Shown piece after piece: positions 1 to 64,000 of a stretch of 64,000 nucleotides of DNA (position 1 is its first letter; each line of letters starts with the position of its first letter). Origin of the DNA: Phlebiopsis flavidoalba (Eukaryota > Basidiomycota > Agaricomycetes > Polyporales > Phanerochaetaceae); contig JAOCPU010000066.1 in NCBI GenBank assembly GCA_035772785.1, forward strand, positions 62,001-126,000, written 5' to 3'. The translations under genes were made by a program, and so were the position numbers. The notes beneath the pieces are model-generated. The model was given only the letters and a program-made list of their open reading frames with translations. It was not told the DNA's origin and did no database searches.

Positions 1-379
1 GCAGCGTGACTGATCATGGATTCGCGAAAGGCAGTACTTTCGGAGGAAGGGTTCTCGAATAGCTGATAGTACTCCACATTCGATGACGAGGACTGTGGCT
101 TCTGCCGGGTCGGGGATGTGCGAGGCCTAGGAATAGTCTCGCATCGTGAGGATAGTCCTGCGGGTTCCGAAGAGTGTATTAGTAGTCGGCGGGGGGAAGT
201 CTTGGGTTCCAAGGGTGCGTCTAGAGGAGCTTGTACGTCTGGAGGGTGGTACCGGCGGCAGAGAAGTTAGAGCCTTCTTGAGTGGAAGGCATTAAGGTAG
301 CGGATGACTTGGAGGAAGCGTTCGAAGCCTCGTCGTCATATGGGTCTGTGAACGGATCAGCTTACCGGCCCGGCTATGT

Positions 380-930
380 TGTACTTCGATGTCGAGAAGT
401 GGCCGTAGAATAGTCGTAAGACTCGAGGATGTCAACCGTTTTCTTCACCCCCTTCCGTGGCCGCGGTCGCAATCGAGCCGCAAGGGCTGGGAAATGGCCA
501 TAGCCAAACTTCGATTCTGTCTTCTGCTCCAGGCCGGTATCATCCATTTCGCTGGATTCATTGTAATCTGATGTCTTAGAGGCTTTCATATCGCGTTGTT
601 TCTTGGCCCGTGTTCTGAAAAGACGGATACCAGGGCAGCTCTTTGACTTCTCGACGGCTTGTACCTTGTACCCAAGGGTGAGCGGAGTATTTCCAAAGCT
701 ATTAGGGCACCTACGAGAGCCTTGCACATATCTGGAACTAAGCTTCTAAGAGGGACCTTCGAGAAATCGGCACATGGCGTGGGTGGATGGGCCCCTGAGG
801 GCGTCATGAAGTCTTCCAAGAATTGTTCGGGGGACATGGCGCCAACAAATGAACCGGTCCGCGCATGCATTTTCGATAGTAGCCGCAGAGTAAGGCGGAA
901 ATTTTGCAAGGGAGTCTGTGGATGAAAGTA
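380..930 (-). CDS. FunK1-type kinase, N-terminal part, cut by left edge
   Basis: Reading leftward from about 850, the minus strand gives FVGAMSPEQFLEDFM, then PCADFSKVP and DMCKALVGAL. This has the same layout as the N-terminus of the neighbouring FunK1 kinase (VGAMTIQEF, then DMYEPFVSTI), so it is probably the start of a second, tandem FunK1-type gene running off the window. Further left the translation becomes less recognisable. A segment near 360-300 reads ADPFTDPYDDEA, which resembles the DPF motif that precedes the FunK1 core in the neighbour (ADADPFRDNF). The kinase core itself is not in the window. At least two frame changes are needed between 930 and 300, so this is either a decayed copy or indel-affected sequence. 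FunK1 kinases are a large family expanded in mushroom-forming fungi and their substrates are mostly unknown. The assignment rests on similarity to one neighbour and on remembered family motifs. Confidence 0.4.
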
Positions 931-1405
931 GGGTGGACAGAGTAAGAGAGCAAGTGATGTTCCAAGTGGCCACATCGCTAATCTCCAGGTCCACGTGACC
1001 GTGTTGTTTCCCACGGCTCACGAGTACTATAGTTTATGATTCTTTAGCAGATGAGTACATGGTCCAAATATAAATGGCTGCTGTACGGGTCCTCATAAAT
1101 TGGAGGATCGCGTGAATGCAACCACGCTCATAACCTTTCTCGCCAAAAAGGACAGCTTTGCAAAGTTGACAACCGACAAAAGCAGTACGGCTGCCAGTAC
1201 TAGTGGGCCGGTGATCGAGCGAGCATGTTGTTTTGTTTGCTTCGATAATCCAACGGCTCGCGCTTCTAGTACTCATTCAGAAATTCGTTACTGAACACAT
1301 GCTCAACGTGAGATTGGAATGATAGGCATTTTACAAATTTGGTAGACAAAACCTCAAACAGCTGCAAGTACGTATGTGTATATATTTCTACACGGATCCT
1401 GATCA

Positions 1406-4350
1406 CTACTTGCGACGGGGCCTCTTAGTCGGGCGCGTGTCTACTTGGTCCTCGATTGAATCGTTCTCGGTAACCTTCGTGGCCTTCTTGCCATGTCTCG
1501 GGCGCATACCAGTGGCCTTGACGGAGGAACTTGATTTCACAGAGCCAACACCGGACGATTTCTCGGTCAGAACGTCCTCGTGAAGCTTCTTAGCGTTCCT
1601 GGGATACTTTGCACGCATTCCGGGTGTCTTGGTGTAGATGATATCGGGTTTTTGCAGAGCCCAAAATAAACGAAGTCTCGGTCGGATTGTTCTCTGTAAC
1701 TTTCGTAGCCTCCTGTCCATACTTCGGCCTCAGTCTCGGTCGGCTTGTTCTTTACGACCTCCGTAGCCTCCTTGCCATGTTTCATACGCATACCGGGAGT
1801 CTTGGTAGAAGAATTCGATTTCGTAGAGCCCATAACGGATGATGTCTCGATCGAATCGTTCCCTGTCGTCTCTGTAGTGTCTTTGCCATGCTTCATACTC
1901 ATATCCGGAATCGTCTTGGAAGAAGCGTTTGAGTTTGTGGAGTGCAGGCTGGATGAAGTCTCGGCCGGAGATTGAGAGTTTCTGTCAACCGCGGTAGTGA
2001 ACAAGGAAATATTCGTAGATGGAGCGAGCTGGGCCGCTGCTGTCCTCTCCAGAGAAACCAAGGTTGTTTGGGGTCTTCCGGTTGACTTGTCGATATGTTT
2101 GGTATCATACTGTTCACACGGCTAAAGCGTCCATCTTTCCACGCTGGCGGACGGTGGAGATCGGGGGAACATATCATTCACGATATCATTCTCGACCCAC
2201 TCCTCCCGTATCAAGGAAACGCTGCAGGGTCTCAAGCCACCATTTCGGATTGGAAAGTTGACGTCTTCTTGTTTTCATACTTCTTGAGTTCGGATTTGCC
2301 CAGATGTTGAAGCTCTCTGTACCGATAATATGATCATCTAAAAGCAACAAGAAGGTGGTCCAAGAGGTCTCGATATCCGCCTGAAACAAAGGGGAATCTC
2401 TCGGAGCTCGCTTTCGTCCTTCAGTAGCTGATCCTTGCCCACAGATCTGCCTGTTCCATTCGTCGGTATCCCCATGATTCGCGCAAAATGGATTGGTTTC
2501 GAGGAGAATGGTCCCGGTTAGAGTGGGAAACGTGATGGATGCCGAAACAGGCGAGAGCCCAAAGAATCGATTCCAGGTCGTGGTCGATGAGCTCGTGAGG
2601 TTTCTTAGGTTGTTCTCTATGAGAGAAATTGACGTGCATTGCGGAGTGAGCTGCATTCAGAGAAAGCCACCTGTGAGAACGAAAGATGAAAACAGCAAAA
2701 TCCAAGTTATACTGACGCCGTGAAAAGGAGACTGAGCACTTGCAAAAGCTTTGTAATCTGTACGGGAGTGGTCCCAGCCCGTCAAGACGCCTTTGCATGT
2801 TGGGTTCTACACCGTTGAGAAGACGAACATGATGCTCTGCCCCCTCACATTAATGTTGCGGTGAAGAAGCCCAGCCGAGCCTAGATATGCATCTTTGATT
2901 GCTGTAGAAGAAATGAGTTCTCGAACACTCCATGTATTACTTGCCATGTGCCAAAACTCACACCCTCAATAACGTCACGCACCACAAATGGACACAGGTC
3001 CTGCCGAGAGAGCTAACCAGGCAGGTCATAGGGGTATCCCACGTCTTCGGGGGGCTGTCATCTGCAGTGACGGAAACATGCCAAATATATAGCGTTGCAT
3101 GGTGCCCGCCAGGGGAACGGTTTTGTTGCAAATTCATGAACTGTGGTCCTTTGTGCAGCGCCGAAGACCATGACGTCGCCGCGACAAGTCGGCTCGAGAA
3201 TATTTGAAACTCCAATATTGCTTAAGGAGCGAGCATGCCATCCATCTCTTGCAAGACGATTGCATTCTCGACCCTCCAGGTATCCTTCAGCATCTTGAGT
3301 TGACCATGCTTGAGATCGTATGCAATGAACCATCGGTTCCACGACCGATTGGACCCGATATCCACGTCGAATGCACAGCCTAGAAGAAAGTGGTACGTCT
3401 GGCAGGTGTACTTGTCCTTGACTTCGACTTTGTGTACGGGGAAATCCGAGTCTAAGGCAGCGGTCGCCCAAGCAAGATTATCGCCTTTTCTGATCCTGCT
3501 ATCAGAGACAAGCGCTTTGATGGCATTGTAGAGCAGCCCCTTCTGCTCAGCATCACGGACCAGAGAAACGGAGTCGTCCCAGCCCTGAAGCTTCGGCGAC
3601 ATGTGATAGAAAGCCCACAGAAATTCCGCCAGATATTCGGTCGTCACATAGTCGAAGGCCTCAGAGACAAGTGCACCAGAGTGGTCCCAGCGAATGATAC
3701 GCGCGATGTTGCCACAGATCAAAAACTTGCCAGACAAAGCAACGATGTTGATGCGTAAACTGGCCATCGGCGTATTTAGCCAGCTGGCCGCGAACCTTCC
3801 GTGCTGGGGTCCGCGATGCGTTCGAAAGGTCTCGACGGATGCTTGAAGTTGTCCCTGAAGGGGTCCGCGTCTGCCTTGAGCTTGAATTCGATAGCAAGAG
3901 ATGTTGTGGTGAAGTCGAAAGCTTCGATGAGGACCAGTTCGCGGTTTTCCCATTGTCTAGAAGGAGCGTCGTCTCCAAGAATGTGAATGCCGATGTCTGG
4001 TCGCAAGTGACAGGTGGGGGAGGAGCAGGTCGGCACTGACAAAGATCTCGACATTTTCACGCAGTAAACCGTCCCTAAGAGCAGCAATAACCTGTGAGAA
4101 GAAGCGTTAGGGGATGCAGCAGTGGCAGGCCAACGTATAGTGCTTACAAAAGGCTCGTACATATCGATTTCAGCCGTTGCCTTGAGTACGGACGACCAGT
4201 CAACCTATAGGAGCAGGATTCTCGGCCAGAGATCCATCCATGTATTGCAGTCGAAACTCTTGGATAGTCATTGCGCCAACATGATATCCGCGGACTTGGT
4301 TGCTGTATGCAAGGTTTTGTTTCCGTGCTATTGGCCACTGTCCTGCGCGC
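1406..4350 (-). CDS. FunK1-type protein kinase
   Basis: Minus-strand segments follow FunK1 order. An N-terminal VGAMTIQEF (about 4290) is followed by MYEPFVSTI (4162), an intron, and ADADPFRDNF (about 3870). Next come QLAKYADGQF/QHRCF (about 3770), ARIIRWDHSGALVSEAFDYV (about 3700) and EYLAEFLW. The catalytic loop reads LLHRNINV (about 2870-2845), and the late segment reads HELIDHDLESILWALACF (about 2620-2565). The C-terminus is a Lys-rich repeat tail ending TKRPRRK and a stop at 1406. The usual HRD catalytic loop reads HRN here (codon at 2857-2855). At least one frame change falls near 3750 (between QHRCF and IARIIRW) and more lie between 3200 and 2500, so no single open frame covers the kinase. 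The start is uncertain; the first methionine may lie up to 4520. A second FunK1-like N-terminus lies immediately downstream, suggesting a tandem pair. Family identity is fairly sure; activity is doubtful. Confidence 0.8.
1440..1920 (-). repeat. Four Lys-rich tandem repeats in the FunK1 C-terminal tail
   Basis: Four diverged units of roughly 30-37 codons occur in the kinase tail. Their cores are KTIPDMSMKHGKDTTE (from about 1917), KTPGMRMKHGKEATEV (from about 1806), KTPGMRAKYPRNAKKL (from about 1630) and KATGMRPRHGKKATKV (from about 1519). Linkers are Ser/Thr-rich (GSTKSNSSTK, GSVKSSSSVK). Units two and three are in different frames, with a frame change between about 1730 and 1640. The basic, disordered composition would fit a nuclear-targeting or docking tail, but that is inference. 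Confidence 0.75.
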
Positions 4351-6099
4351 GGCGACGTTTGACACCATGTATGAGTGCTATAGGCTGCGGAGGGGTAGTT
4401 TGCAGCCATAGAGGAGCAAGATGGTAGAGAGTGAGAGTGATAACAAGCAAGGTGGCCAAAGCACCCGACAAGGTCGAGATCAAGAGCCGCCGAGCGCGTG
4501 GCCGTGCATTTTGGTCTCAACGCTTTGAACTAGTGTCCTAATAAGTCAAGCCCATCAGCGAGCTCCTAAAGCACGCTCCATGTTAAGCGGTGAGAGGATC
4601 ACTGTCTATGTCTTGAGTTCCTCAGCAATTACCTATTCGAACTACTACTGGACAGCCTTGTCCGACGTTTGCTGCCGGCTCGGGTGGATCGGACCAATGT
4701 CGTACGCAACTGTGTATATATCTTGCTTAGTAATCGTAAGCGTAAGCCAGAAGTTATATAGTCAGATTATGTGGATAACTTACTAGGCTACATCAGACTG
4801 ACAGGTGTCCCTCCCGACTTCCACTTGGACGGCTTCAAATTGGACAATGGGTGAGTAAATTAGACAGAAATCTGCTTGCAAACGTTGCCTTATCAAATCT
4901 TGAGTCTTTCCTCCCGGGAATAATGACTTGAAAATGGTACAAGAGCTTTTAGCAAGCATGGATTTCTGGATAGCATGTAGGGAATAGTCCCTAAGTCGCC
5001 GTGTTAGACTCAATGTAGGCGCGTTTTGTTAGAGAAGGGACGCACTACTACAAGGATTGAGCACAATCCACAACAATTAGCGGGAGGAGCATATGCTTCT
5101 CCACATACTAAACGAGTCCTGACGGGTCAGATAGCGAGAAAAGATTGTCTTCACGCCTCAACGCATTTGCTTATAAATGTCTGGGCAGGTCCCCAGAAGG
5201 CGCATGCATGCAGACACAAGTCGAATAGCCATACTGACACACCGTACTTTGTAGTTATCCACGGGGGATGCTGTAGACTCTATAGCCTTTGGAGTCGTTT
5301 TCCTCCGAGCCGGTCGGGAGGACCGGAATGGGGCTGACGAAGCGCCGGTATGGCACATATACACTTTCGACCGCTTCTCACGCCACGTCTCTGGAATTGA
5401 CAACGCGTCAGGACTGCATGTTATACCCCGTCTTCCACTCCACTTACCGCTCGTGAAGAGATCGTGACAAGACGGGAACACGTATAACGGGACGGGGAGA
5501 GAAGGGGTGCGAGACCCCATGAGCACTACCGCGTCATCGAATGCGATTGAGCGAAAAAGAATTCAAGCCTCTGCACAGTACTTGAAGTAGAATGCTTTCT
5601 AAAAAGTGAAATTGCTGAGAAACTGACATGAGCGAGGCTGCTGAGTGGGAGGATGCTGCGGGATGCACAGAGGCAAGCAAGACCTCTTGTGAATTTAAGA
5701 GGACACAAGACGGCTGAAACATGTGTTGACGAGCATTTCCCTTGACAGGCGACAGAAGATGGCTGCCTATAAGCTGCAGACGAGTGCGCGAGTCAACGCG
5801 CGTCGCAACATTCGTGACACTTTCCCGAGTGCTTACTTATTACGTCAGTGCTGTGTTATTGATAGAAGTAATCTGAGCTTGAATGCTTTACTTATCTCAT
5901 TCAATCTCCGCATCGGCGCGCAAAATAATCGTCCTACGTCGAAACTTCGTCCAAATATCAATGCGGCGTCTTCTCCTTGACCAACGTAGAAAGTGTACAT
6001 CCGGCCCGCTCGCATTCACACGCATGGAAAGTCTTGACAATAGAACCCAATCTAGAGGGATCCCCCTTTAGTTTCTTACCAACAGGTCTCTGCTCTGAA
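4351..6099. other. No recognisable gene
   Basis: Apart from the possible extreme 5' end of the FunK1 kinase (to about 4520), the short open frames on both strands show no family motif, no convincing start context and no spliceable structure that I could follow. The stretch probably holds the divergent upstream regions of the FunK1 gene (minus) and the DUF7330 gene (plus). Confidence 0.5.
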
Positions 6100-7567
6100 A
6101 TGCCTCACGACCTCCCAAGTCATGACACGCAAGCTGAAAACGTCACGTGGGGAGTTCTCCCAGAGGGTATGTACCATTGCTCGCTACGCGACGGTCCTAC
6201 AGAGCGGGTATTTCCTTGTTCCGCGACCGCCTCGGCGGAGCTGCCCCTGTCGGTGGCAACCATGTTTGTAGTCGCACTAGGGAGCGAGGGAAGCGCCCAC
6301 TGGGGTGTCTGTGACATCGACGTCCAAGACAGTATTGAACAGCATCCGGACGCTGTCTTTGTGGACGTCAGAACGTACCCATACGCATTGGTATACGTCA
6401 AAACTTCCTCAACTCCGCAGAGAGCAGCCTTCAGCGGGAGTGTGTGGTTTGAGGATTCAGGTATGTCGCGGCCAGAGTTACTTCCCTGGATTTCTCGAGC
6501 TAAATGATTGGATATGGCCAGACTCCCCACGAGTACAGAAACGGCGAAGAACTATTCATTCACGTTCGAATTCGCCCGTTTACCATCAGTCGCCACTGCA
6601 GCCCACAACATCTTCGTATATCCAGCTTCGAAACGGATCTCCCACAGTTTTCCCATCACATAGGCGATATCACTGAAATCGTTGATTTCGGAAGTTTTGC
6701 TCTTGCGAGGTGTACTAATGGTCAAATCACGTCGCAGGTATGTACAAGGCTAAAATTTGTCATCCAACCTCTGATCTAACTATCGTATAGTCGGTGTATG
6801 CAAAATCTCTATCCCTCAATACATCCAACGCCGCGATTCATGGCCAATTCACCTGTACCCATGCCCTTACTCTACGAACCACAAATGGTGCAATAGACGC
6901 AGCTATCTTTCGTGACGACCTTGATCGGAATGAACCGTCTACAATCCTCATGGAAACATCTAATGGGTGAGAAACCCGCTCTTTTTAAAATCCAAATTGC
7001 TAATTAAGATTTCAGGAAGATAAACTCTTTGTATCGTACTCCTGAGAGCTCTTCAACTGCTGCTGGTGGAGGCACCTATCTACTTTCCGCTAAGACGAGC
7101 AATGCACCAATCACGTGAAAGTCCCCACAATTTCACACGATGCCACAGTGTCCGTGGAAGCCGCGGTCTACCAATGCTAAATTACACGTTGAGCTGGCTG
7201 AGACATTCGAGGGCGAGTTCAGAATCGCCACATCGAACGGCCGTCCTTCGATTCGACACAACACCACAAGCCGTGGACCCTTCTGGGCGAGGAAGGCAGA
7301 GGATCTTCCATTCGTCAAGCAACGGATCTGGTACTCTGACTGGGATGATCGCCCTGGGGTGTCTCTGAGAAGGCAGTTGGAGAGAGGGTGAGCTTGCAGA
7401 CCTCTAACGCGCCTGCCGACTATAGTTCTGCACGAGTGAACCTCATGAACGAGTATCATATGATAAAAGAACGTTTTTTGGTTTTTTTTCTGGATTCCAA
7501 ATGTGAAACAAACTATCCAGAGCGGCGTATACTCTGGCCTTTCCACCGACTGATAAAATTCTTGTAG
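6100..7567 (+). CDS. DUF7330-type protein
   Basis: The start ATG at 6100 opens MPHDLPSHDTQ. After an N-terminal region containing ASAELPLSVATMFVV, the sequence shows repeated short beta-type segments built around (T/S)(S/T)NA or TNG: FALARCTNGQI, SLSLNTSNAAIHG, LTLRTTNGAID, METSNG, SAKTSNAPI, FRIATSNGRPS and LQTSNAPADYSS. This is the pattern of the basidiomycete DUF7330 family, whose repeats resemble putative auto-adhesin beta-helices. Introns that fit are 6738-6790 (gtatgt...tatag) and 6967-7015 (gtgaga...ttcag), both joining these motifs. A further intron probably begins near 6462. Frame changes are needed near 7100, 7200 and 7400. The stop at 7565-7567 follows a poly-T run and is provisional. 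The family has no assigned function. A membrane or wall location is common in relatives, but no clear transmembrane segment is seen here. Confidence 0.6.
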
Positions 7568-8472
7568 TCTTGAAGTCAAAGTCCTTGGTGGACTGGATGT
7601 TGATCCGCCAACCAATTTGAAGGCGACACGTCACCCCGGCGTCAAAACGAGCGCAGCGATTAACTCAGACCGACCGCTTCACTCCCTCAGCTCTTCGTCA
7701 CCCGAGTAATCAGATGTAATAACAGTAGAATCATCATTGCTGAATGAACTTTTTAGGTCCACACATCCCCGCGCATGAAATTCAATATCCAATAACCAAC
7801 ACCCCGGTTACGGGGACCCGGATCCTGGCTCATAATTCAAGTTCACTTGTTCCCGCGTGATGGCTGGCAGCTTTGTGGGTTCCCCCCGGCCGTTGATTAG
7901 AAATCCCCTCAAGGTCCAAATTAATAGTCACCGCGCACTGTTCCGCCCCGCATGCTCAAGCACTGCACAGCTCACACGCGTCCTAAGGTAGGGTGATCAT
8001 ACGTACGCGACAATAGATGTGTGGCAATGCACGCTCTGTGTCACGTCTGCTGTGCAGGATTTCCTGTTTGCAAGCCAAGTTAGAAGATCTCGTCGTAGCG
8101 CCGCCGACGGGTAAACCAGTGAGGTGAAGAACGATTGAGCGCCGACCACCCAATGATCAGGCATATGTGTATACTGCCTACGGCATGGTGGCGTTGGACC
8201 ATGAGACATCATAATCAGCGAGGGTTTCATAATTCGCTCCACCAAGGGGTGGTACGAGAGGTCATTGCTTGGAAACGCGAGCCACTGCGGCGTCCGGCCC
8301 GAGCGGAGCTGCGGCTCTGAGTGGTATTTTCATTCCTGTGGCGCTTGAATGCGCCTCTGTGGCTTGACCCCATTGGCATCATAGCCTGCACGCCTACGCA
8401 CTTTGATGAAAATCCTTTAAAGACCTCGGACCTGGAGTTCCCTGAAGTTTGCCAACTCAACTTTCCAGCACC
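7568..8472. other. No recognisable gene
   Basis: Short open frames on both strands have no family motif. GC-rich stretches near 7790-7950 carry no obvious repeat or RNA structure. This is probably the downstream flank of the DUF7330 gene and the promoter region of the next coding region. Confidence 0.4.
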
Positions 8473-9420
8473 ATGCATACCCTATCTACGCTTCCAATAA
8501 AAACCCCTCACCCAACAAGTCTCAGTACCCCAACAACGAATATCTCTCTCTGGCTAGGGACACCCAGAAACCAGGGACCAGCGTGGCAATCAGCAGTGAC
8601 CCCAACAACTATTATTCTCGACATGCTGGGAGGTCCGTTGGAGGTTGGTCAAATTAGACTGATTCATAGCCATGTGTATGATTAAACTCACTACTAAACG
8701 AAATCTTAGCACTCATCCTACAACGACGTCAACTTGAACCAGAAACTACGTACCTCTCCAAGTGGACGCCAGGACTTTTGAGTGGCGCAGATTTAGCTCG
8801 GCAGGCCGGCCACGCGGAGCGAATTCAGGTCGGACAGAGGCGGACGCGACGCGTTCGCCCGGCAAACAACCACGGACGTTGGCGTCCCTGGTGCGGAGGC
8901 GACTTTGGCGCAACCGGTCGTGACGGCGGTCTGCAGCCACGACATGCGCTCGGAACATCCGGTCGCGATAATTTTGGACCCCCCAATAAGCTGGCTACGC
9001 GTCAAATTGGGGACAGCTCTCATGGCACAGTTTGGTAATTCTGGCAAACTCCACTCCGGGATGCGCGACAACGATGCCTGGGATGATTTCCAACACTTCG
9101 AGTGGTGCTCCGGGAAAGGCCAGCTTCGGTGACCGGAATGAAAGGTTTGCACATTGCGTTCAAACTTGAAACTTCAATTGCTGACATTGATATGAAGGTA
9201 CCATGGAAACTGTGGCAGGTAAAAGTCAACCCAGAAAATCCCAATCTCGTTTGAGCGCGGCAACGTAAGAGAGGGCGTGCAAGATGGATCCCCCCTAGAG
9301 GTTGCTGTCATGGTGCCTTTAAGTGGAGACTTATGAACCTGAGGACTTCCATCTTTGGTACAAGGAGAGGCTTTCGACGACAGAACAACTAACTAACAAG
9401 CAGTATCTACACAAAGAGAC
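8473..9420 (+). CDS. Unidentified coding region, broken by frame changes
   Basis: I do not recognise this gene. It appears coding because long, codon-like stretches continue across several frames: GPAWQSAVTPTTIILDMLGG (about 8576-8635), VVTAVCSHDMRSEHPVAIIL then DPPISWLRVKLGTALMAQFG (about 8917-9043), HFEWCSG (about 9100), KGLHIAFKLETSIADIDMKV (about 9137-9200) and LEVAVMVPLSGDL (about 9297-9332). The alternation of hydrophobic and polar residues suggests beta-rich structure. The ATG at 8473 (MHTLSTLPIKTP) is a possible start, and a frame running to about 9420 gives a possible end. An intron may lie near 8640-8710. At least three frame changes are needed. No function is proposed. Confidence 0.3.
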
Positions 9421-10719
9421 AACTACGATAACTGGTCAGCATTAGTTTTTTGTTTTTTTTTTTTTTTTGGATTATTTTTTTGAATTCGGAACTGGTTGGT
9501 TAAATTTAGTTTTGTTTCTATCTAACGACATTAACTGATGAACTTCAATGTGAGGAGCAAACCTTAGGTGTGACCGCCGGCCCTGTCCCTGAGGACATCT
9601 CTAATGGGATGATAGCGCAGGTGGGTGAGACATGATCCGTTAGGAACGGACTTGTCTAACTGACTAAGTCTTGGACACCGGTGCTGACCCTGGGACATAG
9701 CACGTAATCCACAGATCGAACGATAGAATTCGCAACGTGGGGGGTTCATTGGGGTCCAACACTGGTTAGAAACTGTGAAGCCAACACTCTACTATACCGT
9801 TGACAGAGGGGCCTGAGGGTGACTATGCAATCTAAGCCGAAGACTGCGATAGTATCACAACAGCTTGACATAGTCATTCTAAAAGGCTTAAACTAAGGCC
9901 AGACACACGAGAAAAGGAGAGAAAGAGGGCTGCACCTTGTAGACTATTATGGACCCTATTCATCTACGTCGAGGACTCGTAGAGATGAAGGCGTCGCGTG
10001 GCGGGGGTGATTGTAAGGTGTGTCGCTTGTTAAATAATCCAAGGCTCATACGGCGAACCTTAGTCGCAAGATCGAGACTATAGGACTTGCTTACTCTTGG
10101 TACTCACGCAGCTGCGCATCAAATGTAAAAACGGTGCTTCAACATGGGGTTTTGTGAACATCGGATGATACTTCGTGAATCGTCTGTGCACGCTGTTACC
10201 GGGTGGCGCTCGACGTACCTATATGATAATTAAATAGCGTCGAACACCGCTCTAAAAGCTATGCGTGCGTGCCCACGAGAAGCCGTTTTGACCCCTTCTA
10301 GGACCACCTTGGGCAGGTCGGCACCATTCACGACATTATGAGCGTTGACACAGCGTGGGGGGCAACTGCTGATGCTCATGGGGTCCCACGTTGGTGCTTT
10401 CTCTTGATTTTGTGATGCAATGTCAGAGAAGCTGGTAAGATCATGTCATTACATCCTCAACGAGTCCACGAATAGCTAAAAGTCAGCTGGTCGTTCTCAG
10501 GCACATATTTTCACGAGATGCCGTTGCCCGCTTCTAGTAACAGCGCTATTTGTCAGTTTATATAACGTTGTGTCATGTCACTGATGTCTGTGCAATCCAG
10601 AACCTAACCTCAGATTTATCTTGACATGATGTAACTCGACACGGGGAATGCCAATGATATGCGTCAAGATCAAGTATGAAGCTAAAGGCGCGACCGCCAT
10701 GATCGGCCCTTTAGCACCA
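9421..10719. other. Gene-free interval with a poly-T tract
   Basis: No open frame of note on either strand. A T-rich tract at about 9446-9482 has two interrupted T runs and may be a decayed poly(A/T) tail or a promoter tract. I found no terminal repeats or coding remnants that would make it a retrotransposon. Confidence 0.5.
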
Positions 10720-10725
10720 TATAAA
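10720..10725 (+). promoter_or_regulatory. TATA box of the alpha/beta hydrolase gene
   Basis: TATAAA lies 45 nt before the ATG at 10770 and is followed by a C/T-rich stretch (ccccctcgcttcc), the usual look of a fungal core promoter and initiation region. The short spacing implies a very short 5' leader. Confidence 0.5.
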
Positions 10726-10769
10726 GGGTTCCTCATCCCCCTCGCTTCCTAAACCACATCGTGTTCGAC

Positions 10770-12019
10770 ATGCCTACAGTAGTCGCTCCGATTGACAACA
10801 AGGGCAACTACGTCTATTATGGGGACTCCAGGCGCACCTCATGATTCCCAGTGAGTATACTACCGTTATCATTATACACGGAGATTCGGTCAACAGCGGT
10901 AAGCATGCCCATTTATGTATAATATTTGTCTAAAAATGCCTCTCTATATAGCAAGTTTTTTCAGACGATTACTACCGTATGCGTCAGAATTCGGACTCCG
11001 TATCTTCACCATGCAATATGCGTGACCTACAACGGCTCCAGTCCATACTCGGATGAGGATTATGCGGCCATATCCAGTTCCAATATCGAAGTGCAGGCGT
11101 CCGTAGTGCGACGTTCTGGGCAGAGATGTCCCGCTGGTTTTTGCTACATACCTTTGCAAGACGCCAAAACATGGCATCGGCGGCTCACGGGTCGACGGTT
11201 AGCAAACGAGAAAGCGGCGTTGCTCTAATGACTTGGTCAAAAGGCAACGTCACTCGCTTGCTATACTTGGAGATCCGGAGACCCTGGAAGGCGAGAATAA
11301 AGAAATCCTGCCCCTCTATCTACGAAAAAGTGATCCTCTACGGTATGCGTCTCTTCGTTTTTTCTACTTCACAACATATAATTCTCTTTCTTTTAAGATA
11401 TCCCACGACAATGTTCTAGGGGGGTCTATCCGCGAAGATTGGCCTGCTCACTTTCCTCTCGCCAGCGCGGAGATTCCTCTCGAGCAGAAGCCAGACGACG
11501 TTCGCGCATTGGATCTCGGCCTACTACAAACCACTTCCTGCGGGAGACACCCCCCTATCAATGAAGACAGAGACCATTCGCGGCTAAGTTGCCATATTTT
11601 ATCTAGGATTCCCCCGCTCTTGTCCACCCTAACCGACGAGGAGTATGACATGGTCCTGGGAGCCGTCTGTTTTTGACACGCTCCGGTCGTCTGATGATGC
11701 TTCCGGAAGAGATCTTCCAGACCAACCTTCGACGTGCACTTCTGGACGCTGACGCCGTGCTACCCGACGTCGATGTGGTAGCACTATGGTGTGATCAGTG
11801 TTCCGTCTGGCTGTGTGTCTGGGCCGTCAAAGTACTCGAAGAAGTTTTACACAGAAGAGCCGGCGAATGGTAGACGGAAGAGGCCACTGCAAACCTCATG
11901 AGACTCAACGGTGCAAATCATTTCGTAAGTCCCCCATCTTCAAGTTCGACTTTTCATGTGACGGAGAACGTTTGCAGCTGCATTGGGTCGAGCCTGAACG
12001 GATGTTACACACCTTGTAA
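10770..12019 (+). CDS. Alpha/beta hydrolase-fold protein
   Basis: The ATG at 10770 opens MPTVVAPIDNKGNYVYYGDS, the usual start of a basidiomycete hydrolase group (...YYEDSG). The order of motifs then fits the fold. TVIIIHGDSVN (about 10861) supplies the HG oxyanion region. GSSPYSDEDYAAI (about 11037) is a conserved loop. ALMTWSKGN (about 11224-11250) is the nucleophile elbow, with Ser in a W-S-x-G-N context. LAILGDPETLEGE and LPLYLRK follow. DWPAHFPLASAEIPLEQKPD (about 11440-11500) marks the cap region. LPDVDVVALWCDQCS (about 11762-11810) probably holds the acid, and LMRLNGANHF (about 11900) the catalytic His. The end reads LHWVEPERMLHTL with a stop at 12017-12019. Short introns are likely near 10850, 10900, 11345 and 11925. 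Several frame changes are needed (near 11110, 11230, 11500 and 11680). The substrate cannot be told. Confidence 0.75.
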
Positions 12020-12833
12020 ACAGGTTATCTAGCCAAAAGTGCTTCTAGTGCAGCGGTCTATGATGATCTGCAAGCAAGAAGTCTCGCGCATGTTGAATAA
12101 CTGCCCCCTTTCGTTGAGCTTGAGAACTCACAGGTTACCAGGAGATATGTTTAGAATGGATGGTGTCCCTTGGTCGGGTGTGGAATTTGCTTTCCTTACT
12201 TCCTACGGTGTCAGATGCAGGCTTTTTGTATTTGAATGATCATTCATGCATCTAACTTTCCATCGGCTGCAGTCAATGAATAAATGACCCCGGCCATCGA
12301 CATTAACCTATTCGTGCTGGCCTATCTCACCATCAATTATCTTGGTTACGCCCAAACAGCAACCCCGAGCTCCAAGGTTACTTCGCCCCAATGTACGCAA
12401 ATGATATCAGTCTACTTACTTGTAAAACCGATGTGATTTTTTGCATATTTTGGACAACATTGGACGCGGCTTCATCATTAACTTTCAGCGACATCTGCCG
12501 CTAACAAGCCGAGCTCATCTTTTGATGTTCATTTTTGCGAGTCATGGTGAATTGAGCCTTGAGGTTACATGGCTTGAAGTGTAGAGTCGACAAACAACTG
12601 TTAGTGCTTGCATCATAGAGTGGAATAGGTATGTTAAATTGTCCTGGAGACTAACAGTTCGAATCATGTGAAATGAGAATTCGGCTTTGTGGTAGTTGTG
12701 TCGTGGTACATATACGAGTCTGTGTGTCGAACAGTGCGTGCCCGCGCCCGCGTACCACAGTTTCAAGCCGTTCGCGAAGTAAGCCTCCGAAATATCTATC
12801 TTTCTCATGCTTCAATAACGCGACGGCCGTAGC
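12020..12833. other. Intergenic, no recognisable gene
   Basis: Small open frames on both strands have no motif. The interval separates two plus-strand genes and probably carries the hydrolase 3' end and the F-box promoter. Confidence 0.5.
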
Positions 12834-14070
12834 ATGAACCCTATTCCTGCATCCCACAGAATTCCAAGCGAGCTCGTGAAGCTGATAGTGTTAGAAGCTT
12901 GCTACACAACTCATTATTGGAAGCGAAACAGCACGAGGCTGTATACCTTATGCCTTACCTGCCGAAGCTGGTTAAGGCTCTGCCGCCCTGATACATGGAA
13001 AGCACGATAGAAATAACATCCGAAGACCCGACTCCAGTCACTTTGCGAAATGTTAAGCACTCCTCCTCCCCCCTCTATGACTCCAATCTCCGACTTCGTA
13101 CTTGTCTTTGTTTTCTCCGCCGATCTCAAGGCGTCGGGCCAGCCGCCTTGGCTACATCGTGCTTACAACATCATCGCACGCTACTTCACCTATGTCACCT
13201 GCCTTGGCGTTAGGAACAAAGCAGGATGGTATTTTAATCGACTTACGATCCCTTCATCCTGGCCTTCCGCGCACGCTACCCGGGCAGTACCTTCCCATCG
13301 AGCTTCTACATCTTCGCGATATACAGGTCAAAAACCGGACGACGCTTCTCAAGATTATCTCTCACAATGCCTCGGTAAAGGGCGTCTGGTGCCACAATGT
13401 GGCTTGGGAAATCGATGAGGCCTACCTATACCTTCCATGGTCCTGAACACTCACATACGAGAGATCAGAGTGGAGAATACCAGCGCCGATGCGGTGTGGT
13501 GGTGGTCGCTGCTCCCACTCGTTGTGTCATCGCACGTCTCCACGGAACCAGACGCTCTGGGCGGCACTACGAGACTCTCTAATCTTTCGTAGAGGCGAGA
13601 TCGAAGGACTGTCCAGCATGTGCTCGCGATTGGCTGGGAACTTGAATTTTCAAAGGGCTATAATTGCTCGTAATGACTCCGCGTCCGCCTCCCAATCATC
13701 AATCTAGTGGTGCGTCAGATCCCCTGGCCGTATCCATTTAAGGTTGCGCTCACCTGTTGACGTTTCGACGTGGTTTCAGTTTCTCTTCAATGTTACTATA
13801 TTTCACCCTACCGAAAAGGAGAAGACAGTATGCTTTGCCATTTCTTTGATGGTATGCAGAGATGAATCGGTAGAAGACGGCAATCATCTTCCACAGGCTA
13901 CACCAGAACCTGAGCCAACTCGGAAGGCCATTATCAGGTCAATTCGGATACACATTCAGGGAGTACCGAGTAGCAGTTTTGAAAAGTGCTGGGAAACGAT
14001 GAGTTGGAGCCTATTTCGGCAGAACATGCAGGTCTTGCGCGCACTCACGGATGTTCACTTTCAGTTTTGA
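12834..14070 (+). CDS. F-box protein, basidiomycete type
   Basis: The ATG at 12834 opens MNPIPASHRIPSELVKLIVL. This is followed by YTLCLTCRSWLRLCRPDTW, the classic F-box pattern of fungi (IPxELxxLI...LxxCxxVCRSWxxxCRPxxF). After the F-box, frames change several times, but LRR-like segments remain readable: DLRSLHPGLP, LPIELLHLRDIQVKN and GVWCHNVAWEIDEAYLYLPW (about 13240-13442). The C-terminal piece ends QVLRALTDVHFQF with a stop at 14068-14070. F-box proteins link a substrate to Skp1-cullin ubiquitin ligases; members of this expanded fungal group mostly have unknown substrates. Frame changes near 13010, 13100 and 13440 prevent one continuous frame. The F-box assignment is good; the exact extent is not. 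Confidence 0.65.
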
Positions 14071-15157
14071 TTCGTACGAGCAGAAAGATTGAGTTTTTTT
14101 GAAGTTGTTGTTCAGGCCTGTGTTGACAGGGGAGCAGTCGACGCAGCTTTGGTTTGGTGATAGTGAGACTGGAGAGTCGTATTTTGCTGAGGACTAGTTA
14201 GCTACACATTTCATGATAGATGAGATACACGAACTAAGTTAAGGCTAAGCGCAGATGAATACAACCAGGCGCCGACTCGGAACCACTACGCTTACCTGTT
14301 TTGGACGTTCTTGCAGCGCGCTCGTGGGTCGCTTGAATTTTCGAGTTGCCCGAACACTCCTTGCTTACTCCCCCGCCTTGTGCCTGACTACTCGCAACTG
14401 ACTATTGCCCTTAACATGACGGTCCCGCTCTTGCTGGTCCGGCCTAGTTCACCGACCACATGTACCATCTGTTGATGCTATGTTACCTGCGTTACGAAGT
14501 GAGTTCTGATCCGTAAACTTCAAGGGGTGGCCTTGAGCCCCGACGGTGCGCCCCTGGGAGACAGTGATCATCAGCGCCCTGGTTTTTGCGAGATTTGATT
14601 TCTACAGCCATGTTTTAGGAGCTAAGACTTTCGGCGTCAGTGTTTTGCCAACGCCATGTCTCGGACACGATCGAAGCAGGCTCCCGTTCCGTTCCTTGCA
14701 GAATAATCACGAACTGCGCTTTCGGTGAAACGCTTGCGCGTTTTCTTTCCGTGACCAAAAGTCACACACGCCACATCTTTCGGTATGTACATAATCTTAA
14801 ATGACTATAGAAAATAATTCGCGCCAGGACGCGCTCCGTGATGGCGACAGTAAGTTAGGGTCGTTTCACAACTTGGCTGTTAAAACACGTACTGACGAAA
14901 TCCTACGTTAGTCTAAATTCTAGCCGGGGCTCGCTGCCGTTGACTAGCATATAGGAGGGGCCCGCCTCACCGACAACCCACACGCATGCAATATAACGTC
15001 TGCAGTGGAGGTCTAAGCCCGCGAGAGGTCATTCCGAATGAATTCTACGAACCTTCCTGATGCGACTCGGGAAATAGGAATCTTCGCCAGCATCGGCACT
15101 GCCGGTTCGGGACCCTTTGCGTCCCTGCAGCCGACTGTAGGAGCCGCCGACGCGTCG
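14071..15157. other. Intergenic, no recognisable gene
   Basis: No credible coding segment. The interval lies between the F-box gene and the CrtC/AsqO-like gene and holds the latter's promoter at its right end. Confidence 0.5.
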
Positions 15158-15164
15158 TATATAT
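15158..15164 (+). promoter_or_regulatory. Possible TATA box of the CrtC/AsqO-like gene
   Basis: TATATAT lies 69 nt upstream of the ATG at 15233, a normal spacing for fungal genes. The frame is open further upstream (to 15038), but the signal peptide begins at 15233, which favours that start. Confidence 0.35.
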
Positions 15165-15232
15165 GTTCCCTGGAGTCGTCGGAGAAAGGCATCGCTCCCA
15201 CCTGGTGCGCATTTACTTGCCTCTTGACCAAG

Positions 15233-16489
15233 ATGCGACTTAGGGTTTCCCTCCTTTCGTTCGTGTCCTCCGCCCTCATGGCCTCGGCCGCGTCGCTCTC
15301 TTCATCGTCGCTACCTGTGTCATTCAACGACATCTCCGGTACACTCTACAACGGGCCCAGCACCGCGCAGCTGACGGCGCAAAAGTGGGGTTTGGACGCA
15401 CCAAAAGTATCCAACTTGAACAGCTCCTCGTTCGACTGGTGGTATTACGACGTCGTCTCGAGCAACCTCGATTACAGCGTTGTCCTCGTCTTCTGGCACG
15501 CGGCGCCCTCGGGCCTGTGGGACAACGTCGCCGGAGGCGCCCAGCCACCGACCACGGTATGGACGAGCCTCGTCGTCACGCTGCCCGATGGCTCGGTCGT
15601 CCAAAGCAGTGGCACCGTCGCGGAGGAACTCGTCGTCCTGAACACTGGCAACAGCAGTTCGGGAACCCTGAGCGGTACCGGCTGGGGATGGGCCAGTCTC
15701 CCTGACCTTTCCCTCTACGAGATTGTCATCGACGACCCCACGAACGCCGTCCAGGGCACAGTCACGCTCCAATCTGTGGGTCTTCGGGGTATTTTGATCC
15801 GAGCGTCAGAATGCTAACGGGAACGATCGATGCTTAGACATTACCCCTGTGGTTTGGCCTCTGCCACCCAAGCCGGGAGACTCGATCGCCTTCGGCGAGC
15901 ACTTTGGATGGGCAAATGCGGTTCCTGACGCCAATGCCCGGTGGTCGACTTGACGATCAACGGGACCAAAGTTGCGTTCCTCCGGGTCGGGCTACCACGA
16001 CAAGGTCAGCAAACCCAGTATACACTCTTCAAGTATTTACTGACCCACTCGTGATGATTAGAACTGGGCTCCCGTGCCAACGCAAGAGGCCATCAAGACC
16101 TGGTACTGCTCTAGGGGTCACGGTCGCCTTGGGCCCTACAACGTCGTCTGGTTCGACGTCATCCTCAACGACGGCACTGAACAGAGCAGCAACTACGTCG
16201 TGCAGAACGGTAAAGTCCTCGCCTCGTCCTGCTCGGGCCTCACTGTCCGTCCAACGGGCACCAACGCGACCTTCCCACCAGTACATGGCGCGAACACGCC
16301 CTGCTGGTTTCACCATGAGCATGGGCTATTGATGGCGGAAAGAAGCTGGAAATCGAGGTTTACGCACAAGACACGATTGCGGCGGAGGAGGGCACCTTCT
16401 ACCGCTGGATTGGCGAACTGAGCGGTGGACTTGTATCGGCGGTACAAAGTACAACGGCACTGCTCTCTATGAGCAGTGTTGCGTTCTAG
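15233..16489 (+). CDS. Secreted CrtC/AsqO-like lipocalin-fold protein (Diels-Alderase-related)
   Basis: The ATG at 15233 gives MRLRVSLLSFVSSALMASAA, a good signal peptide. The core motif NSSSFDWWYYDVVSS (about 15418-15462) matches the WWYxD signature of the hydroxyneurosporene synthase (CrtC)/AsqO family, which includes fungal Diels-Alderases. Exon 1 runs to 15775. An intron 15776-15837 has a CTAAC branch site and is followed by PVVWPLPPKPGDSIAFGEHF then GWANAVPDANA. Next come VVDLTINGTKVAF and GYHDK, an intron ending near 16060, NWAPVPTQEAIKTWY, and GRLGPYNVVWFDVIL. The order WANAxPD - DLTINGT - GYHDKNW - GRLGPYxxVWFD is a full-length family pattern. The C-terminal segment is KLEIEVYAQDT...FYRWIGELSGGL. 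Frame changes occur at about 15838, 15940, 15975 and 16310. No polyketide or terpene synthase lies nearby, so a biosynthetic role is unproven. Confidence 0.7.
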
Positions 16490-17404
16490 GACAACCCATG
16501 AGATGCATTAGACGCGATGTAGTCTTGGATAATATGCTGGGTGGTGGCTTCTCTAGGATTTTATCTGTCACTCGTTTGTCACTAGGAGTCGCTACAATAA
16601 TAGGATCATAAAGGCCATATATAAGTTCTACACATACGCACTTCGAAGAAATAGACATGTTCGTGGGAGCTCATACGTGAGATGAGGAACCGATACGATT
16701 ACGGATCTCGTGGCAAGCTCCTGCGTTTGGGGAACAGTTCCGACAATCTTCAAGTGGCCGAGCGCAGATATCCGGCAAGGTGGAACGTCCATGTCAAGCC
16801 CAATTGGATGTGGATGTGAATGAAACTGTTCATGTGACCGTCTTCGGCAAACCAGCGTTCTCCAGAGTTCAAGCACAGGACCGGAACTCGTGTGCGATAA
16901 CGTCTGCGTCTAGCCATGTAGGGGCAGGGGTGTTTGTGAACCGTGCAACACAGGGCTTGTCGCATAATTTACACGTCGAGTCTTGCGATGCTTGGACAGG
17001 CATGGTTTGAATGAAACGCGGAGAAATGATTGAGAGTGCATTGGTCGTGGTTGAAGCTGCAGTGGTCGTTGCCGGATGATTCTGCCGCGTTCACCGCGGT
17101 TCACCGCCAGGCGCTTACTCTAGACGCCCAAGGATATAGTCTGGTTAGGCTTGGAGCTTGAAGTCGCCGAGGCTTGTTCTGTTCCTCTCCGTTGGTGCCA
17201 CTGGCCCCCGCACCTCTTCTCGGCTTTTCCATGCAACAGTCAGGGTTCGATTAATATCTTACTCCCTTCCCTATTTCTTTCGACCCTCCTGGTCGGTTAC
17301 GTCCACTTCTCAGGCAGCCCTATCTCGTGCCGCAGATCCTTCAGCCCCACCTTTTCCATAAAAGCTTCGAGGGCAGCCTACTTTCTTGCACCGCAACGAC
17401 GACC
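16490..17404. other. Intergenic, no recognisable gene
   Basis: Open frames of 60-82 codons on both strands lack any motif. Nothing here suggests an RNA gene or repeat. It probably contains the KHA1 promoter at its right end, where the DNA becomes C/T-rich (17200-17400). Confidence 0.5.
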
Positions 17405-20400
17405 ATGCACGAATTATCAGACCCAATAATACGGATAGCTAAAGTCGCTCTCTTCAAGAGAGCTGTACCGTTTGCCACAGAACAGGTGTGTGTATAACAT
17501 ATGACATGTAGTTGTCTGCTCACAGTGTACTAGGGTGGCCTACTCAGTGGGCAGGACCCGTCTGCCTTCAACACAGCTGATCCCTTGCGATTATGGATTA
17601 TTCAAGTTGGTAAGTGCCGTTCAACCTTTGACAGTGCGCTTGCCAACTAATTCTTCGCAGGCGTGATCGTTCTTACCACCCAGCTTCTCTCCCTCGTTCT
17701 GCGCAAACTTCGCCAGCCGAGGGTTATTGCAGAAGTCATCGGAGGTATTCTCCTAGGTACGCCTTTCGACCTTATCCTGCACGCTTGTCTCACTTGCACC
17801 AGGTCCCACTGCTTTTGGCCGCATACCGGGCTTCAAACAACATATCTTCCCTGATGCGGCGACACCGTATCTCTCACTGGTCGCCAACATCGGACTCTGC
17901 CTCTTCCTCTTCCTCGTCGGCCTCGAGATTGATGCTGCCGTGATAAAGCGGAACGCTCGACTGTCACCGTCTCAGTGGCCTTAGCGGGCATGTGCATCCC
18001 ATTCGGCTTTGGAGCAGCGCTCTCCGTGCCGCTCTATCACACGTTCATCGACCAGTCCGTCAAGTTCACAAACTTTATGCTCTTCACCGGTGTGGCGTAC
18101 TCGATCACCGCCTTCCCTGTCCTGTGTCGTATCCTCACGGAACTCAAGCTTCTCGACACGACTGTCGGTATAGTCGTGCTCTCAGACCGGCGGCGTGGGC
18201 AACGATATCATTGGATGGACCCTCCTCGCATTATCTGTTGCGTTGGTAAACGGTGGCGCAGGCGTCATGGGCGCTGTACATTCTGCTAACATGCGTGGGC
18301 TGGACCTTGTTCCTCTTGTTTCCGGGACGACTCGCGTTACGATGGCTCGCGCACCGTACTGGCTCAATCGGAGAACGGGCCTACCATGTTCGATTCATGA
18401 CTGTTACGATTCTCATTCTTTTCGGCTCTGCGTTCATGACGGACATCATTGGTGTACACGCAATCTTCGGTGAGCCCCCTTAACGCACAACCTTACAGGA
18501 CGTAACTGAATTCACTTTCCAGGTGCCTTCTTGGCCGGTATTATGTGTACCGCGCGAAGGGGGACTCGCCATCGAATTGACTGAGAAGTTAGAAGACATG
18601 GTTTCAATCATCTTCTTACCTCTGGTCGGTCTACCATTGTTCCGTCCGCGTTCATGCACTAACGAACTTGATAGTACTTCACCTTATCCGGGCTTTCGAC
18701 CAACCTTGGGACTACTCGACAATGGCATCACTTGGGGCTATACCATTGCCATTTGTGCCCTGGCTTACAGCGGCAAGTTTGGCGGTTGCACTGTTGCGGC
18801 GCGATTTGCAGGATTCAGTTGGCGAGAATCAAGTACAATCGGATCGCTGATGAGTTGCAAAGGGTAAGAGTCGTCCTTAATCCACGCGCGCGCGATCCTC
18901 ACGCGTTTCATTCTAGACTTGTAGAGCTCATCGTCCTTAACGTCGGCCTCTCCGCAGGTATTCTTTCCCAACGCGTGTTCTCCATGCTTCGTCCTTGAGG
19001 CCCTGCTTCTTACGTTCATGACCACCCCTGCTGTCGTCTTCCTTTACCCTCCCGAAATGCGAGTCCGTGTCTCTGCCACGGCGCAAACTTCACCAACGCC
19101 GTGGGCGACGATATCAGTGGAAAGGGCGATTCCCTCACTGAAGAAGGCAGCATAGCGCGCGCCTGAGCAGAAGACCACCGGACCCTGGAAGACTCGCTTC
19201 ACCGTTGTACTAGACAAGCTCGAGCACGTTCCTGGCATGATGGCGCTCGCGCAATTCATGCAGCCTCCCCCCGGACGCTCTCGTGAAAGAGAACCCCTCT
19301 GCGAAGTCGGACGTGTCCGTTGAGGCACTGCGACTCATCGAGCTCTCCGATCGTACACTCCGCAGTCATGAAGTCCTCCGCCTGGGACACACTCATCCAC
19401 ACGGATCCCCTCCTTGGTATTTTTCCGCACCTTTGGCGAGCTCAACGGCATGACTGGTCTCGACCTCACCTTGCGCCCTGATCGGCGGTACGCTTCAGAC
19501 GACGGCACCAAGTACCGCGTCCAAGCGTTAGAGTGAGGTCGCAAGGGGGCAACGCCAAGTGGCGCGCGAGCTTGCCTGTCTGCCTCCCCTGGCTTCAGCC
19601 TGAGACGCGTAGCGATTTCGTCAGCACGACAGAAATTTCAGTTGCCGCAGGTGCGCGCACCAGGCAACTCCGCGTGTGCAAGTCGGCAATCCGTTCGAGT
19701 CAATGTTCCGCACTGCCGACATGAACTCGAACACCCTCTGCCTCAGCGTGCTTCACTCCCAATTTCGTCCGAAGCGTGTTTGCGCGGAGCCAGACTGACG
19801 TCGCACTCTTCGTGGACCAACGTGCACCAGGAGAGATGCCCTTGCAAGGTCTATACCGGTGTATCTGGCACGGGTGGACGCTACCACCTCCTTCCTGGCC
19901 GTTCTTTGGTGGACCGGGACGATCGCCTTGCCCTCGAGTTTGTCGTTCAGTTGTGCGCGCACCCTAGAGTGAGCGCAACGATTGTACGGTTTTACGAGAG
20001 CGGAGGTCAACTTGAGAGGCTCTCATCTTCCATTGACAAACCCGAGCACGTGCGCACCTACGTGAGGTACCGAACGACAACGTGGCGGACGCGTTTATGG
20101 CAGGGAGAAACCGCTGCTCACCGTTTTGCTTCTGCCGTGAGTCTATCAGCTGGACCTTATTACCTGCTTATGCTGACCCACCTTGCCGACAGACCGCCTT
20201 CCCTGACACCGTATACATGGCAGCAACGCCACTTACCCAGACGCGCACTGTGCAGCAGAGACGGCGGGACAAGCCTATCCTCTGGCAAACGCTACTGCAC
20301 GCCCTCAGAGGCCGAGGAGCCTCGACAGCGTCGCCACCTCCGCGCTCTCCCGCAATCGAGTGGCTCGAGAACCCCCACACCCACGCCCCTGCGCGCCGTC

Positions 20401-20682
20401 GTCGAGCACGCGGCGCGCCTGCACGAGGACACGACGAGCGAGCGCAAGAGTCGGCTGATGATCGTTCGCGGCAGGCACTCGCGCCGAGCCGCTCGCGGTT
20501 GAGAACCACCATGCGGAGCTGAGACAGCGTCATGGGACGAGCACGAGGCTGGATCGGGACGTAGCTGCGGCGTCGCGTCTGAGGTGAAGAAGACCGTCGG
20601 CGACGTTGCTGCTGCGCTCATCGTTACCGGCAGCAAGGCGAGCATCGTGGTCATGCAGGCTGGGAGTGCCTCCCTTGATTAA
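17405..20682 (+). CDS. KHA1: K+/H+ antiporter, CPA2 family (KHA1-like)
   Basis: Exon 1 is 17405-17485 and the intron 17486-17533 joins in phase to GGLLSGQDPSAFNTADPLRL. Further introns are 17610-17660 and 17757-17802. Together they give VIVLTTQLLSLVLRKLRQPR then VIAEVIGGILLG | GPTAFGRIPGF, the signature start of the Na+/H+ exchanger domain. Membrane segments follow: YLSLVANIGLCLFLFLVGLE, LFTGVAYSITAFPVLCRIL, GNDIIGWTLLALSVALV, FMTVTILILFGSAFMTDIIG and VHAIFGAFLAG, then EKLEDMVSIIFLPL, LVELIVLNVGLSAGILS and FMTTPAVVFLYPPE. The cytosolic tail is recognisable up to EVKKTVGDVAAALIVTGSKA and a stop at 20680-20682. The protein exchanges K+ for H+ in endomembranes and supports pH and cation balance. 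One-base frame changes fall near 17960, 18187, 18270, 18375 and repeatedly after 18500, so the gene as written is not translatable. Confidence 0.88.
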
Positions 20683-21032
20683 CGGCTCCTTACGACTACT
20701 TTCATGATTCGTCACGACTTTGGATACCCCTATCATCCGCATAGCATCGTTTCTGTCCTCCGCATGTACCCTGCAAGTCCTCTTGGAGCACGGATTGTCT
20801 CTCTTCCCTGTGCATATATTGTATTCGTCATTGATAGTAGCGTAGTTCTTGCATGACCTTGTACGACAACATGTTTAGCACACCAGTAGTGTAAATTAGG
20901 TATTGAAAATATCATGCAACTTCGCTCTTCACGCAAGAGTGACCGAGAACAAGAGAACAAATACGATAGCATAAGGTACACACAAATGAGAAAAAACCAC
21001 AGCGGGTCAGGTCAAGAGGAAGTATGAAGGGA

Positions 21033-22951
21033 GACTATGCCTCGCTCTTTTCTTCTTCGCTCCTTCTTCTCCTTCTTCTCTTTTTTCTCCTTCTCCCTTC
21101 TTGCCCTCCACAGCGTCACCCTCCTCCTTTCGCTTCTTCTTCTCCTCTCCTTCTTTAGGGCCTTCTTCTCCCTCCTTGCGACAGCTTCACCTTCTTTCGT
21201 GGTGCGTCCTCGTCCTCATCCTCGCTGTCATCCGCTTTGCGCTTCTTCTTCTTGTCCCTTCTTAGGGGCGATGGCTCGAGCAGAGGCAGTGCCGGTGTAC
21301 TGCTCTTCATTCTCCTCATCCCTCGTCGTCATCGTCCAAGGCCAGCTGGTCGAGCACCTGCGAGGATCGCGATACACACACGCGTTCTGTTGCGGGTGGC
21401 TCGCCAAGTCTCGTAAGAAGTTAGCCGCTACCCTCGACCTGTTGCTTGAGGGCCTCACCGAACGCGGACCGTTGGCTCCTATCTGGGATTATGTGTCAAT
21501 AATGTGGCAACGAGCATTGCGGATGGAGTGAGGTCAAGTATCCAGAGTAGCAAAAAATCAATAACGTAACACGATGCTATTGAGTGAGCACTTGTTCGCC
21601 ACAACAAGAATCTCGAGATGCGACCCTTGAACTTGGGTCCAGCGCGCCAATGAGGTAGAGTGGTAGATGAGACCATACTATAGCTAGTGGTCAGCAAAGG
21701 GCGGGACAGCAATATAAAAATCATGGACGGGACGCCACTTTTTTGGTGTGTTGCCCTTCGTCTTGATGGGCGCGGATACGCGGAAAGGAAAAAGGGCCTT
21801 CTCGGCACCAAGAATCCCTGCACAGTACTCGCGGGATACTTGCTCAAGTTTGTCAAGCCTTCCCGCCGTGACTGATCAACCTCGACATCACCAATCCTCT
21901 CTCCCAGCAGTGCCGTCAGACTCGGTGCGACCTGGTTCATCTTCTCGGGTGAGATACGCCATATGAGCGACTTGCGGTATTTTTTTCCGCGATGGAGACG
22001 ACCCGAGTTGCGAAGGCCATGATGTTGAGCATGTCAATCTCGCTGAGACTTGAGCCCATCGGAGCCCCGTGCTGCTTCGAGAAACGTTTTGGGCGCGGGT
22101 CATGTCGTCGGTCGAGGATGGCAGGCAAACGGTCGGGGAGCTTCTCCTCGTCAAGATTCCTCCTGGGCACCGGATTGAACGGCGCAGTGTCGCGACGATA
22201 TTGTGGTGTCGGGTACGAGCTTGACGGGTTCTTGGAAGTGGTAGCCATACACTCGCGGATACGCATGGAGAACAAGTTCACGTCCCTTGTCGAGCTGGTC
22301 GAGGAGTGGCAAATGGCCTGGATTGATCATGTTAATGTTGTGTCGATGGACGGTTGACGTCTGAAAAAACTTCAAAACTTCGCACGGGAGTTGGAGTGAC
22401 CGAGAACCGAGCTGTGGCCTTGGGTGAGGTCGTCCGGCTGGAGACCCTTGAGGATTTCGGCGGCGTGCAAATGCGAATGCCGGCGGATGGAAGGTCCTTG
22501 GTCGTCTCATCTCAGTCTGAACCGTGGTTTTTCGGACCTCAAATCCAACGTGCAACTCTTGATGGTCTGAGGCCTAAAACAGTCCTCCCCACACAGGCTC
22601 AAATGGACAACTTTTGACTTCTTATTCGGCTTGGACAAGTTGATCTCCAGCAATGACTGCAGGAGTCTCGTTGAGGATACCTGATTAAAGCACATGCGCT
22701 GTTAAGCACTGTAGCAGTACGTAGAAAAGAACTGACTTCAGGAAATGTCGTTGCGTTCTCCAAAGCGTGCGGCTGCACTCTTGAATAAGGAGAGAAGCTA
22801 AGCAAGTTGACCATCTTCCAAATTTCGGCAGGTCTTCGTCTATCGAGGCCTGCATGGCCTGCGTGGAGGAGCCGAGAGCATCTTGCAGCTTGACTTTCGA
22901 AGGATAGCATAGCCCGAAGCGGATTCGAAAAGAGAATATTGGCTGACCATC
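21033..22951 (-). CDS. NOP56: Nucleolar protein NOP56, C/D box snoRNP core
   Basis: The minus-strand start at 22951 gives MVSQYSLFESASGYAIL (family: ILFESASGYAIF). KMVNLLSFSPY...HALENAT (22814-22740), LLEINLSKPNKKSKVV (about 22680) and QPDDLTQG...LGHSNSRAKF (about 22430) follow. Then LLDQLDK...YHFQEPVKLVPD (22330-22230) and MGSSLSEIDMLNIMAFA (about 22060) lead into the Nop domain KMNQVAPSLTALLGERIG...LTNLSKYPASTVQ (21945-21830). The C-terminal part has GPKFKGRISRF (about 21640), then a Lys/Glu-rich tail that makes the plus strand C/T-rich at 21040-21220 and ends EEKSEA with a stop at 21035-21033. An intron near 21745-21678 (gtggcg...ctatag) splits K|YGLIYHST. NOP56 binds box C/D snoRNA with NOP58, Snu13 and fibrillarin to guide rRNA 2'-O-methylation. 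Numerous frame changes interrupt this essential gene. Confidence 0.88.
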
Positions 22952-25695
22952 CTTGCACCGCTAGCAGGCTCTAGCTGCGACTGGAAACTTTTTGGAGGGG
23001 GGCAGTTGCAGAAGCAGGAATTTCCGAAAGCGATTTCTCCAGCGTCACCGGAGGAAATGCGACAAGTCTGAATCTGGGTTATCACACAGCAGCAATAATA
23101 TTCAGGTGTAAAATCCCACAAGCGCCCCCGTTTTTCCGTTGGCTCTTGCCACAAATGTTTCCGACATGCACCCTTGCCATGTAAACAAGCGACATCTTGG
23201 CCTGGTGCCCGGGAGAAAAAGTATATTTGCAAAATTGACACACATTCTTTGCCGGCAGACCACGAACGCGTAACACTCATCGACACATCCCAGTACTCAT
23301 CCCAGTAGCAGCCCATGACGTAGTCTCCCCGGGCAGAGCGTGGACAGCTTAGTATGACTCAGCTTACAGTGTACGATGTGCCGTCACTGGTATGCTGAGA
23401 CTCGTTGAGCAATTTTCACCACCTCTCACTAGTAGCACAAAAGTCCTTGGTTGACGGGCACATCTATAGACTTACCAACCGGATAGCGCAAGATGAGCCC
23501 CATCATCACCTGTATGACCTCGTCATTCGCTACTGTTATGCGGCACGCCTCCTCCACGAATGTGTTTTCAAAGAAGAATATTGCTCCAGTCTGTCAGGGC
23601 TTCAGCTCGCACAGCATAACAACTTTGTCGTCGTCCTAGCCTCATTCCGGCCCGAAAACTTTGTTACACACTTGTATAGAACTCACTAGAGCGGTGAACC
23701 TAATAGCTGGCGCCGTTAATCGGGTGAAACAACGCCACAGCGTCAAGTGATCTGTGAGTGGTTATATCGTCTTGCTTCCGGCATGACTAGATCACTTTAC
23801 GAAGAGGAAATCGCAAAGATATCTGTGTCCCCGAGGCGCTTTTGTGGTCTGCCTCGAGGGGGCGGTCACCTGCAGAGGGATACAATGGGCATCTCCGGAC
23901 TACACGGAGAAGCGGGTGCAGGGTATGTGGTCTTGCTACGCTCCACTGCTGATCCTGCTCAATCGGTACGACTTCGTAATTCATTGCTACCTCAACATTT
24001 AACAAGCAAGCGTCTGATCTCTATCGGTCGACAAATATTCGATGTTTCTGTACAGATCCCCGGTGGCACCCCACATTCCCGTTCTGCTCAAGGTTGCTCC
24101 TCCGCAACGGTTCCTCCCGGGATCATCAGGAGGGACCATCCTACCCATTTCTAGTGAACTCAAGTCTCCGAGCCTACCCAGTACCTTTACGGCGGTTATT
24201 AATCCCTCCAGAAAGAATAGTACCAAAACTATCATTCTCCACCACGGACCATCCCATGGAGACTTGAGAAATGGGTGACCAGCTATGGCTTAAGGGTCTG
24301 GCTGATTTTGAGCCACTGCGATTCTGCAGAGGCACAAGCTGACAGAGAAAACACCACCCACGATCCAAGTTCGTAATATTGCTCGCCATGGAGTCGGTCA
24401 CGACGATGCATGTCAAGATGTTACAGGTTCATCCCTATCAGAGGCGATCATACTTGTGAGGGCGGTCATAAGCAAACGTGCTCGCTCACAGGAATGTATC
24501 ATTTATTTACGGAAGCAAAAGAATCTTCGGGTTTGCAAAGTCTGCTTCAAAACCTGTCTCAACTGACCGCTATTTCAGGGTGTGAGGTGGTCGATGTTTC
24601 TAATAGCACTTCGAAATGCGTTCTGAGATTGAGTGCATAGGCCAGGTACGAGCGTTGTGGCATGACCCAGTGCCATAAGATCGGTGAATGCTGATAGTCA
24701 TCAACCTCGCAGAATCCCAAATGCTGTGAGGCGCGAAGATCAGGATTCGAGACCTGATAACATTGTCCGGAATGAACTGCCATCCGCCGCGGGACAAAAT
24801 GAGCGCTAGCAGCATAGCGTGCCGATAGAGTGCATCTCGCCCTCAGGGGGCATGAGCCGATTCTATAGATCCAAGTGATGGCTTCAAGACACATGTTAGC
24901 TGGAGCGATAGCCTGAGTCAACGGTGTACATGTTCATGAGAACCCGGGCGGGGGTTTGGCTATAGTGTCTGCACGAGGCCGTTCGGAATGTCTGGCCCAG
25001 CTGTTTTCGTGGCACGCAGTGGCGGCCAGGCTGCTGGCCTCCTCATGTCCGTCAGCCACCTGTACGAATCATGAGCATGCATCCAAAACCGACGGACGAG
25101 ACATGCGTCAGTGTCTGGCACCACAAAGTGAGAGTCAAAGTCAGTACATCCAGACATAATGCTGGTCGTTGCTCGAGGCGAGCCCATGACGGAAAACGCG
25201 CCCACACAAGCAAATAGCACCAAACATCGCCACTCCAGGCGAGAGACCAGGGCGAATACCGGGGGAACCTGCCGACCAATAACCACACTTGGCTGAGTTA
25301 TGCCATGTGCGCAAAGCCTCGTGCATAACGTGAGGGGGCGAGATGATACCCTCATCTTCACCTTCCAGAGCTTCAGCGGCAGGCCGTCAGGGACCCCCAG
25401 GCTTTATCTGCACACGGGAGGGCTGAGTGGTAGGCTCCTGCTGCTTTCCTCGCAGCCTGATGAGCCGAACGACTTTGCTCTGCTCCCTTCACTAGGTTGC
25501 AGACGCAAGCAGAGGTGAGCTGCTATCGCTAGCCATCGCTGCCCTTCAGGCGTATTGAAACTCATGAACGTCTGTTCTGGAAACAGTCACCCCTCCCTTC
25601 CCCTCCGATCTCAGGTCTTCCCCCCCATTCTCCTCACCATATCTCACGATCCACGTCTCCATTAACGATCATATTAACGACACACTCATCTTTAC
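22952..25695. other. Unassigned interval, possible decayed coding on minus strand
   Basis: Many open frames of 60-158 codons exist but none carries a motif I can name. Minus-strand stretches such as LITQAIAPANMCLEAITWIY, RSYLAYALNLRTHFEVLL (about 24900-24590) and LVLFACVGAFSVMGS (about 25230) are hydrophobic and could belong to a fragmented multi-pass membrane protein, but I cannot align them to a family. Plus-strand 25560-25690 is C/T-rich and is probably the promoter of the following DUF6699 gene. Confidence 0.3.
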
Positions 25696-27035
25696 ATGGG
25701 TTTCCTGGATAGGATCAGAAACTTGGACATCTTGTCGACGCCAACCGCACCCAAGAAGGCGAGCGTACCGCTACCCGAAGTCGAAACTGACGTTTACCCC
25801 TTGGACTTGGATGTGGCGAGAGACGAGAACGAAGATACAGGAAGTGACTGTACGCCATCCCCTGTTACTCCGTTGAACATGAGACGTCGAATGGGTTCCT
25901 TCCAGTCGCGGTCCTCCACACCGCAATATGACTCGGACTCCCCAGTGATACCACCACCCCCACGGCGGCCGTTGATTGCACCGACTCCTCAAAGGGCGGC
26001 GATTGCCCTCGAAGAGCAAGGGTGGAGAAATGTGACCCCAGAGCCTGATGCGCCCAAGAAGAGGAGTCGCACATACTCGATGCGGCATGGTTCGAGACCA
26101 CCGACCGTCCATCCCACTGAGCGATCGACTTCCCCCGAGGAGTTGAAATCCAAGCTTCGCTCCATGACGCCGCAGACACCGTCAAGGCCGTCAACGTCCC
26201 GTCATTCGGAGAGATCAGAGTCGCCAGAGATGCTGAAGAAGAGGCCTTTGTCGACATCGCCGAAGTCCCCACCACGCCCGTCATCGTCGCGGCCATCCAC
26301 GACAACACTGTATGATGATGAGCCAGAGACGCCGTTCTCCGAGACGCTTACAGTGCGGTCGGCATCGCGGGCCACAGAGCGGACGTCAGCGTCTTCGACG
26401 AAACGCCCGCTGAAGGGGATTCTCAAGTCGGCGCGGCCCACGCCTGTTGACGTCGTCGCCCTCCGTGAAACCGAGGAGCGTCCTGTTTCTCCTTCGCCAC
26501 CGGCGTCACCAGTACCATTGCCGCTCGAGAGCTTTGGTCTTCACTGGCAACTTCTTCCCCCCAACCCCTCTCTCGGCAAACATTTACGTTTTTGATGTTG
26601 CATTGCCGGTCAATGAGATACGCAGGTATGATAGGGGTGTTCCTCTCGCGCTCGGAGTGCGGGACCTAAGCAAGCCGGCGGTGGATGGCCTGCAGCTCAC
26701 AACGCATGACAATTCAGTGTTCCCAGCTGCGCCAATGGCATATCGTCGTCAAGAAACATCAAGGCATCACCTGTGGCCATGTCTTCGATGCAATTCGTGA
26801 CTTTTACGACACCCCATTGACGGACGCAGAGCGGGACCTCTACGCCACGGGCCGCCGGCGCGAGCGCATTGAAGAGGCGTTCGCCAGGCGTTGCAAGGAT
26901 GCACCTGGCCTGAACGATTACGTACGTAGGCAGGGCCTCAAGCGGATAGACCTGCTACGAGGAAAGCGGATATTCGCAGGGTTACAGTTAGTTGATGCTA
27001 GCCGATGTGACCTATGGGAGATGAGTATCGCGTAA
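25696..27035 (+). CDS. DUF6699-domain protein
   Basis: The ATG at 25696 opens MGFLDRIRNLDILSTPTAPK. The first 280 residues are one of the longest clean frames in the window and form a disordered, Ser/Pro/Arg-rich region with internal echoes (RPSTSRHSERSESPEMLKKR, ERSTSPEELKSKLRS). Near 26540 the frame changes into the globular domain: NIYVFDVALPVNEIRRYDRG, LGVRDLSKPAVDGLQL, then after another shift WHIVVKKHQGITCGHVFDAI and RDFYDTPLTDAE. It ends GLQLVDASRCDLWEMSIA with a stop at 27033-27035. FDVALP..., a 'WxIxVxxxxGITxGxVxxAI' segment and a terminal W-x-(M/L)-x-(I/V) are typical of DUF6699, a common basidiomycete domain of unknown function. GCGTAAGT at the end could also be a splice donor, so a short extra exon is not excluded. 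Confidence 0.7.
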
Positions 27036-28490
27036 GTGCGTTATCTCTATCCAAGTCTGGTCCGATTGGCACGGTCCTGGTGAGCATATTTCTTTAGAAT
27101 TCATTGAAGCGAGCAGTCTGCTTACCGAGCGATTGCAGGACTAGATCCTAATCTATACCTATTTCACTAGGCATATATGTGTATTATTTTAATATTTGTT
27201 GTGTGTCGATGTTGTACTGTTCGTCGCTCATACCCGCCACTTTTCTTCTGGGTTATGTTTCATTGTCTGTCATGATCTATCGCGTACCTTTCAGCACCCT
27301 CTGTCACCACTCGTGTCCTACATTTGGCCCACCTGCGCATACATGTATTCATAATACTGCAACACGTACCTGTACTATCAGTAACATCATTCCTGTACAT
27401 ACTTTTACCTGTCCCTCAATAACTTGACGGATTATTAGCGACTTGGATTAGTAACGGTGGGCGGCATCCCGGCGACTTTCCTTACATCCAATGTATGGCC
27501 CACGATCTGCGATCATGTTGGGAGAGGTCATGAGAGTAGCACGACATCGTATGTACCCGTGAAACATCGGACGGATCACACAACACATTTTTCGATGGTC
27601 GGGTGTGCATCCAGTAGCAGGAATCTATGACACCAAACTGGGGTCTAGGATGAGTCTTTCTAAGCAACCTGTGGAGTCGAAGCGACCTCAATGCTACCTA
27701 GAAGAGGCCGAAAGCCGTAGTGAGACTGTGCTCGTCCTATTCCCAGTACGGAGACAACTAGCATGACGTACGATTGACGGTCGGACTTCTTAGGGAGACT
27801 GCATAGACCAAGCTGCGGCCGCCCTAGTTATTCACAGTCGTGTACGAGAGCATCCCGTTGGTGAATGGCAGCAAGTTATTGGCCTGGCATAACACAATCA
27901 TGTGAAAACAAGTGAATATGCACAAGGGAGGTTACGTGCGTTATTTCTACATACGCGCAATATTCAATTGAGGAAGCGACCTGGAGTCTGGACGCAGACA
28001 CGTCAATATCACTATTCGTCGCAAGGGCGGTCACGGATCAAAGGATTTGGTGTAGATTTTCCGTGGTCTTTTACCATGTCCGGATTGAAAAGGAAGACGT
28101 TGCAACTTGGGGCACGCCACCGATGTGGTGAGTGTAGCATGAAGCCGTGAGGGATGGAAATCCCCAAAATTCGGTTCCTAATCAAACCTGGAAGTCCGCT
28201 CGCTAAGCATCAGAGAAGACAATCTTTATGTAAAATGACAGGCTAATGGCGATTTGAAGATGGTAGGGAGGAAGACCTGTTGGCTACAGGCGGCTGAGGA
28301 GGTATCGTGAAGCAGACGAGCTGCGCAGCAGATTCCGCGTGTAGAGCTGTCGTGTGTGTTCGGCATGCTGACGCGACGCCTCTGGCCGTCGGAGCCGTGG
28401 ACCACCCTATACAAATGAGTCGATCTGTCTCGCTCAGCAGACCCTTCGGCTCTCTATGCGGAGCCGCAGACATACTGAGATACGCGCCTT
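27036..28490. other. Start of gene-poor island, no recognisable gene
   Basis: The DNA becomes A/T-richer after 27,100. Short frames (up to 82 codons, such as one at 27902-28150) have no motif. The right part leads into the dispersed repeat starting near 28,491. Confidence 0.5.
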
Positions 28491-29353
28491 TATGGAGGCC
28501 ATTTGGTTACGGTTCAAAGTTGTGACTCGATTGTCACGAAGATGTTTCTGTTGGAAGTAAAACGTCATGTCACTAATAATATAGAGACCCCTGGTAGTGC
28601 TACATAAGTACTTACCTTCGTGAACACGCGATTCGCGTCGTTCTGCGAAAGCTCAACGCGTGTCTAGGCTCGGAATTCCCCAGCCGCTTTCAAACTCCGC
28701 TGTGCCGAGGCTGGCTCCGTAGGAGCGGCTGGGCGGGCTGGACAGGTTCTTGTCGACCCCCTCGTAAGCGCTTATTTCTCACCATGAGAGAGCCGTGCCA
28801 TGGGTCGCAAGAGCACCCGCTAAGTATACGGGGCTTCTCATTGTTTATTACTTTAAACACATTGTGCAAGTCTTTTGTGTGGTCGATCTCAGGCTCTAGC
28901 GCATGAGAATGTGGTTAACTTGGGCTCTTTTGCCGTATGAAAGTTGCCTGACAGCTGCACCTATGCTGTGATTATAGCAGCGCTATGAGAGACCAGAAGC
29001 CCGAAATTCTGTGATACCATATATCTAGGCATTACTTTGAGTAACTTTCTTATTAACAGCGAACAGTTTCGATGACTTTTTTTCAGAAACCTCGGGGGTC
29101 GACAAGAATGTGTCCAGTCCACCCAGCCGTCACGGTAAGTGCTCCGTTTCGACGAGCGCCCCAAACTCCGCTGATAAGATCAAATCTCACATAAGCTTCC
29201 ATATACAGAAGGTAGTTCTCATCCCTTTCTCGAAGTCCCGCGCAGCGAGGAGAAACGACACTTACCGTGACGGCTGGTCTACGAGCCTAACGCGTGTCGT
29301 CCGTGTCGCAGCACGTCCCAAAATGGTGGTTCATCAATTTCGAGGCGCTTCCT
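28491..29353 (+). repeat. Dispersed repeat, left copy, split by an insertion
   Basis: This copy matches the reverse complement of 32,913-33,127. Exact blocks are 28491-28516 (26 nt, with 33102-33127), 28541-28559 (19 nt, with 33059-33077), 28639-28663 (25 nt, with 32962-32986) and 29312-29329 (18 nt, with 32939-32956). The first three and the last are contiguous in the right copy but separated by 625 bp here, because a mobile element sits at 28665-29289. Both copies share a possible reading frame (YGGHLVTVQ...MFLLEV...RHVTN), interrupted by a stop in the right copy, so the repeat may derive from a coding element. I could not name its family. Confidence 0.8.
28665..29289. mobile_element. Non-autonomous DNA transposon (MITE), Mutator-like signature
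   Basis: A 625-bp insertion begins TAGGCTCG (28665-28672) and ends CGAGCCTA (29282-29289). The inverted ends extend imperfectly to about 20 bp, including CCAGCCG on both sides. It is flanked by the 9-bp direct repeat ACGCGTGTC at 28656-28664 and 29290-29298. The other copy of the host repeat (reverse complement of 32913-33127) carries one ACGCGTGTC only, so it acts as a related empty site and proves the insertion. There is no transposase frame. A 9-bp target-site duplication is typical of Mutator-like elements; Merlin-type elements (8-9 bp) are the alternative. Inside is a second 19-bp perfect inverted repeat (29123-29141 with 29259-29277). Movement would depend on a transposase encoded elsewhere. 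Confidence 0.8.
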
Positions 29354-29547
29354 CATGTTCGTGCAGCGTGCACCACGAAAATGGAGTTGCATCTCTAAGC
29401 AGGTGGAGAATGCATTACATGATTACATCCCAACCCAGTAGTTATAAATATTGTAATACATTCATGCCCAGAAAGTCAATCATATTTTACCTTTTCTCCG
29501 CATTTCTTTTTGTCATTTTCACATATAAATTGGTGTATTTATTAGCT

Positions 29548-30097
29548 TTACTACTCTACATATATAGATTATAACCACTCTGCATTTATAAAATACGTGG
29601 GTATATTTGGAGCGGCGTGGCGGCGGGGACAGCGACGGCGGGTGGTGGTTGCAGTTGGGATGTGGGACAGTATGCGTCGGCGCGACAAGCCGGCACGCGA
29701 ATACCGGGGCCAGGGTGGCCAGCGGGCATGCGGTTATCATAAGTAGCGGCCGAGCACGCACACAGCGGCCGTAGGGCACCAGTGGACCTTGACTGGCAGA
29801 ATATCTATCAGCTCTACTACTATACATGTATATTAAATCACTCCGTGTGTATATAATACGGAGGTAGAATTGGAGTGGGGACGGCGGCTGCAGCAACAGC
29901 GACGGGGCGGCGGTTGCAGTCGGGATGTGGGGCTCGGGTTGAATGACAGCGGGGTGTAGACATTGGATAGGGGTCTCCTGCACGCCGGCATGCAGAATAC
30001 CGGGGGCAGGGTGGCCAGCGGGGCGTGCGGTCGTTCGTGGGATGCGGCCGAGCGCACACGCAAGCGGCCGTCGGGTACCAGTGGGCCATGCTGGCGG
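29548..30097 (+). repeat. Two diverged tandem units of about 270 bp
   Basis: Unit one (about 29548-29796) and unit two (about 29812-30097) share the same order. Each has an A/T-rich head (ctctac...atac...aata), a GGCGGC-rich middle ending GGTTGCAGT(T/C)GGGATGTGGG, then ACCGGGG(C/G)CAGGGTGGCCAGC, and GCGGCCG(A/T) with CAGTGG(A/G)CC at the end. Unit two has about 40 bp extra. The sharp A/T to G/C switch inside each unit is unusual. Open frames across it are repeat-driven and probably not genes. Confidence 0.7.
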
Positions 30098-30114
30098 GCA
30101 TTCGGTGCACACCA

Positions 30115-30205
30115 CTTATACACATGCATCCATCGAACAATGCAGGGGGGCAGACGGCTTATACACATGCAATCATCGAACAATGCAGTGTGGGGGGGCA
30201 GACGG
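30115..30205 (+). repeat. Short tandem duplication (43 and 48 bp units)
   Basis: Two adjacent units begin CTTATACACATGCA (30115 and 30158), share ATCGAACAATGCAG, and end in a G-run plus CAGACGG (30157 and 30205). The second has an extra TGTG before the G-run. This looks like a minisatellite-type duplication next to the larger tandem units. Confidence 0.8.
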
Positions 30206-30568
30206 AGACGAAGGTCGCGGACAAGGTGGGGATCCGGCACACTGCGGAGAAGTGCGCAAAGCTTCATGGCGCAGCGTCCGAGTCCGCTACAGGTCGTACG
30301 TCGTTCCTGAGGCAGAACCGAGGCGATGGGAGGCGGGTGAGAGGCGAGTTGATTGCGAGCTGGGGGTGTACCGCGGCATACATGAGCGCATGCGTACATA
30401 CCTGTACGCTCTACACGGGGGAATTCGAACGTATCGCGTCGCTTCTGACGCAGTACGGCGGCGGCGGTAGACAGAAGGGGGGACGGGTGGGTCGGCGACG
30501 ATATACTGCGCTGTAGACACCGTAGTGGTTAGTACAGCAGATAGAATCGTCATGACGTACTTTTGGGA

Positions 30569-31046
30569 CGTGAAGGGCGATTTGAATCTCCCTTCACGTC
30601 ATCTGGCGGTCTGGGTTGTATGGTTCGCGGTGTAGCCAAACACGGCTGGCCACACACCTTCAACCCATGGGCCCGCAAGCGTACTCCACCCAGCTAGAGC
30701 ATTGGAGTACGCCCATGGAGCACTGCTTCAACGTTCCTCGACGCTTTTGAGGCGTCGGCGTTCGTCGTTCGTGTCGCCGGTGTCGAGGTCGCCGAGTGCG
30801 GAGTTGGGCAGCGGGAATTGACGACCGGGCGATCCCGAGCGAGGTGAAATGAAAGGAGGGACACCAGGGCCCTCCGATAAAGAGCCCTGGCATCGAGAGA
30901 GGAAATTGAGACCGCCGTTTGCGAGAACGGCGGTCGTGGGTGGTGGTTTGGGACAACCAGATGTGGGCGCTTTATTCCCTCGGGCGACTTCTGGGTCGCC
31001 TCGGGCAGCCTCGGGCGACCTCAAAGTGCGCTGTGTCGTCCGCACT
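30569..31046. repeat. Cluster of seven perfect hairpins
   Basis: Perfect inverted repeats with short loops occur at 30569-30579/30592-30602 (11 bp, loop 12), 30679-30688/30703-30712 (10 bp, loop 14) and 30739-30744/30752-30757 (6 bp, loop 7). Others are 30864-30870/30884-30890 (7 bp, loop 13), 30910-30919/30926-30935 (10 bp, loop 6), 30983-30988/30995-31000 (6 bp, loop 6) and 31025-31030/31041-31046 (6 bp, loop 10). CTCGGGC recurs three times at 30980-31018. Nothing in the coding annotation explains this. It could be a structured RNA, a foldback element, or a remnant of hairpin-bearing mobile DNA. Confidence 0.7.
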
Positions 31047-32912
31047 ATCCATCGCTCGCCTCGCATCCTCTTGCTTCGGGATGGATTGAGGAGAGCTTTG
31101 TTGACGGATCCATAGGTAAGGGTTTCCCACGGGATTACGGAAAACTAATATATTCACCTTATTCCTAGGCACTCTAAGATCCTTCCCTCGTTTCAAGTAC
31201 GGATCGACTTCCCCACTCGACCTACTCTCACGTCAACGGATATCGGAGGCGCCGTACTACTGTTTTCGATGTACGTGAAAGAGTCTACGGCGTTCATTTT
31301 CATTCGGACCGTTCAAAAAATAGATACACGGCAACCATTCCGAAGCCTCGCGGAAGACCACTCCCCTACTTTTATGAGAAGCATGACGTACCACTGTTCG
31401 TCATCGTCCACAATATAGGATCACGCCATGAATCACGCTGCGACTAGGTAATTTTTTACACCTCAACTTACATATCAGCATACTATAGAGTCACACCCAC
31501 GAAGGTGTTGTAATCGTTAGTGATGTGGTTAAGCCTGTTAAGACACCTCCCCAGAGAGAACCAGACACCGTATTAGATGCTCCGCATACAGCGTCTGAGT
31601 AGTCTCTCTATACCGCTTAACTGCTGCTTGCTCTCCTCCCGCATTTTCGGAAGGCTGCGCACCAAAAAGCTCTCTACACAAGTACAAGAAGACATGTGCT
31701 TCGCCTTTTGGTTGACGCCTATATGTGCTGTGCTGTCTCCCTATGACTGGGCTTTCATTCTCCTCGACGTTCTGACAAAGGGCGCCTATATTATTAAACG
31801 TCGTTTTTTATTCCTGAACGCTTTCAACACGTGTAAAGCTCGGCTACAAATGTGCTATTATACTATTTGATACTAGTACGGTATAAGAATGTTATTTATA
31901 TTAAGTCTCCATATATATATTGTCGAGTGTTCCTGTAATCCTCGAGAGTCACCGTTTTTTTACTCTTTCTCTCAGGCCGTGCTTCATATCCCTTGTAAGT
32001 TGGATTTTATACTACAGGATACTACTACATGTTAGCTGCATATGTTTATATGCTCTATGTGATCCGTTTTCTATTATACAAATCCGCTCTTTCTTTCTAC
32101 TATTTGCCTAGACACGTGTATGACATTTGCATCACTATCACTGATGTTGTTGAGTGTGCGAGTTTTGTTGCTCTATGTAGCCATCCTTTTCTATGTGCTC
32201 TGTATTATTATACTGATCATGTATTTAGACATCGCAATGGACCTCATTCATAATCGCCACTCTAAGTGTGTCATTTTTTACTATCCCTGTTGCAACCATG
32301 CAACTATATTTATGAATATCACTTTTGTTTGACTTTTGTCTATTTTTTGAGTGAACCTAAGATACCTAGCTGAATCATGTGCAGACTGATGTGGATAAGA
32401 GCTCAGCTACATACACTTGGGGAAATAAGGATGTGTTCAGGTCATAGGAGTACAATGGCGCGGTCGCACCGTATAGAATAAAGAATATATACATGATTTC
32501 GTCCAGGAATCTCCATTCGTAATGATCATGGTATGACATCCAAATACAACTAGGGGTACAGCCCTCATACCACTCCAAATATATGATTACAATTGAGGAA
32601 TCTGTTAGCTATACCAACCATCGGGCATAATAAGGGAACGCCAAAATAGAACAATGATCCATGCAAAGGTTGCACTGGGGCGGGGACCGTGCCCAAGCCT
32701 TATGCACGGTGCGGGCGCACAAACAAGGGCAATAAAGCGCGCATGTGAGCGCGCGGCAGCGGGGACACATAGGTTAAATAGAATGGGGGAGCAATAGGGT
32801 CTGTAGATTGGACACTGGGAGTACTCGATCTAATTTAGAACACTAGGATAGTAATAACATCTATAATACTCAAGCCAGATGGCTTACAGACCGACATTGG
32901 GAGACATGACCC
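31047..32912. other. A/T-rich non-coding interval
   Basis: No gene recognised. 31,500-32,600 is strongly A/T-rich, and its plus-strand frames are hydrophobic only because of T-rich codons. Two more hairpins lie at the right: ACCGTGC 32686-32692 with GCACGGT 32704-32710, and GCGCGC 32737-32742 with GCGCGC 32749-32754. No poly(A) tail, long terminal repeat or reverse-transcriptase motif was seen. Confidence 0.5.
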
Positions 32913-33127
32913 CGTAGAAGCGCCGAAGTTTGATGAACCCACCATTTTGGGACGTGATGCGACACGCGTTGAGCTTTCGCAGAACGGTGACGAGCATCGT
33001 GCATTCACGAAGGTACGTAGCACTACCAGGGGTCCTTTGTATTAGTGACATGACGTTCTACTTCCAACAGAAACATCCTCGTGACAATCTAGTCACAAAT
33101 CTGAACCGTAACCAAATGGCCTCCATA
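32913..33127 (-). repeat. Dispersed repeat, right copy (uninterrupted)
   Basis: In reverse complement this equals the left copy at 28491-28663 plus 29290-29353 without the inserted element. It has a single ACGCGTGTC at 32961-32969, the pre-insertion target. Its orientation is opposite to the left copy, so the two form a 4.3-kb-spaced inverted pair. The divergence is moderate, so neither copy is very recent. Confidence 0.8.
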
Positions 33128-36100
33128 CGCCTTGGCAATCTCGCATGGCCGCAGACCGACAGACATCCCTAGTATAGAGCTATGAAAAAGCGGTCTCGCA
33201 GGGAAGATGATTGTTTTAATACCGTGTGTTATACCATCAAAATAAAATAGGTTTGAGAAAATCGAACTTTTCGTCGTGCTATCTGGGGTCGGTGCATGAC
33301 ATAGCTACATTATAGAGCGTGCGGGCTCGCATACGGCCGTCCATTTTACCTTTCTATTTCTAGGATGGTCTCTCGGTTCCAATGGTGACTCAGCGAACAA
33401 TCGCATAATGATGGTTTGTTGCGCCAGCTGTCTCTCGAGGATGTCATGAGGCTGACATTATACAGTAGCAAGAGAAAAGCAAAAGGTGGGCTTGCTCTGT
33501 CTACATGACGCTTTACTTCAGTATAAGCTGGGCTATCTTTTCAACAGAAACAAAAACGCACCTCTGCGAAACTTTGACTCGTAGCAGCCCTGCGGGCTGT
33601 TGACAGGCGCGCCTGGCGGGACTAGACGCGCGACGGAACAACTTGCCACATGGCGGCCCCGAGCCGAGCCCCAGAAGGTCTGTCCACTTTAGGCAATTCA
33701 CTGAGTACGAGATGACTCGAACAAATCTATAAACGAACCGCGCTCGCCATGTGTTCCCCCCTTTTCCCCCGCTGGCCCCCCAGCCTGACGCCCCTTCCCC
33801 TTGCTCACGCTCGCTTTCGCGCGTTTCCCTTCTCCTCCCTCTACCCCCGGGTCCCACCACATTTGGTGCTTTCCTTGGGTTTCCACTCCTGCTTCCTCTT
33901 CCTATTCTTTCGAAGGTGTCCAAGTTTCGAACCGTGCGAATTATCTGCCTTTCTCGCGCGGTTCTGCCTTCCGGGGGCATCTTGCTCAGAACAAGCTGTA
34001 CCGTTATAATGACTATGGCAGTGTGACGCACTATTCATAATGCGTGTGAATCTGTGCATACGTCAAGTCCGGCAGCTCAAGTTGCGAAAGTGAGTACCCA
34101 CCCCAAGGTTTCGATCGGACAGGCCTCTCTACACTCCCAGCACGTGAAGAAACGAAAGACGCGTCAAAACGGCAAGATGAGATGAGACACGACCCTCGCG
34201 TTCCTGACGTGCAGAGCCCCGAGCGGCGAGCAGGCCGTCTCGGGATGAGGCTGCGCAACGTCCGGCGACGCCACAGCGAGTGCCGCCGTGGCGCATCATT
34301 TTCGACGGGACATCAGAACCGTGAGTGCTCCTGTCGACTCCGTCCTGCTGAGCGCACTGATCCATCACAGACTCGCCAAGAATCCTATCATCGCGTGACC
34401 GTACCGCCCTGGAGCACCTGCGCTCAAGTCCGACAAATATGCATTGCAGTGTGGAGCGCCTGACCGCGCCGACGCGTCAGCGCGACAGTCCTCTGCCATA
34501 CGGTTACCGCGGCGCAGCAGGCAGGAACATCAATCAGCGTCGCGTATCATCTGGTCGAAACAGCGGAGCAAACAGCCCACAATAACCGTGGTCCAAGGCG
34601 CACCTCGCCAAGGCCACAACGTCCCGACGTTTCGGGGTGCTTCATGGTGCGATGCTTTGTCAGATCCGTTGAGATTTTCTCGTGGGGAATGACTCGTACT
34701 GACTCGTTTAGCAGATGTGACGCTTTGTGTCGGTCCGTACCTGCCTGGTGCAGCCGTCCGCCGGTGAGACCTCTCATCAGTTGATTTGAATTGCGACGGT
34801 CGGCCTCATAGACGACCGTTGCGAATCCTTTCGATGGTCGGGAATTCGCTGGCGTCACCTGTGGCGGAGAGCTCAAGGTTTGCACATCGTCGAGAAGACA
34901 TTCCCATGGGGGCAAGGTCCCGCGGGTTATGCTACACCCCACATCTAGGCCCCTCACAGTCTCGGATCATCTCGCTGGAAACCGGAAAGTCCAACACAAA
35001 CGAATGGTTATCGCGATCTCCACACTCTTGCGGCCGTCCACAGCCGTTCGCAGCCCTCGGGAGACTACTTTTGTATTCTTTGCGCCTGCAGACCTTTGCG
35101 CCTCGTTCCTCGCTGCAACAACACGGCCCGACGCTTTTCTCGTGTGCATTCTTACGGGACGAATCAAGGTTTCGCTCTGCGCCTCCCCTGTCAGCACCCG
35201 CGGCTGTGACCTTGTGTGGGCTCGCAACCTCTTCACAACTCTCGATCAAGCCTGGCGCTACGATCCGGTCATCCAGGCTTTTTCGGCGCTTCTGATCGCG
35301 CGACTGCGAAGCTGTGAATGCGGGGGTCGCGCAACGTCCGCTCAGAATGGCAGCGGTCCGGACTGCGGCCACGCCATGGACGGACGTGTCTGTCTACGCG
35401 TGGGCGCCGTTCTCGCGCCGTCCACAAGCTTCCTCGTCCTTCGCCCGCCCGCAGGCGGCAGGAGGGAATGCTTCAGCTTGGGGCTGCTTGCGAGAACGCT
35501 AGATTGTCGTGGCACCCACGTCCCCAGGCGGAGGTGGCTAGCCGCAATTTTGGGATGAACTCTTCCCAGCTGCGTTTTTCATCGTAGAATCAGAGCCTAG
35601 TCCCTCCTCTCCTCGTCGCTCGCGGATTGGTTGGTTTCCCCTGGGACGTTCCACTCCCGAATGCCGCGCCCGAAAATCCATACCCATATGCCTCCGCATC
35701 CGCGGTAGTTTGGCCTTGGGCGGAGGTGGAGATGGTCTGGTGGGGGGGGTTGGCGAGGTCCGGGAGATAAGTGGCAGCTCGGTCGCGTACCAATGTGCGC
35801 AGTGGTTCTCCCAGCTCACCCTCGAGACCCCGCTGGGTGCTCTTTGCGTCTGTCGCTGTCTGGCCAACTACACTGCTCGCTGATCTCGCCACGGGCACAC
35901 TGGGTTCAATGATGGTTTGGGACAGCGACGGCGGAGCGGGAATGGCGTCGGTGCCTTAACCGTCCTTATCTGCACCGCCACAAGGACCGTTGCTAACAAA
36001 GGCGCCCACCATCAGAGCCAGGCGCTCGGACAGGCGCGCGCTACACACGCAAAGCGGGGAATTTGTCATCAGAAGCGACCCATCTATGGCAGGAGGCCGT

Positions 36101-36963
36101 GACGTCGAGTAGGCGGTGCCGTGCCGGCAATGAACAGCCTGCCATTTCCTAGGGATCCTCAACTCAAGGACGCGCAAATGTCTGCAAAAATGGCGCTCAC
36201 AAATGCTCGAGAGCAACAACCTGGGGAAGAATGCCTGTGAGGAGGCTACTGCCAAGTTCTATGGCGTGGTCCAGGGCGTTCTGTAGGACGTCATCGGCCG
36301 TCTCGATTTAATTTATGAGGCAATTTTCCTAGGTTATCCCTTCCAAGGTTGATCTGAAATTGCCAAGCGCTTAAGCCCGAAAGGCTGGGCCAGCGTCTCT
36401 GGGTCTCAAATGCTGTGGGTGAGTGATAAAAACCCTTTCCGAGTCACCGTCGGGCACTCGTTCGTCCTTCCCCTCCGTCTCCCAACTCACTCTCCGGGCA
36501 GTCTCAGCAGCTGTTCGGTAGAAGATCTGACTAGTCCACAGGACACGTAGTGAGTACTTATTCACTCTTGTCTTGTCGTGTCCCGCCATATTGCTCGGCT
36601 GTGTCGTACAAAGATACGCCGCGTGTGGAACAGTCTATTAGCACTCAATTATCGGTGACAATGTCCAACCGGATTTTCAGTAGTACATTTCCTTGATTCG
36701 ACGGCGCGGGTCGCATATCCTCGAGTAAGGCACGGTGCTCGTCGCCAAGTCCGCTCCGGATGAATCGCACGTCAAGTATGAAGTGAGGACCCCACCGCTC
36801 GAGGCGTACGGAGGCCCGGCGTTGGGATTCTTCATGTCGGCGAGCATAACGAGAACGGCGGACACACTCACACAGTCATGCGTGAATCGGTCGCTAATAT
36901 CACGTCGTCATCGCCTTCAGACCCCTCAGCCGCCCGCCTACGTTTGCCGCCTTCGACCATCCC
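33128..36963. other. No recognisable gene
   Basis: The DNA returns to higher G/C after 33,500. An intact minus-strand frame at 33513-34031 (172 codons, Gly/Arg-rich) and overlapping frames at 34786-35558 have no motif, and their amino-acid use looks like G/C-rich non-coding DNA. A small hairpin CAGCCC-TGC-GGGCTG lies at 33585-33599. Minus-strand 35590-36255 has some gene-like stretches (ILPQVVALEHL) that I could not assign. Confidence 0.35.
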
Positions 36964-36969
36964 TATATA
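36964..36969 (+). promoter_or_regulatory. TATA box of the GCN4-like gene
   Basis: TATATA lies 68 nt before an ATG at 37037 with good context (gcaaaATGG). The stretch between is C-rich with few purines, typical of fungal initiation regions. Confidence 0.4.
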
Positions 36970-37036
36970 CCCCCCAAACCGCCACCATTGTTTCCCCATC
37001 AGTACATACAAACCCCACTCATCACCGCGCAGCAAA

Positions 37037-38424
37037 ATGGTTCTGCCTCTGCTAAATTCGTCGTACGTTACCAACGACTTTTCGGAAACCGCTGGTCAAC
37101 CATGGTCACCTCGCGTCCGCCTCAACACAACTCGCCTTCGTGCACGTCTCTTCACAACATGTCCCGATAAATCCTTCGTCTTGAGTGGACCCACCCGGTC
37201 TTCACCACAACTTCGGCTTTAGCTGCTCATCATGGCATTCCCCAATCGCTTCCCCCAGTCCCTCGCTACAACCTCGCTACCCAACAGAAAACCAACAAAC
37301 AGTACCCTCTTCTAATTCGACCATTCCGAATTCGACAGGCTCGTCTCGAATACTTGAATATGCTTCACAAAACACAGTGGATCGTCAAATCGGCTGTCCG
37401 TCAGCTCAAGCGTAAAACGCACGAGAATGCCGCAGCGCTCCAGGCGGTGCTCGAGGTGAATCACAAGGTAGCTATCCATATTTGCCGCCAATGCATATCA
37501 CCCTCTGACTGCGTTTGCCACTCGTCTCAGCCTCTCCTGAATTCACAACAACTTCAGGACTTCGGCTTTCTGGCACCAGCAGAGATGCCGGCGACTACGA
37601 CAGCTTCTGTGACCTCGCCGATGGAAGAGTCGCCATTCGAAGACATGCTCACCACCCCTGCTACTCGTGCTCTGGCGACATCGAGGAGCTTCACCTCACG
37701 TCTCCCGCAGCATCGTGGGACACACGGACGACTTCGGTTTTGCTCCCGATGACTCCCCTTTTCGGCGCGATTCCGCTCCCTTTTCCTTCAGGCCCCGTGG
37801 AGCATCGCAAGAGCGCACCACCGGTTCACGAGCCGCGTCCGCATCCCGCCCGACCATTCGATGGTCTCTACACCATGTCGCCCGAGACCACCTTGCTCTT
37901 GATCCCTTCGTCGCTGCACGACCTCACCCTCTCGCCACTCCATGACCCCATCGCTCGACGGTCACGGCTTCTGGCCCGCGTCGCAAGAACGCTCCCACGG
38001 GCACTCGCAAAAAAACATTTCACTCCCGAGGCTCTCCGTCCCGTACGATGGCGACCATCCCATGCCTCGGAAGTACGTCACTCCTTCGTCGACAAATCTT
38101 CGCAAGTCTTAGTGACGGACTTGCACTTCGCGAAGAAGCGTGCCACGGTCCAGCAGCATTCAGTATCGAGGAGGAGGCTAGCGATGGATGCTGACCGAAA
38201 ACCCAAACGACTTTGACGCCATTGAGGCCAAGCGAAGGCAAAACACGCTGGCCGCGCGGCGCAGCCGTAAGCGCAAGCTCGAGTATCAGCGATGAGCTCG
38301 AGTCGAGACGTCGATCAGCTTGTCGGAGGAGTTAGATGTCTTGGAGGAAACCGGTGCGGAGGCTCCTCGATGGCGGTCAATGCGCAGACATGGCAATCGA
38401 CGGTACCCGCCCCGATCCTTCTGA
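37037..38424 (+). CDS. GCN4/CPC1-like bZIP transcription factor
   Basis: The DNA-binding part is clear. 38200-38292 reads NPNDFDAIEAKRRQ followed by NTLAARRSRKRKLEYQR, the bZIP basic region with the invariant N-x-(L/E)-A-A-x-x-S-R signature of the GCN4 class. The following heptads (ELES...LSEELDVLEE) start the zipper. A TGA at 38293-38295 interrupts the frame between basic region and zipper; moving one base restores ELES. Upstream, Ser/Thr/Pro- and acid-rich segments in shifting frames (FGFLAPAEMPATTTASVTSP, MEESPFEDMLTTPA, TDDFGFAPDDSPLFG, DGDHPMPRKYVTPSSTS) suit an activation domain. PRKYVTPSxTSR is also seen in basidiomycete GCN4-like proteins. The family activates amino-acid biosynthesis genes under starvation and is often controlled by upstream frames; frame noise here prevents judging that. 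The start at 37037 and the end are provisional. Confidence 0.75.
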
Positions 38425-39769
38425 GCAGCTCGGCCTAGAGCGTCATCGCGACGGAACGTTTTCATATCTTATTCATTGTTTATCTCGCTTCAGACCGTCG
38501 CTCAGTATCTGATGACGGCCTTCAGTGTCTTACTCCGTTTATATCTGCATCATCATCATTCCCCACCGCACTTGCCTTAGGAGTATCGTCGCACCCATTC
38601 CCAATCGCACAACATGAAGTTGCTGTCTCGTGTCCTGTCTCAGTACTCCTCATATCGGTTCTATCCGGTTTAAGCGTCGTTTGTGCTAGCTGTTACGCAT
38701 CAGTCTCTCTATGTCCATGCACGGTATGTTTCGTCACCCCGCAGGTTTTGCGTCACGAGGATGAATTGTGAATTTCCTGTTGTCAATACCTGGGTGTGAT
38801 ACTCCTTGAATGATTTTACTTGACCGCAACGACCTTGAGCTTGGACCGCATTGCAATGAAGTGAGAGCATTCCGCCGAAATACGTTGTTGACTTGGCTGA
38901 CATGATGTGCACGGTTCTGTGGGAGTGTAGATATTTTGATCGCGTTCACTGGCCCATGATGGACCACGAGCCAGGGCTTCCCCAGACCTTATTCCTCACA
39001 TACCACGCACCACGTCCAACAACTTACTCGCTCCGCACAGCTCACCACATATCACTCACGCCGCCAGAGACACCTCTGCGGACACGACGACAGCGCGGCC
39101 GTCTGACGGTCGATGCGAGCTGAAGGGCCAGCATCACAAAGGCGCGACGATTGATCGTCAGCCGCCGATGAAGGCTTTCTCCTTCACGAGACCCACGCTA
39201 CCAGCAAACTTAAGCAGACAGAACTGTCATACGTGAGTGGCATCTGTCGGCAATTAAACTTTCAGGCGCCACATGATCGTCATCGACACGGACACGCGCA
39301 CCAGCTTTATCTGATGCCATCACGAATGTTCGCAGCCTAATCGGCCGCGGTCGTATCATTGGCAGCGGTCCTCTGTTTTCACAGTCGCCCCGTACTGTCC
39401 GTGTAAGACGCTAGTCCTTGGTCGTCGGGCTACGTTCGGGCCTGTGCGGACAGCCAGCTAGGCCACATCATCCCGAGAGGAAGTACATCCCTGGTGCGTT
39501 TCACTGCCCCTTCGGAGTGGGAGCCGTCCGAGTGATGCACTATTGCCATGTTATGAAGCATTCCCAGAACTCGCCGTTTGGCGTCGTGAGTAATGTCCTG
39601 ATCAACTTGACGGATACCGTCCCCACTGCCCGGGTGCCAACTGCGCGCCCCACCATCCAAGCCTCACTGCAATCACGCGACGTCTACATGGAAGATCGTG
39701 CCTCAAATACTCTGAGCTCGGCCCACAAGCCCAGCCAATCAGATCGAGGACATCCCCCTCTAGGCTAAC

Positions 39770-40690
39770 AAGGTCGGTGCATTGTACGAAAGCCTTGACC
39801 CAGCCGACACTCCCGCATTTGTCCAGTACGCTTTCATGATCGACGCGGGCTCAACGCGTGCCGCGCCGGAGACAATCATCTTACGACAGTTTTCAAACAA
39901 TCGTGTGGCCCCCCACCTCCCTGCGGAATTGCACGAAGGTACCGAGGTGTTTTGCATCAACAATGACAAAAGCACTCGGTCTTTGCGTAGTCGCTACGAC
40001 AGGTCGGCCATATTGTGACGCAGTCACGCCCCCACGAGCCTGGACTCCATCCTTTCCCGTGGACTGCACAGCAGACTCCTCAGTGTCGTCCCAAGGCTCC
40101 TGCAGGGCTATGCAAACGCTCGTCGCTGTTGGGTTTTCGTCACGAGGGCGTGTACAACCGTGCGTCATGCAGTGTGGCTCATGGCGAAGGATGCGTAAGT
40201 CCAGATAATCGACCCTAGCCCGCGCTTGCCGCACTCTCATCTATTGTTAGTGTCTGCGAGGTCGAAGCCTTGTTCGTTCAATGGTTGTCTACCAACCGTC
40301 TCTTCTCGATACCTTCCCGAACGGCAAGGTTCTCCCTTCTGTCTTACTTCTACGACCGCCTCTCCCCCCTTCTCCCCGACGACCCGAAGGCGCCTGCTCT
40401 AATCAAGGTTCTCCACGCTTAGCTCAACCCTTGCTCAGGAGCTCTGTAAGGGCAAGTCGTCCTGGCAGGAGCACTGGGGGACTCAGTCTGCTCTCATGTC
40501 AGAGCTGGAGGACCGTCCCGAATGGTGCCTGGATATGACGTTTCATGCATGCACTGCTCAGACTTGGATATGAGTTCGGTGATGAGAGAGAGGTCGAGAT
40601 TGGGAAACAGATTGACGGGACCCGAGTTTAGGGTGGTGTTTAGGTGCGACCATAGCCATGGTCGGCGCGGAGTTGAAGTGTAGGATATAG
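39770..40690 (+). CDS. GDA1: Guanosine diphosphatase (GDA1/CD39 family), internally deleted
   Basis: ADTPAFVQYAFMIDAGSTR (from about 39806) is apyrase conserved region 1 of GDA1 (QYAxMIDAGSTGSR). NNRVAPHL...HEGTEVF and SRYDR (about 39998) follow. ALDSIL and AGL...LLGFRHEG (about 40107-40145) give conserved region 2 (KATAGLRLLG). The sequence then jumps directly to ACTTVRHAVWLMAKDA, an intron (about 40195-40250), VCEVEA, and VYQPSLLDTFPNGKV (about 40290), then YFYDRLSPLLPDDPKAPALI, WGTQSALMSELEDRPEWCLD, GWCLGATIAMVG and AELKCRI with a stop at 40688-40690. Regions 3 and 4, with the catalytic and metal-binding residues, are absent: about 190-200 residues are missing. GDA1 hydrolyses GDP in the Golgi to GMP, needed for GDP-mannose import. 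The N-terminal membrane anchor is expected between 38.9 and 39.7 kb but is not clear. Confidence 0.8.
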
Positions 40691-41817
40691 ATTTTGTTTT
40701 ATGTACTGTCGTCGCTGGCGGATTTCTTTGTCATAGTATTTTAGAGTAAGATAATCGCTGGCATGAACATATGTTTTCCTGTTCAACAACATCGGCCATG
40801 CCTGGCCAACCGATTTCCAAACGTGTGAGCCTCAGTGGGTACTGCTGGCGGTGCTGCCAAGTTACAAAGGGCGCTAATTGCACGTGTCCGCCCCCACGTG
40901 GCTGGCTTAATGGCAATCGACCATTTCGCTCAGGTCGCTCCCTTCATCCACCCCAGTCTCATCCCCCGTCGTCGTGATGGGCCCATCGCTCCCTCTTTCG
41001 TGACACTCCCTCTTGCTTTTCTGCCATCTGCTCTCTCAGATGTCTCGTTTTGGATGATTTCAGCTTTTAGCCCTACGTTTGAGGTCGGCCTTAACATGCA
41101 GCCATCGTGAGTAAAAATTGTGTGCGTGGGATGCAGCTTTGAACGGGGCTCCCCGCTTGCGCATCGTCAAGTACGTCTTGCTCCTCCTCTAGCCTCAATC
41201 CCACCCATGTACTGATATCTTCTGTAGCTCTTCTCTCTAGGATGAGCTGCATCGCCACCCGCCGGTCTGACGACGATAATGGCAGAGAGCGCCGTCGCTG
41301 CTGCCAGTCTCTTCGTCTCAACAGCCCTTCCATCCTCAGAGATGTTGCTCGCGCTGAGGCTAGATAATTTTGTGTAGTCTCTTTTACACAAGAGTGTAAT
41401 CGGTATGTGGTCCACCCTCCTGCGCTTGGGCGCAGCTATTGCAACGTTGATGCTGATCTTGTATTTTCCCTAGATACGATAGCTACAGTACATGAGCAAA
41501 TGCTCTCCCTGTGTATTTATGCCCCTGTTGATTGCGAACGGTGGGGAGGGTCCGTTTGCTCAACGATGGGCTTACGCCTTCCCATCGGAGCGCCTACGGC
41601 GGAGCCATACTTCCACATTAGGTTACAATAGATTGCTTACATCATCGTCCACTTATTTGCTGCATCCTCGGGCCGAACCGGGGAAATACAAAAACCCTAA
41701 CCAAAGCCCCGGCCTCCGACACAGCGCGCCAGCGCCGTCGCCGTCGCCCACGTTTCACTCGAGGCCATACATTTTCAATAACTTATTCTCTCTGGACGCT
41801 CTCCCTCCCTTCGTCTT
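40691..41817. other. Intergenic, possible unassigned coding
   Basis: A plus-strand segment MAIDHFAQVAPFIHPSLIPR...FVTLPLAFLPSALSDVSFWM (40910-41060) looks protein-like but matches no family I know. The rest, including 41,640-41,817, is C-rich and probably the EPL1 promoter. Confidence 0.3.
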
Positions 41818-44800
41818 ATGGCCCGAAAACCAACATGCAGGCCCTTCGACTCTCCGAAATCGCAACCGAGTCACCAACAAGACACGCCTCAAGATCATTA
41901 AGGAGAGCATCGATGGCGGACCCGATCGTGCTCGATGAGGATGAGGAGAAGGCTCGGGTCGTTTCAACAGCCGGTGTCGACGCTGAGGACGCCAACGTAC
42001 GTGTGTTTTCTACTCTCTTCGTCGCTGTGGGCGACGTTGTTGGAGCGCCGCCTGCGTGGCCACCTCTGATTGGTCCATACCGTGGGAACTAAATCCATTG
42101 GATTGCTGACTAAGCCGCGCCTGCCTTTTAGGAAACATCACTTGCAGGCAGTCACCTTTCTGCTGCCGCCACACGACATCAGGCGTCCACTCGGTCGACG
42201 CGTGGTTCCGGAGAAAGAAGCTCCCGCACCTTCCGCATATATTTCCTACCCCCGATTAGTACTGGCAAGGTGAGAACTACTGAAGAGCTCTACGTACCCT
42301 GGGCGATGGAAGAGATCCTGTCACGTATATCTAAGTCGTCCGACACTGTCGAAGAGTCTGTCTCCTGTGGCTCTCGCTAATGGCTTTGTGTACTACATGG
42401 ATGAGCGGGACAAGGAATGGCTCTCGACAAGAATAAACGAGGAGGCAGCGCACCGGGTGAGGGTACAAGCGCTCAAGGTGCCGTCTCCAGCACACGCTCG
42501 AGTAGAAACACGAAGAAAGGCAAGGAGCCCGAAGGGAACCATCCTGTCGCGATCTCTGAGGACGAGTTTCGAACTTGTAATGGCCATCGTTTGAAAAAAT
42601 TACCCACGAAAAGACCGAGTTTTTACACCATGTCAGTACATGTGTAGTTGTCCTTGCTGTGAAAATTGAGTCTTACATATGCGCATAGGGCCTTGAGTCT
42701 GGTTCCCCTTTCACCGACCGTTTTCCGACTATCAAGACACGTTCGCCTTACCATTACAATCAGACATGTAGTTAGCCATCTTCACCGTTCCTCGTGGGTT
42801 CCACAACCCCCTTCAACTGCTCAAATCCGCTATCACTATATATCCCACTGGAAGGAACGAAGGATTGAACGTGGTGGCCACCCCATTATCCCTGTCGTCA
42901 ACGTAAGCCTCTTCTCCATTATCCCTATCGCGCATGTTTGTTGTCTTATAGCATTGACCACAGATTGGACGAGACAGACACCAAGAATGAGTCCTACATC
43001 TGTTTCCGAAGAAAGACCTGAGACCAACCTCAGAGCAAAGGCTGTTCAGGAAGACCCGTGCCTCAGCAAGCGACGTACTCAGACAAGATGACTCGCCTAC
43101 AGTCGGAGCTCACGCAGGCTCTAGAGCTGGGCGAATACTCTCGTACTCCGTGAACGTCACAAGCAGGAGTTCGCCGTTCACACAGCAAGAGCGTATGGGA
43201 GTCAAGATTTGCTTTGGTCGACCTCAAACGGAAGTTCCCGGCTCTGGGGGCGAAAGAGGACGAGGAGCTCTTCCACGACAAAGAAAGGGTTCCGAAAAAA
43301 AGATCAAAGTCGAATCCCGGGTATGAACTCTTTTTATCATTTCCTTCCGCTACGGCTCACTATCGTACCATTAGACGTATTCCAATCAAACTACGTACTC
43401 CTCGGGACCCGGGAGAATATGGCTCCCCTGCAATACAGGAACCAATTCTGCCTCCCAAAGAGCGTGCTGCTCTCATTCGCGCCCAGGTCGAACAGGAACT
43501 TGCGCGGCGGAAGGAACGGGACCAGAGCTGGGACAATGTCATCGACGTATGTCTACTTCTATCCTCTGCGTCATCGTTCTCTAACATCTGTCCCCAGAAC
43601 CCCTACCAAGCGCCTCCTGTACCATACACAAGCCGGCTCTTCAAGTACATCTCATCGTCCAGATCGTCTGACTCATCGACCGACACTGAAGAGGCTCCCT
43701 CACCGCGGGAACAGCGCGCCTATAGTATGCGGGTAGGACGTGGAGGCCGGATGCTGATGGATAGACGTCTGTGTCGTCCACAAAGTCCTCCGCGGGACTC
43801 TGACGAGGACGAAGATACATATAAGCCGCCGCAAAGAGCGCTGGGCATATGACGCCAGTGACGAGCCAGGCGTTGGTCCTGAGGGTCCTGAGGAGCAAGG
43901 CCGAAAGCTCATAGATGATTACGTCGCATCGTAAGTGAATTGGCCTTGTCGCCATTCCCGGACACTAACCTATCATTTTCAGACGACTCTGTCACACCAT
44001 GACGCTGATGGACCGACCAAGAGATCAATTCCGTCACGGTTGACCCTACGATCTATATCTCAGGTCCAGATGGTCGTATGCAGTCTTACCTCCCATACCG
44101 GCTAGGGGTCCCAATGCAGAGATTGCAACCAGTCCACCCGTAACAACCAGTCCCCCCTGCCAACCCCTGGTCTCCCTACTCGTCAGGTGAACGGCTCTGT
44201 CTGCGTCCATTCTCCTCAAAACGGTTCTGCAACAACCACTCGCATGCCTCCGCCCAATGCCACTCCACAACGTACGCCTTCCGGCGGTATCATGCGTCCT
44301 CCGGTCACTCCCACTGTGCCTGCCATTCCTCAGCAAGGCTCTCCACAACACTCTCCCCCCCACTACGAACGGTGTTGCACACGACGCGGGTTTGATGAAC
44401 GGAGATCATAGCATCAAATTGTCCACTCCAATACCGAACCACGCTGGCGTGCAAACCCGCGCAGACGACCTTATGCAGATCGACAGCCAGTCTCCCAACG
44501 TAGTAACTTCACCTGTGCGACCGAAGTCTCAGACCCCCAGCATGACACCAATTCCCAACGGCTTCACCATTCCCTCTGTAAAACTACTCTTCTCACATCT
44601 CAAGTGGGACCTATGCGCATCACGCTGGTATGCGTGGCCAGGGAATGAAGTCGGCGCTGGTGTCCTTGGTACCCGATGGCGCGAATGGCACTCAGGTTCC
44701 TATACGTCAGCAGGACGTTCTCGGTTGGCACACATCCCGGGCTAGTGAACTCAAACTATTCCGCTCAGATCGCCGCTGCTCGGCAGATGCAGCAACTCGG

Positions 44801-45202
44801 AGTCTTGCAAAACTCTCGTCCCCAGATGAACCTGGCGGACACTGGTCTCGACGCCACCATAGCATTGTCGTTGTCCCTCCCCCTCAACGGCGTCCCACCA
44901 CGAACACCGTCCGCCACCGGTAACCGCTCTGTCCCCATCGGTCGGGGGCTGACATCTCCAGCCCTCGCTCATGCGATGGTCGCCGGCCAAGGACGCGTGT
45001 CACACCGAGCACACCGCACATCGGCCGCATGACGCCCCCCACCCTCCCCACTCCCCTCCGAATCTGCTCAGCCCGGGGCTGATTGCTGCCCAGCCGCACA
45101 GCTCCCCACCCAGGCCCCAGCCGCCTATGCCTTCTCCTTCGCTGCAGGCGCGCCAAATCGTAGGGGGTTCTGGGTGTGGGCTATTAGTTACGTTTTTCAT
45201 GT
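41818..45202 (+). CDS. EPL1: Enhancer of polycomb-like protein 1 (NuA4 subunit)
   Basis: The ATG at 41818 opens MAR, then NTLRNRNRVTNKTRLKII-type sequence (here STLRNRNRVTNKTRLKII), followed by VLDEDEEKARVVSTAGVDAE. An intron at 41997-42131 joins to HHLQAV. The EPL1 domain continues: TPDSTGKV...EELYVPWAMED, ALANGFVYYMDERDKEWL, GEGTSAQGAVSSTRS, AISEDEFELVMAIVEK. Then come WKERRIERGGHPIIPVVNVD, NESYICFRRRE, FALVDLKRKFPALGAKEDEE, NPYQAPPVPYTSRLF and RRLWERWKFDSDDEPGVGPE. The tail is Pro/Gln-rich and low-complexity, with FSVPSVN...PLNGVPPRTPSATGN-type sequence. EPL1 scaffolds the Piccolo module of the NuA4 histone H4/H2A acetyltransferase and stimulates Esa1 on nucleosomes. Many short introns and frame changes break the gene; the stop at 45200-45202 is the best of two candidates. 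Confidence 0.88.
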
Positions 45203-45751
45203 GACGCTGTAATCATTTTTGCAAACTTCACTCAGTCGGTATGTTCTCGTCGTATTAGTAATAGTTATCTACTGTATTAGTTGAATTTGGATCTGTGTAC
45301 ATGACCTTTATACCGAACTTGGAGTCCACCCGTGGTGATACGCCACGCTTACATAAGCCCGTTGCCGTATGCTTGACGGCTGTCAGTGTCAACCCAACTG
45401 TGTCAGCACCACACCGTGTCTGGCCTCGGGCCTCAGGTTGTACAGCTCATTCCCCAGGCTCTTCCCTCCGATTCCGCTCTTGTTACTAGATGCACAGCTA
45501 CCGCGCCTAAGCAAGTTACGCCTATTTTTACGGACTGTATAGGCCTCTCCCCCGTCCTTGCGACAGACGTCGAATGTAGTTCACGCTACATCAACAGTCT
45601 CGGGATGATCATCACAATGACTTTAGCACCGCAGGTTCCCAGTGCTGCGAAGACTACGCACTTCTGTACCAAACTTGCCTCCACCACCACTCGGTGAGTA
45701 GTATGTGCTTCGCGCCTTACTAGTTTGACGAAACGAAGAGAAACATCAGTC
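45203..45751. other. Intergenic
   Basis: No coding segment recognised between the EPL1 tail and the next gene; short plus-strand frames have no motif. Confidence 0.5.
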
Positions 45752-46854
45752 ATGGACCGTTGTCCGGTAGAAATACTGATCGACATAGCCCGTCTTGCGT
45801 GTACAGACGGAGGGGCGACAGGATGCGCTCTGTCGGTTCTATCGTGGTACATACGAGAAGCCGTTGAGCCAGCACGCTACCAGTCTGTCATCCTCAGAGG
45901 GCATAGGAAAAAAAACTCTACGATTCTTGGACGTCATGAAAAGCAAACCGAAAATTCCACGCGTTGAGCATTTATTGCTATCCGCAATAGGCTCGCCGTA
46001 CATCCGATGTCGCGCTAGTGCTCAGGCTCTCGCACAGATGACGGAGGAACGCATAGAAGAGACGGCGAAGGCCTATGCCATCATCCTCACACAACTGGCT
46101 CCCACCCTTTGTACCCTCTTTCTGCATGACGACCCGCCCTTTCGCCTGGATGCAATCAACGCACCATTCCCTGTACTACGAGTCTTGTCGACCACGACTC
46201 CGTTATCTGCGCAGAGCAACTTTATTTTCACACGGCTGCACATCTTTGCACCGACTGCACATCAGCAATATACATTTCCTCGACGTGGATGACTTCTGGG
46301 AAGGCCTGGCATCTGCTTGTCCATCCCTCATAGACCTGCGGTTTGTCTGGGGTTCGGTCAAACCCTCGTTTACCCCAATTCATGAAGAAGTTCCTTCGCT
46401 TAGAGGATGCCAAGGAGGCATCTTCGTCCAATCACACAACGGAGCCTCAGCCTGTCGCTCCCGACGACTTTCAATTAGACCCGATCGATGAAGAGGAGGT
46501 GGTCGGAGTTGCCATGAGACTTCCGGATCTCAGAAACATATATGTGCTCCCGACAATTCCTACGGCCATAGATTGGGGCAAGTGCAGGCAGGCGAATGCA
46601 CTCGGCTATGCTAAGAGCGCTGAGAGATCTTGCGTCAGTAGACTGAAAAGGGGGCTGGAGTCGGAAGGCTGCACCTGCTTTCGGAGGCGGGTGGCTATGG
46701 CCTACTCGAAGCTCGCAAGCACTGGCTGGACGTCATTAATGGGGGAGATGGTCCATGGCAGATACCTCCTTCGTATGGATGGGCAGATGCAGGTCTCCGC
46801 CTTCGTTTTTACGAGATTCCTATGGATTCTAATGATCAAACCTTTGACACGTAG
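45752..46854 (+). CDS. F-box-like protein
   Basis: The ATG at 45752 opens MDRCPVEILIDIARLACTDG. This is followed by CALSxxSxYIREAVEPARYQ and SVILRGHRK, a standard start of basidiomycete F-box-like proteins (C-P-x-E-(I/L)-L-x-x-I-...-S...IRxxVxPxR). The frame changes at a run of eight A residues (about 45908-45915), after which ILRFLDVMKSKPKIPRVEHL (about 45916) continues. Further in-family text reads QLAPTLCTLFLHDD, LRVLSTTTPLS, RLHIFAPTAH, FLDVDDFWEGLASACPSLID and LRFVWG. The end reads RLRFYEIPMDSNDQTFDT with a stop at 46852-46854. Length (about 365 residues) suits the group. These proteins are thought to act as substrate adaptors of SCF ubiquitin ligases; the target is unknown. At least three frame changes are needed, and the C-terminal LRR part is degenerate. 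Confidence 0.6.
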
Positions 46855-48858
46855 ACGCAACACTAGCCCAAACACTTTCACGCTCTATGACTATCCAAGC
46901 TTAAAATGCAGCCGTACGGTGTGAGTATAAACCCCGGTGAGCCAAACATAGTACGCGGTGAGAGTCCTTGTAACCTTTTCTTAAACCAGCTGACAGGTGT
47001 CCATTTGACACATGACCACATTCAACTCGCGCGAATAAAGTGGGCGAGCGGACTTACCTCACCCTCGCGGTACATGAATAAATACACCAATAAATCTGCG
47101 CGAAAAATGCTATGCACACTTGAAATGCCGCTCGTTCATGGGACTTAATCAACCTCGTAGAGCCTGTGATGCGGTCACCCCTACCTCAAACCTCACCATT
47201 GAGCTCCAAACGATGAAGTGAACGGAATTCCAAACGGTCCAGACTGCGGAGCAAGCTCGTGCCCCAAGCTGCTTCCTTCATTAATTTGGCCATCTGCATC
47301 ACTCCTGGGGCACCGCCTCGGTTGTGGCGATATAGCGATTGTAACAACACGCAATCTCGCGTTTACATTTCTGCATACACGATACTCCCGGGAGTCACCA
47401 CGTACCGCGTGGATTGTTGCGCGCACACGTGACGACCCACGCGTTCCGACCGTGACTCATTAGGACGCCGTGCGTGACAGTAGAGATCGGAGCCTGAACT
47501 TCACCACGACCGCGTTGTATCGTTTTGACGCGCACTATAATAAGCCTATGACCTCCCACAAAGGTCATCAAAGGCTCTTGTAGTTTGACCACACACCCTC
47601 ACTCCTGTTGCCCCCAGCCTATCTGCTTCTATGCCTACTGTACATCCTTTTGCGGCTGTATCTGCCCATGTGATCCTGTGTGAGTGCTTATACTCCTCTT
47701 CAACACGCGTCAGCACTGACCCTCCTTCATAGACAAAGGTCGTCGGCCATGACAACGCTCATGAAATGTAAGGAGAATGTCGAAGAGGCAGACCAGGCCT
47801 TGAGGGCTCTCTATACGCAATAGCGGTGCCTCTGAGGGTGCGTAGTAGATGTACCGAGCCCACCCATTCAGGGGTAGACGCTAATGTGAGGTTTTTGTAG
47901 AGGCGATAACAAGCCGTTGTCGCTCAACGCGACGCTGCATGAGCAGGCCCTCGGCGGCTGCATATAAGGAACTTGTTGATCAGGCTGCCCACCCCAAGGC
48001 TGAACTGGACGACGAGGAAGCTGTCGCGACGATGGCAGCCGACGAATGAAAGCGACGAAGACGTCTCAATGGACGTTGGTAATTCGAGTGCCATGAGCTT
48101 CGACGTCGATGATGACGACGACGACGAAGACTATATGCCCCCCAGAGCACTGAGCTTTCATCATGTGGTTTGGTTTTATTATTTTGTAACCATGTATCAC
48201 CACCTTGTCGAGCGGTACGTACTGCGTTCAAGTCAGGTGCAAAACACTCCTAAACAACTCCTACTCAATCGGCAAACGTCAAGCTTTCATAGAAAGGCGG
48301 TGAAAATGTCAAGATGTCGCTGCAAGCTCGAATCTCAAGCTTCAAGTTTAAAATGGGTCTGCGTGATGCAACAAGATGGACTGCATTTGTTTTGAACTTC
48401 AACAGGGCAGCATGGTGTGACTAGTTGGTTTTTTGTAACGCATAAAGCGCGTGATGCGTGTACGTGACAGTTCGGAAATCGACTACCATGTGGCTGTCCC
48501 GGATAGTTCAATCATCAAGCTTTCAAGCCGGCCTTCACCTGCTTCATTCGAGACGATAACGCGAGTGGAAAAGGAGTTTGATGGTATTTGAATCGACGTT
48601 GTGGCTCCTTACCAGTGTTTTCCCCCCACAGGGACATTGAATTGGATCACCAACGAATCCAACACGCACAGGCTCGATGTTCCAGCGAAGGTCCCGGCCC
48701 CCATACGACCGACAGCTTATCAAGCACCGCTATTGTTGTGCCGGCTAGGGTCTTTAATGCTACTCAATTCCACTCACAGAGTAGCGTCACCCAGCCACCC
48801 CACGCTACTTTCCCCTAGGCCTAGCATCGTCGGACGCCGACTCCCTGTCGTCATAGAC
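46855..48858. other. Probable decayed or indel-broken coding region with acidic tract
   Basis: Plus-strand pieces look coding but cannot be joined: TTLMKCKENVEEADQALRAL (about 47750-47812, helical), VVAQRDAAMSRPSAAAYKEL then VDQAAHPKAELDDEEA (about 47915-48030), an acidic stretch DVDDDDDDEDYMPPRALS (about 48100-48155), and KMSLQARISSFKFKMGLRDA then TRWTAFVLNFNRAAW (about 48305-48415). Together they suggest a coiled-coil protein with an acidic linker. I do not recognise the family. The remaining sequence at 46,855-47,500 and 48,420-48,858 shows nothing. Confidence 0.3.
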
Positions 48859-51751
48859 ATGCACTACCCCATTGGTTCTAGTTCTTCAGGATTTGCTACT
48901 GATTCAGAGCAAGATTCAATAGTAAGTGGTCCTCAGTTCGATGGCCCCGTATGACCTTACTCACCATCGCGACATACAGCACACTCGAGACCGTTTGCGT
49001 GGATCGGGCGGGGATAGAGCATCATATGATCAAACACGATTCCGAGATGGTTAAGGACTATAAACGGATGACATAGACACTGTTGCTCGTCTTTGTGAGT
49101 GCCATCGTGCTCAAAAATCCTAGACCCAGAGACTAAAAATCAACTGTAGGCAGGCCTCTTCTTCTTGCCGTTGTAACGGCATTCGTCATCGAGACATACT
49201 CGCTACTCCAACCTGATCCTATGTCTATGACAAATCAGCTCTTATTCTACGGTCTCGTTCTAACTTAACGCGCTCTCCCACTTCCAATATCAACGACTAC
49301 ACGGCACCCTCGACGCTCAAGCTGCTTCCGCCCCAGCCACATGTCGTGTCAATATCTGCGCGTTGGATAAATTCGCTCTTCTTCGTCAGTCTCGTTCCTT
49401 AGCCTGTCAGCCGCATTTTATGGAATCCTTGCAAAGCAATGGCTTTCGGGAGTACATGCACTGGTACTCCTCTATGGATCCTTCTCGCCAGAATGTTCTT
49501 GTCCGACAAACTCGCTTCGAAGCATGGGAAGCGTGGAACGTTGCCGCTACAATATCGACCATACCCGCGTTTATGGAGCTCGCCATGATTCTCTATCTTG
49601 TTGGGATCGTCATCCTTCTATGGACTTTGGATGACGTGGGTGCCACCGGTCACAAACCATCGTAGTCGCCACTTTTCTTGGAACCGCGAGCGCTTTCACA
49701 GTTCTACCTTTGCTCTGCAAACGGTGCCCGTACAAGTCACCTACTGCATGGGCCACTCTACACTGCTTGGGAGCTTCTCTGCGCTACCCAAAGACACTGC
49801 CGAAAATTGTGGAAGATAATCCAAGACCTCCATCTCGCTGTGTTTCCGCTATGGACGCGGATGCAGCTCGCATTCCAGTCTGCTGACTGGCTTCCCCGTG
49901 ACAAGAATTGGCGAAATCGCGGATCTCAATGAATGCCAGATGAGCGCGGTAAACGGATGGCAGGGGAGATACAGAAACGGCTTGGAAAGTCGCAAGGCTG
50001 GAATTGGTGAAGGAAGAAGGACATCTTACCGCGGACACGACCGCCATTGTATGGCCCAAAAAATTCCTTCCTTCTTCCGACATACGCATGGTGGCGAAAC
50101 ACGTATCCCGAAATGCAGCCTATAGGTTCATGACCGACCTAGTCCGAGACGGCTCTCTTCTATGGCGGGCCCTCACATGGATGCGAAAGACATCACAGGA
50201 CGTGCGGGTTTCCAGAGATTACATCGACGCCAAAGTATCGCGACGATTTGATGCACCATACCCTCATGAGGGCCTCGGTGTCTCCTATGGCTCCCACACT
50301 CTCACCAGACGGTGTATCGTCTCATCGCTCGTATCGGGCTATGCGCTCGACCCACTTTCGATATCTGCTTGTCGCAGTCAACCCGAAGCGGATATAACCC
50401 AACACAGCTACGCAAAGCCCTCCGTGTATTGGGATAACTGCACCCGTCTAATCCCGCAACTGCACCCCTCATCAGCCGGACGATTCGTCTTCTCGGTAGA
50501 AACTGAACATACCGCCCCCACAACCCCATTGTACGACTCGGCCTTATCAATGTCGGGTTCCGAGCCTTTCTACATCCATGTCTGAGTCTCCTCTCCACAG
50601 ACCTTTCAATCGTTGATGGAACATCTACAAGCTATGGTAGACACCCCGCGAAGGTTTCCGTTCGATCTGAAGACTTCGAGATTCACGTCCGCCGAGTATT
50701 CGAGCTCACCAGTGCTCTGCTGAAACTGGCAAGCTATAGTGAGAGTTCCTTCCTAGGCGGACCTCAGTACACAACAGCCGGACTGTCAACTCCATTATCT
50801 CTTGTCGAGGTCAGCTGAAAAGCGAACTCGAAGCCCTCGCCCCCGGGCTTCGCTTGATCGCATTTTCGCCTTGCCCTGCCGATATGCGAAGGTATCGGCT
50901 CATCAAGAAAGCGGTGAAGGCGGCACTGTACTCGGTACGCTTGAGTGTACTACACTCTGTCGCATTCCTGGTACTCACCTTCTATCAAAATTTGCAGTGA
51001 TTTCCGATGGTACGATGGGGATACACAGATTACGAGTCGCTACTTCTAGATTATTTCAATCACAACCCACTACAATGTAGCGACGACGACATCCGTCTCT
51101 TCATCGCGTCCACCATAGCGTGGATTTCCATCGGCAATCCTACGCCGCCCAGCTCTTCCGAAGCAACCGCTAGGATTATTGAAATGATATCAAACACGAT
51201 TAATGCTCTCAATGCACGACGAATAGAAAAGCTGGTACCTGACCTGCAAACAGCGTCAATGACTGGCTGGAAGCCCTATCTACGACTCTTTCGTTTGGAA
51301 GCACGGTAGTTTTTGGTCTGCCTCACATGGTGAAACCCCAACGGCCCGGCAAATATTCCACATCACTTTGAGACGCTCTACAACGACGGGCTCACTTGCA
51401 GGAGAAACAACCGAAATCATTGCAAACCTCCATTCCTCTCTCTCTCGACTGCACGAACACATACAAGTCTGTGACAGGTCCCTGGCTGCGGCAAAATGGG
51501 GCCCTCCCATACGTGTCCAAACCCAGCGAAATGCGAAATACTGGTTTCGGTTTTACCAGGAGATGGCTCATCAAATTCCGTCTGCGTCTTCATCTAGTGT
51601 ACAGACGATGGTTCGTACCCGGCAACATTGTCCACGCTCCAAGGTCTATCGGACCACGCTGGCACATCATACTAGTAGGGGTTCGATAAAAGACGCTATC
51701 GCTTTTTTATATGGGTCGAACAGGAAGCGATTCCTCATTATAGTCTGGTGA
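48859..51751 (+). CDS. DUF6535-domain membrane protein
   Basis: The N-terminal part follows the DUF6535 pattern: HMIKHDSEMVKDYKR (about 49021), then LLVF | AGLF across an intron at 49095-49149 (phase 0), VTAFVIETYSLLQPDPMSMT (about 49170-49230) and NQLLFYGLVLT. The central pattern is also intact: RWINSLFFVSLVLSLSAAFY, then GILAKQWL (about 49363-49443), FREYMHW, RQTRFEAWEAWNVAATISTI and PAFMELAMILYLVGIVILLW (about 49510-49625). FLGTASAFTVLPLLCKRCPY and KSPTAWA follow (about 49675-49760). DUF6535 is a multi-pass domain frequent in agaricomycetes, with unknown role, usually followed by a long variable cytosolic region; the plus-strand frames at 50,000-51,750 fit that region. Alternation between frames every 100-200 bases is needed. 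The start (48859) and the end (51751) are provisional. Confidence 0.7.
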
Positions 51752-52217
51752 TGTCGTCAACTACACTCCACGTATATGTTTACCTGCGGAACGTATCGAG
51801 TGCTCAGTCGTGAGGCATCCTCGGGACTCTAGACCAGCTTTCGACAGACCACTTTAGTTCGAATTTTTTTTTTGCTAGTTTTTTTTTGTTAAGTATCTCT
51901 CTCCCAATGTCTCCAATGGCTGCTTCTTCAAAATCCCTTCGAAACAATTATTGTGTATCCTGCTACATCAGTTGATGACGATACAGTGACGATAAGTCAC
52001 AAACGATGAGGTTGCCTTAAATCTCTACGTTCGTGTCACGGTGACGCGTCGATTTAGGTCACGCTACTGCTGCGTGACACAGGTGATGGTGACAGCTATG
52101 TTGTTACAGACGCGGACGTGACGGCCAACACACTTAATTGCACGCGAGGACGTCGCACTTGACCACATCCCATATCCTTGTTCTTTTCTGGCACGTCCCT
52201 ACTCTTCACTTCGCACT
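51752..52217. other. Intergenic
   Basis: Contains T-rich runs at about 51866-51890 and no coding signal; probably the terminator of the DUF6535 gene and promoter of the SNF2 gene. Confidence 0.45.
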
Positions 52218-55200
52218 ATGCCAATTGTATACAATCCTGGTCTCTTCATGACTCAGAAGGATAGCAACTTGACCTTATCAGCACAGGAGACGGGCAAACC
52301 ACATCTTGTTGTTGGACCTCTCAGGGTTCTTCAAACCCCAGTGGAGGGGCGTTTCAGAAACCCCCGTAACACTACTCTTAAAAGTTGAACGAGACGGTGT
52401 TTGGAGAGCAAAATCAACGCCGAACATCCCCTTTCTGGAGACAACACAACAGGCTCAAAAAGCAACCGATGCTCGGTTCTTCTATGAAATAAGCGAAAAA
52501 AACGGACACTCCCTACTCGAGGAAACCAACGTGAGAAGACCCACAAAGAAAACCGTGGAGATGGTGGGGAAGAAATCGAAGGTTGAAGACAAGAAGCTGG
52601 TGAGCATGATTTCTGGAGTTTGGCGACAGACGAAGATATAACATTTTTCACTTAGAACACACTCCTCAATAACACAAAAGAAAGCTGCTATCGAGACAGC
52701 GCGGAGACGTTGGCTCTATAAACACCGTGACCTCTTCGCACCATTGCTCCCCGCTTCAAGTAACTTCGTCACGCATCTCGAGAAAGAGATGCAAAACAGA
52801 CCAAACTAACAGCTTCACCCATTGAGGGCATGCACCCATACACACCATTTCATGAGATTGTTGAACAAACCCAAACTTATTGCTGGCGGACAATATGAAG
52901 GATTATCAAGTATAGCGGTATAGCGATAAGGATGCGTCCAGAATTCTGACATCAATTGTAGTTGCACGGGCTATCCCTTTTCTAAAAAAAAGTATCGATG
53001 TACCGAAATGGCACGTCCCATTGATTCCTCGCTCAGCGTAAGACTAACCCTCAGCCTAATTTAGGCTTTAATGAATTGTTTGCTCGGAGATGAGTGAGTT
53101 CGAGACTATGTCTCCTGTCATTGCGCATATTCACAAGAAATACACACTAGGATGGGCCTCGGTAAGACCGACGTTGCAGGTGTGTACTCGTGTATTAGTG
53201 TATCCTATCCATGTTGTTAACGCCTTTCGGAAGACTCTGTACTCCTTGTTCGCCTACATTAGGGACAACAACGAAGGGTGAGTCGAAACGCTTGAACAAG
53301 TGGAGATAACGACGCTTAAATAATCACTCAGGGCACATGGATCCGCATCTCATCGTGTGTCCGTTATCTGTTTGTAGAAACATGGATAAACGTAGGTCGG
53401 CGACAATCTGAGCAGGTCCTAGGTCCGCTGTCTGAACGTTGGCGTTGGCTACAGAAATCAACCGCTGGCTTCCTTCCTTTAAGGCTTTACGATTTCATGC
53501 ACAGTCGAACGAGCGAAAAACCCGACTCAAGCTAGCAATCCGAGACGGTGAAACAACGTTCGATATTTGCGTGACGACATATGAAAGCTACGTGGCCGAG
53601 GATGGAATGGTTTTAAGACTCGTCGCTGGACATACGTAGTCTTAGATTGAGTGCTGGGACACAAGATCAAGAACGACCGGAGTGGTACCCTTTTTGGCGC
53701 ACAAACTGCAGGGCGGTTGGCTCCTTGTACAGACTCAGTAAGGCCAAAACTTGTAATAACTAGCTCTTACGCTAACAGGGACCGCTGCTTGCAGTTTTGA
53801 CAGGAACTCCCGTCCAAAACAACCTGGTGGAGGCTCTGGGGACTGCTTCATTGGCTGTACCCGCGCGGTATTTGGACCGTCCTCGTGAACAATCTTTCCG
53901 GGATTCCTTTAACCTGAGCAAGGGGACTTACTCGATGCAGTTCCTTGCAGCGACGGAAAAGCTCCTGTCGACAGTTATGGTTGCGTCGCACCAAGGACAC
54001 ACTGTCGAGATCAAAGTGCCCCCACGCGAGGAGCTCACAGTCTTTCTTCCAATGACATGAAGCGCAGCAGCTTCTGGACGTATCGGCTATTGACGCGTCT
54101 AGATACCATGGAATTGCACGAAATTTTCGGCACTAAATCCGAAGATGAGAATGACACCAAGTGGGATCTGCCAGAGGGCGGAACTCAAAGAATATCTATC
54201 CGCTAAAATCGAGCAAAGCAAGACGGGCCAACAGAATCGTGAGTCGCTATTTTTGTAGTTTGGCGCATCACGCAACGTAAATGCACGGCATAAGAAATGG
54301 AAGCGATTGATGAAAAAAAAACTTGCTGATACAACTCCCGTAAAAGTGTGCGACCAGTGAGTAATGTCATTAAAACACCCAGTCAGACAGGCTCAAGCAA
54401 TGTTCAGTCCGTACCTTCTTCCCGATGCTGAACCAACACCCTATTCCCTCGGGGAGCACATTCCTGCGACATCTTCTAAACTTGTATTCCCTTGACAAGC
54501 TGCTTGCTGATATTCTCCCAAAGGGTGAAAGAGTGCTGATCTTTTTCGGTACGTACCCCGCTGGCTTGGTTTGTAAATGTCCAACTCATCGAAGGATTGC
54601 AGCAATGGACTGGGTGGGTGCGAGCCTTCACTCCCCCACAACTTCATGAATTCTCATATTGACTCAACGTACTGTGAACAGCATGCTAGACCTCATCATC
54701 GAAGACTTCTTGTCCCTACGCTCAATTGCATATTCTCGCTTAGATGGCTTCCCACAGCCTCGCCCTCGGCGAAACCCTGGACGTTAAACTAGTACGTGGC
54801 TTCCGTTTCCTATGTGTTTTTCTTACTGACAGCGATGACGGAAAGTTTCAAAACAAGAAGTCTCTCGTAAGTAAATTGGCAGGATCACAAACAGTGCCTA
54901 TCGGTCTCACGCTGCCACGTAGCATTTCAAGTCTTCTTGATTTCCACGAAGGCGGGCGGTCTTGGTACGTGAAGGATGATTAGCTTTTTGTCAAGTTGCT
55001 CATATGCCCCGTAGGCATCAACCTCACGAAAGCTAGCACGGTTGTCATGATCGATTCAGACTGGAACCCTCAAGTGAGAAGAACCTGTAAAGTGTGTAAA
55101 CCTTTCCCTGACAATCACGCCGTCCAGAACGACCTGCAGGCTATTGCTCGTGCTGCACCGGATTGTGGTCAAGTTAATACAGTGAAGGTGTGCTTCTCAT

Positions 55201-56581
55201 TAGCTGAAGTGTGCCCGTACATTGAAATGACACTTCATGACTGCCAGGTCTACCGACTTATTTGCCAAGGAAGTGTGGAGGACCAGATGCTCGATAGGAT
55301 TCGGCGGAACACACGACAAAGCTATTCCTATCGGGATCAAAAGTCATGAGCTCACGATCTGACGCGTCCGACGAGCAGACATGCTCGGTCCTGAAGACAC
55401 ACTCGAGCTCATGTCTATTCTACGTAATGGCAGTAGCGCGATCGTCCCTGTGCCGACGGGGATGGCGCTAAGTCTCGGCGAGTTACCTTGCTGGCCCCCT
55501 CGATCGAATCCTGCAAGCATCGCGGTCGCGCGATGACATGAAAGCCCTGAGGATAACGCAAAGATTTGGGGGAGAATGTTAAGCGAGAGGATGAGACGAG
55601 AAGCTGGCTTTGAACGCAGAGGCGGAAGAGGAGCGCCTACTCAGCGGCATTGCCCAAGTTCATATAGCCGCTTTTCGAGGGCAAAGTGGTTGAACGTGTC
55701 CAAAAAGCGCAAACAAAGAACATAGCCGCGGAATGGGAAGCGCTTCAGAAAAGCGGGTACGCCAAACGGAGAATCGTCGTCATCGATGGACATGAAGTGC
55801 TCGCTGAGGCTTTGGGACCGGCAGTGGTGGGTTTTCATATCATATCAACGGCATTCTCCTTGTACATCACTTATTATGACGTGATTTAGCCGGCATCCGC
55901 TGCAAACACTGTCGAAACCCCAGAAGAAGAAGACGAGGAAATTTGACTGGGAAGACTGGTGCATCCACTGTCGAGACGGAGGCGAACTTATTTTGTGCAA
56001 CAACTGCCCAAGAGTGGAGCACTATGCTTGTAATGCCCCAACCTCACGTCTGTGCTAGCGCTCACGGTCTACAACAGTCTTCCACCCGAGTGCCACGGCA
56101 TAAAGCGTTCGGGACGTCAAAAAGATGCCCATGATCACGTGTACCCAGCATCGTTGTAGCGAATGCGATCGCAACACCGCGGATGCCAGGTGGAATGCTC
56201 TTCAGGTAAAGATCGTGCCAAAAGTTGTAGGTGGGCTCTAATCGCCCGTGTATCAGGTGTCGAACATGCCCCTTTTGCTTTTTGCGAGGACTGCTTTGCC
56301 GCCCAGGGTGACATCAACGCCGTTGGCGACACTCTGCCAGAATTGTGCGTGCATCGTTGATGTCTCATTTCTCGCTTTCCATGCCTTCAGCTGATATGAA
56401 TCCTTCAGTCTCATTCGGGGGTATGGGGAAATCGCCACGGCGTACTATATTCAGTGCCGCCTTTGCGAGGCACGTTTCGAAAGCTGATAAGACATATCGA
56501 AAAACAGTGGGGGGAAGAGGAATTCAGAGAAATCTGAAGCGAAAAACTCGACATTCTGCGCGAATGAAGGCAAAACTGTGA
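52218..56581 (+). CDS. SNF2-family chromatin-remodelling ATPase with C-terminal PHD finger
   Basis: Motif I is rebuilt exactly across an intron at 53094-53150: GDE|MGLGKT. Next come FAYIRDNNEG | GPHLIVCPLSV, RWLPSFKALRFH, FDICVTTYESYVAEDG and LDEGHKIKNDRSG-type sequence (about 53655). LTGTPVQNNLVE (53798) and LWGLLHWLYP follow, then QSFRDSFNLSKGTYSMQFLA, LRRTKDT, VEIKVPPREELTVFLPMT, TYRLLTRLDTMELHEIFGTK, VCDHPYLLPDAEPTPYSLGE-type and LDKLLADILPKGERVLIF. The helicase end has ARLDG, GINLTKASTVVMIDSDWNPQ | NDLQAIARA, and VYRLICQGSVEDQMLDRI (55247-55300). The order and spacing fit ISWI/SMARCA5-like ATPases. C-terminal zinc-finger text is WCIHCRDGGELILCNNCPR (about 55958-56012), then FCEDCFAAQGDINAVGDTLP (about 56281). 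The N-terminus (52218) is provisional; ATDARFFYEISEK (about 52468) fits the usual pre-ATPase helix. The enzyme slides or spaces nucleosomes in the nucleus. Frame changes are frequent. Confidence 0.85.
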
Positions 56582-56819
56582 ACCTATCCATGCTAAGTTT
56601 TGTTTTATCTTGTGGTTGCATGAATTTGCTCTCCGTTTGTTCTGCTTTTCGTTGTTTTGGAATGCATTACCGTACATAATGTGGATATTTGATTTACCCC
56701 ACCCCACATCTTCTTGTTATCAACGCGGTCTTGGTCATATTCAAGGATATGTTCACAGTAATATGAAGAGCACAATACAATTTCCGCAAACAAGTCTCCA
56801 GCTCGCGAGCACATTGATA

Positions 56820-57607
56820 TAGGAGCCCCGGGACGAACCACGCTCGGACCTGTCTCGCATATCGCTCCCACTCTCCTCCAAACCTCTTCTTCAACTCCGC
56901 ATCCTCAGAGCGGCACCGAACGACACCAACTGCGACCCACCAAGCGTACCACATTATTACACCTAGTACCCTAAGCGCGACACTTAGAGCCCCCATAGCC
57001 GAGGATTACCAACACTCAGAGACCCAGCTCCCCATTGGTGAGGTTGATAAGGGCCATTCCGAGGCACATTGACAACGTTCCCGTGTAAGCCGGATGCCGT
57101 ACATAAGCGTAAGGCCCTGACGTGATGAGATTGTGCTTTGGAAACATGGTGAGGTCGAAGGTGAAAAGGTTCCCCAGCTTGCGGAAAGCACGTAATGCGG
57201 AGGAGACTGCCGAAGATTATGCATGCGATGCCGAGCAGGGAAGCGTAGGAGACGTATAGATATGGGGATGGCGTGGGTGGGGCAGATGGTCTGGCGAATC
57301 ATCTGACCGGACCACGGGGGGGAGTGGGAGTAGTTGTTGTTCTGCGAGGAGTAAGACAAGCTCAGCGACCGTGCAAATCCACAAGACAGGTTGTTGTATC
57401 TGTCAAATAAACTCAAAGTTAGATAACAAAAGGCGGCTTGTATAACTAATTCGAACTAGCCTTCAGGACGAGTGGCGCGATCCGAATATACCATGGATGA
57501 TGCGAGTCGACGCGGGCCTTTTGGGGAGTTTTGTTGGGAGGGGTGCTTGCTAGTTGGTAAAAAATGCCACTTGCACTGCCGACTAGCGAAGCCCTTTTCA
57601 ATGGCAT
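56820..57607 (-). CDS. Isoprenylcysteine carboxyl methyltransferase (STE14-like)
   Basis: The minus-strand ATG at 57607 gives MPLKRASLVGSASGIFYQLA then STPPNKTP...HHPWYIRIAPLVLK. After an intron ending ttatttgacag near 57397, QPVLWICTVAELVLLLAEQ continues. The catalytic part is LRALGKLFTFDLTMFPKHNL-like (about 57180-57125), then GPYAYVRHPAYTGTLSMCLG and MALINLTNG (about 57115-57025), with the family signature VRHPxYxG. The end EDAELKKRFGGEWERYARQV then RAWFVPGLL (about 56905-56828) is the hallmark E(D)...FGxEWxxYxxxV...PG. ICMT methylates the C-terminal prenylcysteine of CaaX proteins (Ras, a-factor-type pheromones) in the ER membrane. Frame changes fall near 57300, 57170 and 57000. The true stop is uncertain: a frame continues to 56694, but family members end just after the PG motif. 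Confidence 0.82.
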
Positions 57608-59788
57608 GACGTGAGCAATTTGGAGCTCAGAGAGAGGAACGGGCTTCACGACGTTGGTCCGCAAAAGATGCAGAGGAGAGACAAGGGCCAGTCGTCCTAG
57701 CATTTGATCCTCTTCTTATACGCTCCTCACCTGTTAGCGGGGTCCGCCCAGGCTACACGCTTCTATGCGCTTACAGTACATCTGGAGATTCGCGAAGCTC
57801 TGTCCCCAAAAAATCCTGCCGACTTGTTGTACAGACCATTCACACATTTGTCGGCAAACTGATTTCTATAGCACCCCTGTGGACTTCCATGAGTGTGAGA
57901 GAGAGCAAGAGAGGCGTATGCCGGAGCGAACCCCATGCACGGTCCTGCACAGCTTCTACCCGAACGAGTGGTGTAGACGTTCGTGCAAAACCACATCGGT
58001 GCCGCGACGGCACAAGGCGCTGATATTTGACGTTTCCCGCGGACTTTCGAGTAGATTGACCTCTCGCTGAGAGCTTGGGTTGTGCTTCATATCTATGGTA
58101 TGAAGTGAAGAATGCTGTTTCCGAGGAAACGAGGCTGGATAAATCCCACCGTGACCAAGGAACTCCGACGCTAGACGACCGTGCGACCGAGGACATCCGG
58201 GGATGCTGCTTTAGGGACCCTCGGATCCTTTACCCCTAACCTCCCGAGATCCACCGTCTACGCGCAGTAGAGCCTATTTTCTGCGGTCTCATCCGCTGCT
58301 CACGCACCTTTCAATGACATGGGAGAGGTTTCGAGGTGACATGACCGTGATCAGCGACAAGATCGTTCTTGCATTGCCTTATTTGGTACATATAAGTCAT
58401 CACGTCATGTGCTGCGGGTCGTGTTACTTACGAGGGACACTCATTTGGGGCTCGAGAGTATTGCACGCTTGCTACATGCATCTGTCACGTCTGACAAAGA
58501 GTCTACACGAAAATACGGCCAGAGACCTGGACTACGGTAGTCTAGACAGAAATCACCAGGCTTTAAGTACGTGGATTTTCCTAGTACACTCTCAGGCAAG
58601 TACATCTTTTAGTCGGACAAGGTTAGACAAGGTTGCGGTATGAAGTCAACAAAACCTAGGATCAATGATGAGCCCCGCATCTCCTTCCTCCACCTGGCAA
58701 TAATGTCGCCACTGTCGAAGAAGCTTGAGAGAAACAATTGCGGACAGATGCCAAGCGTGCTCAAACGTGTCGACGGGCCGTGTGTTTTTCCAGCTCAGTA
58801 AACGATATATATGCAGACGGCTTGCCCGACCAAAGCTCATCATCCTAGGTATTCTGCTATAGCTAGACCGAGACTGTCTTGATTTCTTGCTTAAAGTTCC
58901 CCTGCACCACACCTTCGTTATCTCGTCTTTCATCGAGTCATTCTCTCACAACAGTAGTAAACAGGACTTCTCTTCTCTTCTCCGGTCAAAACATGAACTC
59001 AAAAACGCCACATCATGATACATATGAATAGCATAATGCTATTAGTGGGATAGACTCATCCGTCCGCCGCCCGAATCACTCCCGCCATTTGTATTTACTC
59101 GTGACAATGCATACTCCATACGGTGTGTCATTCAGCGCAGGTTGCCGAGTCACGTACGCTCACACCGGCCGTGGCGCGTAGCAGAAGCCGTAAAAATGAA
59201 ACTCAGGTCGCGGCAGAAGTTTCGTAACTTTTTTTTTTTTCATATGCGATGTTAAGGGAATGTCCGTTTAATGTCATACTGCGAACATCTGTAATGGTGT
59301 TGAGTCCCTAGCCGCTGGATGATACTCCTGACCCGGGCACAACACATCATTTACACAGGGAAGTATCACGTTCGCTGCCTATTATTCTTGTGCCTTGCAC
59401 GAAGAACGCCAACGTTGTTATGGCTATGCGAAGTTTCGTACTGATATTGAGGACCGTAGGCTCCCCATGCACTAAAAAATCATTGACATCTTCATCCGTC
59501 ACAAAGTTCAAGGGGTCTGCGCCGTGGCGTGAACCACCAGGGTGGGCCCTTCGCGTTGTCGCGATGGCATCTCGCCATCCCTAAGAGAGTACACATCTTC
59601 CTGTAGACATATCATCCGGAATGTCCATGCAGTTCCGGTCGATATGCATTGGCAGAGACGCACACTATGATCGGAGTAAGCATACATACAGGCGTCAGGT
59701 AAGTTGATACAAATATCTACTGCGAGTACTGGATACAGACCACATACGTGCACAAGAAATAAGAGGATCCAGCGATACAGGACTATGC
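57608..59788. other. No recognisable gene
   Basis: Frames at 57763-58196 (minus) and 58314-58643 (plus) have no motif. A poly-T run lies at about 59228-59240. The stretch is unusually long for this gene density and may hold an unrecognised gene. Confidence 0.35.
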
Positions 59789-61405
59789 CTACTCGGCGGG
59801 AGCGTTCTGACTTTCAGCCTGTGCACCTTGTGTACGGGCCATTGCAACTCCGAGAGCTTGCGTGCGGAAAGCAAGTCCGCGGGTCTTTTCGATGAGGATT
59901 GGTAGATAGGCAACGGCGGACGGTTGATCTCGATGACGTTCTGCGCGAGTCGCATGAGCGGACACCACAAGGACTGGAGCGGCACGGGGACGTACCTTCC
60001 CAAGATCAATCTTCGCATCGAGGCACCCATGCGAGTCTCACGAATGAGGTTCACTATCCACTTCTCACCTTCGTCACGGGAAAGATTCAGGCGTTCCGAC
60101 AGATCGCTTTGCCAGAAGCGTAAGGGTAGTGTATCTGTAGGCCAGAGCGGCAAGCTCACCTGATGTCTATCCTTTGGTGTATCCGACAGTACGCCTCACT
60201 AATGAGGTAGCGTGCGTTCTCGAGGAAGTCGTCTTTGAAGTCCGCCAGGAAGAAGTCATTTCCGACGGCCTCAAACAGCTTTGGCCAGTTCACGCTGTGC
60301 GGCCTCGAAGTCAAACTCCACGTAGAGCTCCTTCAGGAACAAAGTAATCGGATCCTGGTACTGATATTCTTCCATTTTGGATGACTTTGACGACCTCCCG
60401 GATAGAGTGGCGTACGCGAGTGGAGACGGTGCTACCGGAAACCGATGATGCCTTTGCGAGACAAGATGGCGGCAGCAGTGAGATATCTCAGTATCCAGGG
60501 GGAGGAGGTTTGGATGGTGTTAAGGTATGTTGGTGACAGGAAGGTCTCAAGGAGCAAGGTACGGCCTTGCGGGTGGTTGAAGTACACGAAGAGCGACCAG
60601 TGAAGCAGCCACGTGCGTGAGTGTAGTTGTGTCAACGCAGGGTCTGCGGCAGAAGAATTGGTAGAGAATGCGGGATGTGAGGGGGCACGGGAGTCGATGG
60701 CTTCGCGGAGGGTATTGAGCTCTTCAAGGGCTATTTCCCATTTTCCGGTGAGAATATCGCAGGCAAGCTTTCCCCAGTGCGCCGACATGGGTGAGATCAG
60801 AGTCGGTAGACAAGACGCGCGAAATGATAGAGGGTAATCAGCGGCACCGCTTGTAGTTGCCATAGGTGTACTGGAACTGGCCAAAGTTGTATAGAGCGTT
60901 GATTTGTTCAAGTGTGACCTGATTAAAGAGAGAGTATCTCAGAGTTTTGTGTCAGCGTAGATGACACCAAAACGCACGCCATAATGTTCCTTCAAGTACG
61001 TCAAATTTTGATTCTTATCCTGTTTCAAGGCTTGTGCAACCTCCGGGTTTTCGATGACGTTAAGCACAGCTTGAGCTTCTTGCTGAAGTCGCTCGTTCGT
61101 GTGAACGGCGCTTTCGCGCTTGCCAGCAAACTCTGCACAGAGGGAAAGGTTCGTGCCGGACAAAAAGTGTTAAGGATTATATACACGCACCTGGAGGGAC
61201 CTCCTCGTTGTCGTGTAACTGCTCGAACAGCTGCCACCCGCGTAATCCACCATGGTTTGTACCCTTAGCGAGCTCATACTGAGCGCGCCTGGACCTGCGC
61301 TGCGGGGAAAAGCTCATTCTCGACCAGTATGCGCGAGGAGGGGGGACATACGAGATGGCGATCGCAGTAAGGAATAATCGTCTGGGTCAAGTCGTATTCA
61401 GCCAT
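59789..61405 (-). CDS. INT6: Translation initiation factor eIF3 subunit e (INT6)
   Basis: The minus-strand ATG at 61405 gives [19 protein letters not shown], the canonical eIF3e start. LVENELFPA...QYELAKGTN (about 61320-61250) and [13 protein letters not shown] (about 61230-61195) follow. An intron precedes [20 protein letters not shown] then [20 protein letters not shown] (61145-61030) and [13 protein letters not shown] second intron leads to [20 protein letters not shown] (about 60925-60865) and [20 protein letters not shown] then [11 protein letters not shown] (about 60785-60700). [20 protein letters not shown] and [20 protein letters not shown] (60620-60460) precede the PCI/winged-helix end [20 protein letters not shown] (about 60095-60035). 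The end is [20 protein letters not shown] with a stop at 59791-59789. eIF3e is a PCI subunit of the eIF3 complex that recruits mRNA to the 40S ribosome. Extra bases near 61236 and 61250 show the indel pattern seen throughout. Confidence 0.92.
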
Positions 61406-61787
61406 TTTGACGGAGAATGAAGTGCACAGAGGCTGGTGTCAATCCTAATTATGCCGGTAATCAGCACCAGAAATATTGAGGTATCAACCTAAGCGTACCT
61501 TCTCAGCTCCGGCGCTGTCTCTGTTAGGGGTGCAAGAGATCCTTACAGTGTAAGATCAAATTTTGGTGTCACAGGTATCGCTCGAATACGGCAAACAGGC
61601 AGTCACGAGATCACGCCGCGACGCATGTCGCGTTTTGACGCCGTACACGTCTCGTCTCCGCAAACTCGCTAGTGAGGACACACGGAAGGTGGACACCTTT
61701 TCCGCCGTCAACGGCCCTGTCAAATATTTCACCTACCAGCAATACACTCTTCCGGTACCCTGCCTCCTGCCTGCAATTCGGCTAGTC

Positions 61788-63006
61788 ATGACGTATTCAA
61801 TCACTCGCAGTTTTACCCTGGTTTGTCAAGGGATCTCGGAGTAGCTATTGTCGGAGAAGTACGTGCCTTTTTCTGACTATCAACGAGAAACTACTCTGAA
61901 CAATCCTCTTTATAGAAAATGCTACGTGTCTCTCGTGGAGAATCTTAATCTACAAGACGTCGAATGTGTACTGAAATACTCGTTGTCTAAGGGGCTTTGG
62001 AATTGGCATTGTCGTGGGAGGGTCCATAATGAAAGTCCCACAACTACTATTGATTCGTGAGTCAACCGTCTCTAGAAGCACAGGGTTTTCTTTCGTACAA
62101 AATACACCTCCGTGTAATACTATCCTCGGGTTTAGCTCTGGAAAGGGCCTATTCGTGCAAAGCTTGTGTTTGCAACCTCGGCCAACTTGGCGATGCGTAC
62201 TCACTATGATTAGTTATGTCCACTGAGTCCGCAAAGTCTGCTCGTGGATTGTCACTTTCTGCATACGTCCTTGAAAACGCTGGCGTACGCTATCACCCTG
62301 GCCTACTCATACAGAAACGACTTCCCGTTCTCTACGTATGCGCTGCTCGAGAACTTCTTCCTTACTATCCAGAACATCGTCATCACACTCCTTATAATCC
62401 ACTACCCTTCCTCTAAACTCAGTCGGCCTCAGTCTTCGGGACCGGCAAACTCGCTTTGGCATCTGTCTTGACGGCAGCTGGCGGGCTGGCGTCTCCTGAA
62501 CGTCTCAACATCCCCCAGTCGACCCTTGCCGCTCTGCAAGTTGCTACTATCCCCATATCTCTTTTTCTCCAAAATCCCTCAAATATAAGGACCAGAACTA
62601 TCGTGCCCGATCGGAGTACTGGACAGCTCTCCGCATTTGCCGTCATCTCTCAAATCGCTGGCTGTCTGGCCCGACTCTTCACGACCAGTGCCGAAGTCGG
62701 AGACCCCATTTTGTTCGCAGGGTTCGCGCTGGCGCTGCTCCTGAAACTGCGTCTTAGGCTTGCAAATGTGGACGTATTGGCGGCAAAGACTTCCGCGAGC
62801 ATACCATTCCTGTTGGAACTCATAATGGACGAGATTGAAAGCGAGAAGAGAAGATCCCCCGCAAGCTGCATGGCAAGAGGATGGGAGAGTGGAGGTTGTC
62901 GTTCAACCTGCATCGCCCACTGCTTCTACCAACCCCACTCGCCAGCAGCCTGGGAGGAAATGGGCCAGGAAAGTCGACTGAGGATGGTTCTCGATTATCG
63001 TTCTAA
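61788..63006 (+). CDS. PQ-loop protein, MPDU1/Lec35 type
   Basis: The ATG at 61788 opens MTYSITRSF, then DLGVAIVGE, an intron at 61859-61915 (gtacgt...tatag), and KCYVSLVENLNLQDVECV. The first PQ motif lies in GGSIMKVPQLLLI (62016-62054), followed by a long intron from 62057 (gtgagt). SAKSARGLSLSAYVLE and YAITLAYSYRNDFPFSTY (62230-62340) precede ENFFLTIQNIVITLLIIHYP. The second PQ motif is in QVATIPISLFSKIPQIY-type sequence (about 62540-62590), then STGQLSAFAVISQIAGCLAR, LFTTSAEVGDPILFAGFALA and LLL (62611-62745). The end KSTEDGSRLSF with a stop at 63004-63006 is the best candidate. Human MPDU1 is needed for use of mannose- and glucose-phosphate dolichol in the ER for N-glycan and GPI synthesis; the same role is inferred here. 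Frame changes lie at about 61829, 62280, 62585 and 62750. Confidence 0.85.
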
Positions 63007-63339
63007 TACATCACACAGTAATTATTTTGTTTGTCTATATTTACGAATATACTTGTGGCGCCCGCTCCCACGGTGCTTTTGCCGCTACTGAAGGCCGTGA
63101 TTGTCAGACTGCTATTCAAGAGTCTGATCAGCGTATTGTGCGAATCTCTTACGGTGCATTCGACAGCAGACTTGATAGAGTTGGGGCATGGGAACGTAAA
63201 CAGGTCACTTGCATCACCAATAACGTACAAACCCTGACTTCTTAACTGACCATTTTTATCTATGTTTGCGCTGAAGACGAAGAATGTCGAGCCTTTCCTT
63301 CCGCGTATCCCCGTTAATCCAAGCCACGAGCAAGCCGCC

Positions 63340-63784
63340 GTCCCGTCATGTCAATCGACACTAGTTTCGTTGAGAACAAATCGAGCTCACTTAGACTTGT
63401 TCAGTATCCCACAGGCATACAAATGGGCAGACTCATAATACAAAGCGACACCTACAAACCACTCCTAGATAGGTGTCTCAGGGAGATTCCTGGCATTCCT
63501 CCTCCCTACGGTAACCCCTAAATGGGGACGGCGTCTTTCGATGCGCTAATATCACGATCCAGCTCCGATCCTGGGACGCCTGTGGATATGTGCCAAATGC
63601 AGGAGAGCCTGCGTTACTGACGCGAAGCAGTGGCCGAGGAAATGAGACTAGGGTCTATGTGGATGTCACGAATGCCAGATATCACAAGGACGCACGTGTT
63701 TATCCACAGCAGGCGTGTAATCTGGCCTTCACACTCCGCTGTGTTATGTGCGGTAGCTCAGAAAGGGGACGATTCGTGAAGTAA
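63340..63784 (+). CDS. Unidentified coding region near the right edge
   Basis: I do not recognise the family. Readable plus-strand pieces are MSIDTSFVENKSSSLRLVQY then PTGIQMGRLIIQSDTYKPLL and DRCLREIPGIPPPYGNP (63348-63521), then after a frame change and probable intron CGYVPNAGEPALLTRSSGRG and NETRVYVDVTNARYHKDARV (63577-63700), up to a stop at 63782-63784. Their regular composition suggests a real gene. The sequence beyond 63,784 to the window end shows no continuing frame that I can follow. Confidence 0.3.
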
Positions 63785-64000
63785 TCATTCCAGTGCCGTG
63801 GTAAGAGAATATGAAATAATGGCTGAAGTTCACTGTCGCTGATTTAACATATACTGGTGCAGGTATTTCAATCATGAAGTAGGTCTCTTTATCAATAATA
63901 CTCTAATTGATGGTCACATCTAGCCAGGATGACATTTGACCATGCTCGGGTATCAAACCAGTGTGGCTACAAACCTATCCACGATCACGGCTTTCAGCCA

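What the first reader, a model, noticed from the sequence alone, without database searches (positions are those of the whole stretch)
28656..29298. 625-bp TIR element with 9-bp target duplication, with its empty site nearby
TAGGCTCG...CGAGCCTA ends are flanked by direct ACGCGTGTC (28656-28664 and 29290-29298). The same repeat without the insertion, with one ACGCGTGTC, is present in inverted orientation at 32913-33127. This gives the exact boundaries of a non-autonomous transposon from one window. The 9-bp duplication points to the Mutator-like superfamily, whose small non-autonomous members are poorly catalogued in basidiomycetes. No transposase is present, so the family would be mobilised in trans.
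Basis: partly seen in the sequence, partly recalled or inferred. Interest (0 to 1): 0.75.

Follow-up and report, generated by a model that had tools for sequence, protein, structure and literature searches.

The report
Small fungal DNA transposon, likely AcademH
This is a real 625-base jumping-gene fragment in a mushroom-type fungus; the evidence points to mobilisation by a little-studied transposase-plus-helicase family rather than by the Mutator family first suggested, and it sits inside the end of another transposon.

Summary
Window 28665-29289 is a 625-bp element with 8-bp perfect terminal inverted repeats and a 9-bp target duplication. Twelve long copies with both ends occur in its 36.3-Mb genome. 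Of 24 related copies scored, 8 have exact 9-bp and 2 exact 8-bp duplications, against 0 of 552 mismatched flank pairs. The 'empty site' at 32913-33127 is the opposite inverted repeat of an older transposon (28491-33127, 6-bp duplication) into which the element inserted; it lacks 9 bp beside the target, and a copy on C43 is a better empty site. Mutator-like is not supported: PF10551 has no match in the genome. Instead an 8.6-kb element with related ends (C2:86041-94660) carries remnants of DUF6589 and a RecQ-type helicase. DUF6589 folds like DDE transposases, and 4 of 5 DUF6589 loci found have such a helicase within 3 kb. A 9-10-bp duplication plus helicase is the published description of AcademH (PMC10045372). 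Best reading: a new non-autonomous AcademH-type family. Its own gene-carrying partner was not found.

The parts
28656..28664 (+). left target-site duplication ACGCGTGTC
29290..29298 (+). right target-site duplication ACGCGTGTC
28665..29289 (+). non-autonomous element (family A copy), 625 bp
   Evidence: 12 long copies with both ends; alignment of 10 of them
28665..28672 (+). outer terminal inverted repeat TAGGCTCG
29282..29289 (-). outer terminal inverted repeat CGAGCCTA
28679..28688 (+). first arm of 5' subterminal palindrome CCCAGCCGCT; partner AGCGGCTGGG at 28724-28733
   Evidence: direct reading; predicted fold of 28665-28764 no better than shuffles (z 0.27)
28726..28761 (+). inner inverted repeat (IR2), left copy, 36 bp, 89% complementary to 29094-29129; related repeats in family B and in the 8.6-kb relative
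29094..29129 (-). inner inverted repeat (IR2), right copy
28762..29093 (.). core between the inner repeats; least conserved part (86.7% mean pairwise identity for element bases 111-425 versus 95.0% for 1-110 and 92.9% for 426-625)
29123..29141 (+). first arm of 3' subterminal 19-bp perfect inverted repeat; partner 29259-29277
   Evidence: predicted fold of 29122-29271 z -3.22
28491..28664 (+). left TIR of the host transposon (resumes after the element, to about 29351); TATGG end
28485..28490 (+). 6-bp duplication CGCCTT of the host transposon (left); right copy 33128-33133
   Evidence: direct reading; boundaries

Best explanation
Element 28665-29289 is a non-autonomous cut-and-paste DNA transposon of AcademH type. 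A DDE transposase (Pfam DUF6589), working with a RecQ-like helicase encoded by the same full-length element, would bind the outer 8-bp repeats and the inner CGGCTGG-type repeats, cut the element out, and join it to staggered cuts 9 bp apart, giving the 9-bp duplication. The window copy inserted into the left terminal repeat of an older transposon. Shown: boundaries, duplication length, copy number, nested position, an 8.6-kb element with related ends and remnants of both genes, a predicted DDE-like fold of DUF6589. Inferred: that these two proteins move family A in trans, the role of the inner repeats, and the catalytic residues.
Confidence: 0.8

Rival explanations
1. Mutator-like (MULE) non-autonomous element: a MULE transposase cuts 9 bp apart.
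For: A 9-bp duplication fits MULEs (recalled; PMC10045372 gives 4-10 bp for the IS256/MuDR group); the Marasmius oreades paper reports putative non-autonomous MULE as well as Academ elements in a mushroom (PMC8290104, passages).
Against: PF10551 has 0 matches in the whole genome; no MULE domain was seen in the 8.6-kb relative, which carries DUF6589 and a helicase instead.
Confidence: 0.07
2. hAT-type non-autonomous element: TAGG-like ends and 8-bp duplications in two copies; the genome holds hAT dimer domains.
For: 13 PF05699 matches in the genome; exact 8-bp duplications at C12 and C29; TAGG-type ends occur in hAT elements (recalled).
Against: 8 of 24 copies have exact 9 bp versus 2 of 24 with 8 bp; no hAT domain was seen in the 8.6-kb relative.
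Confidence: 0.05
3. Zisupton/Dileera/Kyakuja (KDZ) non-autonomous element; KDZ transposases are common in this genome.
For: 32 PF18758 matches in the genome.
Against: Zisupton and the Dileera example make 8-bp and Kyakuja 7-bp duplications, Kyakuja without TIRs (PMC12730594, passages and section); no KDZ domain was seen in L031.
Confidence: 0.03
4. L031 is not a full-length relative but an unrelated AcademH element that inserted into a family-B copy, so the link between these ends and DUF6589/helicase is accidental (overlaps with the rivals above).
For: Only one such large copy with both genes was seen; the other large copy, L032, has no recognisable domain in the frames scanned and may be a nested insertion.
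Against: The B-like homology of L031 stops at the inner repeats on both sides (B 1-103 and 299-445) rather than running into the B core, and L031 has its own pair of inner repeats (79% over 43 bp).
Confidence: 0.1

Closest known systems
AcademH DNA transposons (Kojima 2020, cited in PMC10045372; the paper itself was not held)
   Same: 9-bp duplications; the large relative carries a helicase and a putative DDE transposase; AcademH is reported as low-copy in Basidiomycota among other fungi (PMC10799480, passages)
Mutator-like elements
   Same: 9-bp duplication, TIRs
   Different: No PF10551 match in the genome; different proteins in the related large element
Non-autonomous Academ elements noted in Marasmius oreades (PMC8290104)
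   Same: Small non-autonomous DNA elements in a mushroom-forming fungus, classified there by end motif and duplication length
   Different: Sequences not compared; only passages of the paper were seen
IS3EU-type elements (for the host transposon 28491-33127)
   Same: TATGG...CCATA ends, TIRs longer than 30 bp, 6-bp duplications at three places, as described in PMC12730594 (passage)
   Different: No transposase domain found in the window copy

Membership tests
AcademH | 9- or 10-bp target duplications | tested here: met
   8 of 24 exact 9 bp, plus 2 read by eye; 2 of 24 exact 8 bp; 0 of 24 exact 10 bp
AcademH | full-length element encodes a helicase | tested here: met
   8.6-kb relative L031 carries a broken RecQ-type helicase gene; the window element itself carries none, and no gene-carrying copy with family-A ends was found
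AcademH | Academ-type DDE transposase | tested here: inconclusive
   L031 carries DUF6589, which is predicted to fold like DDE transposases; no Academ reference sequence was available
AcademH | terminal sequence of the family | not testable with these tools
   primary paper not held
Mutator-like (MULE) | MULE transposase (PF10551) in an autonomous relative or in the genome | tested here: not met
   0 matches, (rings in 3 of 14 control genomes)
Mutator-like (MULE) | 8-11-bp duplication (recalled range) | tested here: met
hAT | 8-bp duplication | tested here: not met
   9 bp predominates: 8 of 24 exact versus 2 of 24 exact 8 bp
KDZ (Zisupton, Dileera, Kyakuja) | 7-8-bp duplication | tested here: not met
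   0 of 24 at 7 bp, 2 of 24 at 8 bp, 8 of 24 at 9 bp; lengths from PMC12730594
IS3EU (host transposon) | TAYGG..CCRTA ends, long TIRs, 6-bp duplication | tested here: met
   window CGCCTT, C67 TAATTA, C43 TGTGTG, read
IS3EU (host transposon) | IS3EU transposase | tested here: inconclusive
   no Pfam domain in six frames of 29352-32915; other copies not scanned

The most novel reading that the evidence does not exclude
These elements have a two-tier end structure: short outer repeats plus inner inverted repeats, and the segment between the inner repeats behaves as a cassette. Unrelated cores lie between related inner repeats in family A, family B and the 8.6-kb gene-carrying element; the core is inverted in one family-B copy (C47), and short copies of both A and B lack the inner-repeat module from nearly the same place. 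The inner repeats would then be a second recombination site, perhaps acted on by the transposase/helicase pair, that lets one set of ends swap, flip or drop its cargo.
Probability: 0.12. Interest if true: 0.6.

Novelty: new member of a known kind. Interest (0 to 1): 0.4.

Why it matters
It corrects the family assignment of a small mushroom transposon and supplies exact ends, two related non-autonomous families and a gene-carrying relative for AcademH, a group that appears in only a handful of papers of the held library. It ties Pfam's DUF6589, labelled only 'unknown function' and found in many basidiomycetes, to a DDE-type fold and to a partner helicase; no paper in the held library uses the name DUF6589. 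This makes a testable two-protein transposition system.

Tried and rejected
MULE, hAT and KDZ origins were tested by profile in the whole genome and by Pfam scans of the 8.6-kb relative (one reverse frame of its last 2.5 kb was not scanned). The whole-frame scan of L031 (three forward frames) found nothing, not even the helicase; shorter pieces found DUF6589 and one weak DEAD match below cut-off, so these scans are not strong evidence of absence. The second large copy L032 (C17, 9.1 kb) gave no Pfam domain in three frames on the element's strand; the opposite strand was not scanned. No TAGGCTCG-type ends were found at L035, L036 and L037 by a duplication-plus-inverted-repeat scan, which returned only unconvincing candidates; L046 was fetched in the same turn and not scanned. 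C14:493541 shares only the first 25 bp of the element and C2:409625 70 bp with A; no matching right end was found in the roughly 4 kb fetched of each. The A1 profile (40 DUF6589 proteins) does not significantly match L031, and matches L036, L037 and L046 weakly, although Pfam's own DUF6589 profile does match, so those copies probably belong to other branches than the C4 gene. A sequence-profile search of solved structures found nothing at E<=10. The 5' palindrome of the element folds no better than shuffles. The AcademH paper itself is not held; what is said of AcademH comes from PMC10045372 (passages, and its discussion section whole), PMC10799480 and PMC8290104 (passages); for KDZ and IS3EU from PMC12730594 (passages and one section).

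Full report
What is there. Window 28665-29289 is a 625-bp element with 8-bp perfect outer inverted repeats and a 9-bp duplication ACGCGTGTC on either side. A search of the window's own genome (36,283,335 bases, 129 contigs) gave 39 aligned pieces. The window copy, ten further full-length or nearly full-length places (75-96% identity) and one copy split by an insertion make 12 long copies with both ends; shorter derivatives come on top. In an alignment of ten of these copies the closest one (C12) differs from the window copy at 13 of 622 ungapped positions and the others at 53-116.

Duplication length. I took flanks for 25 copies: family A, short derivatives, the related family B, and two large relatives. 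One had no recognisable right end and was dropped. Of 24, 8 have exact 9-bp and 2 exact 8-bp duplications; none has an exact duplication of 4-7, 10 or 11 bp. Mismatched left/right pairs gave 0 of 552 at both 8 and 9 bp. Two further exact 9-bp cases (C7, C32) can be read. The other 12 are degenerate or absent. At C12 the 8-bp reading can also be a 9-bp duplication that lost one G of a run; at C29 it looks like a true 8.

The 'empty site'. The repeat that flanks the element was used as a query (eight rows): one row is the query itself, two are the halves of the interrupted window copy, five are other places. They come as inverted pairs about 3.7-4.6 kb apart: window 28491/33127, C67:143937/148006, C43:207402/211063, plus a single one on C2. 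In the alignment each begins at the same TATGG, and each pair is flanked by a 6-bp duplication, read by eye: CGCCTT (window 28485-28490 and 33128-33133), TAATTA (C67), TGTGTG (C43). The flanks are therefore the terminal inverted repeats of another transposon, with ends and duplication length as described for IS3EU in PMC12730594 (passage). No Pfam domain was found in six frames of its window copy. Aligned with the joined flanks, the right TIR lacks 9 bp (GTCCGTGTC) next to the target. L041, L042 and L044 keep an equivalent (GCCCGTGTC or GTCCGTGTC), L040 has a longer stretch, L039 none; so the right TIR carries a deletion shared with L039, and L041 is the better empty site.

Which transposase. 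PF10551 (MULE) has no match in the genome, though it rings in 3 of 14 control genomes. KDZ and hAT domains are present (32 and 13 matches) but their usual duplications are 7-8 bp. Patterns for the left and right ends and a DNA search with family B led to relatives. Family B (445-489 bp in the copies read) shares about 100 bp of the left end (76%), the inner repeat and the last ten bases with A, and has exact 9-bp duplications at C26, C67 and C47 and 8 bp in a short copy at C29. The 8619-bp element at C2:86041-94660 (L031) has family-B-like ends: 82% over 104 bp on the left and 85% over 155 bp on the right. With A it shares 80% over 100 bp on the left, and on the right no BLAST match. Its flanking 9-mers agree at 7 of 9. 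PF20231 (DUF6589) matches inside it on the minus strand (81.7 bits; further pieces), and a RecQ-type helicase lies on the plus strand: a 206-residue piece finds 95 proteins at E<=0.001, the best from Polyporales (Rhodofomes roseus, 4e-38), nearly all with DEAD and/or Helicase_C domains. Both genes are broken.

The pairing recurs. DUF6589 was found at five places (C4, C20, C105, C2, C64) and the helicase at eight; both counts are lower bounds. Four of the five DUF6589 places have a helicase match 2.2-2.9 kb away. By my arithmetic, with eight helicase places in 36.3 Mb a given locus would have one this close by chance about 0.2% of the time. The fifth (C4) has only weak matches about 0.9 kb away (E about 1e-4). 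The relative orientation of the two genes differs between loci. PMC10045372 (discussion) states that AcademH makes 9- or 10-bp duplications and AcademX 3-4 bp, and relates this to helicase versus nuclease.

Anatomy. Element A has outer 8-bp repeats, a 5' palindrome around CAGCCG/CGGCTG, inner inverted repeats IR2 (62-97 and 430-465, 89%), a core, and a 3' 19-bp perfect inverted repeat (459-477/595-613). Mean pairwise identity among ten copies is 95.0% for bases 1-110, 86.7% for 111-425 and 92.9% for 426-625: the ends are better kept than the core, as expected of cis sites. The 3' region folds better than shuffles (z -3.22), the 5' region does not (z 0.27). The cores of A and B26 do not match, yet IR2 does; L031 also has it. 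In B at C47 the core is inverted between the inner repeats, one of six long family-B units whose sequence I hold (L024 two, L025, L027, L029, L030); the other long B matches are collinear. Short copies of A (C2, C3) and B (C29) drop the inner-repeat module from nearly the same place (read from the alignment), and one search lists three more short B copies with similar breaks (C45, C2:793596, C5); C32a has a different junction. Recombination between inverted repeats, ordinary internal deletion or spread of one short founder can explain these, so the cassette idea is only the novel case.

Verdict. Real element, correctly bounded, wrongly filed. Best reading: a non-autonomous AcademH-type transposon nested in an IS3EU-like one. 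What keeps it from certainty: no gene-carrying copy with family-A ends, one broken B-like relative only, and no Academ reference sequence at hand. Papers: PMC10045372 (passages and discussion), PMC12730594 (passages and section 18), PMC10799480 and PMC8290104 (passages); the searches were seen as listings. No held paper uses 'DUF6589'; seven hold a word beginning 'academh', at least one of them plainly unrelated by title. Whether DUF6589 has been equated with the Academ transposase in print outside this library is not known to me.

Noticed in passing
window 28491-33127: Host transposon with TATGG...CCATA ends, TIRs of about 210-230 bp and 6-bp duplication CGCCTT, IS3EU-like by ends; further copies at C67:143937-148006 and C43:207402-211063.
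   Followed up: partly
L029 802-1248 (C47:132701-133147): Family-B copy whose core is inverted between the inner inverted repeats, with an exact 9-bp duplication outside.
   Followed up: partly
L024 2501-3448 (C28:346057-347004): Two family-B copies tail to tail forming a 948-bp near-palindrome; no matching duplication outside.
   Followed up: no
L017 2501-4404 (C32:204034-205937): Family-A copy split by about 1.26 kb of other DNA with a 5-bp overlap of the matched element parts, suggesting a nested insertion with a 5-bp duplication.
   Followed up: no
C4:430315-431448 (L035 3627-5429, minus strand): Best-preserved DUF6589 gene found in the genome, 48% identical to a relative over 543 aligned positions, with in-frame stops.
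   Followed up: partly
C17:259994-269052 (L032): 9.1-kb copy with family-B-like ends but no recognisable protein domain in the three frames scanned and no similarity to L031 inside.
   Followed up: partly
window 29536-30095: Imperfect direct repeat (69% over 300 bp) inside the host transposon.
   Followed up: no
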